Shown here one piece after another: positions 1 through 64,000 of a DNA stretch of 64,000 nt (positions within the stretch are counted from its first letter, which is position 1; each line of letters opens with the position of its first letter). This DNA comes from Sphingomonas sp. BT-65 (GTDB lineage: Bacteria > Pseudomonadota > Alphaproteobacteria > Sphingomonadales > Sphingomonadaceae). Under the pieces are notes generated by a model. It ran no database searches. It was given only the letters and a program-made list of their open reading frames with translations, and was not told where the DNA came from. The stretch covers positions 1 to 64,000 of the forward strand of contig NZ_JAPCIA010000002.1 of the NCBI RefSeq assembly GCF_026107375.2, read 5' to 3'. The position numbers and the translations under genes were made by a program.

Positions 1-1
1 C

Positions 2-80
2 CCCGCCGACGTAGTCGGCGGGCTACGCCCGCCGCCCCTCCACCAGCCTGCGGCTGGTCCCCCTCCCCCGGTGGGGGAGG
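2..80. repeat. three tandem hairpins downstream of hisI
   Basis: Three stem-loops follow each other: CCCGCCGAC/GTCGGCGGG (2-10 and 14-22), ACCAGC/GCTGGT (about 43-58) and CCTCCCCC/GGGGGAGG (about 62-80). They lie just past the hisI stop. They could end transcription or be remnants of small palindromic repeats of the kind scattered in sphingomonad genomes. The left side is cut by the window edge. Confidence 0.6.
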
Positions 81-100
81 AACTTGGAAGTCGCCTTGCA

Positions 101-460
101 TCAATCGCGCACCAGCGCGCCATTCTCGATGCGTCGGAAGAAGCAGCTGCGCTCGCCGGTGTGGCAGGCGGGACCCGCGGCCTCGACCTTGAGCCACAGC
201 GCGTCCTGGTCGCAGTCGATCCGCGCCTCGACCACACGCAGCACGTTGCCCGAGCTCTCGCCCTTCTTCCACAGCCGCCCCTTGCTGCGCGACCAGAACC
301 ACGCCTCGCCGGTGTCGAGCGTCTTGGCCAGCGCGTCTGCATTCATGTGGGCGAGCATGAGCAGCTCGCCGGTGGCGGCGTCGGTGGCGACGGCGGTGAT
401 CAGGCCGTTGGCGTCGTATTTGGGATCGAGGGTCAGGGTGGAGTCGCGCGGGTCGGTCAT
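101..460 (-). CDS. hisI: phosphoribosyl-AMP cyclohydrolase
   Basis: Opens the adenine ring of phosphoribosyl-AMP in the third step of histidine synthesis; a cytoplasmic zinc enzyme. The 119-residue product has the usual length of the stand-alone HisI, without a fused HisE. Cys83, Cys99 and Cys106 have exactly the 16/7 spacing of the known zinc-binding cysteines, and the acidic stretch after Cys83 fits the magnesium site. Conserved blocks such as [10 protein letters not shown] and [10 protein letters not shown] are present. No other his gene is in the window, so the gene is isolated from the rest of its pathway here. Confidence 0.96.
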
Positions 461-488
461 GGAGCGGTGTTAGCCAACCGCCATAGCT

Positions 489-582
489 CCGTCATGCTGA
501 ACTTGTTTCAGCATCCATCGTGCAACCAGCGGCTCAGTCGCCTGTGGAGAGATGGACCCTGAAACAAGTTCAGGGTGACGGA
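489..582. repeat. 94-bp dispersed inverted-repeat element, copy 1
   Basis: The ends form an imperfect inverted repeat: the left arm starts CCGTCATGCTGAACTTG and the right arm ends CAAGTTCAGGGTGACGGA. The centre is unique sequence. A second copy at 38736-38829 matches at 92 of 94 positions. There is no reading frame inside. It sits between the start of hisI and the end of katG. It looks like a REP/MITE-type element. Confidence 0.85.
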
Positions 583-631
583 AGTAGAAATAAGTGGCCG
601 CGGCAAGGTCCCGCCGCGGCCATTTCATTCG

Positions 632-2932
<2,301 letters not shown>

Positions 2933-2983
2933 TCACGTAACTGATGTGTCATCGATTGGGTCGAACGGATGTTTGCCCTCATT

Positions 2984-3088
2984 GTCACCCCGGCCTCGTG
3001 CCGGGGCCCACCGAGGGGAAGGCGATGGACAAGAGGTTCAACCGTATCGCGGGAGGCTGAGTGGACCCCGGCACGGGGCCGGGGTGAC
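2984..3088. repeat. long inverted repeat, 28-bp arms
   Basis: Arms at 2984-3011 and 3061-3088 match in inverted orientation at 26 of 28 positions; the outer edge reads GTCACCCCGGCC on the left and GGCCGGGGTGAC on the right. The 49-bp centre is unique. Overall design is like the 489-582 element but the sequence differs. It lies in the katG upstream region. Confidence 0.8.
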
Positions 3089-3141
3089 GGTTGGGATTTC
3101 CCGCTTCGCTGCGAAGTCAGAAAGAAGAAGACCCTCCCCAA

Positions 3142-3180
3142 CCCTCCCGCAAGCGGGAGGGGCTAGAAAGCGGGAGGGGC
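3142..3180. terminator. GC-rich palindrome downstream of the Rho-N-like gene
   Basis: CCCTCCCGC/GCGGGAGGG (3142-3150 and 3153-3161) is followed by a second copy of GCGGGAGGGGCT. Read on the minus strand this follows the stop of the 3193-3441 gene, so it may terminate that transcript. The same CCCTCCCGC-type palindrome is a common intergenic repeat in sphingomonads. Confidence 0.5.
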
Positions 3181-3192
3181 TTTAAGGCCGTT

Positions 3193-3441
3193 TCAGCCCT
3201 TGCGGATCGCCTTGATCAGCTCGTCCTTGTCCATGTCCGAGCGGCCCTCGATCCCGATCTCCTTCGCCTCGTCGTAAAGCTCGTCCTTGCTGCGGTTCTC
3301 GAGATGCGCGCTGTCGTGATCGATCGTGCCGCCGGCATAGGCGTTGGCGATGCGCGCGGCCTTCTCCTTGCTCGCACCGGCCTCGCGCAAATCCTCATAG
3401 ACCTTGTCGCTCTTGATCGTCGGGCCATGGTCCTTGGCCAT
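3193..3441 (-). CDS. small Rho-N/SAP-like domain protein (DUF7218-like)
   Basis: The product is 82 residues, hydrophilic and highly charged. The C-terminal half (from LENRSKDELYDEAKEIGIEG to DELIKAIRKG) has the two-helix pattern of the Rho-termination-factor N-terminal/SAP fold, often linked to nucleic-acid binding. The N-terminal half resembles small stress-associated bacterial proteins. The start at 3441 was chosen because the minus strand reads GGAGAGGAAGG just before ATG and homologous text begins there; longer in-frame starts have no such site. It lies alone between katG and purF. The biochemical role is unknown. Confidence 0.75.
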   Translation of the reverse strand: MAKDHGPTIKSDKVYEDLREAGASKEKAARIANAYAGGTIDHDSAHLENRSKDELYDEAKEIGIEGRSDMDKDELIKAIRKG

Positions 3442-3581
3442 CCTTCCTCTCCTTGCCGTTCGGGCAAGCAAACGCATGCGGAAACGCTGGGGTCCCGGGA
3501 TTGATGTTACAAACAGGCGACAAGTGCGGATCGAACGCCTATATGCCCGCCCATCGACCACGAATCCCCCGCGAAGGGCCG

Positions 3582-5033
3582 ATGCTGACCACAAATCCGT
3601 TCGATGACGACAAGCTGCGCGAAGAGTGCGGTATCTTCGGCGTTTCCGGTGCCGACGGCGCAGCTGCGCTCGTCGCGCTGGGGCTCCATGCGCTCCAGCA
3701 CCGCGGCCAGGAGGCCGCCGGGATCACCAGCTGGGACGGCGCGCATTTCCACACCCATCGCGCGATGGGCCATGTCGCGGGCAATTTCGACCGCGACGAG
3801 GTGATCCGCGCGCTGCCGGGCGGTGTCGCCTGCGGGCATGTCCGCTACTCGACCACCGGCGAGACCGCGCTGCGCAACGTCCAGCCGCTCTATGCCGAGC
3901 TGGCCAATGGCGGCTTCGCGGTGGCGCACAACGGCAACATCTCCAACGCGATCCACCTGCGCCGCGAGCTGATCCAGCGCGGGTCGATCTTCCAGTCGAC
4001 CTCGGACACCGAGACGATCATCCACCTCGTCGCGACCAGCGGCTATCGCGACCTGCTCGACCGGTTCATCGATGCGCTGAAGCAGATCGAGGGCGCCTAT
4101 TCGCTGATCTGCATGACGCCCGAGGGGATGATCGCGTGCCGCGACCCGCTCGGCATCCGCCCGCTGGTGATGGGCAAGCTCGGCGACACCTTCATCTTCG
4201 CGTCGGAGACGGTCGCGCTCGACGTGGTCGGCGCCGACTATGTCCGCGACGTCGAGCCGGGCGAACTGGTGATCGTGCAGGACGGCGAGCTGCGCTCGAT
4301 CCGCCCGTTCACTGCGATCGCGCCGCGGCCGTGCATCTTCGAATGGGTCTATTTCTCGCGCCCCGATTCGATCGCGCAGAACCGCTCGGTCTATGGCGTG
4401 CGCAAGGCGATCGGCGCGCAGCTGGCGATCGAATCCGGGATCGATGCCGATCTGGTCGTGCCGGTGCCGGATTCGGGCGTGCCCGCCGCGATCGGCTATG
4501 CGCAGGAGTCGGGCATCCCGTTCGAGCTAGGGATCATCCGCTCGCATTATGTCGGCCGTACCTTCATCCAGCCGAGCGCCGAGGTGCGTCGCCTGGGCGT
4601 CAAGCTCAAGCACAACGCCAATCGCGATCTGATCCAGGGCAAGCGCATCGTGCTGATCGACGATTCGATCGTGCGCGGCACCACCAGCCTCAAGATCGTC
4701 GAGATGCTGCGCGAGGCCGGAGCCGCCGAGGTGCACATGCGCATCGCCAGCCCCCCGACCACGCATAGCTGCTTCTACGGCGTCGATACGCCCGAGCGCT
4801 CGAAGCTGCTCGCGGCGAAGATGAACGTGCCGGGCATGGCGCAGTTCATCAAGGCCGACAGCCTAGCCTTCGTGTCGATCGACGGCCTCTATCGCGCGCT
4901 GGGCGAAGCCGAGCGCGGCGACGTGCTGCCGCGCTATTGCGACGCCTGCTTCACCGGCGACTATCCCACCTCCCTCACCGACCATAACGAGCAGGGCGCG
5001 GACCAGCTCGCGCTGCTCGACGAACCGGCCTGA
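3582..5033 (+). CDS. purF: amidophosphoribosyltransferase
   Basis: First committed step of purine synthesis: transfers ammonia from glutamine to PRPP. The start at 3582 gives 483 residues with a 15-residue propeptide that would be removed to expose the catalytic Cys16 (EECGIFG). The C-terminal phosphoribosyltransferase domain has the PRPP loop VLIDDSIVRGTTS. Cysteines in RPCIFEW, THSCFYG and RYCDACFTG match the four ligands of the iron-sulfur (Bacillus-type) enzymes. A longer in-frame extension upstream to 3453 is not family-like. An SDR gene follows 5 bases after the stop. Confidence 0.97.
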   Translation: MLTTNPFDDDKLREECGIFGVSGADGAAALVALGLHALQHRGQEAAGITSWDGAHFHTHRAMGHVAGNFDRDEVIRALPGGVACGHVRYSTTGETALRNVQPLYAELANGGFAVAHNGNISNAIHLRRELIQRGSIFQSTSDTETIIHLVATSGYRDLLDRFIDALKQIEGAYSLICMTPEGMIACRDPLGIRPLVMGKLGDTFIFASETVALDVVGADYVRDVEPGELVIVQDGELRSIRPFTAIAPRPCIFEWVYFSRPDSIAQNRSVYGVRKAIGAQLAIESGIDADLVVPVPDSGVPAAIGYAQESGIPFELGIIRSHYVGRTFIQPSAEVRRLGVKLKHNANRDLIQGKRIVLIDDSIVRGTTSLKIVEMLREAGAAEVHMRIASPPTTHSCFYGVDTPERSKLLAAKMNVPGMAQFIKADSLAFVSIDGLYRALGEAERGDVLPRYCDACFTGDYPTSLTDHNEQGADQLALLDEPA

Positions 5034-5038
5034 AATCC

Positions 5039-5749
5039 ATGACCGACAAGCAATTCACCGGGCGCGCCGCGCTCGTCACCGGCGCGAGCCGCGGCATCGG
5101 CGCGGCGACCGCCACGGCGCTCGCCGCGCAGGGCGCACACGTCATCCTCACCGCGCGCACTGCAGGCGGGCTCGAGGAAGTCGAGGAGGCGATCCACGCC
5201 GCCGGCGGCACCGCGACGATCGCCCCGATGGACCTGCTCGAGACCGACTCGATCCCCCGCCTCGCCGCAGCGGTGGCCGAGCGCTGGGGACAGCTCGACA
5301 TCCTGGTGCTCAACGCCGCCGCGCTCGGCTCGCTCGCGGCGATCGCCGCGTTCGATCCCAAGGAAGTGGCCAAGACGCTGGCACTCAACGTCAGCGCGCA
5401 GGCGGCGCTGCTCGGCGCGTTCGATCCGCTGCTGCGCAAGGCCGAGGCGGGACGCGTGATCGGCCTCACCTCAACCGTCGCGCGCAAGCCGCGCGCCTTC
5501 TGGGGCCTCTATGGCGCGACCAAGGCGGCGTTCGAGAATCTGGTGCTGAGCTATGGCGAGGAAGTGCGCAACCTGACCCAGGTGCGCGTCGCCTTGCTCA
5601 ACCCCGGCGCCACGCGCACCAGGATGCGCGCCCGCGCCTATCCGGGTGAAACACCCGAGAGCGTCAAGCCGCCGGAGGTAGTGGCGGATCGCATCGTCGC
5701 GTTGCTCGGCGAGGATTTCGAGACGGGCGCGTTCGAGACGCTCGACTAG
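5039..5749 (+). CDS. short-chain dehydrogenase/reductase
   Basis: NAD(P)-dependent oxidoreductase of the classical SDR family, 236 residues. The cofactor motif TGASRGIG is at residues 14-21, NAA follows near residue 93, and the catalytic S...YGATK block is present. The substrate cannot be read from the sequence. The start lies 5 bases after the purF stop, so the two genes are probably co-transcribed, a layout common in sphingomonads. The 3' end overlaps the convergent protease-endonuclease gene by 4 bases. Confidence 0.93.
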   Translation: MTDKQFTGRAALVTGASRGIGAATATALAAQGAHVILTARTAGGLEEVEEAIHAAGGTATIAPMDLLETDSIPRLAAAVAERWGQLDILVLNAAALGSLAAIAAFDPKEVAKTLALNVSAQAALLGAFDPLLRKAEAGRVIGLTSTVARKPRAFWGLYGATKAAFENLVLSYGEEVRNLTQVRVALLNPGATRTRMRARAYPGETPESVKPPEVVADRIVALLGEDFETGAFETLD

Positions 5750-7641
5750 CGGATATCGGCGTCGAACAGCGGGCCGAAGTCGAGGCCGGTCAAGCGCGCG
5801 ATCTCGCGCAGCGGCGTTGGGCCGCTCGACGCGGGGAAGCTGTAGGGCGCCTCCCGGATCACCACCCGTTCCACCTCGCGCGTCTGCCACAGCAGATAGC
5901 CGGCCGAACGCAACCGCCCGCCTTGCTCGAACGCGACGATCTTCCAGAACGCGCGCGGGATCTTGACGCCCTTGACCAGCGGGTCGCGCGGATCGAGCAC
6001 GGGGCCGGTGAACACCGAGACGCGACGGTCCTGCGTATTGGTGGTGTTGAGGACCAGATCCTCGAGATCGCTCCAATTGCTCTGATCGCGGGTGAGCGGG
6101 GTGAGGCGATGCCAGCGCTCCTCCTGCGGCGAGCAGTTGGTCATGTAGAAGGTATCGTCATTGGCGATGCGCGGCGTGCGCAGGACATCGCCCGGCGGCG
6201 CCCATACCGGATCGAGCCGGCGCACGAGATGACCGAAATCGAACGAGGAGAGGTCGTAGAGGCGCGGGCCGAGCTGGTCGGCCTCGGCGATGCGGTCGTC
6301 GAACATCCATTTGTCCGACGCCGCCTCGGGCTGGATGCCGGGTTCGAGCGGGCGATCGGGATCGCGGTCCTTGCGGCCAAGCGCCATCATGCGCGAGCCA
6401 TCGATGTTGACCGCGGTGAACAGCGCCAGCTTGCGCGACATCGACATCACGATCGAGAAATGCTGATAGTTCAGCACATGGCCCGATCCGTCGAGCAACG
6501 GCGTCACATCCGACTCGAGCCAGTCGGGCACGAAATCGTCGATCGGAACGGCAAGGTCACCGCCGCCCAAGAAATCGGCCCGATAGCCCTCGCGCGGGCC
6601 GACCGGCTTGACGCGGACATTGGTCCACCGGCTTTCGAGCACCGTCGCGTCGCCGTCGCCATCACCCGCTAGCACAGTCGGCGCCGCGGGACGGCCATTG
6701 CCCTGGACGCTCGGACTGTTGAGCAACTCGAGCGCGGCAGCCGCCTGCTCGGCCCCTGCGGACAGTTCGATGCCGGTCTCCAATGCCTTCAGGATCGCGC
6801 TGATCCGGATCCCACGGTTGTGCAGTTCCGGCCGGCCCTTGGTCATCCGCCCGGTCTCGATCGCGGCATGGTGCAGCGCGACGAGCTGCCAGTAGCGGTT
6901 GAACACCGGCGAGCCCGACGATCCGTAATCGGTGTCGTTGGTGTAGAGGATGTAGGGCGCCTGATCGTCGCGGAACACGCACTGGCTCTCGAACAGGCAG
7001 ATCAACTTCATCTGGCCGTCGGGATGCTGCAGCACGATCGTCGGCTGGCCCTCGAGGATCTTGTGGCGCTTGGCGTCCATCGGGAGCCAGCCCTGCGCGG
7101 CGAGCTCGCCGGGGCCGCCATCCTCGGTCGGACGGACCGCCACGAGCGTGAAGTCACACTGGTCCTGAGGCGAGGTGATGAACAGCCGCTCCGGTTCCAG
7201 CAGGAAGCGGCGCTTCGGCAGCGGCTGTTCATCGGCATCGAGCTCATAGCCGAACTCGGCGATCGCCTCGGCCGCGGCATCGGCGCTCGGCAACACGTGA
7301 TTGTTGGTGATCAGCAGGCCGGGCGCGACGAGGAAGCCGGTGCCGAGATGCCGCGGACCGAAATCCACGAGCCGGCATACGGCGCGCGACGCACGCATGC
7401 CGCGCTCCAGGAAGTTGACTGGCGCCTTGTCGTCCGAGCCGACGCTCGCCTCGAACCGCCCTTCCGCGACGGTCGCGTGCCGCGCATGGGCGATGGCTTC
7501 CTCGCGCGGCCGGGCCTCGATCGGCCCCTCACGCTCGGCCGCGTCGACCCGTTGCTGGATCTCGTCTGCCTTGTCCTCGATATAGGCGCGCGCCTCGGCG
7601 TTCAGTTCGCCCTGCGCATCCTCGACCCGTTTGTTGAGCAT
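5746..7641 (-). CDS. trypsin-like protease fused to DNA/RNA non-specific endonuclease
   Basis: A 631-residue two-domain protein with no signal peptide. The N-terminus (1-60) is charged and probably helical. Residues 90-260 form a trypsin-like peptidase: His115 in ITNNHVL, Asp163 in QCDFTLV and Ser242 in GSSGSPVF. Residues about 340-600 form an EndoG/NucA-type nuclease: His471 in FDFGHLVRR replaces the usual DRGH context, and Asn502 in YMTNCSPQ fits the metal ligand. Both active sites look complete. No immunity gene or secretion signal is adjacent; the gene stands alone between a convergent SDR and an alpha/beta hydrolase. A role in stress or phage-triggered self-destruction, or in macromolecule turnover, is possible but is only inference. 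Confidence 0.85.
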   Translation of the reverse strand: MLNKRVEDAQGELNAEARAYIEDKADEIQQRVDAAEREGPIEARPREEAIAHARHATVAEGRFEASVGSDDKAPVNFLERGMRASRAVCRLVDFGPRHLGTGFLVAPGLLITNNHVLPSADAAAEAIAEFGYELDADEQPLPKRRFLLEPERLFITSPQDQCDFTLVAVRPTEDGGPGELAAQGWLPMDAKRHKILEGQPTIVLQHPDGQMKLICLFESQCVFRDDQAPYILYTNDTDYGSSGSPVFNRYWQLVALHHAAIETGRMTKGRPELHNRGIRISAILKALETGIELSAGAEQAAAALELLNSPSVQGNGRPAAPTVLAGDGDGDATVLESRWTNVRVKPVGPREGYRADFLGGGDLAVPIDDFVPDWLESDVTPLLDGSGHVLNYQHFSIVMSMSRKLALFTAVNIDGSRMMALGRKDRDPDRPLEPGIQPEAASDKWMFDDRIAEADQLGPRLYDLSSFDFGHLVRRLDPVWAPPGDVLRTPRIANDDTFYMTNCSPQEERWHRLTPLTRDQSNWSDLEDLVLNTTNTQDRRVSVFTGPVLDPRDPLVKGVKIPRAFWKIVAFEQGGRLRSAGYLLWQTREVERVVIREAPYSFPASSGPTPLREIARLTGLDFGPLFDADIR

Positions 7642-7733
7642 CGCGGAGGTCCTCCCCGGCTCATCTCCCTACGCCCCTGCCACGACTCTTCCATGACGCG
7701 GGCGGCGAATAGGTCCGGAACGGGTCGATGCGG

Positions 7734-8624
7734 TCACCCCGCCAGGAACGCCTTCACCTCTGCCTGGAAGAACGGCGCGTTGTCCCACATGATGAAGTGC
7801 GCCGAGTTCGGCACGCGCTTCAGCACCGCGCCTTTCAGCGGGGCGTAGGACATCTGGTAATAGCCATCCATCTGCGCATCGGTCACCGGCGCGCCCTTGG
7901 GCGAGACGTAGAGCACGACGGTCTTGGCGGTGATCTTCGACAGTTCGGGGATCAGGTTGGTCATCACCAGTTCGCCATAGGCGCGCGCCGAGACGTCGCG
8001 GTCGGACTTCATCGCATCGTCGAGCGCGCCGGCGCGCATGTTTTCGGTCGCGACCATGCTGGCGATCGTGCCTTCGAGCTGCTTGGCATAGGCATCGGCC
8101 GGTGAGGTGCGCATGCCGTTCATGATCCCGTCGGCGATCGGCTTGAGCGTCGCCGGCGTCGCGTTGGGCCCGCCGAACATCGCGCCCATGAAGGGGAACA
8201 TGTCGACGATCATCAGCTTGGACACGCTCGCGGGGTGGCGAGCGGCGAGCATCATGCCCATCGTCCCGCCCATCGAATGGCCGATCACTGCGACGGGCCC
8301 AAGCTTCTGCTCGGCGATGTAGCGCGCGATCTCCTCGGCCACCGGCGCGGCGACGTCGCCCGCGGTGTTGCCGCCCTTGTCGGTGCCGGCGAACCCATGG
8401 ACCTGGACCTTGTGCCAGCGATATCCGGGCACCGCCGCGATCATCTCCTTCCACACCCGCGGCGAGGAGGAGAGGCCGGGGATCAGGATCACGTCCTTGC
8501 CCTTCCCTTCCACCGTCACGGTGATGCGGGTGGAGGTGAAATCCTTCGCCGTGGCGGGCGCGGGCAATAGCGCTGCAGTCAGCAGCATGGCGAAGAAGGC
8601 GAACAGGCCGCGGCGGTGAATCAT
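7734..8624 (-). CDS. exported alpha/beta hydrolase
   Basis: 296 residues with a signal peptide (MIHRRGLFAFFAMLLTAALL, cleavage after about Ala26). The alpha/beta-hydrolase fold shows the nucleophile elbow GHSMGG (Ser117), an oxyanion region ILIPGLSSSP near residue 47, and the late His276 in SAHFIMW. Likely a periplasmic esterase or related hydrolase; the substrate is unknown. It is followed on the same strand by nothing recognisable before the nuclease gene. The spacing to the 142-residue gene upstream is small (26 bases), so they may be co-transcribed. Confidence 0.9.
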   Translation of the reverse strand: MIHRRGLFAFFAMLLTAALLPAPATAKDFTSTRITVTVEGKGKDVILIPGLSSSPRVWKEMIAAVPGYRWHKVQVHGFAGTDKGGNTAGDVAAPVAEEIARYIAEQKLGPVAVIGHSMGGTMGMMLAARHPASVSKLMIVDMFPFMGAMFGGPNATPATLKPIADGIMNGMRTSPADAYAKQLEGTIASMVATENMRAGALDDAMKSDRDVSARAYGELVMTNLIPELSKITAKTVVLYVSPKGAPVTDAQMDGYYQMSYAPLKGAVLKRVPNSAHFIMWDNAPFFQAEVKAFLAG

Positions 8625-8650
8625 GGCAATCCTCCCGGTTTCGGCGGAAA

Positions 8651-9079
8651 CTATCGGGGGCGGATCGGCTCGTCCATCTCGATCACGATATCCTCATCGA
8701 CCGCGGCCTCCTCGTCGAGCTCCTCCACGCTGAACGCCTCGCGGTACATCACGAAGCTGCCGTGATAGCCGGAGAAGCGCCATTCCCCGGACACCTCGGT
8801 GCCGTCGGCACTGATCGTCCCCGCATAAGCGACCGAATGGGCGAGCGCGCCCGCCGGGTCGTATTGCTTGGTGAAGCGCAGCTGCGTGCCCGTGCGATCG
8901 CCGTCGACAAAGGCGCGGCGGATATCCTCCGCGCCGGTCGTGTCGGGCTCGGTGATCGTGCCGCTGACTGCGCCGCCGGTCTCCTCGAGATGGGCGATGA
9001 AGCTGTTCTCCTCAACCTCCCAGGAGGAGGCAAAGTAGCGGCCGTACCAGACGCCGCTGACGTCGCGCGGATCGCTCAC
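8651..9079 (-). CDS. hypothetical protein coupled to the EAL gene
   Basis: 142 residues, not assigned to a family. It has the pattern of a single small beta-barrel: SGVWYGRYFAS at the start, repeated short beta stretches (AVSGTITEPD, VAYAGTISADG, VSGEWRFSGYHGSF) and a strongly acidic tail (EELDEEAAVDEDIVIEMDE). No signal peptide. The GTG start at 9079 overlaps the stop of the upstream EAL gene (GTGA, 4 bases), which argues for coupled translation and for a shared role. A longer upstream extension in the same frame is only a shadow of the EAL gene. Confidence 0.75.
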   Translation of the reverse strand: MSDPRDVSGVWYGRYFASSWEVEENSFIAHLEETGGAVSGTITEPDTTGAEDIRRAFVDGDRTGTQLRFTKQYDPAGALAHSVAYAGTISADGTEVSGEWRFSGYHGSFVMYREAFSVEELDEEAAVDEDIVIEMDEPIRPR

Positions 9080-11061
9080 CGGCCTTCGACCAGCATGGCC
9101 AGTGCATCGACGGTGAGCGGCTCGGCGCAGAGGAAGCCCTGGTAGAACTGGCACCCTTCCTTGGCGAGCAGCTCGAGCTGCTCCCGCGTCTCCACGCCTT
9201 CGGCCACCACCGCAAGGCCGAGCGAGCGCGCCATGTCGATCACGCCGCGCACCACCACGCGGTCGCGCGCCGAGCCGGCGATGTCCTGGGTCAGCTTGCG
9301 GTCGATCTTGAGATAGTCGAGCGGGAGAGCCTTCAGGTAAGCGAGGCTCGAATAGCCAGTGCCGAAATCGTCGATCGCGACGCGGCAGCCGGCGGTGCGC
9401 AGCTCTGCAAGCAGCCGCGCCGCTTCGCTCAGGTCGCCGATCAGCCCGCCTTCGGTGATCTCGACCGTGAGGCGGCCGCGCGGGAAGCCGCTCGCATCCA
9501 CCCAATCGAGGAACAGATCGGCGAAGTTGCTGCGCGCGACATCCGCGGCGGTGACGTTGACCGACAGGCGCAGGTCGCGCAGCGAGGCGGGCCAGCGCGC
9601 CGCCTCGGCCAGCGCGAGCCGCTGGACATGCTCCGACAGCGCGAGCTCGAGCCCCGCGCGTTCGGCGGCGGCGAACAGCATCTCGGCGCCGATCTCGCCG
9701 CTCGTATGCCGCCAGCGCGCCAGCGCCTCGGCGCCCGCGACGATGCCGGTGGCGACCGCGACCTGGGGCTGGAAGCGCAGCTCGATCTCGCCCGCGTCGA
9801 GCGCACGGCGCAGGTCGACCGCCAGCGCATCGACCGGCACCGTGCCCGGGGGCGCATCGTTCCCGGCAAGCGCATCACTCGCGCGCCGCAGCAGATCGGC
9901 CGCGCCATCACCGGGCTCCGCCGCCGCAGTCGCCGTCCGCGCGCCGAGCGGCACGATCTCGTCGCCGATCACGAAGGGACGCGCCAGCGCCTCCTCGATC
10001 CGCGCGGCAGTGGCATTGAGCAATTCGGCGGTGACACCCTCTGCTGCGGCGACGAACTCGGCGCCGGCGACCCGCGCCGCGACGAAGCGCCGTCCCAGCA
10101 CCTCGCGCGCCGCCTCGGTCAAGCGCGCCAGCGCGGCCCGCAGCAGCGCGTCGCCGGCGATGCGGCCATAGGCGGTATTGATCATCTCGAACCGGTTGAG
10201 CGCGGCGAGCACCACGCCGACCGGCTGCCCCTCGCTCAGCCGCCGCTCGATCCAGCGCCGCACCCCGGCGCCGTCATTGACGCCGCTGAGCGCATCGCGC
10301 ACCGCCGCGCCCGCATCGACCTCGCCCAGCCGCTCGATCAGCGCGTGGACGCGGCCGGTTCGCTGATCGAGCTGGAGATGCTCGACGACACGCCCTGCCC
10401 CGCTGAGCTCATGCGCGAACGCCGTCGCGGACAGCCCGTCGCGCAGCCGTGCGAACGCCGCGCGCAGCGCCGCGCGATCGGCCGTTTCCACCCGCCGTAG
10501 CATCGCGCGCAGCGAAGGCTGCTCGCCCAGCCCGAGCATCGCGGCGAGCGCGGGGGTCACCTGGATCGAGGCGAGCGCCGGATCGTAGCGCCAGCCGAGC
10601 GTCTCGCCGGTGCCGGAAAGCGGGATCGCCTCGCCGCTCACCCGCTCGGCATGGCGCGCGGCGAAGCGCAGCGCCTGGACGAACTCGGTCTCGCGCATCG
10701 GACTGGCGAGGAAATGCGTGGCGCCGGCGTCGTAGAAGGCGTCGAGCCGCGCCGCATCGCCGCGCGACACCAGGGCGAGCAGTGCGCTGCCCGTGGCCGC
10801 CGCCGCGCCCGCGAGCGCGCGGACCGCCGCCAGCCCCTCCTCGACCGCGCCGCGCGCATCGACCACCGCCACCGCCGCACCGCTCGCGAGCAGCCGCCGC
10901 TCGGCTCCGTCGGCGCGCCGCGCGGCGACCACGCGCCAGCCTGCACCAGCGGCGAGCCCGGCCAGTTCGTCGCGCTGGCGAAAGGAGAGCAGGAACAACG
11001 GCCGCTCGCGCCCGGTCATGGGATTGGCTGACGTGAGCGCGGGATCGTTCATCGGACCCAT
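9076..11061 (-). CDS. EAL phosphodiesterase with degenerate GGDEF and receiver-like domains
   Basis: 661 residues. Residues 20-140 look like a degenerate response-regulator receiver fold. Residues 250-400 are a GGDEF domain with AGAEF (332-336) in place of the signature, so cyclase activity is unlikely. Residues 415-660 are an EAL domain with its key residues: Glu445 in AEALARWRH, Asn502, Glu534/Glu537, Asp564-Asp565 in IDDFGTGYSS, Lys586 in LKIDRKL and Glu621 in EGVET. It is therefore expected to hydrolyse c-di-GMP, with the GGDEF half perhaps binding GTP as a control. Soluble, with no membrane segment. Coupled by overlap to the 142-residue gene downstream. Confidence 0.92.
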   Translation of the reverse strand: MGPMNDPALTSANPMTGRERPLFLLSFRQRDELAGLAAGAGWRVVAARRADGAERRLLASGAAVAVVDARGAVEEGLAAVRALAGAAAATGSALLALVSRGDAARLDAFYDAGATHFLASPMRETEFVQALRFAARHAERVSGEAIPLSGTGETLGWRYDPALASIQVTPALAAMLGLGEQPSLRAMLRRVETADRAALRAAFARLRDGLSATAFAHELSGAGRVVEHLQLDQRTGRVHALIERLGEVDAGAAVRDALSGVNDGAGVRRWIERRLSEGQPVGVVLAALNRFEMINTAYGRIAGDALLRAALARLTEAAREVLGRRFVAARVAGAEFVAAAEGVTAELLNATAARIEEALARPFVIGDEIVPLGARTATAAAEPGDGAADLLRRASDALAGNDAPPGTVPVDALAVDLRRALDAGEIELRFQPQVAVATGIVAGAEALARWRHTSGEIGAEMLFAAAERAGLELALSEHVQRLALAEAARWPASLRDLRLSVNVTAADVARSNFADLFLDWVDASGFPRGRLTVEITEGGLIGDLSEAARLLAELRTAGCRVAIDDFGTGYSSLAYLKALPLDYLKIDRKLTQDIAGSARDRVVVRGVIDMARSLGLAVVAEGVETREQLELLAKEGCQFYQGFLCAEPLTVDALAMLVEGR

Positions 11062-11112
11062 CCCTAACCCAAGGCTTGCTGCGACGCCATCAACGGCTTA
11101 GCTGCTGGTTGC

Positions 11113-12111
11113 ATGGCGATTGCGCCCGCCCTGATCGACCGCCACGGCCGCACGATCCGCTACCTGCGGGTTTCGGTGACGGATCGCTGCGACCTGCGCT
11201 GCCGCTATTGCATGGCGGAGAAAATGACCTTCCTGCCGCGTGAGCAACTGCTCGCGCTGGAGGAGATCGCGCTGATCGCCGAGCGCTTCATCGCGCGCGG
11301 CGTGACCAAGATCCGGTTGACCGGCGGCGAACCGCTCGTCCGCCGCGACGCGATCGACCTGGTGTGGCGGCTTGGCCGGCAGGTTGGGCACGGTCTCGAC
11401 GAGCTTACGATGACCACCAACGGCACGCGGCTCGCCGAGCATGCCGGGACGCTCGCCGATGCCGGAGTGCGGCGGATCAACGTCAGCCTCGACAGCCGCG
11501 ATCCTGCCACCTTCCGCCACATCACACGCCATGGCGATGTCGCCCAGGTGCTCGACGGGATCAGCGCGGCACGCGCCGCCGGGCTCGCGGTCAAGATCAA
11601 CATGGTCGCGCTCAAGGGGCTGAACGAGCACGAGATTCCATCCATACTCGAATGGGCGGGCACGAACGGCATGGACCTGACCCTGATCGAGACGATGCCG
11701 CTCGGCGCGATCGACGAGGACCGCGCCGACCGCTTCCTGCCTTTGACGGAGGTGTTCGAGACGCTGTCGCAGCGCTTCACCCTGATCCGCGACCCGCATT
11801 CGAGCGGTGGCCCGGCGCGCTACTGGCGTGTCGCCGAGACCGGCGCACGGCTCGGCCTGATCTCTCCGCTCACCGGCAATTTCTGCGAAAGCTGCAACCG
11901 CGTGCGGCTGACCACCGAGGGCAAGCTGTTCACCTGCCTCGGCCATGAAGACCAGGTCGACCTCAAGGCCGCAATCCGCACCGGCGGACTCGCCGCGGTC
12001 GATGCGGCGATCGACGCCGCGCTCGCCGCCAAGCCCGCGCGCCACGACTTCAGCGTCGAGCGCGGCGCGGCGCCCGCCGTGGGCCGCCATATGAGCGTGA
12101 CCGGCGGATGA
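11113..12111 (+). CDS. moaA: GTP 3',8-cyclase (molybdenum cofactor synthesis)
   Basis: Radical-SAM enzyme that starts molybdopterin synthesis by rearranging GTP. The first 4Fe-4S cluster site is CDLRCRYC (CxxxCxxC). The second cluster site is near the C-terminus, CESCNRVRL followed by LFTC. The 332-residue length is typical, and the chain ends in the Gly-Gly tail needed for activity. The 51-base gap to the divergent EAL gene is too short for a moco riboswitch. The stop overlaps the nadK start (ATGA). No other moa gene is in the window. Confidence 0.97.
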
Positions 12112-12881
12112 CGACGATCCGCCGGGCGCTCCTCGCCTCGCCCACCAACCCGGCCGAGACCGCCGCGCACGAGTTGATCGCCGCGCACGATTGGGTCGAT
12201 CTCGACCAGGCCGAGATGCTCGTCGCGCTGGGTGGCGACGGCTTCATGCTCCAGACGCTGCACATGCTGCTCGAGAAGCATCGCAACCTTCCTGTGTTCG
12301 GGATGAACCTCGGCACGATCGGCTTCCTGATGAACGAGTGGGAGCCGCATGGCCTCGACGAGCGGCTCGTGCGCGCGCGGCCGTTCAAGGTGACCCCGCT
12401 GGTGATGACCGCGACCACCGTCGACGGCGAGACGCATGTCCTGCCCGCGATCAACGAGGTGTCGCTGCTGCGCGAGACGCGCCAGACTGCGAAGCTCGAG
12501 GTGACGGTGAACGACCGCATCGTGCTGCCCGAACTGGTGTGCGACGGCATCCTGGTGGCGACCCCGGCGGGATCGACCGCGTACAATCTCTCCGCGCATG
12601 GCCCGATCCTGCCGCTGGGTTCGCAGCTGCTCGCGCTCACCCCGATCAGTCCGTTCCGCCCGCGGCGCTGGCGCGGTGCGATCCTGCCCGAAAAGGCGCG
12701 CATCTCGCTCCGCGTGCTCGACCCGGGCAAGCGCCCGGTAAGCGCGGTGGCCGACCAGCGCGAGGTACGCGAAGTGGCGCGCGTCGACATCGCGATCGAC
12801 CACAAGCGCGACCTCACTCTGTTGTTCGATCCCGAGCATGCACTCGACGATCGCATCACGATGGAACAGTTCGTCGCCTAA
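12108..12881 (+). CDS. nadK: NAD kinase
   Basis: Phosphorylates NAD to NADP. 257 residues, of the short form common in alphaproteobacteria. The GGDG motif lies at residues 42-45 (ALGGDGFML), and an INEVSLLR block and a glycine-rich [15 protein letters not shown] motif follow in the expected order. The start overlaps the moaA stop by 4 bases, so both are translated from one message. The link to moaA is positional; no functional reason is evident. Confidence 0.95.
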
Positions 12882-12961
12882 GAATGGGGCGCGCAAAATT
12901 GTTTCCCCCGCGCGCTTGCAATGCGGGAAACCCCTTCGTATAGGCGCGCCCTCGCTGGTGT

Positions 12962-13036
12962 TCCCTGATAGCTCAGCGGTAGAGCATCCGACTGTTAATC
13001 GGACGGTCGTAGGTTCGAATCCTACTCAGGGAGCCA
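12962..13036 (+). tRNA. tRNA-Asn (GTT)
   Basis: Full cloverleaf: acceptor arms TCCCTGA (12962-12968) and TCAGGGA (13026-13032), D-arm GCTCAGCGGTAGAGC, anticodon loop CTGTTAA with GTT at 12994-12996, T-loop GGTTCGAATCC, discriminator G and encoded CCA (13034-13036). Confidence 0.98.
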
Positions 13037-13047
13037 TCCTTTCTAAA

Positions 13048-13069
13048 AGGGAAAATCTTTCCCTATTTT
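13048..13069 (+). terminator. tRNA-Asn terminator
   Basis: AGGGAAA (13048-13054), loop ATC, TTTCCCT (13058-13064), then ATTTTC. Stem plus T-rich tail starts 12 bases after the tRNA. Confidence 0.8.
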
Positions 13070-13145
13070 CAAAGGGTTAGAGTAAGAGAGTTACCTCCTC
13101 GTTTTGTTGCGGATTCCGCATCTGTCTGTTTTTACAGCATTTTTC

Positions 13146-13256
13146 ATGCATCATCGGTTCGAAGCCGATCCGGGTCAGTATCCCGGAGATTCTAAGGTCG
13201 TCGCCAAGCGCCCGCTCGGCGCGCGCGGCGTCAAGCTGGTCGCGGAGTCACCATAG
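13146..13256 (+). CDS. possible 36-residue ORF in the tRNA-ferredoxin gap
   Basis: An ATG-started frame encoding MHHRFEADPGQYPGD... to a TAG stop. It is preceded by an unusually AT-rich stretch (13050-13150), unlike the rest of the window. No ribosome site or family match was recognised. It may be a chance frame or a scrap of a gene lost beside the tRNA. The rest of the 13070-13304 gap holds nothing else recognisable. Confidence 0.2.
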   Translation: MHHRFEADPGQYPGDSKVVAKRPLGARGVKLVAESP

Positions 13257-13304
13257 TCGGACGGGCATTCGCGGCCGACCGGCCCCGGTCAGCCGCGCAT
13301 ACGG

Positions 13305-13622
13305 TCAGTCTTCGGGCGCGATCGTGACCTCGAGGCCGTCCAGCGATGGATCGATGATCAACTGGCAGGACAGGCGCGAACGCGCGTCGCGGTGCGCGGA
13401 ACTGTCGAGCAGATCATCCTCGTCGCCCGCCATCGGCGGCAGCAGATGCGCAAAATGCGGCGTGACGAACACATGGCAGGTCGCGCACGAACAGCACCCG
13501 CCGCACAGCGCGAACAGCTCGTCCACCCCCGATTCCCGGATCGCCTCCATCAGGCTCAGTCCGCTATCGGACTCGATCGAACGCGTTTCGCCCTCGCGGG
13601 TGATCACCTTTATCGTCGTCAT
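13305..13622 (-). CDS. 2Fe-2S ferredoxin, adrenodoxin/putidaredoxin type
   Basis: Electron carrier of 105 residues. Cys40, Cys46, Cys49 and Cys86 fit the C-x5-C-x2-C-x36-C cluster pattern of adrenodoxin-type ferredoxins, which serve P450s and other oxygenases. The start at 13622 was chosen because AGGA lies 8 bases before it; an alternative ATG is three codons upstream. It stands next to a cluster with non-haem iron hydroxylases, so it might feed electrons to one of them, but no ferredoxin reductase is adjacent. This partner assignment is inference. Confidence 0.92.
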
Positions 13623-13679
13623 CAATGCCATCCTGGGAGAGCGGTTTGCGTTGGACTGACGGCACTCGTGCGGACGAGG

Positions 13680-14291
13680 CTATAGGCCCAGCACTCTTTT
13701 TTTGAGCAGCGCCTTGACCAGCCGGTCTTCAAGGATTCGTCCAGCGGCATAGAGAGCGGCGAAGATCGCTGCGAACACATAAGAGGCAGTAGGCGAAGGT
13801 TTCTTATCGTCTTCGGCCTTGCCGGGTTTCTTTGGCTTTTCCGGTGCGGGTGCGCCCAAGGCTTTGTCGATCGGGTTTTGCGGCAGTGCCACTTCCTTTT
13901 TTTCGGGCTTTTTTGCCTCGGCGGACGGTTTCGCAAGATTGCCGAGCGCAACGGTCAACCCGGCGAAGCTCAGGAATAGGAGTGGCGCCAGAAAGCAGAG
14001 CAGCAACGTCCGGCTGGTCAGATGATAGCGCAGCACCGGCCCGCCCTCGCCTTCTTGAATCCGGAGAACGCCACCGTCGAAGATGGACATCTTGTCCTGG
14101 GCCGCCTGATCTTTCTTGCGAAAGGTAAGCGTGTCATTCGTCCGGTCATGGCTGGTGCCGGCCTGGCGGAACAGGGGGTCGAGCCTGCTAAAGACTTCGT
14201 CGCTCGATTGCCCCGGCGCGAGCGCCAGGCTGCCCCTGATGTTCCAGATCCAGTCGATGAAGCGCGAACTCACGGCATCTCCTTTTGGCAA
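13680..14291 (-). CDS. hypothetical two-helix membrane protein
   Basis: 203 residues, not recognised. A soluble N-terminal part (1-90) contains a PH-like run of short beta strands (LTFRKKDQAAQDKMSIFDGG, LRIQEGEGGPVLRYHL). A membrane segment follows (LLLCFLAPLLFLSFAGLTVA). A Lys/Pro/Glu-rich linker of about 45 residues separates it from a second membrane segment (YVFAAIFAALYAAGRIL). The base composition is slightly lower in GC than the neighbours. Its link to the fatty-acid hydroxylase gene downstream is only positional. Confidence 0.75.
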   Translation of the reverse strand: MPKGDAVSSRFIDWIWNIRGSLALAPGQSSDEVFSRLDPLFRQAGTSHDRTNDTLTFRKKDQAAQDKMSIFDGGVLRIQEGEGGPVLRYHLTSRTLLLCFLAPLLFLSFAGLTVALGNLAKPSAEAKKPEKKEVALPQNPIDKALGAPAPEKPKKPGKAEDDKKPSPTASYVFAAIFAALYAAGRILEDRLVKALLKKRVLGL

Positions 14292-14359
14292 GGCCCGTTA
14301 GATGCCGCGCCGGGCACGACGGATAGGCAGGCGAAGGTTATGCGATCCCAACAGCGGCA

Positions 14360-15343
14360 TCATTCGGCCGGTACCGCCGCCTCGCGCCGGCCAAATCGTT
14401 GCCTGAACGTCTTCCAGCCCTCGGTGAAGGGATAGGTCATCGTCTCGCCGACCGACATCCTGCGTCCGCCCTCCATCCCCAGCAGTTCCGCTTCGCCGTC
14501 GACGCACGTGCCGAAAATGCGGTCGATGATGATCCAAGTGCCGGCATAATTGCTGCGGGTGGCTTCATAGTCCTGCGAATGGTGCAGGCTGTGATGCTCG
14601 GTAGTGTTGAACAAGAAGCGCCACCAGCGGGGCGAGTTGAAGCGGACGTTGATGTGTTGGTAGGTTCCGACCGCCAGACCCAAGGTGCCGGCGAGCAGGG
14701 CTGCGCGCGGCAGAAAGTCGAAAAACCCGCCGATGCCCAGACCGATCAGAAAGAGTTCGATCGGGTTGCCGACCGCACCCTTGTTGATGTTCAACTGAGT
14801 AATGTAGTGATGCGGTGCGTGCGTCAGCCACAGCGGGTACCAATTGTGCATCCCGCGATGCATCCAATACTGTCCGAAATCGAAGATGAACGAGATCATG
14901 AAGGCCTGCACAAGCAGCGGCAGGGCCATGAACCACGCAAACTTTTCCCAGTTCAGCGAGTGCTGGATGGCTTCGATCATGACGCCGTCGCCGATATAGC
15001 CTTCGGCCAAGTTGAGCACCGTATAGCCGAGCCCGACATAGAACAGGTCGGTGACCAGTTCCTTCCAGGTCAGGCGCCAGCTGTCGTAACGCGGGTTGAC
15101 CCATTCGAGTGCCAGCAGCAACACCTTGAAGCCGATGCCGATGCCGATGGCGGTCGATGCCTTGGCGATGGAATTGGGCGCGTAATACCAGAACGCGATC
15201 AGTGCGAACAGCATCGTGGGCTGGAACCAGGTGAACACGAACTGCTTCACCGGGCCGCCTTCGACCCGGGGTATGTTTTCCCACCCCACGGTGACCGGCG
15301 CCTGGCCGCCTATCAGCCTTTTGCCTACGCGAACTCCGTCCAT
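14360..15343 (-). CDS. fatty acid hydroxylase/sterol desaturase family protein, copy 1
   Basis: Membrane di-iron oxygenase, 327 residues. The histidine clusters are in order: DFGQYWMHRGMH, HAPHHYITQLN and HHSLHHS, separated by several hydrophobic segments. Substrate unknown; family members hydroxylate or desaturate fatty acids, sterols, sphingolipids or carotenoids. GAGG 7 bases before ATG at 15343 fixes the start, and a 69-base extension upstream lacks this. It is clearly related to the gene at 18582-19547 (same order of motifs, TQLN...GKGAVGNPIEL shared). A LysR-type box lies 121 bp upstream. Confidence 0.9.
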   Translation of the reverse strand: MDGVRVGKRLIGGQAPVTVGWENIPRVEGGPVKQFVFTWFQPTMLFALIAFWYYAPNSIAKASTAIGIGIGFKVLLLALEWVNPRYDSWRLTWKELVTDLFYVGLGYTVLNLAEGYIGDGVMIEAIQHSLNWEKFAWFMALPLLVQAFMISFIFDFGQYWMHRGMHNWYPLWLTHAPHHYITQLNINKGAVGNPIELFLIGLGIGGFFDFLPRAALLAGTLGLAVGTYQHINVRFNSPRWWRFLFNTTEHHSLHHSQDYEATRSNYAGTWIIIDRIFGTCVDGEAELLGMEGGRRMSVGETMTYPFTEGWKTFRQRFGRREAAVPAE

Positions 15344-15463
15344 ATGCCCGCCTCGCAATGTCCCGGCACGCCAAGGGATGATCTCCGCAGCCCATTGGTC
15401 GCAATTCGGCAAGCATCAGGAAGCTCAAGCCATCACGCCAGATGCCATAATCGTATACGCCCC

Positions 15464-15478
15464 ATAGATGCTACCTAT
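15464..15478. promoter_or_regulatory. LysR-type box 1
   Basis: ATAGATGCTACCTAT is a dyad ATAG-N7-CTAT with the T-N11-A core of LysR sites, followed by GC. Related boxes lie at 17472 and 18491. It sits in the 181-base gap upstream of hydroxylase copy 1. Confidence 0.5.
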
Positions 15479-15524
15479 GCCTTGGTGCATTGGGCGACGC
15501 TCGGCACGGATTGGCGGCCGGCCG

Positions 15525-16412
15525 TCAGCGAGCAATCACCGCGTGCCGCGCGAGATGGCCCTTTTCACGCGCCATCCATGCCTGCGCCTCGAGGGTGCTC
15601 GTCGTCTGATGGTCGAAAATGAAATCGGGCAGATGAAGATCGAGGACGAAGTGCAGCCGGTACGACCGCCCATCGATGATCTTCGACAGGGTGATGATGC
15701 CATCGGGACCAAGACGGAAGTCTCCCGCCGCGACGGCCTGGCCCAGGCGATCCGGGCGCGTGCTGTGCGTGATGGCAGCGCCGTCGGTGGCGATCGAGAC
15801 CTCGTAGCTTTCGATCTCCCGGTCGGTGACGATGCCTTCGGCGCGTGCCTGCTCGAGGCTGACCGCGCCCTGCAAGGCATCGTCCAACGCCGGCAGTCGC
15901 GACTGGGCGTAAGCCGCGTACTCTCCCGCCAGAATGAGGCCGCCCGCCATCGGAAAGCGCTGCCCGCTCGTTTCGTTCAACATGCTCACCAGGCGCAGGC
16001 CGAGCAATGTGCCGCGGGACGGTTGCTGTCGCCAGTCCTCGACATAGGCGCCCGAGGGCGCGAATTCGAGGACGCTGTTGCCGATGAAACGGAGGCTCGC
16101 GGGCTCCGGCCACTGGTTGCACGGCTGATAATTGCGGCCGATGTTCCAGGAGAGTTGCCGTGTCGCATCGTCCCACAACGTGTCTCCAACCCATCCCTGG
16201 CGTTCCGGCACCGGGGTGGCCGCCCCATCGGGCAGGCGCAGGTCGATCGTGAAGGTGCGGGACTGGAACCAGTAGACAATGGTCGTCTCGTCGGTCGTGC
16301 CCGTGCAGAAGGTGATGCTCTTGCGGCGGAAGGCGCCGAGGAGGCGCCGGGGAAAGGCGAGGCCGTCGAGACCGGCAATTGGCAGCCGCTCGAGCAGTTC
16401 GGCAAGGGTCAT
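15525..16412 (-). CDS. protein of unknown function coupled to the 2OG oxygenase
   Basis: 295 residues, no signal peptide or membrane helix. Short beta strands dominate, and the text IVYWFQSRTFTIDLRLPD resembles the W-x-Q...D-x-R-x-P pattern seen in some lipocalin-like proteins; this assignment is tentative. Its ATG overlaps the stop of the upstream oxygenase (16409-16412), so the two are translated together and probably share a substrate or complex. The strand content would fit a two-barrel ligand-binding protein. Confidence 0.75.
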   Translation of the reverse strand: MTLAELLERLPIAGLDGLAFPRRLLGAFRRKSITFCTGTTDETTIVYWFQSRTFTIDLRLPDGAATPVPERQGWVGDTLWDDATRQLSWNIGRNYQPCNQWPEPASLRFIGNSVLEFAPSGAYVEDWRQQPSRGTLLGLRLVSMLNETSGQRFPMAGGLILAGEYAAYAQSRLPALDDALQGAVSLEQARAEGIVTDREIESYEVSIATDGAAITHSTRPDRLGQAVAAGDFRLGPDGIITLSKIIDGRSYRLHFVLDLHLPDFIFDHQTTSTLEAQAWMAREKGHLARHAVIAR

Positions 16413-17413
16413 GCGCCCGCCGGCGCCGCTTGCAGCCCGAAGGAATCGAGCGGCACGGCGTCGTTCAGGACGAGTTCCCCCTGCGCGATGCGGCGTTTCA
16501 GGTAAGCGAAGGTTTGCGCCGTTTGGTTGAACAGATGCTCGCCGCCCCGCAGCGGTGCATATCGGGGCTGCTCGCCGCGCACGATAGGCGCGACGACATG
16601 ATCATAGTCGCAAGCGTGGAACAGCGGGAAGGAATAGCGCTCTTCGGCAACCTTCTTCACGCGATGTCGCGTCGCAACGTACCGGCCGTTGGACATGATC
16701 TCCATCATGTCGCCGATGTTCATGATCATCGCACCTTCGATCAGCGGCACGTCTAGCCATTCGCCCTGCTTGTCGACAATCTGGAGGCCGGGCGCCGTCG
16801 CGAAGAGCAGGGTGAAGCATTCATAATCCGTATGCGCGCCGATGCCGGGCCGATCCTCGGCGCAGGCATCGAACGGATAGTGGATCATGCGAAGCTGGCT
16901 CGGCGGATGCCGCAGCAGCGCGTCGAAATGATTTTCGTCCAGGCCCAGCGCGAGCGCGAAGCCGCGGAACAACCGGCGCCCGATGCCCGTGACGTGCCGG
17001 TAATAGGCCAGCACGTCGTCACGGAAACCCGGCATGTCCGGCCACAGGTTTGGTCCGAGCAGCGGCCTGCGCCCCGCGGTAAGCGCATAGTCGCAATTGA
17101 TGTCATAGGCTTCCTTGAGGTCGTCGGTCCCGCCGCCGAACTGCTCCTCCCCGACCGGCACATAGCCGCTGTGGTTCTGCGATAGGCCGATATAGCTTTT
17201 CATCTTGGTGGCGTGGTCGAGCGCGAAATAGGTCCTGGCTCGCGCGACGAGCCGGTCGAACAGCGCGCCGTCGAGCTGCTCGCCCCTGATATAGAGGAAG
17301 CCCGCATCCGCGCAGGCCCGGTCCAGCTCCTGCGCCACGGCCAGCCGATCCTCTAGGCGCTCGCTGTCCAGCAGGGAGATGTCGACGAGCGGGAGAACAA
17401 GGGCCTTGGTCAT
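16409..17413 (-). CDS. isopenicillin N synthase-like 2-oxoglutarate/Fe(II) oxygenase
   Basis: 334 residues. The iron-binding triad is His194 and Asp196 (GAHTDY) with His250 (ATRHRV), and the co-substrate site is Arg259-Tyr-Ser261. The N-terminal DIOX-N region (LPLVDISLLD) is present. Family members perform hydroxylation, desaturation or ring closure; the substrate cannot be read from sequence. It heads an operon with the unknown 15525-16412 gene and is divergent from a LysR regulator, with a shared LysR-type box at 17472. Confidence 0.92.
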   Translation of the reverse strand: MTKALVLPLVDISLLDSERLEDRLAVAQELDRACADAGFLYIRGEQLDGALFDRLVARARTYFALDHATKMKSYIGLSQNHSGYVPVGEEQFGGGTDDLKEAYDINCDYALTAGRRPLLGPNLWPDMPGFRDDVLAYYRHVTGIGRRLFRGFALALGLDENHFDALLRHPPSQLRMIHYPFDACAEDRPGIGAHTDYECFTLLFATAPGLQIVDKQGEWLDVPLIEGAMIMNIGDMMEIMSNGRYVATRHRVKKVAEERYSFPLFHACDYDHVVAPIVRGEQPRYAPLRGGEHLFNQTAQTFAYLKRRIAQGELVLNDAVPLDSFGLQAAPAGA

Positions 17414-17471
17414 CTCCGCCAGCCTAGCTGGCAGGGGTCATAGCGCCAGATGCGGCGTCTTTATGTTTTTC

Positions 17472-17486
17472 ATCGATCTGATCTAT
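17472..17486. promoter_or_regulatory. LysR-type box 2 in the oxygenase/lysR divergent promoter
   Basis: ATCGATCTGATCTAT, ATCG-N7-CTAT with a T-N11-A core, lies 59 bp before the oxygenase start and 70 bp before the LysR start, the usual position for an autoregulatory LysR site. Confidence 0.55.
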
Positions 17487-17555
17487 GACCAGCTTAGGCG
17501 GGGCGCCTCGGACCGGGCGGGTCCGTCGCTGACCATGGCCTATGGAAAGGGCGAC

Positions 17556-18494
17556 ATGACGGATCGACCGCCGTTGATCGACAAGAAATTCGCCAGTCGT
17601 GTCGACTGGAACCTGATGCGCACCTTCATCGACATCGTCCGGGCCGGCGGCATCGGCGCCGCCGCGCGCCAGCTCAACCGTCAGCAGCCGAGCATCAGTG
17701 CGGCGCTCAAACGGCTTGAGGATCATGTCGGCACCACCCTGCTGCATCGCACTGCCACCGGCGTCGAGATGACCGTCGCGGGCAAGGCGATGATGGCGCT
17801 GTGCGAGGACATGCTCGAATCTGCGCGGATGATGCCGCATCAGATCGCGCAGGCGACCAAGCGCGTCGAAGGCTTCGTCCGCATCCAGATCGTGTCCGGC
17901 CTCGTCTCGCCCGTGTTCGACGAGGCCATAGCGAGCTTCCATCGTCGCAACCCCGCCATCCATATCGAGATACGCGTCTCGCCGTGGCGCCAGGTGCTCG
18001 ATGCCCTGGAACAGGGTGAGGTGGAAATCGGCGTGGGTTACGACAACAGCGTTCGCGGCAGCCTGATGTACGAACCGCTGCTCGTCGAGCGCCAGCAGCT
18101 CTATTGCTCCCGCAGCAATCCCTATTTCGGCTATCGCATCAGCCGGCTCGGCGAGCTCAAGGACCAGGGCTTCGTGCTCACCGGCGACGACGAGATTGAA
18201 TTGATCACGCATCTGCGCCGGCGCTATCGACTGGGGACCCGGGTGAACGGCGTGGCGGAGGACATCAACGAGGCGCGGCGCCTGATCACGCACGGCGTCG
18301 GCATCGGCTTCCTGCCGATCCTCGCCGCCGAGAGCGAAGTCGCCAGGGGCACGCTCTGGCCGATGCTCCACGCCGATTTCGAACCCTCCTACGACATCTT
18401 CCTGCTCGCCCGGATCGAGCCGGCACGGGACACCGCGACGCAGCTTTTCTGGGATGAAGTGATCCGGCGGATCCGCGCACTCCCCAGGTCATAA
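17556..18494 (+). CDS. LysR-family transcriptional regulator
   Basis: 312 residues. The winged HTH is at residues 20-80 (GGIGAAARQLNRQQPSISAA, then LKRLEDHVGTTLLHR), followed by a LysR substrate-binding domain with the usual repeat of alpha/beta units. The start at 17556 has GGAAAGGG upstream; an ATG seven codons earlier and a longer frame to 17379 are less likely. It is divergent from the oxygenase operon and followed by hydroxylase copy 2. The 15-bp box found at three promoters here is its likely binding site. The inducer is unknown. Confidence 0.93.
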   Translation: MTDRPPLIDKKFASRVDWNLMRTFIDIVRAGGIGAAARQLNRQQPSISAALKRLEDHVGTTLLHRTATGVEMTVAGKAMMALCEDMLESARMMPHQIAQATKRVEGFVRIQIVSGLVSPVFDEAIASFHRRNPAIHIEIRVSPWRQVLDALEQGEVEIGVGYDNSVRGSLMYEPLLVERQQLYCSRSNPYFGYRISRLGELKDQGFVLTGDDEIELITHLRRRYRLGTRVNGVAEDINEARRLITHGVGIGFLPILAAESEVARGTLWPMLHADFEPSYDIFLLARIEPARDTATQLFWDEVIRRIRALPRS

Positions 18495-18505
18495 TATAGA
18501 TCTAT
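18491..18505. promoter_or_regulatory. LysR-type box 3 upstream of hydroxylase copy 2
   Basis: ATAATATAGATCTAT, ATAA-N7-CTAT with a T-N11-A core. It overlaps the LysR stop codon and lies 77 bp before the GTG start of the next gene. It shares the tail CTATGCCTT with box 1. Confidence 0.5.
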
Positions 18506-18581
18506 GCCTTTCATCGGCAGTTTACGCCTGCCTTCATGACGCGTCGCAGCGCAGTGTTTTCGCACTGGATGGAGCTGCGTC

Positions 18582-19547
18582 GTGGAAACGAGCCTCAAGA
18601 ACCGGATCTTCAACTACATCCCGCCCGCGATGATCGCGGCGGTTCTGCTGTTCTGGGCGTTCGGTCCCGAGGCGTTGCTCAAGAACCCCTGGACGCTTGT
18701 CGTAGTGTCACCCCTCATCACCGTGACCGTCCTGCTGCTCGAGTGGGTCAACGAGCGTCATGCAGGCTGGCGGATGAACCGGCAGGAGTTCTTCACCGAC
18801 CTCTTCTACAACATCCTGATCGCCACCGTGATCGCGTGGACCGTGCAGCTTGTCGCCGAGACCCCCCTGACGGCGGCCAAGGCCTCGCTCGGCATCACCA
18901 CAGCATGGGCGATGAGCTTGCCGTGGATCCTCCAGGTCGTCCTGGTCATCGTCGTGCACGAATTCGGCCAGTACTGGATGCACCGGCTGATGCACAACTC
19001 GACGCCGTTCTGGCTGACCCATGCGCCGCACCACCACATCACCCAGCTCAACGCAGGCAAGGGCGCAGTGGGCAACCCGATCGAACTGGTCCTGATCAGC
19101 CTCAGCGCGGTGGTGCTGTTCGATCTCGACAAGACCGCGGTGTTCGCCGCATTCGGCGTGCAGAGCGTGATCACCGTCTTCGCCCATGCCAATGTGCGTG
19201 CCGATCCGCCGATCTGGTATTCGTTCTTCTTCACGACGATCCGCCACCACAGCCTGCATCACTCGGTCGGTTACGAGGAAACCCGCTGCAACTACGGCAA
19301 CGCGCTGATCCTGCTCGACCGTATCTTCGGCACTTACCGCGAAGGCGAGGGCGTTCTCGTCGGCCAGGACGACCGCAAGCGCCTGACGATCCGGGAGCAG
19401 ACGCTGTTCCCGTTCCAGCCGCTGATCGACAGGTACAAGGCCCGCAAGGCTGCGTCGCGCAACAGCGATGAGATCGTCGCCAATGACCAGGGCGAGCATG
19501 GCGACGCACCCGCCCGCGAAACCGTGGGAGGTGCAGCCGCGGCATGA
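18582..19547 (+). CDS. fatty acid hydroxylase/sterol desaturase family protein, copy 2
   Basis: 321 residues with a GTG start (GGAG nearby); an overlapping ATG upstream is out of frame. Histidine clusters HEFGQYWMHRLMH, HAPHHHITQLN and HHSLHHS, set among hydrophobic helices, define the di-iron centre. It is a paralogue of the 14360-15343 product but carries a His at the first position where copy 1 has Asp, and a different C-terminal tail. Its stop overlaps the start of the TPR-sulfotransferase (ATGA), suggesting that a hydroxyl group made here is then sulfated. That pathway link is inference. Confidence 0.9.
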   Translation: METSLKNRIFNYIPPAMIAAVLLFWAFGPEALLKNPWTLVVVSPLITVTVLLLEWVNERHAGWRMNRQEFFTDLFYNILIATVIAWTVQLVAETPLTAAKASLGITTAWAMSLPWILQVVLVIVVHEFGQYWMHRLMHNSTPFWLTHAPHHHITQLNAGKGAVGNPIELVLISLSAVVLFDLDKTAVFAAFGVQSVITVFAHANVRADPPIWYSFFFTTIRHHSLHHSVGYEETRCNYGNALILLDRIFGTYREGEGVLVGQDDRKRLTIREQTLFPFQPLIDRYKARKAASRNSDEIVANDQGEHGDAPARETVGGAAAA

Positions 19548-21121
19548 CGGGGATGCGCGCCGCACGGATCGAGGCAGCCCGCAGCGCGCTTTCCCGCGGC
19601 GACCTGAACGCAGCCCACCGGTTCGCCGCGACGCTGGTGGCCGAGAATCCCCGCGATGCCGAAGGCCACTTCCTGCTTGGCGTCGCGGAATCGAGCGCCG
19701 GCCGCATTCAGACTGGCATCCGGCATTTGGAGCAGGCGGTGGCGCTCGATCCGCAGGGTGAATATCGCGCGCAGCTCGCCAAGCTGTTCACCCTCGTCCG
19801 CCGCGACGGCGACGCCGCGGCGATGCTGCGCGATGCCGAGCAGGCCCCGCCCGCTGACGCGCTCAGCCGCGACACGATGGGCTGCGTCTATGCCCGGCTG
19901 GGCGACCACGCTGCCGCCCTTCCCCATTTCGACGAGGCGGTGCGGCGCGATCCGCGCAACACCGAATACCGCTACAATCAGGCGGCAACACTGAACTTCC
20001 TGGGGCGGACGGAGGAAGCCGATGCTGCGCTCGAGACGCTGATCGCCCTCGCGCCCGGCAACGCCCGCGCGCATCATCTCCTCGCCAGCCTGCGCAAGCA
20101 GAGCACCGAGCGCAACCATGTCGAGCGCCTCGCACGGACGCATGCCGCGGCGCGCGACGGCGGCGACCGGCTGCGTCTGGGCTATGCGCTCGCGAAGGAG
20201 CTGGAAGATATCGGCCGGCCAGCCGAAGCGCTGGACTGGTTGTGCGAGGTCAATGCCGAACACCGCGGAACGCTGCCATACACGTTCGCACGCGACGCCG
20301 CGGTGTTCGACGCGATCGAGGCGAGCTGGCCGGCGCTGGCAGCGGCGCCGGCGAGTGAGCCGCCGACAGACGCGCCGATCTTCGTCATCGGCGTGCCGCG
20401 CACCGGGACCACGCTCGTCGATCGCATCCTGTCTTCGCACCCGGATGTCGAAAGCGCCGGCGAACTGCAGGCCATGCCGATCGCGGTAAAGAAGGCCGCG
20501 GGTACGCCCGGCCCCGCGGTGATGGATCCCGAGACGATCGCCGCCGCCGTCGGCCGCGACCTGGGCGACATCGGGCGCGAATATCTGCAAAGGGCGAGCC
20601 ATCACCGCCGTGATCCGGGCCGGCGCTTCACCGACAAGTTCCCCGGCAACTTCCAATATGCGGGGTTCATCGCACGGGCGCTGCCTTCGGCCAGGATCGT
20701 CTGTCTGCGCCGTCACCCGATGGACACGGTGCTCAGCAACTTCCGCAACTTGTTCGCGGTCGGCTCGCGCTATTACGACTATAGCTACGACCTTCTCGAC
20801 ATCGCTGCCTATTACGATCGCTTCGACCGGCTGATGGCCTTCTGGCGCGATGCCCTGCCCGGGCGGGTGCTGGAGGTGCGGTACGAAGACCTGATCGCCG
20901 ATCAGGAAGGCGAGACCCGCCGGCTGCTGGCGCACTGCGGACTCGCATGGTCGGACGACTGCCTGTCGTTCCACACCAACAGCGCGCCCGTCTCGACCCC
21001 AAGCGCCGCCCAGGTCCGCCGGCCGATCTACACCGAATCGGTCGCCCGGTGGAAACGGCACGCGGACGTCCTCGAACCGGTGCAACGCTTCTTCGCGGCT
21101 GCCGGCATCGCCATCGATTGA
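19544..21121 (+). CDS. TPR-containing sulfotransferase
   Basis: 525 residues. Residues 10-260 are tetratricopeptide-like repeats (for example HLEQAVALDPQGEYRAQLAK, HFDEAVRRDPRNTEYRYNQA). Residues 275-520 are a sulfotransferase domain with the PAPS 5'-phosphosulfate loop VPRTGTT (284-290) and the 3'-phosphate site RRHPMDTVLSN (389-399). It would transfer sulfate from PAPS to a hydroxylated lipid, sugar or protein. No signal peptide. Translationally coupled to hydroxylase copy 2. Confidence 0.92.
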   Translation: MTGMRAARIEAARSALSRGDLNAAHRFAATLVAENPRDAEGHFLLGVAESSAGRIQTGIRHLEQAVALDPQGEYRAQLAKLFTLVRRDGDAAAMLRDAEQAPPADALSRDTMGCVYARLGDHAAALPHFDEAVRRDPRNTEYRYNQAATLNFLGRTEEADAALETLIALAPGNARAHHLLASLRKQSTERNHVERLARTHAAARDGGDRLRLGYALAKELEDIGRPAEALDWLCEVNAEHRGTLPYTFARDAAVFDAIEASWPALAAAPASEPPTDAPIFVIGVPRTGTTLVDRILSSHPDVESAGELQAMPIAVKKAAGTPGPAVMDPETIAAAVGRDLGDIGREYLQRASHHRRDPGRRFTDKFPGNFQYAGFIARALPSARIVCLRRHPMDTVLSNFRNLFAVGSRYYDYSYDLLDIAAYYDRFDRLMAFWRDALPGRVLEVRYEDLIADQEGETRRLLAHCGLAWSDDCLSFHTNSAPVSTPSAAQVRRPIYTESVARWKRHADVLEPVQRFFAAAGIAID

Positions 21122-21136
21122 GAGGAACCCAAGGCC

Positions 21137-21523
21137 ATGCCCACGCCTGCAAAGCAAATCCTGGCGCTCGGAGCCGTGCTCGCCGCCGCTCTCGCTTCGC
21201 CGGCTTCTGCCGGGGATGGGCCCAAGACGCGGCTGGTCGATTGCGAAGCCGGAAGCTGCCTCCTCGTGACGGGGCGCCGCGCGCATACGGCTTCGACCGT
21301 CACCATCAACGGCCATGCGGTTTCGGTCGAAGGGGCGCGCAAATGGCGCGTGCGCCTGCCGGTCGAGACGCTGCGCAAATGGTCCGTCCCATATGCGCGG
21401 ACGATCACGGTTTCAGTGATCGATGCCAGGATGCGGGCCGAAAGCTCAGCCGAGGCCGATCTGCCGATCGGCTTGCTCGGCCATGTCGAGAATCTCGCGA
21501 TGCTGGTGGTTAGGGTGAAGTAA
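21137..21523 (+). CDS. small exported hypothetical protein
   Basis: 128 residues with a clear signal peptide (LALGAVLAAALASPASAG). The mature part has two cysteines close together (DCEAGSC) and beta-strand-rich text. It lies 15 bases after the sulfotransferase and is preceded by GAGGAAC, so it may belong to the same operon. Family not recognised. Confidence 0.75.
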   Translation: MPTPAKQILALGAVLAAALASPASAGDGPKTRLVDCEAGSCLLVTGRRAHTASTVTINGHAVSVEGARKWRVRLPVETLRKWSVPYARTITVSVIDARMRAESSAEADLPIGLLGHVENLAMLVVRVK

Positions 21524-21646
21524 TAATCAGCAGCCATCAAAGTAATAAAGCGGCAATATACTAATCGTCGATTGAAATTTCATCGTCCGGCACTATGTGA
21601 ACCGCGGTCGCCGGAGAGCGACGCATGTTCGACTCAGGAGATGACG

Positions 21647-21976
21647 ATGAAGATTGGCCTCATGGCTCTTGCCACTATCGCCCTGGCGACCTCGGCCTCG
21701 GCCGCTACCGAGAACCCCTTCGCCAAGGATCAGGCGATCCTGGACCTCAAGGGGCTGGACCTCTCGACCGCCGAAGGCCAGCAGCGCCTTGCCATCCGCA
21801 TGGACCAGGCCGCGCGCGCCGTGTGCGGCGACCGTGTGGCGGCCGTGCACCTCGCCGTCGAAAGCAAGGCGCGCGAATGCCGCGCTGCGGTCGTGGCCGA
21901 TGTCCGTTCGCAAATCGAGGCGCGTTCGGCCAATGCGGACAGCCGCGCTCCGGTCCGGCTCGCGGCGCTTCGCTGA
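21647..21976 (+). CDS. UrcA family protein
   Basis: 109 residues, with a signal peptide (MKIGLMALATIALATSASA). The mature part has the UrcA pattern: a short beta region LDLKGLDLSTAEGQQRL, then an alpha-helical stretch with a cysteine pair (AVCG and ARECRAAV). UrcA-like proteins are small secreted proteins of sphingomonads and relatives, with no established function. AGGAG lies 6 bases before the ATG at 21647, so this start was preferred over an upstream ATG at 21641. The 120-base gap before it is AT-rich and has no other gene. Confidence 0.85.
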   Translation: MKIGLMALATIALATSASAATENPFAKDQAILDLKGLDLSTAEGQQRLAIRMDQAARAVCGDRVAAVHLAVESKARECRAAVVADVRSQIEARSANADSRAPVRLAALR

Positions 21977-21990
21977 CGTCCGAACGCTCG

Positions 21991-22014
21991 TCCGCGGCCC
22001 AACCGGGCCGCGGA
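21991..22014. terminator. bidirectional hairpin between convergent genes
   Basis: TCCGCGGCCC, loop AACC, GGGCCGCGGA: a perfect 10-bp stem between the urcA-like stop and the beta-propeller stop. There is no T-run, so termination strength is uncertain. Confidence 0.65.
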
Positions 22015-22018
22015 CAGG

Positions 22019-22948
22019 TCATTTCGCCAGTTTCGCTGGCTTCGGCCACCAGGTCAGGGTGTGCACGTCGTGCGCCGAGGTCCACAGGCCCGCTTTCGTG
22101 AAGCGTAGCGCACCGCTGCCTTCCGCCTTCCCCACCCGCGCACGAACCTTCATGGATTTCGGGTCGATCGCGACGAAGGTCTGATCCTCGGTCGTGCGCA
22201 GCCATACCATGCCTGCGCCGGTGTCGATGTCGCCATATTTCAGCACCGCGCCGACCTTGACCCGCCCCGTTACGTCGCCGCTTTTCGGATCGATGCGGAC
22301 GACCGTGCCGTCGCCCTGCTCCTGAACCCAGACCGCCCCTTCGCCCGCGGCGAGGAAGCCGGGCTGCTTGCCCAGGGCGGTGGTCTTGACGACGGCGTTG
22401 GTGGCGGGGTCGATGCGCTGGATCGACTGTTTGTCGCTGCTGACGGCCCAGACCGACCCGTATCCGAAGGCCAGATACCAGGTGCCTGGATTCACCGGGA
22501 TGGTCGCGATCACCGTGTTGGTGGCGGGATCGACGCGCGACACCGCGCCGGCGCTATTGTCGCTCGCCACCCAGATCGATCCGGCCCCTGCGACCACGTT
22601 CAGCTCGCCCGTGCTGGCGAGGCCGGTGGGAATCGTCGCGGTCTTGCGTGCTGTCCGCGTGTCGATGCGGACGAGCGCGTTTTCCTTGCAGTCGGCCACC
22701 CACAGCGAACCGTTTAGTATCGCCATGGCGCCACAGGGTTTGGACATGGCGACCTCGGCCAGCTTGCCCTTGCGCGACCAGCGCTCCACCCGGCCAGCGT
22801 TCGTCGTCCAGACGCTTTCACCGTCGACCGCCAGGAAATCGGCGAAGCCCGGTACCTGGATGACCTGCTCCTCCTGCGCCTGCACCGCAAGCGGGATGGA
22901 ACCGGCGCTTGCGGCCAATGCAACGACTAGTGTCCGAAGTTTCCGCAT
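22019..22948 (-). CDS. exported YVTN/Vgb-like beta-propeller protein
   Basis: 309 residues with a signal peptide (MRKLRTLVVALAASAGSIPL). At least five blade-like repeats are visible (RIDTRTARKTATIPTG, RVDPATNTVIATIPV, RIDPATNAVVKTTA, RIDPKSGDVTGRVKV, AIDPKSMKVRARV). The fold resembles Vgb/YVTN beta-propellers, but the catalytic residues of virginiamycin B lyase were not checked and that activity is not claimed. The ATG lies 2 bases after the stop of allophanate hydrolase, so it is the last gene of the guanidine operon. Its role there is unknown; a periplasmic binding or sensing role is possible. Confidence 0.8.
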   Translation of the reverse strand: MRKLRTLVVALAASAGSIPLAVQAQEEQVIQVPGFADFLAVDGESVWTTNAGRVERWSRKGKLAEVAMSKPCGAMAILNGSLWVADCKENALVRIDTRTARKTATIPTGLASTGELNVVAGAGSIWVASDNSAGAVSRVDPATNTVIATIPVNPGTWYLAFGYGSVWAVSSDKQSIQRIDPATNAVVKTTALGKQPGFLAAGEGAVWVQEQGDGTVVRIDPKSGDVTGRVKVGAVLKYGDIDTGAGMVWLRTTEDQTFVAIDPKSMKVRARVGKAEGSGALRFTKAGLWTSAHDVHTLTWWPKPAKLAK

Positions 22949-22950
22949 GA

Positions 22951-24720
22951 TCAGTCCTTCCGTGCGATGAAGGCGCGCCATCCGCCGAGGCTGGTGATGT
23001 CTTCGGCGCCGGTCAGCGCGCGCGGCTCGGCGACGAAGCCCTTGACGCTGCTGCCGTCGGCCAGCGTGACCGTGCCGATCGCCAGCGGCGGAGGAACCTC
23101 CACGACAAAGCTGCCGAATTCGGCGACGCCCAACTCATAGACCTCGACCGCGATCGCGCCGCCATCCGTGCTATGCACGAGCGCGGGCTTGGGCGGCACG
23201 CTGTCCGCCATGGCGTAGAGCCGGTAGCTGGGCGCGGTCTCGAACGCGCCGACGAACCTGGCATCGCGCGAGGTGAGCTGCCAGTGAAGCGGCATGTCCT
23301 TGAGATGGGCGCCGACAACGGCGAGTTTCACGGTCTGCATTCTGCCCTCCAGATCAAGCGGGGGTGGGGAAGGAAGATCGGCGGCCGAGAGATACGCGTC
23401 CGTCGCGTCGAGCAGGGCGGCGTCGGTATCGGCCGGGCCGATCAGGGTGATGCCGAAGCCGGTGGCGTTCGAGCGGATGCCGGCGGGAATGGCGACCGCC
23501 GCCATGTCCAGCAGGTTCACGAAATTGGTGTAGAAGCCGAGATTGCTGTTGAGCCCGATGGGCGCGGCCAACAGCTCGGCGACGCGATAGGCCGTGCCGG
23601 TGGTGGGGAAGGCCAGCATGTCGATATCTGCCCACAGCATGTCCGCATGGCGCTTGAGTTCGGCGAGACGATAGATGCCATTGAACAGCTCGACGGCGCT
23701 TATCGACAGGCCCGGTTCGACCACCTGACGCACCGTCGCATCCACGGCATCGGGATCGCCGGCAAGGATGCCCGCCATGGCGGCGGCTCGCTCGGCAACC
23801 CAGGGGCCGCCGTAGAGAAGCTGCGCCGCTTCCTGCAGCGGGGCTAGATCGATCTCGACGATCGTGGCGATCTGGGCGAGCGTGCTGATCGCCCGATCGT
23901 AGAGATATTCGGATTCGAGGTCGCCGAACCAGACGCGCTGATCGCGGCGTGGCACCCCGAGGGTCTGCCGATTGCGCGGGATGTCGGCGAGCGGCCTGGA
24001 ATAGGGATCCGCCGGATCGAAGCCCGCCACCGCCCGATCGACAAGCCGCGCGTCGGCCGTATCGTCGACGAACACGGTGATGCAGTCGAGCGTGCGGCAC
24101 GCCGGCACGAGACCGCGATTGCTCCACCGCCCCTTGCTGGGCTTGAACCCGATCAGGTGCTGGAAGGCGGCCGGAACGCGGCCCGAGCCGGCGGTGTCGG
24201 TGCCCAGCGCGAAGGCGACCAGTCCCGCCGCCACGGCGACCGACGAGCCTGAACTCGAGCCGCCGCTGACATAAGCCATGTTATAGGCGTTGCGCGGGCT
24301 GCCATAGGGGCTGCGCGTGCCGTTGAGCCCCGTGGCGAACTGGTCGAGATTGGTTTTACCGACGCAGATCGCTCCGGCTGCCAGCAGCCGTTCGACGACC
24401 GCGGCCGATGCCGCTGGCCGATAGGCGAAGGCGGGGCAAGCGGCGGTGGTCTCGAACCCCGCGACGTCGATATTGTCCTTCACCGCGAACGGCACGCCCG
24501 CCAGCGGTAGGGCTTGACCCGCGGCCACACGGGCATCGACGGCTCGGGCCGCCGCGACGAGGTTCTCCGGGGTGGCCCGGCTGATCCAGATCTGCGGCTC
24601 CACGGCATCATAGGCGGCGAGGCGAGCGAGCGTCTCCTCGATCACCGCGACGGCGCTGGTCCGTCCGGCAGCGACGGCGGCGGCGATCTCGGCCGCGGAA
24701 CGGCGGTTCAGCACCGTCAT
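22951..24720 (-). CDS. atzF: allophanate hydrolase
   Basis: Hydrolyses allophanate to two ammonia and two CO2. 589 residues, amidase-signature family: Lys81 (FAVKDNID), the cis-serine in GGSSSGSS (153-160) and nucleophile Ser179 in GTDTAGSGR, text typical of allophanate hydrolases rather than general amidases. A C-terminal domain of about 130 residues is present, as in AtzF. The ATG overlaps the stop of the upstream carboxylase (ATGA); longer starts run into the carboxylase gene. It finishes the pathway whose first steps are encoded by the genes upstream in this operon. Confidence 0.94.
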   Translation of the reverse strand: MTVLNRRSAAEIAAAVAAGRTSAVAVIEETLARLAAYDAVEPQIWISRATPENLVAAARAVDARVAAGQALPLAGVPFAVKDNIDVAGFETTAACPAFAYRPAASAAVVERLLAAGAICVGKTNLDQFATGLNGTRSPYGSPRNAYNMAYVSGGSSSGSSVAVAAGLVAFALGTDTAGSGRVPAAFQHLIGFKPSKGRWSNRGLVPACRTLDCITVFVDDTADARLVDRAVAGFDPADPYSRPLADIPRNRQTLGVPRRDQRVWFGDLESEYLYDRAISTLAQIATIVEIDLAPLQEAAQLLYGGPWVAERAAAMAGILAGDPDAVDATVRQVVEPGLSISAVELFNGIYRLAELKRHADMLWADIDMLAFPTTGTAYRVAELLAAPIGLNSNLGFYTNFVNLLDMAAVAIPAGIRSNATGFGITLIGPADTDAALLDATDAYLSAADLPSPPPLDLEGRMQTVKLAVVGAHLKDMPLHWQLTSRDARFVGAFETAPSYRLYAMADSVPPKPALVHSTDGGAIAVEVYELGVAEFGSFVVEVPPPLAIGTVTLADGSSVKGFVAEPRALTGAEDITSLGGWRAFIARKD

Positions 24721-27700
24721 GCGCGCCTCGTCAGCGCCAGCAGCGGCGAGCCGGGTTGCAGCGACTGCCGCTCCTGCGTGTAGAGCGCAGCGACGGTTCC
24801 CGCGCCCGGACTGTCCACACGACATTCCATCTTCATGGCTTCGATGATTGCGATCGTCTCGCCGGCCTGCACCTCGTCGCCGACTGCGACGAGCAGCTTC
24901 CAGACGCTGCCGCCGAAGGGCGCCTCGACCAGATCAGCGCCTTCGGGCACGTCGACCGCGGCAGGTTCCGCCGGTCCGGTCTCGGTGAGGTCGGTGACGC
25001 GGTCGAACTCGCCGCGCCGCTGCCACTCGTCGCGTTCCTCCTGGAATGCGGCCTGCCGCCGCGTCTCGAACGCGCCGATGGATTCGGCATTGTCGGCCAG
25101 GAACGCGCGATAGTCCGCCAGGCGGAATTCGGACTCCTCGATGCGGATCGCGCGCCGCCCGCTCGGGAAATCCCGGCGCCACTCGGCCAGTTCATCGGCG
25201 CTCACCGGGTAGAAGCGGATCTGATCGAAGAAGCGCAGCAGCCACGGCTTGCCCTCGGTGAAGGCTTCGGTCTGGCGGTGGGTGTTCCACACCTGGATGG
25301 TCCGGCCGAACAGCTGGTAGCCGCCCGGCCCCTCCATGCCGTAGATGCACATATAGGCGCCGCCGATGCCGACGACGTTGGGCGGAGTCCAGGTTCGCGC
25401 GGGGTTGTATTTGGTGGTGACCAGGCGGTGCCGGGGATCGACCGGCGTCGCCACGGGCGCGCCAAGATAGACGTCGCCGAGACCAAGGACGAGATAATTG
25501 GCCTCGAAGATCAAGCCTTCCACCGCGGCGACATCGGGCAAGCCGTTGATCTTTCGGATGAATTCAATGTTGTCCGGACACCAGGGGGCGTCGGCGCGCA
25601 CGGCCCCCATATATTTCTCGATCGTCTCGATCGTCGCCGGGTCGCGCCAGCTCAGCGGAAGGTGGACGATGCGCGAGGGGATGGCGAAATCCTCAAGGTC
25701 GCCCAGCCGCTCCTCGGCGGCGATCAGCGCAGCAAGCGCGCCGCGCTGGCTCATCGCTTCACCATCGAAATGGAGCTGGAGCGAACGGATTCCGGGGACG
25801 ATGTCGATGATGCCGGGCAAGGCGAGCCGCTCCAGCTCGGTCATCAGCGCGTGCACCCGGATGCGCAGCTCGATGTCCAGCACGATCGGCCCGTATTCGA
25901 CCAGGATGTTGCGGTCGCCCTGCTGGCGATAGCAGGTTCGGGGACGGCCCGGCCGTTCCTCCAACTCGGCTAGGATCGGCGAGAGGGTCGAGATGGGCCG
26001 CGCCGGACTCGATCCGGGCACGATACCGGTCGCGATCAGTCTGCGCTGCAGGGCGTCCGCGGTGGCCGCATCGGTGACGTTGACTGGCACGAAGCGAAGC
26101 TTGTCGCCCGGCGCGAGCTGCCCGACCTTCCAGCGATCGGCGGCAATAACCACGAAGGGGCAGACGAAGCCGCCGAGCGAGGGGCCGTCGGGGCCGAGGA
26201 TGATCGGCATGTCGCCGGTGAAATCGACCGCGCCGATAGCATAGGGATTGTCGTGGATGTTGGAGGGGTGCAGGCCCGCCTCACCGCCGTCCGCCCGTGC
26301 CCAGTGCGGCTTGGGGCCGATCAGGCGCACGCCGGTGCGATTGCTGTTATAATGGACCTGCCATTCGGCGCTGACGATCGTGTCGATGTCCTCGCCGGTG
26401 AAGAAATCGGGGGCGCCGTGCGGCCCGTAGAGAACCCGCAGGGTCCATTCGGTCGAGAAGTCCGGCAGGGCGATCGCGGGCAAGGCCGCCTCTACCGCCG
26501 CGCCGGCCAGGTGCAGCGTATCGCCGGCGAGCAGCCGGCGCGCGGCGTGGCCACCGAACTGGCCGAGCTCGAACGTGCTGCGGCTGCCGAGATAGGGCGC
26601 GATGTCGAACCCGCCGGCAACCAGGATATAGCCCCGCAGGCCACCCCCAGAGGCGCGGCCCAGCGTGAGTGTCTGGCCGGCCCGAACCTCGACCGCCTCA
26701 CCGCGCCGGACCGGGGCGCCGTCGAGGGTCGCGTCGAAATCGGCGCCCGTCAGGCAGATGCGTGTCGGCGCCGCGAACATGAGCGTCGGCCCCGTGATGG
26801 TGACTTCCAGGCCCGCCGTCCCCTCGGGGTTGCCGAGCAGCCGGTTGCCGAGACGGAACGACTGATCGTCCATCGGACCGGACGGCGGCACCCCCACGGC
26901 CCACAGCTTCTGCCGCCCGGGCCAGTCCTGCACGGTCGTCGCCGTGCCGCCGCTGATTACCCGGATGCTGTCCGGCTGGTAGGTGATGGCGTCGAGCACC
27001 CGGGTCGATACCTCGCCGCGGACGAACGCTTCAGACTGGACCACCTCGCGCAGCCAGCGCAGGTTCGTCTCGATGCCGTCCACCCGGCTTTGCGCGAGCG
27101 CCGTCTGCATCGCGGCAACGGCTTCCTCACGGGTCGGCGCATGCACGATCAGCTTGGCCAGCATCGGATCGTACCACGCGCTGACCGCGGTGCCCGCCAT
27201 GCACCATGTCTCCGCGCGAATGTCGGCGGGAAAATCGACCGCGGTCAGCGTGCCCGAGGTCGGCCGATAGTCGAGTGCCGGGTCCTCGGCATACAGCCGT
27301 ACCTGGATCGAATGGCCGGACGGACGGGGCATTTCGGCATCGAGGAAGCCGAAATCACCGGCCCCGCCGCGCACCATCCATTCGACGAGGTCGATCCCCA
27401 TGATCTCCTCGGTGACGCCGTGCTCGACCTGGAGACGCGTATTCATCTCGAGGAAGAAGAATTCTTGCCGCTCGGCGTCGTAGAGAAACTCGACCGTGCC
27501 GGCGGACCGATAGTTCGCAGCCTGGCCGAGCCGGACAGAGGCCGCGATGAGATCGCGGCGAACCATGTCGGGCAGCAGCGGCGCCGGCGCTTCCTCGACC
27601 ACTTTCTGATTGCGCCGCTGCAGCGAGCAGTCGCGTTCCGCCAGCGCCATGACCCGGCCCGCACCATCGCCGAACAGCTGCACCTCGATATGCCGGGCGC

Positions 27701-28313
27701 GCCGGATATAGCGTTCGAGAAAGACGCCGGCGTCGCCGAAACTGCCCAGGCCCTGCCGGGCGACGGCGGCGAAACCCTCGCGCACCGCGGCCTCGTCTTC
27801 GCAGACGCGCATGCCGATGCCGCCGCCGCCGGCCGTCGCCTTCAGGATCACCGGGAAACCGATGGCGCACGCGGCGCGCACGGCTTCGCCTTCGTCGGTC
27901 AGCAGGTCCGTGCCCGGCGCCAGCGGGACGTCGTGAGCGGCGGCTAGCGCACGCGCGCTGTGCTTGAGGCCGAAGGTGCGGATGTTGTCCGGGGTGGGGC
28001 CGATGAAGACGATCCCCGCTGCCGCGCAAGCCTCCGCGAAGTCTACATTCTCGGCGAGGAAGCCGTAGCCCGGGTGGATGGCCCCGGCCCCAGTCTTGCG
28101 TGCCGCCGCCAGAATCGCATCGACGTTGAGATAGCTTTCCGAGGCCGGCGCCGGGCCGATGCACACAGCCTCGTCCGCCTCGGAAACATGAAGCGAGCTC
28201 TCGTCCGCTTCCGAATAGACCGCGACGGAGCGCAGGCCCATGCGCCGCAGGGTGCGGATGATCCGGGTGGCGATCGCCCCCCGGTTCGCAATCAGGACGG
28301 TATCGAAGCTCAT
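24717..28313 (-). CDS. biotin-dependent carboxylase, urea carboxylase family, probably guanidine carboxylase
   Basis: 1198 residues. Residues 1-450 are a biotin carboxylase with ATP-grasp fold (VLIANRGAIATRIIRTLRRM). Residues 460-1060 hold the KipI/KipA-like carboxyltransferase halves. The C-terminal biotinyl domain carries EAMKMEC with Lys1161 as the biotin site. The classic annotation is urea carboxylase; the neighbouring DUF1989 pair indicates guanidine as the preferred substrate, as established for operons of this composition. Which substrate applies rests on active-site residues I could not align. Starts by ATGA overlap with the upstream gene and ends by overlap with atzF. Confidence 0.93.
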   Translation of the reverse strand: MSFDTVLIANRGAIATRIIRTLRRMGLRSVAVYSEADESSLHVSEADEAVCIGPAPASESYLNVDAILAAARKTGAGAIHPGYGFLAENVDFAEACAAAGIVFIGPTPDNIRTFGLKHSARALAAAHDVPLAPGTDLLTDEGEAVRAACAIGFPVILKATAGGGGIGMRVCEDEAAVREGFAAVARQGLGSFGDAGVFLERYIRRARHIEVQLFGDGAGRVMALAERDCSLQRRNQKVVEEAPAPLLPDMVRRDLIAASVRLGQAANYRSAGTVEFLYDAERQEFFFLEMNTRLQVEHGVTEEIMGIDLVEWMVRGGAGDFGFLDAEMPRPSGHSIQVRLYAEDPALDYRPTSGTLTAVDFPADIRAETWCMAGTAVSAWYDPMLAKLIVHAPTREEAVAAMQTALAQSRVDGIETNLRWLREVVQSEAFVRGEVSTRVLDAITYQPDSIRVISGGTATTVQDWPGRQKLWAVGVPPSGPMDDQSFRLGNRLLGNPEGTAGLEVTITGPTLMFAAPTRICLTGADFDATLDGAPVRRGEAVEVRAGQTLTLGRASGGGLRGYILVAGGFDIAPYLGSRSTFELGQFGGHAARRLLAGDTLHLAGAAVEAALPAIALPDFSTEWTLRVLYGPHGAPDFFTGEDIDTIVSAEWQVHYNSNRTGVRLIGPKPHWARADGGEAGLHPSNIHDNPYAIGAVDFTGDMPIILGPDGPSLGGFVCPFVVIAADRWKVGQLAPGDKLRFVPVNVTDAATADALQRRLIATGIVPGSSPARPISTLSPILAELEERPGRPRTCYRQQGDRNILVEYGPIVLDIELRIRVHALMTELERLALPGIIDIVPGIRSLQLHFDGEAMSQRGALAALIAAEERLGDLEDFAIPSRIVHLPLSWRDPATIETIEKYMGAVRADAPWCPDNIEFIRKINGLPDVAAVEGLIFEANYLVLGLGDVYLGAPVATPVDPRHRLVTTKYNPARTWTPPNVVGIGGAYMCIYGMEGPGGYQLFGRTIQVWNTHRQTEAFTEGKPWLLRFFDQIRFYPVSADELAEWRRDFPSGRRAIRIEESEFRLADYRAFLADNAESIGAFETRRQAAFQEERDEWQRRGEFDRVTDLTETGPAEPAAVDVPEGADLVEAPFGGSVWKLLVAVGDEVQAGETIAIIEAMKMECRVDSPGAGTVAALYTQERQSLQPGSPLLALTRRA

Positions 28314-28945
28314 GCGGTCACGATCATCCGCACTGGCGTGGGGTTGAAGCCGTTGCAGGGATTGTTGACCTGCGGGCAGTTGGAGACGACGACGATGACA
28401 TCCATCTCGGCGCGCAGGTCCACGGTGAGCCCGGGCGCGGAGATCCCATCGACGATGCCGAGCGAGCCGTCTTCCTCCACCGGCACGTTCATGAAGAAGT
28501 TGATGTTGGAAACGATGTCACGCTTGCCCCGTCCTTCGCGAAGGTTCGCCTCCAGGAAATTCTCGACGCAGGCATGCTCGGCCTTGGTGTGGTGGCCGTA
28601 GCGAAGCGTGTTCGACTCGCACGAGCAAGCGCCGCCGATGGTGTCGTGATAGTCGACCGCGGTGGCGGTGATGGTCATCATCGGCCGCCCCTCGTTCGAT
28701 CGCAGCACCGTTCCCTGGCGCAGGAACAAATTGCCCTGCGCCGCGACGGTGTCCTGGGCGCTGTAGCGCTCGGCATCGTCGGCGGCGGCGTACAGAAGGA
28801 AATCGACGGCCTGATTGCCTTCCAGATCGACGATGCGAAGCGTCTGGCCGGCGGCGATGTGGTGGAGCCACGGCGCGCGCGCTGGCACGATCTCGTCGTG
28901 GACGATGGTACCGGACAGACCGGAGAGATGCGGATCGACGCTCAT
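28310..28945 (-). CDS. DUF1989 protein, probable carboxyguanidine deiminase subunit 1
   Basis: 211 residues from ATG 28945 (AAGGAA upstream); a GTG seven codons earlier overlaps the previous stop and remains possible. This is urea carboxylase-associated protein 1, DUF1989. Pairs of these proteins form the carboxyguanidine deiminase that turns carboxyguanidine into allophanate plus ammonia. Cys in GGACSCESNTLRYGHHTKAE and the RQGTVLRSNEGRP block are the conserved family regions. The stop overlaps the carboxylase start. Confidence 0.9.
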   Translation of the reverse strand: MSVDPHLSGLSGTIVHDEIVPARAPWLHHIAAGQTLRIVDLEGNQAVDFLLYAAADDAERYSAQDTVAAQGNLFLRQGTVLRSNEGRPMMTITATAVDYHDTIGGACSCESNTLRYGHHTKAEHACVENFLEANLREGRGKRDIVSNINFFMNVPVEEDGSLGIVDGISAPGLTVDLRAEMDVIVVVSNCPQVNNPCNGFNPTPVRMIVTA

Positions 28946-28962
28946 GCGGGCCTGTTCCTTAT

Positions 28963-29787
28963 TCACCGGCGGAAATAGTCTTCGACATTCTCGAAGGCGC
29001 GCAGGCCTTCGGGTGTCGCATTGCGGATGGGATCATCCTCGGGCGTGACGGGGCCGCGCCAGGCGGTCGCGCGCAGCGGCGTCACCGTCCACGCCTCACG
29101 CGGATCGAGGACGTGCGGGCAGTTCGCGAGCACCACGATCACGTCCATCTCGGCGCGTAGCACGACGCTCCGGCCCGGCGCGAACGGCCCGACCTGCAGC
29201 ACGATCGTGCCGTCGGGCGTGATCTTCGTGCCCTTGAACAGCGTCATGCACGGATGAACATCGCGGCGCTGCAGCCCGTGCTTGGCGGCGCCGAGCAGGA
29301 AGCGGTCGCGCCCATTGGGATAAGGGCCGCTGTTGGCGCCATTGCCATATTTGGCGGCGTTGGTCGCGACGTTGGACGTTCCGCAGAAACTGTCGTGCGT
29401 GCCCGCGCCGTCCTCGAGAAAGCTCATCAGCACGCGGCCCATGTCCGACAGCAGCAGCTTGCCTGCGCCGAGATAGGCGTTCCACTGCACCTTGACGGTA
29501 TCGGCGACATTGAGCCGTTCGGTCGGCATCTCGGCGTTGAAGATCAGGAGGGAGGCGCAGGCGTCGCCCTTGAGGTCGATCAGCCGCAACCGCGCGCCGC
29601 GCATCAGCCGTCGCGTGGCGTAGCCGCCCGCCGCGATGGTTTCTTCCCACAGCAGATCGTCCCCCGGCACCCCAGCGGGGAGGTCGTCCGCGACCGGTGG
29701 CAGCACCGGCATCGCTTCGACCACGGTGCCCGCCATGCCGCGCGCATGGTCGCGTGCAGCCGATGGATTTGCGAGAATCTGGGTCAT
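28963..29787 (-). CDS. DUF1989 protein, probable carboxyguanidine deiminase subunit 2
   Basis: 274 residues, the larger urea carboxylase-associated protein (type 2). It shares the DUF1989 core with its neighbour (FCGTSNVATNAAKYGNG aligns to ACSCESNTLRYGHHT; the VLRAEMDVIVVLANCPHVLDP block aligns to VDLRAEMDVIVVVSNCPQVN). The two copies are therefore ancient paralogues that likely form a hetero-oligomer. The ATG at 29787 overlaps the regulator stop (ATGA). A longer frame upstream is a shadow of the regulator gene. Confidence 0.9.
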   Translation of the reverse strand: MTQILANPSAARDHARGMAGTVVEAMPVLPPVADDLPAGVPGDDLLWEETIAAGGYATRRLMRGARLRLIDLKGDACASLLIFNAEMPTERLNVADTVKVQWNAYLGAGKLLLSDMGRVLMSFLEDGAGTHDSFCGTSNVATNAAKYGNGANSGPYPNGRDRFLLGAAKHGLQRRDVHPCMTLFKGTKITPDGTIVLQVGPFAPGRSVVLRAEMDVIVVLANCPHVLDPREAWTVTPLRATAWRGPVTPEDDPIRNATPEGLRAFENVEDYFRR

Positions 29788-30260
29788 GCAACGCTTTCCT
29801 TGGGACGGTCGCCGGCTTCCGGCTCGTACAGCGGCGGCAGCAAGGCGGTGGTCGTGACAAGCTGGAGCTGCTGCACGCCGCGGACCCGGCGAAGCGCGTC
29901 GCACAGCTCCTTCAGCAGTAAGGCCGGACCCTGCACCAGCAACACCTCGAGCGACTGATCGTCCTCCAGGAAGACATGCTGGGAGGAAATGACCTCCTTG
30001 AGATAGTCGGCCTGCGTCTGGGCGAGCTGATGCCGCACGCGGCCCCGATCGCCGCGATAGACGAGCGTGATCGTGCCGGCGAGCATCTCGTCGGGCCGCG
30101 TGAAGGCCTCATGCTCGGCAAGCGCGTGGCGGATCAGTTCGGCGATGAGCTGCGAGCGCGACGGCAGGCCGCGTTCCTCCACCATGATGTCGAGCTGCCG
30201 GAACAACTCCCCTGGCAGGCTCATGCTGAGCCTGGCCAGGCTCGCGGTTTCGCTAGCCAT
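29784..30260 (-). CDS. NikR-fold transcriptional regulator lacking the nickel site
   Basis: 158 residues. Residues 8-50 are a ribbon-helix-helix domain (LARLSMSLPGELFRQLDIMV). Residues 60-140 align to the ACT-like NikR ligand domain. Of the E. coli nickel ligands, only the His87 equivalent is kept (His95 in SSQHVFLED); the His76 stretch is replaced, His89 is Phe97 and Cys95 is Ser103. A different effector, perhaps guanidine or another metal, is expected. The ATG at 30260 has GGAGAGG upstream and overlaps the ATPase stop by 8 bases. Two NikR-spaced dyads lie upstream of the operon. Confidence 0.88.
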   Translation of the reverse strand: MASETASLARLSMSLPGELFRQLDIMVEERGLPSRSQLIAELIRHALAEHEAFTRPDEMLAGTITLVYRGDRGRVRHQLAQTQADYLKEVISSQHVFLEDDQSLEVLLVQGPALLLKELCDALRRVRGVQQLQLVTTTALLPPLYEPEAGDRPKESVA

Positions 30261-31068
30261 GTTCAATCCTCTCCTCGTTGCTACGCTGACCTTCGACCGC
30301 GACGATGAGGCCCTCCGCGGTCATGCGATCGGTTCGGTTGCGCAAGGGCAGGTCGTAGACCACGGTTGCGCCGAAACGGTGGGGGGCGTGCGGGTCGTGC
30401 CTGCGCTTGTCGAGCGCGAGCACCCGCGTGCCGAGGGTGAAGGCTTCCCGGATGTCGTGGGTCACCATGATGATCGTCAGCGCATAGTCGCGCCACAGCC
30501 GCGTGATCAGCGCATGCATGTCGGCGCGGATGCCGGGATCGAGCGCGCCGAAAGGCTCGTCGAGCAGCAGGATGCGCGGTCGCTTGATCAGCGCCTGGGC
30601 GATCGCCAGCCGCTGCTGCATGCCGCCCGACATCTGCGCGGGGTAGAGGCCCACGCTGTCGCCCAGGCCAACCGCGTTCAGCATCTCGATCGCTTCATCC
30701 CTGGCCGCCCGTCGTGCGCTGCCGAGCAGCCGCGCGGTGAACGGCGCCTGTTCGCATTCGAGCCCGAACATCGTGTTGCGCAAGGCCGACAGGTGCGGAA
30801 ACACCGAATAGCGCTGGAACACGACGCCGCGATCGGGACCGCATTCCGGCGTCAGCGGAGTCCCGTCGAGGAGCAGGGTCCCGCGGGTCGGCATTTCCTG
30901 GCCGAGGACGATGCGCAGCAGGCTGCTCTTTCCCGCGCCCGAGGGACCGATGATCGAGACGAAGGAGCCGGCCTCGATATCGAGGCTCAGCTTCTCGAGG
31001 ACGATCTTGTCGCCATATTCGACCCAGATGTCCTGCAGGCTCAGAAGGGTGTTGGGTCGCGCGCTCAA
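30253..31068 (-). CDS. ABC transporter ATPase
   Basis: 271 residues, TauB/SsuB-like import ATPase: Walker A GPSGAGKSS, Q-loop FQRYSVF, signature MSGGMQQRLAIAQAL, Walker B ILLLDEPFGALDP, switch His in VTHDIREA. TTG start at 31068 overlaps the permease stop (TTGA); longer upstream starts are a shadow of the permease gene. With the permease and binding lipoprotein it forms a nitrate/taurine-type importer, here expected to bring in guanidine or a related small nitrogen compound. Confidence 0.92.
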   Translation of the reverse strand: MSARPNTLLSLQDIWVEYGDKIVLEKLSLDIEAGSFVSIIGPSGAGKSSLLRIVLGQEMPTRGTLLLDGTPLTPECGPDRGVVFQRYSVFPHLSALRNTMFGLECEQAPFTARLLGSARRAARDEAIEMLNAVGLGDSVGLYPAQMSGGMQQRLAIAQALIKRPRILLLDEPFGALDPGIRADMHALITRLWRDYALTIIMVTHDIREAFTLGTRVLALDKRRHDPHAPHRFGATVVYDLPLRNRTDRMTAEGLIVAVEGQRSNEERIEHG

Positions 31069-31880
31069 TGGCTGGCTCCATGCGCCCAGGGAAACAGCCG
31101 CCGGCTCAGGAAGACGAGTGCCACGTCCATCACGATCGCCAGCACGGCGATCCACGCGACATAGGGGATGATCACGTCCATCGAGAGATAGCGCCGGACG
31201 AGGAAGATCCGGTAGCCGAGGCCGACGTCCGACGCGATCGCCTCGGCCGAGATGAGGAACACCCAGGCCGGGCCGAGCGAGAGGCGCACCGCATGGATGA
31301 GCCGCGGCATCGCCTGCGGCAGCGCGACGCGGATCATGATCTGCCACGAGCTGGCGCCCAGCGTCTGCGCCTTGACGATCTGCTCCCGTGGCAGATCCGC
31401 GACATGGGCGGCGATGTCGCGCACCATGACCGGAGCGATGCCGATGACGATGAGCGCGACCTTCGCGGTCTCCCCCAGTCCCAGCGCGATGAACAGGATG
31501 GGTAGCAGTGCGATCGGCGGGATGACCGCGATGGCGGTGACCAGCGGACCGAAGGTCGCGCGCACCGGCGGCAGGACGCCGAGCACGAGCCCGATCAGCA
31601 GCGCCGAGAGAGTCGCGATGCCAAGGCCCAGACCCAGCCGTTGGAGGCTCGCCAGCGTGTCCGCCCAGAAGACGAGCTGTCCGGTCAGCTGGTCCGGCTG
31701 GAACAGCAGCGCGGCCATGCTCTCGGCCATGCCCGCGGGGAGCGGCAGGATCTTGTCCATCGGATTGGCGGCGTGTCGCTGCGCCGCCACGAACAGGTAG
31801 AGCAGCACCAGCAACAGGATCGGCAGCGAACCCAGAATGATATGGTCGCTCCGGCGAACTGAACGGTTCACCCAACGCAT
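31065..31880 (-). CDS. ABC transporter permease
   Basis: 271 residues with about six membrane helices and the EAA-like ATPase-contact loop (EQIVKAQTLGASSWQIMIRV). It belongs to the TauC/SsuC importer permease family. The gap to the binding-protein stop is 38 bases; the 3' end overlaps the ATPase TTG start. Part of the putative guanidine importer. Confidence 0.93.
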   Translation of the reverse strand: MRWVNRSVRRSDHIILGSLPILLLVLLYLFVAAQRHAANPMDKILPLPAGMAESMAALLFQPDQLTGQLVFWADTLASLQRLGLGLGIATLSALLIGLVLGVLPPVRATFGPLVTAIAVIPPIALLPILFIALGLGETAKVALIVIGIAPVMVRDIAAHVADLPREQIVKAQTLGASSWQIMIRVALPQAMPRLIHAVRLSLGPAWVFLISAEAIASDVGLGYRIFLVRRYLSMDVIIPYVAWIAVLAIVMDVALVFLSRRLFPWAHGASH

Positions 31881-31918
31881 ATCGTTACCTCACCTTGCGA
31901 GAGCCGGAAAAGACGCGC

Positions 31919-33001
31919 TCAAAGCTTCCCGTCGGCCGCGAGCTTCATGAAGCTCTCGTCGAACCGGAACGTGACGCGCCGTGGATCGCCGAGCGTCTTG
32001 CCGCCCGGAAAAGCGATTCCGACGGCGTCGGCTGATGACGCACCCTTGAACAGTCCCTTGGAAAAGCTGAAATCGCGCACCAGCGTCATGGTCTTCACCA
32101 GTGCCGGCGCCGAGGTCGCGGCAAGAGCGGCCTTGGGATCGGCATAGAGGAAGGTGGTCTTCAACTGCTTGTCGAAGTCCTCCGGCGTGGTGCCGGCCAG
32201 CTTGGCCATTGCGGCGCGTGCCGCCTTGCCCGTCGCGTCCTGGCGCTGCATGAGCGCCAACGTCTCGTACCAGATGCCGGCCAGCGCCTTGCCGAGGTCG
32301 GGATTGGCTTTGAGCGTGGCGGTATCGACCACCATGAGGTCGAGGATCTCCCCCGGGATTTTGGCGGAGCTGAAGACCTCCTTGGCGCCCGCCTGTCCTT
32401 TCATCACCGAAAGCTGCGGGTTCCAGGCGACGGCCGCAGTGGCGGAGGGGCTGCTGAACGCGCCGACGATGTCCGCGTCGGAGGTATTCACGGTCTTGAC
32501 GTCGGTGGACTTCAAGCCGGCGGTCTCCAGCCCACGCGCGAGCAGATAGTGGGAGACGGAGAGCTCGACCAGATAGACTTGGCGTCCCTTGATCGCGGCC
32601 AGCGTGTCCGCGCCCTTGAGCAGGATGCCGTCATTGCCGTTCGAATAGTCCCCGACGATGATCGCGCTGGTGTCCTTGCCGCCCGCAGCGGGGATGGTCA
32701 GGGCGTCCATGTTGGTGACCGTCACACCGTCGAACTTGCCCGCAGTGTACTGGTTGATCGATTCAACATAGTCGTTCACTTGCACGACGTCGATCTTGAT
32801 GCCGTATTTGTCGCCCCATTTCTTCACGATCCCGGCCTGCTGGGCATAGGGCCAAGGCATCCAGCCGGCGTAGATCGACCAGCCGATGCTGAACGTCTTA
32901 CGCTGCGTCGTCTGGGGATCCGGCGCCTGCGAACAGGATGCGAGCATGAGCGCTCCGGCGATCAGCGCAACCTTGCCTACCTTGCGAACAAGCTTGATCA
33001 T
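31919..33001 (-). CDS. ABC transporter substrate-binding lipoprotein
   Basis: 360 residues. The signal peptide ends in a lipobox (LMLASC), so the protein is anchored to a membrane on the periplasmic side. The NMT1/TauA-like fold is indicated by SIGWSIYAGWMPWPYAQQAG and by the later VTNMDALTIPAAGG block. It is the first gene of the operon; GAAAGGGG is the ribosome site before ATG 33001, and longer starts lack a lipoprotein signal. The ligand is unknown but the pathway downstream suggests guanidine. Confidence 0.93.
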   Translation of the reverse strand: MIKLVRKVGKVALIAGALMLASCSQAPDPQTTQRKTFSIGWSIYAGWMPWPYAQQAGIVKKWGDKYGIKIDVVQVNDYVESINQYTAGKFDGVTVTNMDALTIPAAGGKDTSAIIVGDYSNGNDGILLKGADTLAAIKGRQVYLVELSVSHYLLARGLETAGLKSTDVKTVNTSDADIVGAFSSPSATAAVAWNPQLSVMKGQAGAKEVFSSAKIPGEILDLMVVDTATLKANPDLGKALAGIWYETLALMQRQDATGKAARAAMAKLAGTTPEDFDKQLKTTFLYADPKAALAATSAPALVKTMTLVRDFSFSKGLFKGASSADAVGIAFPGGKTLGDPRRVTFRFDESFMKLAADGKL

Positions 33002-33060
33002 GAGTCGATCCCCTTTCGCAGCGCAGCATCGCCACAACCCGCGTCCTTGTCCATCGAAAA

Positions 33061-33088
33061 ATATTACCAGTGCAATAAAATGTAATAC
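33061..33088. promoter_or_regulatory. NikR-geometry operator 1 upstream of the guanidine operon
   Basis: ATATTA-N16-TAATAC, or inner form TATTAC-N14-GTAATA read on the minus strand. NikR sites in E. coli are GTATGA-N16-TCATAC, so the half-site spacing is the same. It lies 60-87 bp before the binding-protein ATG and is the predicted target of the 29784-30260 regulator. Confidence 0.55.
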
Positions 33089-33375
33089 GGCGTGGCATGC
33101 GATCGGGCGGGCCGGCCCGCTTGGCAAAACGGGATCGCTCCTTGCGCGTTCGGACAGCTCGTTCGCCGGGCGCCACCAAATAACCGCCCAATGCGCGTTG
33201 CGGACGCGAAGCGATTGTCACGATTCGGGATTTTCATAACGCGTCTCGATTCGATCGCGTCATAGCCTGCGCCACATTTATTACGCCGCATCAAAGGGGC
33301 GAACTCATTTTCTCCGAAAACCCCCATTTTGTGCGCTGCACACAGTTTTCGCGTCATACTGAGCAAGTGCAAAAT

Positions 33376-33401
33376 TATTACGCTTGACGAGCTAAGTAAT
33401 A
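33376..33401. promoter_or_regulatory. NikR-geometry operator 2
   Basis: TATTAC-N14-GTAATA, a perfect 6-bp dyad with the same spacing as operator 1. It lies 375 bp before the importer operon and 384 bp before the TonB-dependent receptor at 33785, so it may serve either or both. A lone half-site is at 33279-33284. Confidence 0.5.
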
Positions 33402-33505
33402 TCCATACCGTAATGCCCTATCGCTCGATGAAGCGACCGAACGGAAAGGTGGAATCGCCGGGCAATCGCCGGCTCACAAGTGAGGGTTCGTGAATCGAAA
33501 GCTGG
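33395..33505 (-). pseudogene. possible remnant of an AraC-type HTH
   Basis: The last 24 codons of a frame ending at 33392 read IARRFHLSVRSLHRAIGHYG, which has the form of the first HTH of AraC-family regulators. A stop follows at once and no second HTH was found. The upstream part of the frame does not look like a regulator. The rest of the 33089-33784 gap holds only operator 2 and no other recognisable gene. Confidence 0.3.
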
Positions 33506-33784
33506 CCAGCGAAGCAGTTCCTTGGGACGATGTGCCATCGGCCGCCGTCCGCGTTCGCTTCGCAGACGTTTTCGCATTTCCGCCAGGCCTTCGGAATGTT
33601 CGAGAAGCGACCAGCGCAGCGTTGTGTCGCAGCTGCAAGCCCGCTGTGAACAGCGGCGTGGACCACGAGATGCGAGGAACGATCCAGCCGCGAACCGGCT
33701 GCAAGGTGCCGGCATAGCCAGAGCGCCAAGGGAGCAGGATGTCACTGACGACGGGCCAAACCGAAAAGGGGGGTCGGAGTGACT

Positions 33785-36190
33785 ATGAAAATGTTTCGCA
33801 ACACATTGCTCGGCGCGACCATGTTGATGGGCGTTGGGGCCACCCCGGTCTGGGCGCAGGATACCGCGCCAGACGAGCCAGTCGCGGGCGGCGATTCCGG
33901 CGAGATCGTGGTGACCGCCACCCGCCGCGAGACCTCGCTCCAGGACGTGCCGATCAACATCAGCGCGGTCGGTGCGGAACAGCTCGCCAGGCAGCGTATC
34001 GACGACGTGCGCGATCTCGCCGACTTCACGCCCGGCATGACCATTTCGGACACGGGACCCGGCTCGACCGGAACCATCGTGCTTCGCGGTCTGAACGCCT
34101 CGGACACGGATGCGAGCGGCGCAAGCTATGACGATGCGCTCGGCGTCTATCTCGGCGAAGTGCCGCTCTATTATGACTTCAAGCTGCTCGACCTCGCGCG
34201 AGTCGAAACGCTGCTAGGGCCGCAGGGCACGCTTTACGGCCTTGGCACGCTGGCCGGCGCGATCCGCAATATCCCGAACCGCCCCAACACCGATGCGTTC
34301 GAAGCCGAGGTGCACGGCCGCCTCTACGCCAAGGACCATAGCGCCAATTTCGGCCGTCAGGTGGATGGTGTCATCAATATCCCGATCGTGAAGGACCATA
34401 TCGCCTTCCGCTCGGCCACGGGCTATTTCTATGATCCCGGCTTCATCGACTATCCGCTGCTGCTTCAGGTGCCCGGCGTGTCGCTGCCGCAGCCGAACGG
34501 CCCCGTCAGCGTTACACCTGCGGGCTATGCCGCGAACCTGACTCGCCGCAAGGATCTCAACTTCGAGGAAACCATCACCACGCGCAACCAACTGCTCGTC
34601 CAGCTGAACGAGGACCTGAAGGTCAACTTCACCTACGCATACCAGCAGACCAGGACCGATGGCGGCCAGTACAACAGCAACGGCGTGCTCGGGACGAGCA
34701 GATATGAAAGCGCCGGCCGCTATATCGAGCCGGTGTCGCGTCGCGCACACCTTGCCAGCGTGGAAATCAACGCGAACATCGCAGGTATCGCCGACCTCGT
34801 CGCGACCACCGCCTATACCCATGTGAGGAACAGGCAGCAGAGCGACAACACCGATCTGCTGCTCGATCTCGACTATGGCTACGAGACGTTTCCGGCCTTC
34901 TCGAGCTACAACGAGAGCCAGAATACCCGCGAGCAATTCAACCAGGAAATCCGCTTCGTCTCGCGTCACGGCGGTCCGTTCAGCTGGGTAATCGGCGGCT
35001 TCTACAACGAGCAGAAACGGCAGCAGGATTACCGGGAGATCGTGCCGAACCACCCATGGGTACCGTCCGGAACCCAGCCCAACCCCGACGAGGTCGAATA
35101 TGCATCATTCGTGAGGTCGAAGGTCACCGAGAAGGCGGTGTTCGGCGAAGGCACGTTCAGGGTGACGCCGGAATGGCAGGTTACCGCGGGCGCGCGCTAT
35201 TTCGGCTACACCTCGGAAGTCGCGGGCCGCTCGACGCTTCCGCTGCTCGGCGAGCCAGTCAGCCCCTATGATCTGGACGCCGCGGGCGGCACCTCAGAGA
35301 AGAGCGGCTGGGTGTGGAAGTTCAACAGCTCCTATGACGTCACGCCCGACATCATGGTCTATGCGACGTACAGCAAGGGCTATCGCATCGGCGGCCCGAA
35401 CACCGTCGCGCCCTGCGTGCTGCCGCTGGATCCTACCCAGCAAAACGTATGCGCGCTGCCGAACGAAATCCAGTTCGGTCCGGACACCACCAGGAACGCC
35501 GAGATCGGCATTCGCGCCCAGCTTTTCGATCGCAAGCTCAGCTTCAACTTCAACGTCTTCCAGATCAAATGGGACGGCATTCAGGTCGATTCCGCGACGC
35601 TGAACGGTATCGTCGGCATCACGGTGAACGGCGGAAAGGCAAAGTCGGAGGGCTTCGAAGGATCGTTCCAGCTCCGGCCCATCCCGGGCCTGTCGATCCA
35701 GGGCACCTATTCTTACACCGATGCCAAGCTGACCGAGGACGTGCCGGCGATCATCGCCGTCAACAGTCCTGCGGGCACGTATCCGAGCAGTCCGATCCAG
35801 CTCGACGCGCTGGCCGGCGACCGCCTTCCCGGCTCGGCCAAGCATAGCGGAAGTCTGGGCGCGGCTTACACCATGCCATTCAAGGATGGCGACCTCGTCG
35901 CCGACTGGACGGCCACCTATCGCGGGGATGTCGTGACGCGGCTCGGCTGGGACCGAGCCTTCGGCGACAAGCTTCCCGGCTATGTGCTGCACCGCGCGTC
36001 GCTGGTCTATGAAACCGAGCGGTACAGCCTTGGCCTGTTTGCGAACAACATCTTCGACAAATATGCCGTGGCCTCCGTCGCCAATGATCGCTCGCGCGTC
36101 GGTCTCAACGATGGCGTGGTGCTGCGTTATTACAAGCAAACGGTCATCAACCCGCGGACCTTCGGCATCGAAGCGCGGTTCAAATACTGA
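33785..36190 (+). CDS. TonB-dependent outer-membrane receptor
   Basis: 801 residues with a signal peptide (LLGATMLMGVGATPVWAQ). Next comes a TonB-box-like GEIVVTATRRETSLQDVP, a plug domain (LDLARVETLLGPQGTLYGLG) and a 22-strand barrel ending in Phe-type RFKY. The start at 33785 has GGAG 5 bases upstream; GTG at 33779 is also possible. The substrate is unknown. It is divergent from the guanidine operon across a 780-base control region and is followed by an MBL-fold gene on the same strand. Confidence 0.92.
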   Translation: MKMFRNTLLGATMLMGVGATPVWAQDTAPDEPVAGGDSGEIVVTATRRETSLQDVPINISAVGAEQLARQRIDDVRDLADFTPGMTISDTGPGSTGTIVLRGLNASDTDASGASYDDALGVYLGEVPLYYDFKLLDLARVETLLGPQGTLYGLGTLAGAIRNIPNRPNTDAFEAEVHGRLYAKDHSANFGRQVDGVINIPIVKDHIAFRSATGYFYDPGFIDYPLLLQVPGVSLPQPNGPVSVTPAGYAANLTRRKDLNFEETITTRNQLLVQLNEDLKVNFTYAYQQTRTDGGQYNSNGVLGTSRYESAGRYIEPVSRRAHLASVEINANIAGIADLVATTAYTHVRNRQQSDNTDLLLDLDYGYETFPAFSSYNESQNTREQFNQEIRFVSRHGGPFSWVIGGFYNEQKRQQDYREIVPNHPWVPSGTQPNPDEVEYASFVRSKVTEKAVFGEGTFRVTPEWQVTAGARYFGYTSEVAGRSTLPLLGEPVSPYDLDAAGGTSEKSGWVWKFNSSYDVTPDIMVYATYSKGYRIGGPNTVAPCVLPLDPTQQNVCALPNEIQFGPDTTRNAEIGIRAQLFDRKLSFNFNVFQIKWDGIQVDSATLNGIVGITVNGGKAKSEGFEGSFQLRPIPGLSIQGTYSYTDAKLTEDVPAIIAVNSPAGTYPSSPIQLDALAGDRLPGSAKHSGSLGAAYTMPFKDGDLVADWTATYRGDVVTRLGWDRAFGDKLPGYVLHRASLVYETERYSLGLFANNIFDKYAVASVANDRSRVGLNDGVVLRYYKQTVINPRTFGIEARFKY

Positions 36191-36207
36191 TCTGACGAAA
36201 CAGTCGG

Positions 36208-36232
36208 GGCGCTATCCGGGAAGGATGGCGCC
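36208..36232 (+). terminator. hairpin after the TonB-dependent receptor
   Basis: GGCGCTATCC, loop GGGAA, GGATGGCGCC: a 10-bp stem with one G-T pair, 18 bases after the stop. It has no clear T-run. Confidence 0.5.
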
Positions 36233-36274
36233 TCGATCCACAGAGATCGGGGTGTCGCAGCCGGCCTGGCGCAG

Positions 36275-37219
36275 ATGAGGGGCAAGAACGACATGGTATC
36301 GGGTGCGCGCGTCTTGGCCGGAACGGCAGTTGGCCTCGGTGCCATGCTCCTGTTCGCGGGCATCGCGGCCGCCGCAGAGCGCGCGCCACTCCCGGAGCTG
36401 TTTGCGGAGAAGTGGATCGACGGCACGAGCGCCGATGAGCCGGCAACCCAGGTGCAGGCGCTCGACGCCGACACCTTCGTCATCCGGCAATCGGTCAAGA
36501 CCAACTTTGAAGCACCGTTCCTCTACCTGGTCTTCGGGCGTGACAAGGTGCTCTTGGTGGATACCGGCGCGGAAGGCGGCCAGATCAGACCAGTGGTCGA
36601 CAAGCTGATCGATGATTGGCTTACCGCGAACCGGCGCAACCAGATCCCGCTGGTTGTCGCACACAGCCACAGCCACGGCGACCATGTCGCCGGCGACGGC
36701 GCGTTTCGGAACCGCCCGAACACGACGCTCGTCGGGTTGAAGCCTGCGGAGGTTGCGGCGTTCTTCGGCGCCGCGAAGTGGCCCGACGAGATCGTTCCGT
36801 TCGATCTCGGCGGCCGCGTCCTCAGCGTTATTCCGACACCTGGGCACCAGAAAGCCGCCGTCATGTTCTATGATCCCCGACTGGAGATCCTGCTGTCAGG
36901 AGACACGCTCTATCCCGGCCGGCTCTATGTGCCGGTAAACTTCCTGCCGGACAACCGCGCCAGCATCGATCGCCTCGCGAAGTTTGCCGCCGGACATCCC
37001 ATCCGTGCGGTGCTCGGCGCACATATCGAGATGACGCGCGCGCCCGGACGCGATTATCGCCACGAGGCGGCGACGCATCCCGACGAGCATCGCCTCGAAC
37101 TGCCGTCCGATACAATCCTCGAACTACAGGCTGGCCTCAAGGCTCCGCTCGATGTTCCCGATCAGCCCCGGATCCACGACCACTTCATCATCTACCCGGT
37201 TGCCGCGCGTGAGGATTGA
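36275..37219 (+). CDS. exported metallo-beta-lactamase-fold hydrolase
   Basis: 314 residues (308 from the ATG at 36293, which is preceded by AGGGG). A signal peptide (LGAMLLFAGIAAAAERAP) is followed by an MBL fold: AHSHSHGDHVAG holds the HxHxDH zinc motif at His132, His134, Asp136 and His137. Further ligands are in TPGHQKA, LSGDTLYPG and GAHIEM. It lies 84 bases after the receptor gene. The family includes beta-lactamases, lactonases and other hydrolases; the substrate is unknown. The 37220-37491 gap holds nothing recognisable. Confidence 0.88.
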   Translation: MRGKNDMVSGARVLAGTAVGLGAMLLFAGIAAAAERAPLPELFAEKWIDGTSADEPATQVQALDADTFVIRQSVKTNFEAPFLYLVFGRDKVLLVDTGAEGGQIRPVVDKLIDDWLTANRRNQIPLVVAHSHSHGDHVAGDGAFRNRPNTTLVGLKPAEVAAFFGAAKWPDEIVPFDLGGRVLSVIPTPGHQKAAVMFYDPRLEILLSGDTLYPGRLYVPVNFLPDNRASIDRLAKFAAGHPIRAVLGAHIEMTRAPGRDYRHEAATHPDEHRLELPSDTILELQAGLKAPLDVPDQPRIHDHFIIYPVAARED

Positions 37220-37491
37220 TGCCGAGACAGTCGCCTTCAGCCGACGGGCAGCTATTTTGGCTGGCTAGTGGAGAGTGGTTCGCGTCACCCTGACGGCATC
37301 CCACCCGCTGCCGACACTAGCGAGGACGTTGGCAACGATGTGCCAGCGGGCCTTTAACCGATTGGGTGTCGCCTACTTCGCATGCTGCAGCTCCATTTAC
37401 GAAAGCTTAGAATGTCCTGCAGCGTATCCGAACAGTATAGGCGAATTAATATCTTCCACGAAGGGGAGCCAGCGTCTTTCCTACCGCGCGC

Positions 37492-37872
37492 CTATCGCCA
37501 GGGCGCCGAGCCGCGCGCGCAGACCGCCTTCGCGAATTCCTGCATCAAGCCAGCCTTCCGGATGGCGTCGAGCTCCGCATTCGCGCGGCAATTGCCGGCG
37601 CGACCCCGGCCCACACATTGCTGCGGCGTCCCATCCGCGGCGCGTGGTATCACGCGCCGCAGCAAATCCTGATGGGTATGGGGGAGCTGATTGCGGAAGC
37701 TTTCCTCGGCAGCGAGCAACGCGGCCGGCGTTGCGCGGTGCACCTTTGAGGCCGGACACTTCGATTGCGTCGCGAGCAAAAGCGACTTGAACGACAGGTT
37801 CATGGCGAGCTGCGGGGCGGCTCCCGCAGTCAGCGAAACCAGGATCAGCATGAGCGAGGGGATGCGCAGCAT
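37492..37872 (-). CDS. small exported hypothetical protein
   Basis: 126 residues from ATG 37872 (GGAG 8 bases before). Signal peptide LMLILVSLTAGAAPQLA. The mature part has several cysteines (SKCPASK, QQCVGRG, GNCRAN, AVCARG), which could form disulfides. No family recognised. Not clearly part of an operon. Confidence 0.6.
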   Translation of the reverse strand: MLRIPSLMLILVSLTAGAAPQLAMNLSFKSLLLATQSKCPASKVHRATPAALLAAEESFRNQLPHTHQDLLRRVIPRAADGTPQQCVGRGRAGNCRANAELDAIRKAGLMQEFAKAVCARGSAPWR

Positions 37873-38057
37873 GGCCAAGTCTCCGGATGTGCGTCGTGTC
37901 GTACAGCACGCCGCGCCCACTCACAATTCCCGTGCGGCGCATATCCCCTTTACGGGTGCGAGCGCATCATTCCGTTCAGGCAATGGACATTTGCGTTATG
38001 CTGTTCGTTACAACCACATATCGGCACGAGTCGCCGCAAATGATTAGGAGGAATTCC

Positions 38058-38645
38058 ATGCGCACCAGCCAGTCCCGCCGTTCGCGGGCCGCGGCGCTTG
38101 CCTTCGCCCTCGCGTCGGCATCCGTGCTCGCGTCCTGCGCGACGCCCACGCCCTATCAGCCCGCCACCGGCAGCGGTTCCTACCGCACCGGCTATTGGGA
38201 CGAGCAGATCGAGAGCGACCGCTTCCGTGTCACCTTCGCCGGCAACAGCCTCACCTCGCGCGAGACGGTCGAGCGCTACCTGCTCTATCGCGCCGCGCAG
38301 CTGACGGTCGAGCGCGGCTACGACTATTTCACCCTCGCCGACCGCGACACCGAGAAGAAGACGCGGACCTATATCGACCGTCCGTTCCATTCGGGCCCAT
38401 GGGGCTATTGGGGCCCGTCGTGGCGCTATTACAGCCCGCGCTGGGGCTGGCGGGGCTGGAGCCCCTTCTACGGCGATCCCTTCTGGGACCGCGACATCGA
38501 TGTGCGCACGGTCGACCGCTACGAGGCGAGCGCCGAGATCGTCGTCGGTCGCGGCCGCAAGCCCGACAATGTCCGCGCGTTCAGCGCGCGCGAGGTGCTC
38601 GACAATCTCGGCCCGTCGATCGCGCAGCCGCCGCGCCCGCGCTGA
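38058..38645 (+). CDS. CC0125/CC1285-type lipoprotein
   Basis: 195 residues. AGGAGG sits 6 bases before the ATG, and a lipobox VLASCATP gives a lipid-modified cysteine. A folded region (DRFRVTFAGNSLTSRETVER, YLLYRAAQLTVERGYDYFTL) is followed by a Trp/Gly/Tyr-rich stretch (HSGPWGYWGPSWRYYSPRWG) and a return to normal composition. The layout fits the CC0125/CC1285 family lipoproteins of alphaproteobacteria, whose function is unknown. A strong terminator follows. Confidence 0.82.
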   Translation: MRTSQSRRSRAAALAFALASASVLASCATPTPYQPATGSGSYRTGYWDEQIESDRFRVTFAGNSLTSRETVERYLLYRAAQLTVERGYDYFTLADRDTEKKTRTYIDRPFHSGPWGYWGPSWRYYSPRWGWRGWSPFYGDPFWDRDIDVRTVDRYEASAEIVVGRGRKPDNVRAFSAREVLDNLGPSIAQPPRPR

Positions 38646-38664
38646 GATCGGCCTAGGCCAAGAA

Positions 38665-38700
38665 AAAGGGCCGTCCGGGAAACCGGATGGCCCTTTCTTT
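38665..38700 (+). terminator. rho-independent terminator of the lipoprotein gene
   Basis: AAAGGGCCGTCCGG, loop GAAA, CCGGATGGCCCTTT, then CTTT. A 14-bp stem with a T-rich end. Confidence 0.9.
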
Positions 38701-38735
38701 TGGCTGTGGTGGCGAGCGCCACTTCATCCCTTCTT

Positions 38736-38829
38736 CCGTCATGCTGAACTTGTTTCGGCATCCATCGTGCAACCAGCGGCTCAGTCGCCTGTGGAAAGAT
38801 GGACCCTGAAACAAGTTCAGGGTGACGGA
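38736..38829. repeat. 94-bp dispersed inverted-repeat element, copy 2
   Basis: Same element as 489-582, same orientation, two differences in 94 bases. It lies between the lipoprotein terminator and the secA stop. Confidence 0.9.
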
Positions 38830-38851
38830 GTGTGGGGTACGAGATGCGCCC

Positions 38852-41590
<2,739 letters not shown>

Positions 41591-41690
41591 GATGGATTCC
41601 AGTCTTGTGAAATTGCGGGATGCGCGCCCGCCAGGCGAGCGCAATTCGTCTGAAGCGAAGGAGGCCGCCCCGGGCGGGGCGGCGGCGCGG

Positions 41691-41993
41691 CTATTCGAAC
41701 CGGCGTTCGCTCGACAGGCGCGCCGGGCGGAGCACCGGCGCGGCATGGATGGCGAAGGCCGCCGCAACGGGACGCTGCGGCGACGCGGCGGGGACGATGC
41801 TGCGGGCGGCCGTGGTGGCGGCGACCGTCTCGGCCACCGTCTCGGCGGCACGGGTGATCGCCGTCTCGCTCTGTCGCTGCGCCGCGCGCAGGTCGCGGTC
41901 GCCGGTGAAGGCACCCGTCAGACCCGCCAGCAGCGCGGAAAGAAACAGCAGCAATTGCACGATTCTAGCCTGTAACATCCCCATGTTGCCCAC
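41691..41993 (-). CDS. small membrane-anchored hypothetical protein
   Basis: 100 residues. An N-terminal membrane helix or signal anchor ([21 protein letters not shown]) is followed by an alanine-rich helical region. It lies 100 bases upstream of secA on the same strand; small proteins here are common in sphingomonads but not characterised. The exact start is uncertain (three in-frame ATGs). Confidence 0.55.
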
Positions 41994-42111
41994 CGCTGAA
42001 CGGCGGACGGTGCGGACATAGGGCGGGAGTCGGCTTCCTCCAAGTCCTAAAGAGAGGGTGACGCCTCAGCGACAAGCCAAGATACGCGCGTGGACAAAGC
42101 GGCAGCTTTGG

Positions 42112-42129
42112 CATATGCCATGTCATATG
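42112..42129. promoter_or_regulatory. candidate VapB operator
   Basis: Two CATATG palindromes (42112-42117 and 42124-42129), 12 bp apart centre to centre, sit just upstream of vapB. This is the usual position and symmetry for toxin-antitoxin autoregulation. Confidence 0.5.
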
Positions 42130-42143
42130 CAAGGAGCACCGCG

Positions 42144-42377
42144 ATGAATGCCGAACGCCATGTGAGATTGTTCCGCAACGGACGCAGCCAGGCTGTGCGC
42201 ATCCCCCGAGAGTTCGAACTGCCGGGAACGGACGCCGTAATGCGCAAGGAGGGCGGGAAGCTCATCATCGAGGCGGCACCGCCCAAATCGCTCCTTGCGC
42301 TGCTGGCGGAGTTGGAACCGGTCGAAGAGGATTTCGCACCGATCGACGATCTGCCGGCTGAGCCGGTCGATATCTGA
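42144..42377 (+). CDS. vapB: VapB-type antitoxin (AbrB/MazE fold)
   Basis: 77 residues, starting MNAERHVRLFRNGRSQAVRI. The swapped-hairpin AbrB motif (VRLFRNGRSQAVRIPREFEL) binds DNA, and the acidic C-terminus would occupy the toxin. AGGAG precedes the ATG. The TGA stop shares one base with the ATG of vapC (TGATG), so toxin translation depends on that of the antitoxin. Confidence 0.93.
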   Translation: MNAERHVRLFRNGRSQAVRIPREFELPGTDAVMRKEGGKLIIEAAPPKSLLALLAELEPVEEDFAPIDDLPAEPVDI

Positions 42378-42781
42378 TGCGCTACCTGCTCGACACCAAC
42401 ATCGTTTCGGACCTTATTCGTAACCCCCAGGGAGGGGTTACGAGGCGGATCACCGATGTCGGGGAGGCGTTAGTCTGCACAAGCGTCGTCGTTGCGGCCG
42501 AGTTGCGATTTGGAGCGGCGAAGCTCGGATCGGCGCGCCTTACAAAGCAAATGGCGCTGGTGCTGGATCGGCTCGACGTGCTGCCGCTCGATGCGCCGGC
42601 CGACGAACTCTACGGCGATTTGCGCGCGCGGCTCGAGGCTGCCGGCACGCCGATCGGCGCCAATGACATGCTGATCGCTGCGCACGCCATGTCGCTCGAA
42701 TGCACGATCGTCACAGACAATATGCGCGAATTTTCCCGGATCGATGGCCTCGCTTGCGAAAACTGGCTGCGTCCGGATTGA
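42377..42781 (+). CDS. vapC: VapC-type PIN ribonuclease toxin
   Basis: 134 residues, PIN domain. Acidic metal ligands at Asp6 (YLLDTNIVSDL), Glu42 (AAELRFG), Asp97 (GANDMLIAAH) and Asp114 (TDNMREF) are all present, so the toxin should be active. VapC proteins cut specific tRNAs or rRNA when free of antitoxin. Translationally coupled to vapB. Confidence 0.95.
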   Translation: MRYLLDTNIVSDLIRNPQGGVTRRITDVGEALVCTSVVVAAELRFGAAKLGSARLTKQMALVLDRLDVLPLDAPADELYGDLRARLEAAGTPIGANDMLIAAHAMSLECTIVTDNMREFSRIDGLACENWLRPD

Positions 42782-42800
42782 GGCGGGCTTTTCGGAGTCG

Positions 42801-43154
42801 CTAACGCCGGCGCACGACCTCGCACCCCACCCGCGCGTCGGGATAGACGTCGAGCTTCATCGAGCGGACCTTGACCTCGCGCACCCGCGGGTCGGCGGCG
42901 AGCGCCAGCCGGGCCACCTCCTCACACAGCGTCTCCTGCAGCTCGATATGCCGCGCTTCGCCCAATGCGCGGATGCCCTCGCGCAGATAGTCATAGTCGA
43001 CCACCGCCTCGATCCGGTCATCGGGCACGCCGTCATAGACGCAGGTCAGCCATACGCTCACCGCCACGCGCTGCGGCGCCGCACGCTCATGGTCATGGAT
43101 GCCGAGACCGATCACGACCTCGAGCCCCTCGAGCAGGATCGTATACTCAGCCAC
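42801..43154 (-). CDS. folB: dihydroneopterin aldolase
   Basis: Cleaves dihydroneopterin to hydroxymethyl-dihydropterin in folate synthesis; may also epimerise. 117 residues, with the family pattern LEGLEVVIGLGIHDHER and the Glu/Lys catalytic region IELQETLCEEVA...VRSMKLD. The start overlaps the end of the folM-like gene by 8 bases. With folE upstream the three genes form a pterin operon. Confidence 0.93.
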   Translation of the reverse strand: MAEYTILLEGLEVVIGLGIHDHERAAPQRVAVSVWLTCVYDGVPDDRIEAVVDYDYLREGIRALGEARHIELQETLCEEVARLALAADPRVREVKVRSMKLDVYPDARVGCEVVRRR

Positions 43155-43896
43155 GCGGCCGCTCCCGCGTCTCGAACATCACGTCGCCGTCGCGGCGCAC
43201 GAAGCGCTGGCCGCAATCGACGAAGACGTTCTGCCCGGTAATGCTGCGCGTCGTGAGCAGCTGCTCGACGGTGCGCGCGATATCCTCGATCTCCACCACC
43301 CGCTCGAGCAGATTGGCGGCCGACACTTGCGCGAACTCATCCTCGCTCTGGTCGAGCGAGGGCAAGGTCAGCCCCGGCGACACCGCGTTCACGCGGATGC
43401 GCGGGGCGAGCGCCATCGCCAGCAGCCGCGTCGCCTCGGCGAGCGCCGCCTTGCTCAGCGTATAGGTCAGGAAATCGGGGTTGGGATTGGCGACCTTCTG
43501 GTCGAGCAGATTGACCACCGCTCCGTCGCCAAGCGCGGTCTGCGCGGCGAGCGCCGAGGCGAGCACCAGCGGCGCGCCGAGGTTGACATGCATGTGCCGA
43601 TCGAGCCCGGCATAGTCGGCCACCGGCACCGCATCCCAGCTGAACAGCGAGGCGTTGTTGACCAGCCCCTCGACCGGCCCGCCCAGCGCCGCCGCCGCCG
43701 CCTGCACCAGCCCGCGCGTGTCCGCCGCGTCGGCGAGGTCGGCGATGACCAGCGCGACGCCGAGCTCCGCCGCCAGTGCTTCGGCCTCGTCATGCGAATC
43801 GTGATGATGCACCGCGACCCGGTGCCCCGCGCCAACCAAGTGCCGCACGATCGCGGCGCCGATCCGCCGCGCGCCGCCGGTGACGAGCACCCGCAC
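43147..43896 (-). CDS. FolM-like pteridine reductase (SDR family)
   Basis: 249 residues. The N-terminal TGGARRIG cofactor motif, NNASLFSWD and the active-site YTLSK are present, with LLDQK just before as in bacterial pteridine reductases. Position between folE and folB argues for reduction of dihydromonapterin or dihydrofolate rather than a lipid substrate. The gap to the folE stop is 3 bases. Confidence 0.85.
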   Translation of the reverse strand: MRVLVTGGARRIGAAIVRHLVGAGHRVAVHHHDSHDEAEALAAELGVALVIADLADAADTRGLVQAAAAALGGPVEGLVNNASLFSWDAVPVADYAGLDRHMHVNLGAPLVLASALAAQTALGDGAVVNLLDQKVANPNPDFLTYTLSKAALAEATRLLAMALAPRIRVNAVSPGLTLPSLDQSEDEFAQVSAANLLERVVEIEDIARTVEQLLTTRSITGQNVFVDCGQRFVRRDGDVMFETRERPRG

Positions 43897-43899
43897 CGG

Positions 43900-44523
43900 T
43901 CAATAGCCCATCAGCGCCAGCACTTCCTTGCGGCTGCGCTCGTCCTCGCGGAACACGCCCATCATGCGGCTGGTGACCATGCCGACGCCTGGCGTGCGCA
44001 CCCCGCGCGCGGTCATGCAGGCGTGGGTCGCGTCGATCACCACGGCCACGCCCCGCGGGTGGAGATGGTTCCAGATGCAGTCGGCGACCTCTGCGGTCAG
44101 CCGCTCCTGCACCTGCAGCCGCCGCGCATAGGCGTGGAGCACGCGCGCGAGCTTGGAGATGCCGACGACATGGTCCTGCGGCAGATAGGCGATCGAGGCG
44201 CGGCCGATGATCGGCGCCATGTGATGCTCGCAATGCGACTGGAACGGGATGTCCTTGAGCAGCACGATCTCGTCATAGCCGCCCACTTCCTCGAACACGC
44301 GACTCAGATGATGCGCCGGATCCTCGCCATAGCCCTGGCAATATTCCTTCCATGCCCGCGCGACGCGCGTCGGCGTGTCGAGCAGCCCTTCGCGATTCGG
44401 GTCGTCGCCAGTCCAGCGCAGCAGCGTGCGCACCGCCTCGGCGACCTCGTCCGGTACCGCGATCTTGGGCAGCGGGGCGACGATATCGCCGTCATCGGGT
44501 TCGTCGTGATCGTGAACGCTCAT
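43900..44523 (-). CDS. folE: GTP cyclohydrolase I
   Basis: Converts GTP to dihydroneopterin triphosphate. 207 residues from ATG 44523. Zinc ligands are the Cys and His of SHCEHHMAP and the Cys of [10 protein letters not shown]. The start was placed where the family begins; a longer frame upstream is not family-like. First gene of the folE-folM-folB operon, divergent from the receptor at 44744. Confidence 0.97.
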
Positions 44524-44743
44524 GGCCGTGGCCGCCTCATCCTTGGTACCTGACGCTACGGCAAGCGCACTTGCCTGTGTTGCGCTTGAGCAACAACCCG
44601 TCCCGAACCGGAATAGCAAGCATTTCCGCGGGATTCCTAGCGTGATTTGACGTTGACGTAAGGATTCCCGGGACGGTAGCTTCCGCGACAACTTAGACAG
44701 GTGACCGCCAAAGCAGCGGCGCCGCCCAGAGAGGAGGCCTTTC

Positions 44744-47347
<2,604 letters not shown>

Positions 47348-47387
47348 AGCGGCGAAACGCGGCGAGCCGGGTCATAACGGCGACAGG

Positions 47388-47420
47388 AGGGCGCGTCCGG
47401 GAAACCGGGCGCGCCCTTGC
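47388..47420 (+). terminator. terminator after the 44744 receptor
   Basis: AGGGCGCGTCCGG, loop GAAA, CCGGGCGCGCCCT, then T and GCC: a 13-bp stem. It resembles the hairpin at 38665 in loop and symmetry. Confidence 0.75.
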
Positions 47421-47456
47421 CGATTATCCTCTCCTAGGAGAATCGGTACGGTCGGA

Positions 47457-47654
47457 ATGCTCAGTGCGGGCGACCGCGTGTCGTGGAAATCGCCAGGAGG
47501 CACCGGAAAGAGCGAAGTTCTCCACAAACAAACGTCGGATATGGTCTTGAAAGGCCATCAAGTACGTGCATCGCGTGAAGAACCACAGTACATCGTTCGC
47601 AGCGACAACGGAGGGAAAGCAGCCCACACGCCGTCGGCGCTGACCAAGATTTGA
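47457..47654 (+). CDS. DUF2945 small protein (Tudor-like)
   Basis: 65 residues, matching the DUF2945 (hypervirulence-associated, Tudor-like) pattern: GDRVSWKSPGGTGKSEVLHK, then VKASREEPQYIVRSDNGGKA. No signal peptide. The function in bacteria is not established. It precedes a SWIB protein by 40 bases. Confidence 0.8.
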   Translation: MLSAGDRVSWKSPGGTGKSEVLHKQTSDMVLKGHQVRASREEPQYIVRSDNGGKAAHTPSALTKI

Positions 47655-47694
47655 GCCGGGGGCTAATTCACCGGTTCGCAGAGGAGAAAAAAAT

Positions 47695-47964
47695 ATGGCG
47701 GAAAAGAAGGCATCCGGCGGGGCCCGTGGCGGCATCGCGAAGCCCGTCACCCCCTCGGCCGACCTGGCCGCGATCGTTGGCGCCGGCCCGCTGCCGCGCA
47801 GCGAGATCGTCAGCAAGATGTGGGACCACATCAAGAAGAACAATCTCCAGAACCCCGCCAACAAGCGCGAGATCCTGGCCGACGACAAGCTGAAGAAGGT
47901 CTTCGGCGGCGACAAGGCGACGATGTTCGAACTGAACAAGCACATCGCCAAGCACGTCAGCTGA
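47695..47964 (+). CDS. SWIB/MDM2-domain protein
   Basis: 89 residues, a single SWIB domain (LPRSEIVSKMWDHIKKNNLQ, NPANKREILADDKLKKVFGG). In eukaryotes SWIB is found in chromatin remodelers; bacterial stand-alone copies, often in chlamydia and alphaproteobacteria, may bind DNA or topoisomerase, but the role is unproven. GGAG precedes the ATG. Confidence 0.9.
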   Translation: MAEKKASGGARGGIAKPVTPSADLAAIVGAGPLPRSEIVSKMWDHIKKNNLQNPANKREILADDKLKKVFGGDKATMFELNKHIAKHVS

Positions 47965-48000
47965 CCGGTTCCGGCGGATGCGCCGGATCGACATGCAAGA

Positions 48001-48034
48001 AGCCCCCGAAGCAGCACGCTTCGGGGGCTTTTCT
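48001..48034 (+). terminator. terminator of the SWIB gene
   Basis: AGCCCCCGAAGC, loop AGCAC, GCTTCGGGGGCT followed by TTTTCT: a 12-bp stem with T-run. Confidence 0.93.
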
Positions 48035-48099
48035 CTTGGATGGGGTGGCGCCCCGTCCCCCTGTTCAACGTCATCCGTAGCCGGGCGAGCTAGCCCCTC

Positions 48100-50412
48100 T
48101 CACCAGTTGAACCGCACCGAGCCGACCACGGTGCGCCCCGCGCCGAAATAGCAGCTGTTGTTGAACGGGCACGCGGTGACGTGGCGCGCGTCGAGCAGGT
48201 TGGCCGCGTTGACCGCCAGACTGATCCCCTCCAGCGCGCCGCTCGCCTTGCCGAGATCATAGCCGATCACCGCATCGACCAGCGTGAACGAGTCCGTGGT
48301 GAAGCGCTGGAAGGTCGCGAGGCCGTTGATCACGGCATATTGGGTGGTCCCGTCCGATCCGCCGACATAGCGCACCCCGCCGCCGAGCTTGAGGCCGCCG
48401 AGCGGGCCGGTGACCGCGGCGTTACGCCCGAAATCATAGGACACGAAGCTCGAGGCGAGCCATTCGGGCGTGCCGAGCTGGCGTGTGCCCGTCGTGGTCG
48501 GGACGGCGCCGGTGGTGGCGTTCGCGGGGATCGCCGGCACGCCCTGCGTGATGATCGCATCGGTGTAGCTGCCCGCCAGCACCACATCGAGACCGCGGAC
48601 GATCTCGCCCCGCCCTTCCAGCTCTACGCCGCGCACGCGTACCTCGCCGATCTGGATCTGCGAATTGGCGGGGATGCCGTTGGTACCCGCCGCGGGGTCG
48701 CTCACCGGTACATTCTGCCGTCGCAGGTCGTAGACCGAGGCGGTAAAGATCGCATTGGTCCCTTGCGGCTGGAACTTGAGCCCCGCTTCATACTGGCGGC
48801 CGGTGACTGGCTCGAACGGCCGGCCGTCCCAGGTCGTGCCGGCCTGCGGCTCGAACGATTCCGAATAGCTGAAGAAGGGCGAGAGGCCGAACTCGAACTC
48901 ATAGAGCGCACCGAGGCGCGCGGTAAAGGCGCTCTGCGAGAGGAAGGTCGCCGCACCGTTCGCACCCACCGCGAGCTTCTTGTTGCGCGTCGTCTGGTCG
49001 TACCAGTCGAACCGCCCGCTGGCGATCAGCTGGAGCCGGCCGATCGCGATCTGGTCCTGCAGATAGACGCCGACCTGCGTCCGCTTGCCATAGGTGTTGA
49101 CATAGGCCGGCGACAGCACCGTCAGGTCGAAGCTCGGCAGCGTGCCGCCATAGACCGGGTTGAACAGGCTGAGATTGGGGATGCTGGTCAGCGGGTTGGC
49201 GCTGACCCCGGTGTTGAACTGCTGGAAATTCTCGCCGGTGATGTTCTGATAGTCGATGCCGGCCAGCACGTTATGCTGTATCGGACCGGTCGCGAACTTG
49301 GCGGCGAAATGGTTGTCGAGCGTCAGCATGTCGAAATCCTCATCCGCGCCGCCGCCGCCGCGGATGATCGTCGAATAGTCGCTGCTGAGGCCGTCAGCGG
49401 TCTTCGCGAAGCCCTGAACGTAGAGCTGGCGGTAGCTCAGCTCGTTATTCTGGAAGCGAAAGTTCGAGCGGAAGCTCAGACTGTCGTTGAACTCGTGGCG
49501 GAAGAAGACGGCGATCGCCTTCTGCTTGTGGTTGTAGCGCTCATAGCCGGGATCGCCGGTATTGATGTCGCGCGGCAGCTCGCCGAGCGGGTTGGGCAGC
49601 ACCGAGCCATAGGCGGGAACGCCCGAATAGCCGCCGCCCGAGGGCGAATGCTGATAGGCCGCGAGCAAGGTCAGGCTGGTGCGGTCGGTCGGCGCGAAGG
49701 TCAGCATCGGGCTGACATGATAGCGCTCGGAGAAGGTGCCCTCGGTCAGCCCGTCGCTCTGCTGCCAGCCGCCGACGACGCGGAACAGCAGCCGGCCGTC
49801 CTTGTCGAGCGGCTGGTTGACATCCGCCACTGCGCGCAGCGTGTCGTAATTGCCCGCCTGCAGCTCGACCCGGCCGAACGCGGTCGCCTCGGGCAGCTTG
49901 CTGACCAGGTTGACGAGGCCGCCCGGGGTCGAGTTGCCATAGAGCACCGAGGCCGGGCCCTTGACGATGTCGATCCGCTCGATGCGGTTGAAGTCGATCT
50001 GCGGCATCGAATAGGGGCCGGCGAGCAGTCGCATGCCATCCTGGTACACGCCGGGCGCAAAGCCGCGCAGGATGAGCTGGTCGTAGCGCGTCACCATGCC
50101 GCCGCGCTGGTTGGGCGAGACGCCCGCGACATAGCCCAGCGCCTGGTTGATCGACTGGGCGTTGCGCAGTTCGAGCTCGGCGCCGTCGATCACGGTGATG
50201 CTCTGCGGGGTTTCCATCAACGGCGTGTCGGTCTTGGTGCCCGAGCCGGTGCCCTTGGTGTTGACGCCGGTGATGACGACCGTGTTGCCATCCTGCGCGG
50301 CGGCATCCTCGCCCTCGTTCGCCGCCACGATCGCCGGCACCGCCAGCGCGCATGCGATCAGCGCCGCGCGCGACAGACCCGTCGAAAACTTCCCATGGCG
50401 GCGAACGAACAT
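48100..50412 (-). CDS. TonB-dependent siderophore receptor
   Basis: 770 residues. The signal peptide and TonB-box-like region (NTVVITGVNTKGTGSGTKTD) are followed by a plug domain with LRGFAPGVYQDGMRLLAG and IDIVKGPASVLYGNSTPGG, typical of ferrichrome/FhuA-type receptors. The barrel ends in VVGSVRFNW. A Fur-like site lies upstream. The siderophore is not known; hydroxamate types are most likely from the family. Confidence 0.93.
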   Translation of the reverse strand: MFVRRHGKFSTGLSRAALIACALAVPAIVAANEGEDAAAQDGNTVVITGVNTKGTGSGTKTDTPLMETPQSITVIDGAELELRNAQSINQALGYVAGVSPNQRGGMVTRYDQLILRGFAPGVYQDGMRLLAGPYSMPQIDFNRIERIDIVKGPASVLYGNSTPGGLVNLVSKLPEATAFGRVELQAGNYDTLRAVADVNQPLDKDGRLLFRVVGGWQQSDGLTEGTFSERYHVSPMLTFAPTDRTSLTLLAAYQHSPSGGGYSGVPAYGSVLPNPLGELPRDINTGDPGYERYNHKQKAIAVFFRHEFNDSLSFRSNFRFQNNELSYRQLYVQGFAKTADGLSSDYSTIIRGGGGADEDFDMLTLDNHFAAKFATGPIQHNVLAGIDYQNITGENFQQFNTGVSANPLTSIPNLSLFNPVYGGTLPSFDLTVLSPAYVNTYGKRTQVGVYLQDQIAIGRLQLIASGRFDWYDQTTRNKKLAVGANGAATFLSQSAFTARLGALYEFEFGLSPFFSYSESFEPQAGTTWDGRPFEPVTGRQYEAGLKFQPQGTNAIFTASVYDLRRQNVPVSDPAAGTNGIPANSQIQIGEVRVRGVELEGRGEIVRGLDVVLAGSYTDAIITQGVPAIPANATTGAVPTTTGTRQLGTPEWLASSFVSYDFGRNAAVTGPLGGLKLGGGVRYVGGSDGTTQYAVINGLATFQRFTTDSFTLVDAVIGYDLGKASGALEGISLAVNAANLLDARHVTACPFNNSCYFGAGRTVVGSVRFNW

Positions 50413-50424
50413 CTGACACCCCTG

Positions 50425-50447
50425 CTATTGATAGTGATTCGCATGAG
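50425..50447. promoter_or_regulatory. candidate Fur/iron-response site
   Basis: CTATTGATAGTGATTCGCAT overlaps the AT-rich GATAATGATAATCATTATC consensus in several positions, and it lies just before the siderophore receptor start, as Fur sites usually do. Match quality is moderate. Confidence 0.5.
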
Positions 50448-50541
50448 CCGTTAGGGGCCGTACGCGTTTGTTGCAAGCGCGAAAGGACGGCGCGGCGAGC
50501 TGGTGCGCTGGCCGGACGGTGGAATATCATGTCGGGAAAAG

Positions 50542-50618
50542 TGGTGACCCCGGCGCGATTCGAACGCGCGGCCCTCAGATTAGGAATCTGATGCTCTATC
50601 CTGCTGAGCTACGGAGTC
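50542..50618 (-). tRNA. tRNA-Arg (CCT)
   Basis: Read on the minus strand: acceptor GACTCCG with CGGGGTC, D-arm GCTCAGCAGGATAGAGC, anticodon stem CAGATT/AATCTG with CCT at 50582-50584, T-loop GCGTTCGAATCGC, discriminator A and encoded CCA. Confidence 0.97.
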
Positions 50619-50682
50619 ACTCGCGCCCCAATAACCGGGTTTGGGAGGCGTGGCCAACCCCTGTTTACAGGGGCAGCAAGCG

Positions 50683-51123
50683 TCAGTTGCGCTGCTCGGG
50701 CGGCACCACGGGCAAGGGCAATGGCGCGACCGGCACGCCCTCCTCGATCAGCGCCTTGGCCTCCGCGACGCTGGCCTGGCCGTGGATCGGGGCATGCGCC
50801 TCGTCGCCGAGATGCATCGCGCGCGCCTTGTCGGCAAAGGCGAGGCCGACCCATTTCGAGCCTTCGAGCATTTTCGCCTGCGCCTCGGCCAACGCGGCCA
50901 TCACCTGCCGCGGGTCGGGCTTGCCGGGCGTCGGCGGCGCATCGGCGCGGCGGTTGCCCTTGGCGGCGACGTTGGGCGCCATCACCGCCTTGTCGATCGC
51001 GGTGTCGCCGCACAGGGGGCAGGCTACCAGCGCCTGCTCGCGCTGGCGTTCATAGTCGGCGCTCGATCCGAACCACGCTTCGAACACATGGCCGGTGGTG
51101 CAGCGCAGATCGAAGACGATCAT
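50683..51123 (-). CDS. DUF1178 family protein
   Basis: 146 residues, beginning MIVFDLRCTTGHVFEAWFGS, with a second metal-type site CPLCGD: a pattern of four zinc-like ligands (Cys and His) in the N-terminal part. The family is common in alphaproteobacteria, function unknown. Its start overlaps the stop of the upstream nitrilase (ATGA). Confidence 0.9.
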   Translation of the reverse strand: MIVFDLRCTTGHVFEAWFGSSADYERQREQALVACPLCGDTAIDKAVMAPNVAAKGNRRADAPPTPGKPDPRQVMAALAEAQAKMLEGSKWVGLAFADKARAMHLGDEAHAPIHGQASVAEAKALIEEGVPVAPLPLPVVPPEQRN

Positions 51124-51947
51124 CGCACCACCTCCACCGCAGGGATCGCGCGGCGGTGCGCGATCGCGGGCACGCGCGAACGCACCTCCACAACCCGCGC
51201 CGGATCGATCTCGGTAACGCCCAGCCCAGCCCCCTCGCCCATGTCGAGCAGCACCTCACCCCAGGGATCGACTGCCAGGCTGTGGCCATAGGTCGCGCGG
51301 CCGTCTTCATGCTCGCCCGCCTGCGCCGCGGCGATCAGATGGACGCCGGCCTCGATCGCCCGCGCGCGCAACAGGACATGCCAATGCGCCGCGCCGGTCG
51401 GGCGGGTGAACGCCGCCGGCACCGACAGCAGGGTCGCGCCGGCATCGGTCAGCGCGCGGAACAGGTCGGGGAAGCGCAGGTCGTAGCAGATCGCCAGGCC
51501 AAGCGTGCCGAGTGGGGTCGCCACCACCACGGCGCCCGTCCCGGGCGCATAGGCATCGGATTCGCGCCAACGCTCGCCGGTCGGCAGATCGACGTCGAAC
51601 AAATGCAGCTTGTCATAGCGCGCGCGGATCGCACCGTTGCCGTCGATCACGAAGCCGCGGTTGACGAAGCGGTCGTCCGTTTCCCCTCTGAGCGCCAGCG
51701 ACCCGAGATGCACCCAGATGCCGTGCTTCGCCGCGGCCTCGCGCACTGCGGCAAGCACGCGATCGTCCGTCTCGGTCATGATGTTCCCCGCCGCCCGCTC
51801 GCGATCGCGATCGACCAGCCCCGACATCTCGGGCGTGAACAGCATCGTCGCGCCGCCCGCCGCCGCCTGTGCGACGCCGTCTGCCAGCGTGCGCGCATTG
51901 GCGAGCGGATCGATCCCGCTCGTCATCTGAAGGATCGCGGCCTTCAT
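51120..51947 (-). CDS. carbon-nitrogen hydrolase (nitrilase superfamily)
   Basis: 275 residues, Glu-Lys-Cys catalytic triad in LFTPEMSG, RYDKLHLFDVD and AICYDLRFPDLF. It resembles the NIT-type omega-amidases that clean up damaged metabolites, but the substrate is not shown. It overlaps grxC upstream and the DUF1178 gene downstream by 4 bases each. Confidence 0.9.
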   Translation of the reverse strand: MKAAILQMTSGIDPLANARTLADGVAQAAAGGATMLFTPEMSGLVDRDRERAAGNIMTETDDRVLAAVREAAAKHGIWVHLGSLALRGETDDRFVNRGFVIDGNGAIRARYDKLHLFDVDLPTGERWRESDAYAPGTGAVVVATPLGTLGLAICYDLRFPDLFRALTDAGATLLSVPAAFTRPTGAAHWHVLLRARAIEAGVHLIAAAQAGEHEDGRATYGHSLAVDPWGEVLLDMGEGAGLGVTEIDPARVVEVRSRVPAIAHRRAIPAVEVVR

Positions 51948-52201
51948 TGCCCGAGCAGCGCGTCCAGCCTGCCCTCGCGTTCGAGCGCGACGAGATCGTC
52001 CGACCCGCCGATATGCGCGCCATCGATGAAAATCTGCGGCACGGTGGTGCGGCCACTGGCACGCTGGATCATCTCCTGCCGCCTGGGCCCGCCCATCGTC
52101 AGGTCGAACTCCTCATAGTCGGCGCCCTTGCTGTCGAGCAGCGCCTTGGCCCGCGCGCAGAAGCCGCAGAACGCCTTGGTATAGATTTCGATCTTCGCCA
52201 T
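51944..52201 (-). CDS. grxC: glutaredoxin
   Basis: Glutathione-linked thiol reductase of 85 residues. Active site is CGFC rather than the usual CPYC, in KAFCGFCARAK; the TVPQIF cis-proline loop and GGSDDL end are present. ATG at 52201 was preferred over an in-frame GTG one codon earlier. It overlaps the nitrilase start. Confidence 0.94.
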   Translation of the reverse strand: MAKIEIYTKAFCGFCARAKALLDSKGADYEEFDLTMGGPRRQEMIQRASGRTTVPQIFIDGAHIGGSDDLVALEREGRLDALLGQ

Positions 52202-52234
52202 CACCCTCTGAGGTGAGAGCCCGGCCCGCGCTTG

Positions 52235-52966
52235 TCAATCGGCCGCATTGGGATCGAGCACGCGCGCCCAGCACAGGACCGCCACCCGCGCCGCGCCCGC
52301 GCGCTTGAGCACGCGCACGCAGGCGTCGGTGGTCGCGCCGCTGGTGAAGACATCGTCGACCAGCACGACCGACCGGCCCTTCACCCGCTCCCGCACACCG
52401 GGCGCGGCCGCGAAGGCGCCAGCGACCGCCTTCGCCCGTCCCCGCGCGCCGAGCCCGCGCAGCACCGGCGTTGCCTTCACCCGGCGTAGCAGATCCAGTT
52501 CGGCGGGGATGCCGCGCAGCCGCGAAAGCTCGCGCGCGATCAGCGCCGCCTGGTTGAAGCCGCGCCCCCAGATGCGCCAGCGGTGGAGCGGCACCGGCAC
52601 CAGCAACTCGGCGCCCTCGGGCATCAGCCGCGCCATCAGCCGTGCGGCGGTGGCGGCATAGGCGGTGCGTCCGCCATATTTGAGCTTGAGAACGAGCGTG
52701 CGTGTGGCCGGGCCGTACGCCACCGCGGCGCGGATGCCGTCGTGCACCGGCGGCTCGGCGAGGCATGGGCCGCAGAGTGCCTCCGCGCCGCGATCGAACT
52801 CGAACGGCAGGTTGCACGCAGTGCACCAGGGCGGCGCGATCAGCGTGAATTGTCCCCAGCATCGCGCACAGAAGCGGTGGTCGGCCTCGACCACCTCGCT
52901 ACAGCCCGGACAGCGCGGCGGGAGCGCCAGCGCGATGAGCTTCAGGATCGGTTCGCGTGCCCCCAC
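52235..52966 (-). CDS. ComF family protein
   Basis: 243 residues. A four-cysteine zinc region (PPRCPGCSEVV, FCARCWG, CTACNLPF, CGPCLAEP) precedes a phosphoribosyltransferase-like fold with VVLVDDVFTSGATT. ComF is needed for natural DNA uptake in some bacteria; in others the role is open. The GTG start at 52966 was chosen; a TTG further upstream is in frame. It is divergent from the methyltransferase, with about 44 bases between starts. Confidence 0.9.
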   Translation of the reverse strand: MGAREPILKLIALALPPRCPGCSEVVEADHRFCARCWGQFTLIAPPWCTACNLPFEFDRGAEALCGPCLAEPPVHDGIRAAVAYGPATRTLVLKLKYGGRTAYAATAARLMARLMPEGAELLVPVPLHRWRIWGRGFNQAALIARELSRLRGIPAELDLLRRVKATPVLRGLGARGRAKAVAGAFAAAPGVRERVKGRSVVLVDDVFTSGATTDACVRVLKRAGAARVAVLCWARVLDPNAAD

Positions 52967-53010
52967 GGCGCTTCTTGTCGCGCGGCGACGAAACCGGCAC
53001 AAGCCGCCCC

Positions 53011-53853
53011 GTGACCTCCGCCGTAATCCCGCCCGAAATCTTCGACCGCGTCCGCCGCCACGCCCGTCGCGACCGCGCCGCCCCGCACTTCGCCGACGCC
53101 GCGTTCATACGCGACTGGATGCTGGAGGGGATCACCGAACGGCTCGACGCGGTGCGCCGCGACTTCACCGAGGTGCTCGACCTCGGCTGCTTCGACGGCG
53201 GTTTCATCCCGCCACCCGGTGCACGGGTGACGCGGATCGACGCGGGCGCGCGCTTCGCCGCGATGGCTGGCGGCATCCAGGGCGAGGAGGACCAGCCGCA
53301 TTTCCCCGACGCCAGCTTCGATCTCGTCGTCGCCGCGGGCAGCCTCGACACCGTCAACGACCTGCCCGGCGCATTGGCGCTAATCCGCCGCGCGTTGCGG
53401 CCCGACGGGCTGTTCCTCGGCGCATTCCTCGGCGGTTCGACCCTTTCGACTCTGCGCGCCGTGCTGCTCGAGGCCGAGGCCGACCGCCCGGCAGCGCGCG
53501 TCCATCCGCAGATCGACGTGCGCGCCGCGGGCGACCTGCTGATGCGCGCCGGCTTCGCGCTGCCCGTCGCGGACGTCGAGACCCTCGACGTCCGCTATGC
53601 AAGTCTATTCGACCTGGTCCGCGACCTGCGCGGCATGGCGGGCACGAGCCTGCTGCCATCCTCGCCCCCGCTGTCCCGCGCCATCGTGGCGCGCGCCGCC
53701 GCGGCATTCGGCGCGCGCGCCGATGCAGAAGGACGGACGACCGAGCGCTTCGACGCGATCTTCGTGACCGGCTGGGCGCCCGATCCCTCGCAGCCGCAGC
53801 CGGCACGCCGCGGCTCCGCGACCGCCTCGCTCGCCGCCGCGCTGAAACCCTAG
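53011..53853 (+). CDS. SAM-dependent methyltransferase, NDUFAF5/BioC-like
   Basis: 280 residues from GTG 53011. The SAM-binding motif is VLDLGCFDGGF, and a VVAAGSLDTVNDLPGAL block with RPDGLFLGAFLGG follows, a pattern of the NDUFAF5-like group that acts on complex I in mitochondria; the bacterial role is unclear. Its 3' end overlaps mutT by 4 bases (convergent). Confidence 0.88.
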   Translation: MTSAVIPPEIFDRVRRHARRDRAAPHFADAAFIRDWMLEGITERLDAVRRDFTEVLDLGCFDGGFIPPPGARVTRIDAGARFAAMAGGIQGEEDQPHFPDASFDLVVAAGSLDTVNDLPGALALIRRALRPDGLFLGAFLGGSTLSTLRAVLLEAEADRPAARVHPQIDVRAAGDLLMRAGFALPVADVETLDVRYASLFDLVRDLRGMAGTSLLPSSPPLSRAIVARAAAAFGARADAEGRTTERFDAIFVTGWAPDPSQPQPARRGSATASLAAALKP

Positions 53854-54308
53854 ATCAGCGCCTCGAGCAGGCCGATCAGCGGCATGTCCGCAGGCGGCAT
53901 CTCCAGCCGGTGCAGCTCGAGCGGGCGCACCCATTTGAGCGCCGTCGCGTGTTGCGGCTGCGGCACCCCGCTCCATTTGCGTAGCGCGTAGAGGAGAAGC
54001 AGCAAATGCCGCTCGCCCAGCGCCTCGCTGGCGAAGGTCGCGGGGGCGAGGCAGGCGCGCTCGACGCCGATGCCGAGCTCCTCCTCCAGCTCGCGGCACA
54101 GCGCGGCTTCGGGCAGCTCGCCGGGATCGACCTTGCCGCCGGGGAATTCCCACAGCCCGGCCATCGGTTTGCCTGGCGGCCGCTGCTGCACCAGCACGCG
54201 GCCGTCGCCGTCGACCAGCGCTGCCGCGACCACCATCAACAGTCCGGGCTTGGGCAGACCCGATCTCAATGTCTCCGAATCGGAGCTTCCAGTTTGCAAC
54301 ATCGACAT
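53850..54308 (-). CDS. mutT: Nudix hydrolase, 8-oxo-dGTP diphosphatase type
   Basis: 152 residues. The Nudix box GGKVDPGELPEAALCRELEEE is intact (GX5EX7REUXEEXGU form). The family removes oxidised dGTP before it is built into DNA. The N-terminal 24 residues are non-standard and the start could be Met25 (54236). Convergent with the methyltransferase. Confidence 0.9.
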   Translation of the reverse strand: MSMLQTGSSDSETLRSGLPKPGLLMVVAAALVDGDGRVLVQQRPPGKPMAGLWEFPGGKVDPGELPEAALCRELEEELGIGVERACLAPATFASEALGERHLLLLLYALRKWSGVPQPQHATALKWVRPLELHRLEMPPADMPLIGLLEALI

Positions 54309-54363
54309 TTCGTTAATCTTGAATCCCTAGATTCCGGTAATCCCGATTGGAGAAGATGCGTCC

Positions 54364-54561
54364 ATGCGTGCGCTGAAGACATTGCCTGGACGCCTTGTGC
54401 GCTGTCCGCTGGTCCGTTGCCAGCGCGCCGCGACCGCGGTCGAATATGGCCTGATCCTCGCGCTCATCGTCCTCGCCATGATGCTGGCGCTGATCGAACT
54501 CGCCGGCACCACCACGGGCATGTGGAACAACGTCAGCGCCGCGGTGCAAGGCGCCCGCTGA
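54364..54561 (+). CDS. Flp-type pilin, variant processing site
   Basis: 65 residues. A hydrophobic helix follows ATAVEYGL, the Flp (type IVb pilin) pattern, with Ala in place of the usual Gly before the prepilin cleavage site (RAATAVEY). Two closer pilins lie downstream. No tad/cpa assembly genes are in the window. Confidence 0.85.
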   Translation: MRALKTLPGRLVRCPLVRCQRAATAVEYGLILALIVLAMMLALIELAGTTTGMWNNVSAAVQGAR

Positions 54562-54693
54562 TTCCCCTGCACGTCCCGGCGCATCTAAGTCCTTTGTTAA
54601 CTTCCGCCCCGTAATTTCCGTGGTTGCTGGACCGGGGGGCTTCATCCCGCGTGCAGCCGGGTAACTGAAGTTGTGAACAGGATGGAGACCGGT

Positions 54694-54861
54694 ATGAACA
54701 CGATTCGCAAGATTTTCGGCAACAAGAAGGGCGCGACCGCCATCGAGTACGGCCTCATCGCCGCGCTCATCGCCGTCGCCGCGATTGCCGCGATGCAGGG
54801 CCTGGGCAACCAGCTCAAGACCACTTTCGGCAACGTTTCGTCGAACATGAAGGCGTCGTAA
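54694..54861 (+). CDS. Flp-type pilin, copy 1
   Basis: 55 residues with a KKGATAIEYGLIAALIAVAA signal, where cleavage after Gly leaves Glu5-Tyr6 of the Flp consensus, then a helix and a short polar tail (GNVSSNMKAS). GGAG precedes the ATG. It is nearly identical from residue 10 on to the next pilin. Confidence 0.95.
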   Translation: MNTIRKIFGNKKGATAIEYGLIAALIAVAAIAAMQGLGNQLKTTFGNVSSNMKAS

Positions 54862-54886
54862 GACCCTTTCGACAAAACCAAAGACC

Positions 54887-54925
54887 GGGGCGGCGGGACG
54901 AGAGTTCCGCCGCCCCATCTATTTT
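54887..54925 (+). terminator. terminator after Flp copy 1
   Basis: GGGGCGGCGG and CCGCCGCCCC (54907-54916) form a 10-bp stem, then ATCTATTTT. Confidence 0.9.
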
Positions 54926-55053
54926 CGACTTCATTGTTACTTGAGCGTAACGATATTACCAATCGATTTAGGATGCGTGTTTAGCACCCCGCAAGCCGCA
55001 CCGTGCAAGATTGTCGTGCCAGCGCCGTAATGACACGTGCGCTCAGCGGGGGA

Positions 55054-55221
55054 ATGTCGATGGTTCGCGCACTTTTCCGTAGTCGCAAGGGAGCGACTGC
55101 AATCGAGTATGGACTGATTGCGGCGCTTATCGCCGTCGCCGCGATCGCGGCGATGCAGGGGCTGGGCAATCAGCTCACCACGACCTTCAGCAACGTCTCG
55201 TCGAACATGAAGGCGTCGTAA
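55054..55221 (+). CDS. Flp-type pilin, copy 2
   Basis: 55 residues, with RKGATAIEYGLIAALIAVAA and the same tail (SNVSSNMKAS). It differs from copy 1 by a few residues outside the helix. The ATG at 55054 gives the same length as copy 1; a second ATG two codons later is possible. Confidence 0.95.
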   Translation: MSMVRALFRSRKGATAIEYGLIAALIAVAAIAAMQGLGNQLTTTFSNVSSNMKAS

Positions 55222-55244
55222 GGCCGTTCAGGTTCCGAAATCGG

Positions 55245-55278
55245 GGGGCGGCGAGCTTGGGTTCGCCGCCCCTTTTCC
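55245..55278 (+). terminator. terminator after Flp copy 2
   Basis: GGGGCGGCGA with TCGCCGCCCC (55263-55272), then TTTTCC. The same stem core as the previous terminator, so it was duplicated with the gene. Confidence 0.9.
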
Positions 55279-55281
55279 TTG

Positions 55282-56229
55282 TCAGGCGCGGCCCATCGCC
55301 AGGAACTTGACGCGGCGGCTCTGGCGCAGCGCCGTGGCGCCCTGCCCGGCAAGCTCGCCGAGCGCCGCCTCGATCGCGTCGCCGAGCGAATCGATCGCGG
55401 CATCACGGTCGCGATGCGCCCCGCCCAGCGGCTCGGGCACGATCGTGTCGATCACGCCCAGTTCCTTGAGGTGCTGCGCAGTCACCTTCATCGCCTCGGC
55501 CGCCTCGGGCGCCTTGTCCGCGGTGCGCCACAGGATCGAGGCGCAGCCCTCGGGCGAGATCACCGAATAGACCGCATGCTCCATCATCAGCACGCGATTG
55601 CCTGCGGCGAGCGCCACCGCGCCGCCCGAACCGCCCTCGCCCAGGATTGACGCGACCAGCGGCACGCCCGCGTTGAGGCACGCCTCGGTCGAGCGGGCGA
55701 TCGCCTCAGCCTGGCCGCGCTCCTCGGCCTCCATCCCCGGGAAGGCGCCCGAAGTGTCGACCAGCGTGATCACCGGGATGCCGAACTTGTCGGCGAGTTC
55801 GACCAGGCGGATCGCCTTGCGATAGCCCTCGGGCTTGCCCATGCCGAAATTGTGCTTGAGGCGGCTGGCGGTGTCGTCGCCCTTCTCGTGCCCGATCACC
55901 ATCACGCGCCGCCCGCGGAACCGGCCGAGCCCGCCCTGGATCGCGGCGTCGTCGGCAAAGGCGCGATCGCCGCCCAATGGCATGAAATCGCTGATCAGCC
56001 GTGCGACATAATGTTTGAAGTGCGGGCGCTCGGGGTGCCGCGCGACCAAAGTCTTTTGCCACGGGGTCAGCCGCGAATACGCGTCGCGCAGGAACCTGTC
56101 CGACTTGGCCTGGAGCCTTGCGACTTCGCTGTCGATATCGACCTCGCCACCGGCCGCGGCTTCGCGCAGCTCGTCGATGCGGGCCTGAAGCTCGGCAATC
56201 GGCTTCTCGAATTCGAGGAAAGTAGCCAT
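55282..56229 (-). CDS. accA: acetyl-CoA carboxylase carboxyltransferase alpha
   Basis: First step of fatty-acid synthesis, working with AccD, AccB and AccC. 315 residues of usual length; conserved [18 protein letters not shown] start and the crotonase-like core [32 protein letters not shown]. Its partner accD is not in the window. The gap to xerD is small. Confidence 0.97.
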
Positions 56230-56239
56230 CGGCGCGGCC

Positions 56240-57193
56240 CTATGCCCCCTCTTTGCTCACGTCAACGCGCCCAGTGACTCGGGCCTTGATCTTGGGTTTG
56301 TCAGCAAGCGGGTGCCGCTCATTGACCAGCTGCACCAGCCGGGCGCTGTCGACATGGGTGTAGATCTCGGTGGTCGCGATATCGGCATGCCCCAGCATCG
56401 CCTGCAGCGCGCGCAGGTCCGCGCCGCCCTCGAGCAGGTGTGTGGCGAAGGCGTGGCGCAGCACATGCGGGCTGATCCGGTCGGCCGGGATCCCCGCCTC
56501 GGCGGCGAGCGCGCGGATCATCTGGTAGAGACGCACGCGGGAGAGATGACCCTTGCCCGACGGAAACAACCATTGCCGCTGCACGTCGACATGGCTGCGC
56601 CACGCCGCCACCGCGGCGCGCGCGCGATCCGACAGCGGCACCAGCCGCTCGCGCCCGCCCTTGCCCCGCAGGATGAGATAGGGCTTGTCCGGCTGCACCG
56701 CGTTGCGCGGCAGCGAGACCAGCTCGGTCGCCCGCAGCCCGGAGCCGTAGAGCAGCTCGACCAGCGCCAGCAGCCGGAGGTCGCGCGGATCCGGCGGCAC
56801 GCGCTCGATCCGCGCCTGGATCGCCGCGAACAGCCGCTCGACATCGGCGGTGGACAGCGTCTTGGGCAAGCTCCGGCCGCTCCCCGGGCGCGGCAGGGCA
56901 GCGCCGGGATCGTCGGCGCGCAGCCCCTCATTGGCGAGGAAGGAAAAGAAACGGCGCAGGGCGGCGGACTTGCGCGCGACGGTCGCGCGCGACAAGTCGC
57001 GCCATTCGTGCGCGAGCTTCTCGATCCCGGAGCGATCGGCGGCGGCGAGCCCTCTTGCCAGCACCTCGGACGCGAGCCGCAGGTCGGTGCCATAGGCGGC
57101 GATCGTGTTGCGCGAGGCGCCCGCCTCCGCCGCCATCATCTCGAGGAAGCGCTCGATCAGCGCGCGGTCGTCGCCCGGGCTTGCGCCGGTCAA
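56240..57193 (-). CDS. xerD: site-specific tyrosine recombinase XerD
   Basis: Resolves chromosome dimers at dif with XerC. 317 residues: N-terminal SAM-like core-binding domain (residues 10-95), catalytic residues Arg154 (SGLRATE), His243 and Arg246 (SPHVLRHAF), His269 (MLGHADI) and nucleophile Tyr278 (EIYTH). Position beside accA is the usual xerD context. Overlaps the downstream start of the 600-residue gene's stop (ATGA). It is the cell's recombinase and not a phage integrase. Confidence 0.94.
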
Positions 57194-58992
57194 AGCCGCG
57201 TGATCGCCTCGACGGCGATCATCCGCGCATAATTGCCGAGCCCAACGCGGGTGAGCGCGCGGGTGATATGGTAGAGCGCCTCGGGCGAGACGCCGTCCCA
57301 GACCTGGGTCTGCATGCCCGCCGCAGCGAGCAGCACGACCGTGCCGGGCTCGCCGCGCTCCGCAGCCTCGCCGATCGCGCGCGTCCAGGCATTGGCGGCC
57401 TCGAACTTCACCCCCGCGCTACGCATCAGCTGCGCGCCATCTGCGTCGGACACGCGCCCCGCGCCCGCCATCGCCGCGGCGTAAAGTGCGCTGTTGGCGC
57501 CGCGATACGCCCCGGCGTCCCCCGCCGAAGCCGGGCGGCCGGACGGGTCGGCGAGCAGCAGCATCGCCCAGCCCTCGCTGCCGCGCGCGGCCACGCTGCG
57601 CCAGCGCAGCGCGGCACGATCGAACCCGGCGCTCAGCATCGATGCGATCAGCCGGTCAGCGTCATCGCGCAGCTCGGCATCAGGGTTTAGCCGCGCCGCC
57701 GCGCGCGCCGTCAGGATCAGGCGGCTATAGCGCGCGCCCACGCCTTGCGGTTCGTCCCACAGGCCACGCATCTGTTCGACGCGCTCGGCCGGAGTCGCGG
57801 CGGTGAACGCGGCGCGCAGGTCGCGCGCCACTGCCACCTCGGTGGTGGTCGCGTCTTCCTGCTCCTCGATCTCGCCATAGAGGTCGGTGAGCGCCTGGCT
57901 CGAAAACACCCCCTGGCTCGCCGCCGCTTCCGCCGCCGCGATCCGGTCGCGCCAGCCCAAGCCCGGGGCGGTCGCGCGCCAGTAATTCACCTGCGGCCCG
58001 ACCGTGCCATAGAGCTCGGCCGGGACGTCGGTCGCCGACGCAACTGCGAGCCCCCAACGCCAGGCGCTCAGCTGGTCCACCGCGTCCCACTCGATCGTCA
58101 CCGCGCGGCGGCCCGCCACGCCCATGCCGACCACCTTCTCGGCGAGCAGCAGGTCGATCGAATTGTTCATCCGGCGGCGCGCCGAGTCGATCAGCGGCCC
58201 GGCCTTGCTGGGATTGCCCTCGAGCCCGGCGCACATCGCCTCAGCGAAGCGCCAGTTGCGGTCGGGCGCGGTGCGCAATGCTGGCACCACCATCGGACAC
58301 ATGCCGCCCGGATCCGCGGTCGCCAGCATCGCCTGCATGCCGACCTGGAACAGCTTGGGCGTGTAATTCTCGATATCGACCGACTGGACCATCGCGCGCG
58401 CGGCCTCGGCCTCGCCCATGCGAATCAGCAGCCAGGCGCGCTCGGCGGCGAAGTCCGCGCCGTTGAGCCCGGCGGGCGTATCCACGCGCGACAGCAGTGC
58501 GCGGCGCAGCGCGATCGACAGCCAGCGCGACGCGACCGGCGCGTCGAGCCGCCGCATCAGCGCCTCAAGGAACCCGCCATCGGCGCGGCCGAAGGCATTG
58601 GCCGGCAGCCCGTCGCTCGCCGGCGAGGACGGGCCGACCTGCGCCAGCGAGCGCTTGGCGAAATCGGGCAGCTCGTAACGCTGGATCACCGCATAATCGA
58701 TCTCGCCCGGCACGCCGGTCGGGGTCGCGCCGGGGGTGGGCAGCGGCAGCGGCGCGCCGGGCGCCGGACTCGCCGTGCTGGTCGTTGCCGGTGGCGGCGC
58801 AGGGCGCGGCGCGCCCGGCTGCACGGGGGCAGGCGCCGGAGCGGGTGCCGGCGCGGGCGCGGGAACGGGATCGTTGAAGCCCGGCGGCAGCAGCGATTCG
58901 GGCCGGTCCTGGCCCAGCGCGGGAATCCCCACGCCAGCCGCCAGCACCACGCCGAGCGCGGTCAGCGCAACGCTAGTTCGCGAGATTTTCAA
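57190..58992 (-). CDS. large exported hypothetical protein with Pro/Ala linker
   Basis: 600 residues from TTG 58992. Signal peptide (VALTALGVVLAAGVGIPALG), a PAPAPA-rich linker (residues about 40-80), then a long helical-repeat-like region. No family recognised. Common as a hypothetical gene next to xerD in sphingomonads. Its start overlaps the 45-residue gene by 20 bases. Confidence 0.8.
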   Translation of the reverse strand: MKISRTSVALTALGVVLAAGVGIPALGQDRPESLLPPGFNDPVPAPAPAPAPAPAPVQPGAPRPAPPPATTSTASPAPGAPLPLPTPGATPTGVPGEIDYAVIQRYELPDFAKRSLAQVGPSSPASDGLPANAFGRADGGFLEALMRRLDAPVASRWLSIALRRALLSRVDTPAGLNGADFAAERAWLLIRMGEAEAARAMVQSVDIENYTPKLFQVGMQAMLATADPGGMCPMVVPALRTAPDRNWRFAEAMCAGLEGNPSKAGPLIDSARRRMNNSIDLLLAEKVVGMGVAGRRAVTIEWDAVDQLSAWRWGLAVASATDVPAELYGTVGPQVNYWRATAPGLGWRDRIAAAEAAASQGVFSSQALTDLYGEIEEQEDATTTEVAVARDLRAAFTAATPAERVEQMRGLWDEPQGVGARYSRLILTARAAARLNPDAELRDDADRLIASMLSAGFDRAALRWRSVAARGSEGWAMLLLADPSGRPASAGDAGAYRGANSALYAAAMAGAGRVSDADGAQLMRSAGVKFEAANAWTRAIGEAAERGEPGTVVLLAAAGMQTQVWDGVSPEALYHITRALTRVGLGNYARMIAVEAITRL

Positions 58993-59110
58993 GCGGCACG
59001 GCCTTTTCGACGGTCACCGGCTGCTTCTCGGTATCGCGCCCGGCAAGGAAGAACAGGCCGCCGATCAACAGCACGGCAACCACGATGATGATAACGAGCG
59101 AACGGGACAT
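58973..59110 (-). CDS. 45-residue single-helix membrane protein
   Basis: Short gene: MSRSLVIIIVVAVLLIGGLF starts with a membrane helix, then a charged tail (RDTEKQPVTVEKAVPLENLAN). ATG at 59110, TAG stop. It overlaps the start of the 600-residue gene, so the two are probably co-translated. Role unknown. Confidence 0.7.
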   Translation of the reverse strand: MSRSLVIIIVVAVLLIGGLFFLAGRDTEKQPVTVEKAVPLENLAN

Positions 59111-59194
59111 CGACCCCCTCAAAAACCGGGATATCAGTACAGGCGATCAGGCCTTTTGCCCGAGCGCGGCCCTCGCTGTATAGCCCCCGCGACC

Positions 59195-59734
59195 ATGCTG
59201 CAAACCCGTCCCGCCGATCCTCTGCCTCCGCCCCGTCCGATCGTGCTCATCGGGCTGATGGGCGTGGGCAAGACCACGGTGGGCCGCCGCCTCGCCCAGC
59301 GGCTGCATCTGCCCTTCGTCGATGCCGACAACGAGATCGAGGCGGCGGCGGGCATGACCGTCGCCGAGATTTTCGAGCGCTTCGGCGAAGACCATTTCCG
59401 CGACGGCGAGCGGCGGGTGATCGCGCGGCTGATCGACGGTACGCCCAAAGTCATCGCCACCGGCGGCGGCGCCTTCCTCAATGCCGAGACGCGCGCGCTG
59501 ATCCTTGACCAGTCGACCGCGATCTGGCTGGACGCGCCGCCCTATGTCCTGGCCGAGCGCGTGTCCAAGCGCGACCATCGCCCGCTGCTTCGTGGAAAGG
59601 ATCCCTTGAAAGTGCTCACCGAACTCGCCGCCGTCCGCAACCCGGTCTATGCGCTTGCGCCGATCCATGTGGTGAGCAAGTCCGCGCCGCACGACGCGAC
59701 GGTCAACGCGATCCTCGAGGCGCTTCGCCAATGA
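59195..59734 (+). CDS. aroK: shikimate kinase
   Basis: Phosphorylates shikimate in aromatic amino-acid synthesis. 179 residues; Walker A GLMGVGKTTVG, shikimate-binding DNEIEAAAG, and TGGGAFLN. ATG 59195 was chosen since homologous text begins near it; upstream in-frame extension is a shadow of the 600-residue gene. Stop overlaps aroB. Confidence 0.95.
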   Translation: MLQTRPADPLPPPRPIVLIGLMGVGKTTVGRRLAQRLHLPFVDADNEIEAAAGMTVAEIFERFGEDHFRDGERRVIARLIDGTPKVIATGGGAFLNAETRALILDQSTAIWLDAPPYVLAERVSKRDHRPLLRGKDPLKVLTELAAVRNPVYALAPIHVVSKSAPHDATVNAILEALRQ

Positions 59735-60831
59735 GGGTCGTCCCGGTCGCGCTCGGCGCGCGCAGCTATGAGGTGCGCATCGCGAGCGGGCTGCTCGATC
59801 GCGCCGCCGAGCAGCTCGCGCCGCTCGCGCACAAGCGGTCGCTCGCGATCGTCACCGACGCCAATGTCGCGCCGCATGCGCAGCGCCTCGCCGCCGCGCT
59901 GGCAGCCGCGGACCTTGCCAGCGAGACCATCGTCCTGCCCGCGGGCGAGGGCACCAAGAGCTGGGCCCAGCTCGAAGCTTTGCTCGACCGGCTGCTCGAT
60001 CTTGGCATCGAGCGCGGCGACCATGTCATCGCGCTCGGCGGGGGGGTGATCGGTGACCTGACCGGCTTCGCCTCGGCGATCCTCAAGCGCGGCTGTAACT
60101 TCGTACAGATCCCGACCACGCTGCTCGCGCAGGTCGACAGCTCGGTCGGCGGCAAGACCGCGATCAACAGCCGCGCCGGCAAGAACCTGGTCGGCGCCTT
60201 CCACCAGCCGGCTTTGGTGCTGATCGACCCGGACCTGCTCGACACGCTTCCTCTGCGCGAGCAGCGCGCCGGCTATGCCGAGGTCGTCAAATACGGCCTG
60301 ATCGACGACGCCGACTTCTTCGCCTGGTGCGAGGGCAATGGCGCGGCGCTGCTGGCGGGCGACGCCGACGCACGCGCCTTCGCCATCGCCCATTCGGTCG
60401 GCGCCAAGGCACGGATCGTGGGCGAGGACGAGCGCGAGACCACCGGCACCCGCGCGCTGCTCAACCTCGGTCACACCTTCGGCCACGCGCTGGAGGCCGA
60501 GACCGGCTTCTCCGACAGGCTGCTGCACGGCGAGGGCGTCGCGGCGGGCATGGCCCTCGCGTTCGCCTTCTCGGCGCGCCAGGGCCTGTGTCCGGAGACC
60601 GATGCGCAGCGTGTCGCGGCGCACCTCAAGGCAAGCGGCTTGCCCCACGACCTCGCCAGCGCCGGCATCACCGCAAGCGGCGCGCGGCTGGTCGAGCATA
60701 TGCTCCACGACAAGAAGATGGACGCGGGCACCCTGCCCTTCCTGCTCACGCGCGGGATCGGCGCGACCTATCTCGACAAGCATGTCGACCTGGCCGACGT
60801 CGCGGCGTTCCTGGACGAGCTGCCGCGCTAG
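59731..60831 (+). CDS. aroB: 3-dehydroquinate synthase
   Basis: Second step of the shikimate pathway; NAD- and metal-dependent. 366 residues with GGGVIGDLTGFAS, TTLLAQVDSSVGGKT and the metal-binding late histidines LNLGHTFGHALE and LLHGEGVAAGM. Overlaps aroK by 4 bases, so both are one operon. Confidence 0.97.
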   Translation: MRVVPVALGARSYEVRIASGLLDRAAEQLAPLAHKRSLAIVTDANVAPHAQRLAAALAAADLASETIVLPAGEGTKSWAQLEALLDRLLDLGIERGDHVIALGGGVIGDLTGFASAILKRGCNFVQIPTTLLAQVDSSVGGKTAINSRAGKNLVGAFHQPALVLIDPDLLDTLPLREQRAGYAEVVKYGLIDDADFFAWCEGNGAALLAGDADARAFAIAHSVGAKARIVGEDERETTGTRALLNLGHTFGHALEAETGFSDRLLHGEGVAAGMALAFAFSARQGLCPETDAQRVAAHLKASGLPHDLASAGITASGARLVEHMLHDKKMDAGTLPFLLTRGIGATYLDKHVDLADVAAFLDELPR

Positions 60832-60898
60832 CCGGAATCGCTTGGGGCGGAAGGCATCAACCTCCCGCCCCCGGTCCCCTCCGCTCGGGAGGCGAGTT

Positions 60899-62263
60899 CT
60901 AAGCTTCGAGCTGGCGCATCAGGCTACGCACCGCGCCGTCGATCTCGCTGTCGATGCCGCGCAATTCCTCGATGCGGCGGACGGCATGGATTACCGTGGA
61001 ATGATCTCGATTGCCGAACTTGCGGCCGATCTCGGGCAGCGAGCGGGTGGTGAGGCGCTTGGCGAGGTACATCGCGATCTGGCGCGGACGCGCGATCGCC
61101 ACCGCGCGGCGCTGCGACACGAGGTCGAGCTGCTTGACGTCGAAGTGCGACGACACCGCCTTCTGGATCTCGTCGATCGTGATGCGGCGCTGGCTGCCGC
61201 GCAGCGCCTCGCCCAGCACGCTCTCGGCGAACTCGATCGTCACCGTCTCGCTGTTGAGCTGGGCATAGGCGACGAGGCGGTTGAGCGCGCCTTCCAGCTC
61301 ACGCACGCTGCTGCTGATCCGCGCGGCGAGCAGATCGAGCACGTCGGCGGGCACCGCTGCGCCCGGCATGTCCTCGAGCTTGCGGTCGAGGATCGCGCGG
61401 CGCAGGCCCAATTCGGCGGGCTTGATGTCCGCCGCGAGCCCGGCACCGAGCCGCGAAGCGAGCCGCGCCTCGATCCCCTCGAGCGCCAGCGGGCTGCGGT
61501 CGGCGGCGATGACCAGCCTTTTCCCCTCGCGCATGAACTCGTCGACGGTGTGGAAGAACTCTTCCTGAGTCGATTCCTTGCCGGCGATGAACTGGAGATC
61601 GTCGATCATCAGCAGGTCGACGCCGCGCAGCCGTGCCTTGAACGCGAACGTGTCCTTCTCGCGCACCGCGCGGACGAACTCGAACATGAAGCGCTCGGCG
61701 GGCATGTAGATCGCGCTCGCCTCCGGGCACGCCTCGAGAAAGGCGTGGCCGATCGCGTGCATCAGGTGAGTCTTGCCCTGTCCGGTCGAGCTGTGGAGGT
61801 AAAGCGGGCTGAAGCGCGGTTTGCCGCGCTCGGCCAGCGCTTTGGCGGCGTTGAACGCGACTCGATTCGACGCATCGACCACGAACCGGTCGAAGGTGAA
61901 GCGCGAATCGAAGCGCGGGCGCTCGGCGGAGGCAGCGGGCTTGATCGCCGGGCTCGCGGCAGTCGGCGTGGCGGCGGCCGGCGATTCGGTCTCGGGTGCG
62001 AGCTCGCGGCTGTCGCGCGCCAGCGTCTCGATCGACACGGTGCGCACATTGGCCAGCAGCGCGCGGAATTCCATCAGCAGCCGCTCGGCATAATGGCCCT
62101 TCACCCAGTTGGTCATGAAGGGCGAAGGCAGGCCGAGCCGGATCGTCTCCGCATCGTCGCTGTCGATCAGGACGATGGGCTTCAGCCACTGGTCGAACAG
62201 CCGCTGGCCTGCGGAAAGCCGCAAATTGCCGCGCACGCGTGTCCAGGCCTTGGCTTGATCCAT
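60899..62263 (-). CDS. dnaA: chromosomal replication initiator DnaA
   Basis: Opens oriC and loads the helicase. 454 residues: N-terminal domain I, a Ala/Pro-rich linker (about residues 95-120), AAA+ with Walker A GQGKTHLMHAIG and Walker B LLMIDDLQFIAGK, and the DNA-binding end FGNRDHSTVIHAVRRI. No dnaN is beside it; as in several alphaproteobacteria the initiator is away from dnaN. No DnaA box cluster was found in the 62264-62660 upstream gap, which holds no gene. Confidence 0.97.
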   Translation of the reverse strand: MDQAKAWTRVRGNLRLSAGQRLFDQWLKPIVLIDSDDAETIRLGLPSPFMTNWVKGHYAERLLMEFRALLANVRTVSIETLARDSRELAPETESPAAATPTAASPAIKPAASAERPRFDSRFTFDRFVVDASNRVAFNAAKALAERGKPRFSPLYLHSSTGQGKTHLMHAIGHAFLEACPEASAIYMPAERFMFEFVRAVREKDTFAFKARLRGVDLLMIDDLQFIAGKESTQEEFFHTVDEFMREGKRLVIAADRSPLALEGIEARLASRLGAGLAADIKPAELGLRRAILDRKLEDMPGAAVPADVLDLLAARISSSVRELEGALNRLVAYAQLNSETVTIEFAESVLGEALRGSQRRITIDEIQKAVSSHFDVKQLDLVSQRRAVAIARPRQIAMYLAKRLTTRSLPEIGRKFGNRDHSTVIHAVRRIEELRGIDSEIDGAVRSLMRQLEA

Positions 62264-62661
62264 CCTTCACGCCCCTCTCTTTCGGCCCGCGCGCAGCGGG
62301 CAAATCCTCCCGATGCGGAAAGCGCCCCCTTCCGCACGCTGATTTCGCTCAGGCAAAAGATCGCCGCAGCCGGAATCGCATCCGCACTGGCCCGTGACCT
62401 TCGCTGAATCCGCGCGCGAGAACGTCGCGGCGGAAGATCGTTTTAGGGACCATTTTTCGAGTCGATCAAGAGGGCGGCGTGTAAAGAATCTGAAATAAGT
62501 AGGCTTGACTCGCGTCCTGCCCGGAAATCCGCGATTCAGCGATCAAACAGCTGAAATCGCTAGCCAAATCTCGAACGTTACAAACGCGTGACGACGCGAC
62601 TCGCGCGATTCTGCGGCTTACGTGGGTTCGTGTCCGCCAAGCGCTTGAACACGCACGAAAA

Positions 62662-62687
62662 ACCCCGCCGGAGCATTCCGGCGGGGT
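62662..62687 (-). terminator. terminator of rpsT
   Basis: ACCCCGCCGGA, loop GCAT, TCCGGCGGGGT, with AAAAA at 62658-62662, which is a T-run after the stem when read on the minus strand. Confidence 0.92.
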
Positions 62688-62712
62688 GTCTAAATCGCTG
62701 AAATCGCGTGGG

Positions 62713-62976
62713 TCAGGCGAGCGCGGCGATGCGCTTCGTCAGGCGCGAAAACTTCCGCGACGCGGTGTTCTTGTGCAGCACGCCCTTGGCCACGCCGCGC
62801 GCCAGTTCCGGCTGCATCGCCTTCAGCGCCGACTCGGCCGCCGACTTGTCGCCCGACTCGAGCGCGCTCTCGACCTTCTTGACGAAGGTGCGGATGCGGC
62901 TGACGCGCGCGCCGTTGACTTCGGCGCGGGCGGCGTTGCGGCGGATGCGCTTCTTGGCTTGCGGCGTGTTCGCCAT
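62713..62976 (-). CDS. rpsT: 30S ribosomal protein S20
   Basis: 87 residues, Lys/Ala-rich, starting [20 protein letters not shown]. It is in the usual place between mutM and dnaA. Single start codon with no near rivals. Confidence 0.98.
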
Positions 62977-63148
62977 GTAGTTTCGTTCCTGTTTTCGATG
63001 CGAAAAGAGGCGCGGAACCAGTGTCCCCGCCTCGGGAAAGCGCGCGCCTTAGCGAGGACGTGCGATTCGGTCAACCTTTGCGCGAGCTTGAAGCGATGGG
63101 TCTGTTCCTTCAATCCTCCCCGCCAGGGGAGGGTTGAATGTCACAAGC

Positions 63149-63961
63149 TCATTTCTGGCACGTCGGGCACCAGAAGGTCGATCGCCCACCCTCGGTGTAG
63201 CGCGCCACCGTGCCGCCGCATTCGCAAGGCTCGCCCTCGCGGCCATAGACCTTGAACTGCTTGGAGAAATAGCCGAGCTCGCCATCGGGCCGGGCATAGT
63301 CGCGCAAGCTCGACCCGCCAGCCTCGATCGCGGCGTCGAGCACCTCATGCACCGCCGAAACCAGCCGGGCCAACCGCGGCTTCGAGAGCGATCCACCCGC
63401 CCGCTTCGGCGAAATCCTTGATTCGTACAGCGCCTCGCAGACATAAATATTACCCAGCCCCGCGACGATGCGCTGGTCGAGCAGCAGCAGCTTGATCGAC
63501 GCCGTCCGCCCGGCGAGCACGGCCTTGAGATGATCCGCGGTGAACTGCGGGCCGAGCGGCTCGGGGCCGAGCGCCTTGAAGGCGGGCCAGTCGCCGACCC
63601 CGGCGGTCGGCACCAGATCGACCGAGCCGAAACGCCGCGGATCGTTGAGCGCGATCACCCGCCCTTCCTCGGTCTCGAGGATCAGATGGTCATGGGGCAG
63701 CAGCTCCGACGGATCGACTCGCCAGCGCCCGGACATGCCGAGGTGGAAAATCATCGTGTCGCCGCGATCGGTGTCGATCAGCCCGTATTTGGCGCGGCGG
63801 CCGAGCGCGGTGACGGTGGCGCCGGTCAGCCGCTGGCCCAGATCCTCCGGCATCGGCCGGCGCAGATCGGGCCGGCGCAGCTGCACGCGCCGGATGCGCC
63901 GCCCCTCCAGCACGGGGGCGAGACCGCGCACGGTCGTCTCGACTTCGGGAAGCTCGGGCAT
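63149..63961 (-). CDS. mutM: formamidopyrimidine-DNA glycosylase
   Basis: Removes oxidised purines such as 8-oxoG and cuts the AP site. 270 residues; mature N-terminus Pro2-Glu3 (MPELPEVETT) is the catalytic proline, the Lys57 region GRRAKYGL is kept. The C-terminal zinc finger has CEC-x16-CPTC: the first pair is Cys-x-Cys instead of the usual Cys-x2-Cys, probably a lineage trait rather than damage. Confidence 0.97.
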   Translation of the reverse strand: MPELPEVETTVRGLAPVLEGRRIRRVQLRRPDLRRPMPEDLGQRLTGATVTALGRRAKYGLIDTDRGDTMIFHLGMSGRWRVDPSELLPHDHLILETEEGRVIALNDPRRFGSVDLVPTAGVGDWPAFKALGPEPLGPQFTADHLKAVLAGRTASIKLLLLDQRIVAGLGNIYVCEALYESRISPKRAGGSLSKPRLARLVSAVHEVLDAAIEAGGSSLRDYARPDGELGYFSKQFKVYGREGEPCECGGTVARYTEGGRSTFWCPTCQK

Positions 63962-64000
63962 CGTGATCCTTGATTTTCCCGGGTGCTATGTTGCGTTTGC

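Follow-up and report, generated by a model that had tools for sequence, protein, structure and literature searches.

A solitary trypsin-NucA fusion protein of Sphingomonas sp. BT-65 combines an altered nuclease site with an unsubstituted protease triad

Proteins pairing a NucA-type endonuclease with a trypsin-like peptidase, either fused or encoded in one operon, were predicted as 'System 3' (Kaur et al. 2020, PMC7159879), which is probably activated by a proteolytic cascade that deploys the nuclease (PMC7159879). The name 'NucA-trypsin systems' is used in PMC8195603. A trypsin-like effector recruited through EAD8 is described in PMC10907252, and protease-activated pro-nucleases are known from Hachiman and AVAST (PMC12799240). 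One member that has been studied by experiment is LypC of Caulobacter crescentus, the trypsin-linker-endonuclease protein of the CARD-NLR-like LypABC, without which the cells do not undergo the lysis that sets gene transfer agents free (PMC13236601, 2026). The peptidase mutation S296A abolishes lysis and the nuclease mutations H471A and N505A are without effect, while LypC deprived of its nuclease domain is an unstable protein (PMC13236601). In the open literature we found no experimental work on trypsin-NucA fusions beyond this study, most subscription papers being outside the scope of the search.

Here we analyzed a 64,000-nucleotide stretch of Sphingomonas sp. BT-65 (contig NZ_JAPCIA010000002.1), referred to as the window, which encodes one such fusion. 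The features of the locus are as follows.

5039..5749, plus strand: SDR-like oxidoreductase gene (family assigned by eye), convergent with the fusion gene and overlapping its end by 4 bp
5746..7641, minus strand: trypsin-NucA fusion gene, an open reading frame of 631 aa (Pfam PF13365 and PF01223; AlphaFold2 model)
7417..7641, minus strand: N-terminal helical extension, residues 1-75 (helices 4-23, 25-38 and 46-53), with no visible signal peptide
6742..7416, minus strand: trypsin/V8-like serine protease domain, residues 76-300, with the triad H115/D163/S242 and Asp236 at Ser-6
6610..6741, minus strand: inter-domain linker, residues 301-344, with a conserved GRP and then a basic stretch
5749..6609, minus strand: EndoG/NucA-type beta-beta-alpha-Me nuclease domain, residues 345-631
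6229..6240, minus strand: DFGH, residues 468-471 (canonical DRGH)
6076..6111, minus strand: His511 replacing the second catalytic Asn, then an insertion up to W523
7734..8624, minus strand: alpha/beta hydrolase with a signal-peptide-like N-terminus (by eye), upstream of the fusion gene

A preliminary description had read the minus-strand frame at 5746-7641 as a two-domain protein. This is borne out by Pfam matches far above the cut-offs, to Trypsin_2 (residues 100-256, E 8.6e-17, 62.6 bits against a cut-off of 27.6) and to Endonuclease_NS (residues 384-624, E 1.5e-34, 120 bits against 23). The AlphaFold2 model has a mean pLDDT of 86.6 and a pTM of 0.58, and a structure search assigned the EndoG fold to the nuclease half. 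Autotaxin rows in that search were set aside as a likeness of the nuclease-like domain of Autotaxin, which is presumably all that these matches reflect. The gene is single-copy and is the sole Endonuclease_NS match in its genome. Directly 5' of the start codon, a palindrome, GGAGGACCTCC (window 7641-7665, minus strand), overlaps the likely Shine-Dalgarno sequence.

The same description had taken the two domains to be ones that normally act apart, which calls for a qualification, the fusion being common: a protein search returned 1986 homologues at E<=0.001 among 7993 scored candidates, and both domains are present in all 120 listed homologues (120 of the 1986). A single-protein scan of genome contigs gave no confirmed relative; an alignment-based scan did find them, with at least 567 of 595 pattern-matched stretches encoding relatives, and among the best 80, which were kept, the fused family reaches Bacillota, actinobacteria, cyanobacteria and archaea such as Methanosarcina. 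The distribution of the family is patchy and sporadic. Within the window's family, 20 of the 298 genomes gave a match at 1e-20, and within its genus 9 of 62 gave one at 1e-10 (window genome included in both counts); four of these nine (G718, G686, G713 and G694) have nuclease-length frames only. In a class-wide search at 1e-60 the window genome was the sole match (1 of 385). Plasmid records matched in 86 of 72,556 cases at 1e-20, 37 of the 86 being predicted conjugative. The 37 pattern-matched stretches among IMG/VR viral contigs included no relative, and one of 50,697 phage records matched, with 25% identity over just 31% of the query. Nuclease relatives without the protease domain also occur in the same genus or family (L155, L156, L157, L135 and L132); inspected by eye, they show no obvious signal peptide. 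Further domains accompany some relatives: a 1094-aa protein (L107:8000-11284) has a GDSL-lipase-like domain ahead of the trypsin-NucA pair, and P0177, a 1022-aa protein from the LypC branch, has an alpha/beta hydrolase domain.

The active site of the protease half is conserved without exception where it can be aligned. The complete triad of His115, Asp163 and Ser242 had been recognized earlier, and its residues are in the places given: among the 120 listed proteins (window protein included), H115 is His in 118 with gaps in the other two, D163 is Asp in 119 with one gap, and S242 is Ser in all, so that no substitution of the triad occurs at any aligned position. Asp236, at Ser-6, is likewise found in 120 of 120, at what we take to be the position of trypsin Asp189, the base of the S1 pocket. 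Because of this residue, the fusion protease would be expected to favor cleavage after Arg or Lys. The flavivirus NS3 protease also has an Asp at this position. Human FAM111A, which has been linked to antiviral or DNA-binding roles, was matched through a chain of 250 residues that spans the serine protease domain only. Membership in RT-Protease_XI was rejected, as the PADLOC matches (E 8.7e-4) cover the protease fold only.

The nuclease half presents a different picture. The alteration of DRGH to DFGH at residues 468-471, reported earlier, is confirmed, and among the 120 listed proteins position 469 is Arg in 53, Phe in 41, Tyr in 21 and another residue in five, giving 62 with Phe or Tyr. The change from Arg to Phe or Tyr maps to one event on a tree holding 38 of these Phe/Tyr proteins, on which three rows with other letters were left uncounted. 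The endonuclease core described previously is partly in place: H471 and N502, the latter aligned with human EndoG N163, are each present in 120 of 120 listed proteins, and E527 in 119. It is less complete than was claimed, as the second catalytic Asn (EndoG N172, LypC N505) is His511 in the window protein. This position is Asn in 106 and His in 14 of the 120, and these 14 proteins constitute the window clade, which also has an insertion and keeps H471, N502 and the triad. The distance from this position to the following tryptophan is 9-12 residues in the clade, whereas the remaining 50 rows compared have 3-5.

Mutations at the equivalent positions of human EndoG are costly. R139A, affecting the DRGH Arg, lowers kcat about 2500-fold while the apparent Km falls from 18.7 to 1.0 nM; mutations of N163 leave less than 0.01% of the activity, and N172A about 0.1% (PMC2653514). 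The EndoG study argues that magnesium is bound by His141 and not by N172 (PMC2653514). In a bacterial NucA, an Asn 31 residues past the general base is the only side chain that directly chelates Mg (PMC4220975), and from this spacing it is taken to be the equivalent of EndoG N172. Whichever view of the Mg ligand holds, two important nuclease positions differ in the window protein. HNH enzymes have a His at the metal-ligand place, so the nuclease need not have lost its activity, and His511 could still serve to bind the metal. Across the 14 members of the clade, identity to the window protein is 0.54-0.68 in the protease half and 0.54-0.66 in the nuclease half. As these values are similar, neither half looks decayed, and some function seems to maintain the nuclease half.

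The preliminary description proposed a self-killing effector that destroys protein and nucleic acid jointly. The joint destruction is doubtful and may be wrong, because the nuclease site of the clade differs at two catalytic positions; LypC, moreover, needed its protease activity only (PMC13236601). The idea of self-destruction itself is plausible and is already in print for the NucA-trypsin kind. It fits the published prediction (PMC7159879) and the LypC experiments (PMC13236601), and some relatives have as neighbors a STAND/NLR ATPase, a protein of the CHAT or SLOG type, or other hydrolases, while no trigger, partner or defense gene was found at this locus. We therefore propose, as a reading about evenly poised between right and wrong, that the fusion is a stand-alone cytoplasmic NucA-trypsin (LypC-like) effector of conflict or lysis, led by its protease, with a nuclease half that would be either a modified enzyme or a regulator that binds nucleic acid. 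The protease would be held inactive until a cue from stress, phage or nucleic acid, and would then cut one or more cellular proteins, preferably after Arg or Lys, and perhaps also its own basic linker; this cutting would lead to cell death or lysis. The nuclease fold may be retained for binding, for stability or for slow or modified cleavage, and not to do most of the killing. The proposal is favored by the pattern of conservation, in which the triad and D236 are unsubstituted while the DRGH Arg and the second Asn vary, and, by analogy, by the LypC mutants, in which S296 is needed and H471 and N505 are not (PMC13236601). Against it, the searches described below found neither a LypA or LypB relative in the genome nor a defense gene near the fusion, and the near invariance of H471, N502 and E527 suggests that nuclease catalysis may matter.

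The linker bears on a second possibility. Residues 324-338 fall below a pLDDT of 50 in the model. Among the 120 listed proteins, a GRP motif is found in 14 of 14 members of the window clade, 42 of 48 other Phe/Tyr sequences, 3 of 53 with DRGH and one of the five with other letters. A basic motif (GRP...R/K-x-T-x-I/V), located just before the nuclease domain and separated from GRP by a variable stretch in the Phe/Tyr lineage, occurs in 11 of 14 and 33 of 48, respectively, and in 0 of 53 and 0 of 5 of the remaining groups. The motif of this lineage may serve for processing or docking. One could imagine that cleavage of the basic linker by the protease half frees an active endonuclease directed against host and phage nucleic acid, a self-activation that the poorly ordered linker, the confinement of the basic motif to Phe/Tyr sequences and the retention of H471, N502 and E527 would suit. 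An R-P bond such as that of GRP, on the other hand, is not readily cut by trypsin-like proteases. Although protease-activated pro-nucleases do exist, such as HamM, whose MBL fold is different (PMC12799240), the nuclease mutants of LypC still lyse (PMC13236601), and the positions of EndoG R139 and N172, both costly when mutated, are changed here (PMC2653514). On balance we consider such a self-activating nuclease a tentative alternative, less probable than a protease-led effector.

The same substitutions allow the nuclease half of the Phe/Tyr lineage to be viewed as a sensor, in which an EndoG fold that binds nucleic acid and barely cleaves it would switch on the fused protease upon meeting foreign or damaged DNA or RNA. 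The EndoG R139A enzyme, with its tighter apparent binding and little cutting (PMC2653514), offers an analogy, as does LypC, in which nuclease activity is dispensable and the domain is needed for stability (PMC13236601); the presence of Phe or Tyr at the DRGH Arg in 62 of the 120 listed proteins, with a single origin on the tree that included 38 of them, points in the same direction. The general-base His and the first Asn are invariant in the 120, and a metal-binding His511 could preserve cleavage, both of which speak against a purely sensing role. We regard the sensor as unlikely; if true, it would make the fusion a one-protein suicide protease activated by nucleic acid.

A different alternative places the protein outside the cytoplasm, as an exported or periplasmic turnover enzyme that hydrolyzes nutrients or biofilm. 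Most PDB sequence matches of the protease half are to proteases known as secreted, and the matches of the nuclease half include NucA, which is secreted too; the upstream hydrolase has a signal-peptide-like N-terminus by eye, and one relative, L115 on a Cupriavidus plasmid, lies between gspF and gspG in a type II secretion gene cluster. The absence of a signal peptide from the fusion protein, claimed earlier, is nonetheless upheld by hydropathy, the only measure used for this assessment: the N-terminus lacks a hydrophobic stretch, with a best 12-residue value of -0.5 in the first 50 aa, and among the 120 listed relatives a peak above 2.0 in the first 50 aa is seen in only two, and any 19-residue peak above 1.8 in only three. 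LypC, for its part, acts in the lysis of its own cell (PMC13236601). An exported enzyme is thus highly improbable.

The neighbors of the fusion gene look like housekeeping genes; by eye, the wider surroundings include purF, catalase-peroxidase, moaA and NAD kinase. Neither reading of the open reading frames nor PADLOC, run on 28 of the 53 predicted ORFs of the window, revealed a defense, partner or trigger gene at the fusion locus. PADLOC returned only three pVip models with one member each, which were taken for a false match of a MoaA-like radical-SAM gene at 11113-12111, this assignment being made by eye. Farther away, at window 42090-42781, a small pair resembles an antitoxin and a PIN-domain toxin (by eye). 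The lypABC genes likewise lie outside any defense island, according to their authors (PMC13236601). One LypA-type and one LypB-type query, both from L147, a LypABC-like row in the same family, brought up no relative in the window genome, and only the genome of L147 itself, the positive control, matched among the 20 family-bearing genomes on which the queries were run; distant forms could escape this search, and the queries were named by gene order and domains rather than by comparison with C. crescentus LypA and LypB. The LypABC trigger should therefore not be assumed for the window protein. A search for EAD1 gave no match in the window genome, and its control also matched nowhere.

Comparison with four genomes of the same genus revealed that three of them preserve the order of the eight flanking genes and yield no 1e-10 match to the fusion gene, the alignments of the hydrolase and SDR genes being about 0.4 to 0.95 kb apart; the fourth does not show the flanking order and has only a 54% match to the hydrolase. 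This absence from the same site in three of the four relatives, the lack of any partner found, and the sporadic occurrence in family and genus counted above could indicate a horizontally moving cargo gene that has no trigger here, is locally inert and is heading for loss. Against such a remnant stand a full-length open frame, intact conserved residues, two halves alike in conservation across the 14 members and a third-position GC (0.86) close to that of its neighbors (0.87-0.91), and we judge this explanation very unlikely.

Across relatives, at 90 fused loci, we counted 42 same-strand neighbors within 150 bp, in 38 loci, and none in the other 52; a control set of 74 other genes had 52 such neighbors, and in both sets the ORFs were called by length, so some are spurious. 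Among the 25 of 39 neighbor families listed, peptidases account for at least ten of the 42 neighbors, and these come from 9 of the 90 loci: three S8, two M43, two C92, two astacin and one C1, one of the three S8 being taken as the CHAT-AAA-S8 protein of L078. Of the 107 control families, the 25 listed include no peptidase, but the control set has at least one annotated protease (L113:10801-11820), and the excess of peptidases beside fusion genes is indicative. Weak M12/M7 matches beside L138 and L139, under the curated cut-offs, were not counted.

Several individual loci may be recorded here. In Rhodococcus (L078:6699-12977) a CHAT-AAA-S8 protein, the fusion and an M43 metallopeptidase follow one another with gaps of 83 and 22 bp, and in L085 an M43-like gene comes after the fusion gene. 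In Phyllobacterium (L101:8864-13683) an S1/P1 nuclease (assigned by count and eye), the fusion and a PLD-family protein form an operon-like row, and on a Bradyrhizobium plasmid (L116:5830-10050) the fusion gene is followed by an S1/P1 nuclease and then a SLOG-family protein. In a single case, L050, a NACHT protein adjoins the fusion gene. Within the window's own family, L147:4590-11533 is an operon-like, LypABC-like row of a Trypsin_2 protein (589 aa), an AAA/TPR NLR-like protein (1068 aa) and, third, a LypC-type fusion (655 aa), the genes being 3 bp apart or overlapping by 4.

The relationship to LypC was examined through P0179, a 695-aa 'nuclease, putative' of Caulobacter vibrioides CB15 that fits LypC by residue numbering: of the offsets 0-59, only 33 places S, H and N at 296, 471 and 505. 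In BLASTP against the window protein, the nuclease half of P0179 is significant (32% over 297 columns) and the protease half is not; hhalign of the LypC family against the window family, in turn, covers both domains (468 columns, 26% identity, 100%, E 7.7e-83). A tree made by a quick method from the nuclease halves of 88 proteins (67 of the 120 listed window homologues and 21 of the 120 listed with P0179) has one branch (SH-aLRT 100) that separates the 21 LypC-like rows from the rest and another (99) that sets off the 14 rows of the window clade. By sequence, the window protein is a LypC relative outside the LypC clade.

Trypsin-nuclease fusions are widespread in bacteria and archaea, while the one experimental study found in the open literature reports the nuclease activity to be dispensable (PMC13236601). 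As far as the literature was searched, what is new here is a lineage of solitary genes in which the nuclease site has been rewritten and the protease left untouched, a natural combination that makes killing by proteolysis, by nucleolysis or by nuclease-fold sensing directly testable. How the protease stays off and turns on could be asked most simply of a single-gene version that has no NLR partners.

To conclude, the window protein combines features of several described systems. With the NucA-trypsin systems of Kaur 2020 it shares both core domains, NucA-type and trypsin-like, in fused form, whereas its locus showed no further peptidase gene, no STAND protein and no EAD1 partner. Its altered nuclease site is not mentioned for 'System 3' in the accessible part of that paper, which places such systems mostly in alphaproteobacteria (PMC7159879), while the fused family occurs also in Bacillota, actinobacteria, cyanobacteria and archaea. 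HamM and Avs1a follow a common logic of pairing protease and nuclease, although theirs is an MBL-type nuclease from a separate gene (PMC12799240) and the window protein has a fused NucA fold. From EndoG, CPS-6, the Serratia nuclease and Anabaena NucA it differs by the change of the DRGH Arg to Phe, and of the second Asn to His with an insertion. LypC has the trypsin-like domain, flexible linker and EndoNS in the same order and at a similar length; it keeps DRGH and LNQ, where the window protein has DFGH and His511 at the Asn505 equivalent, with His471 kept. A link to gene transfer agents, as for LypABC, was rejected, since GTA_TIM matched in the Caulobacter vibrioides control genome and not in the window genome. 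Finally, LypC is encoded beside lypA and lypB, whereas the window gene is flanked by the SDR-like and alpha/beta hydrolase genes.
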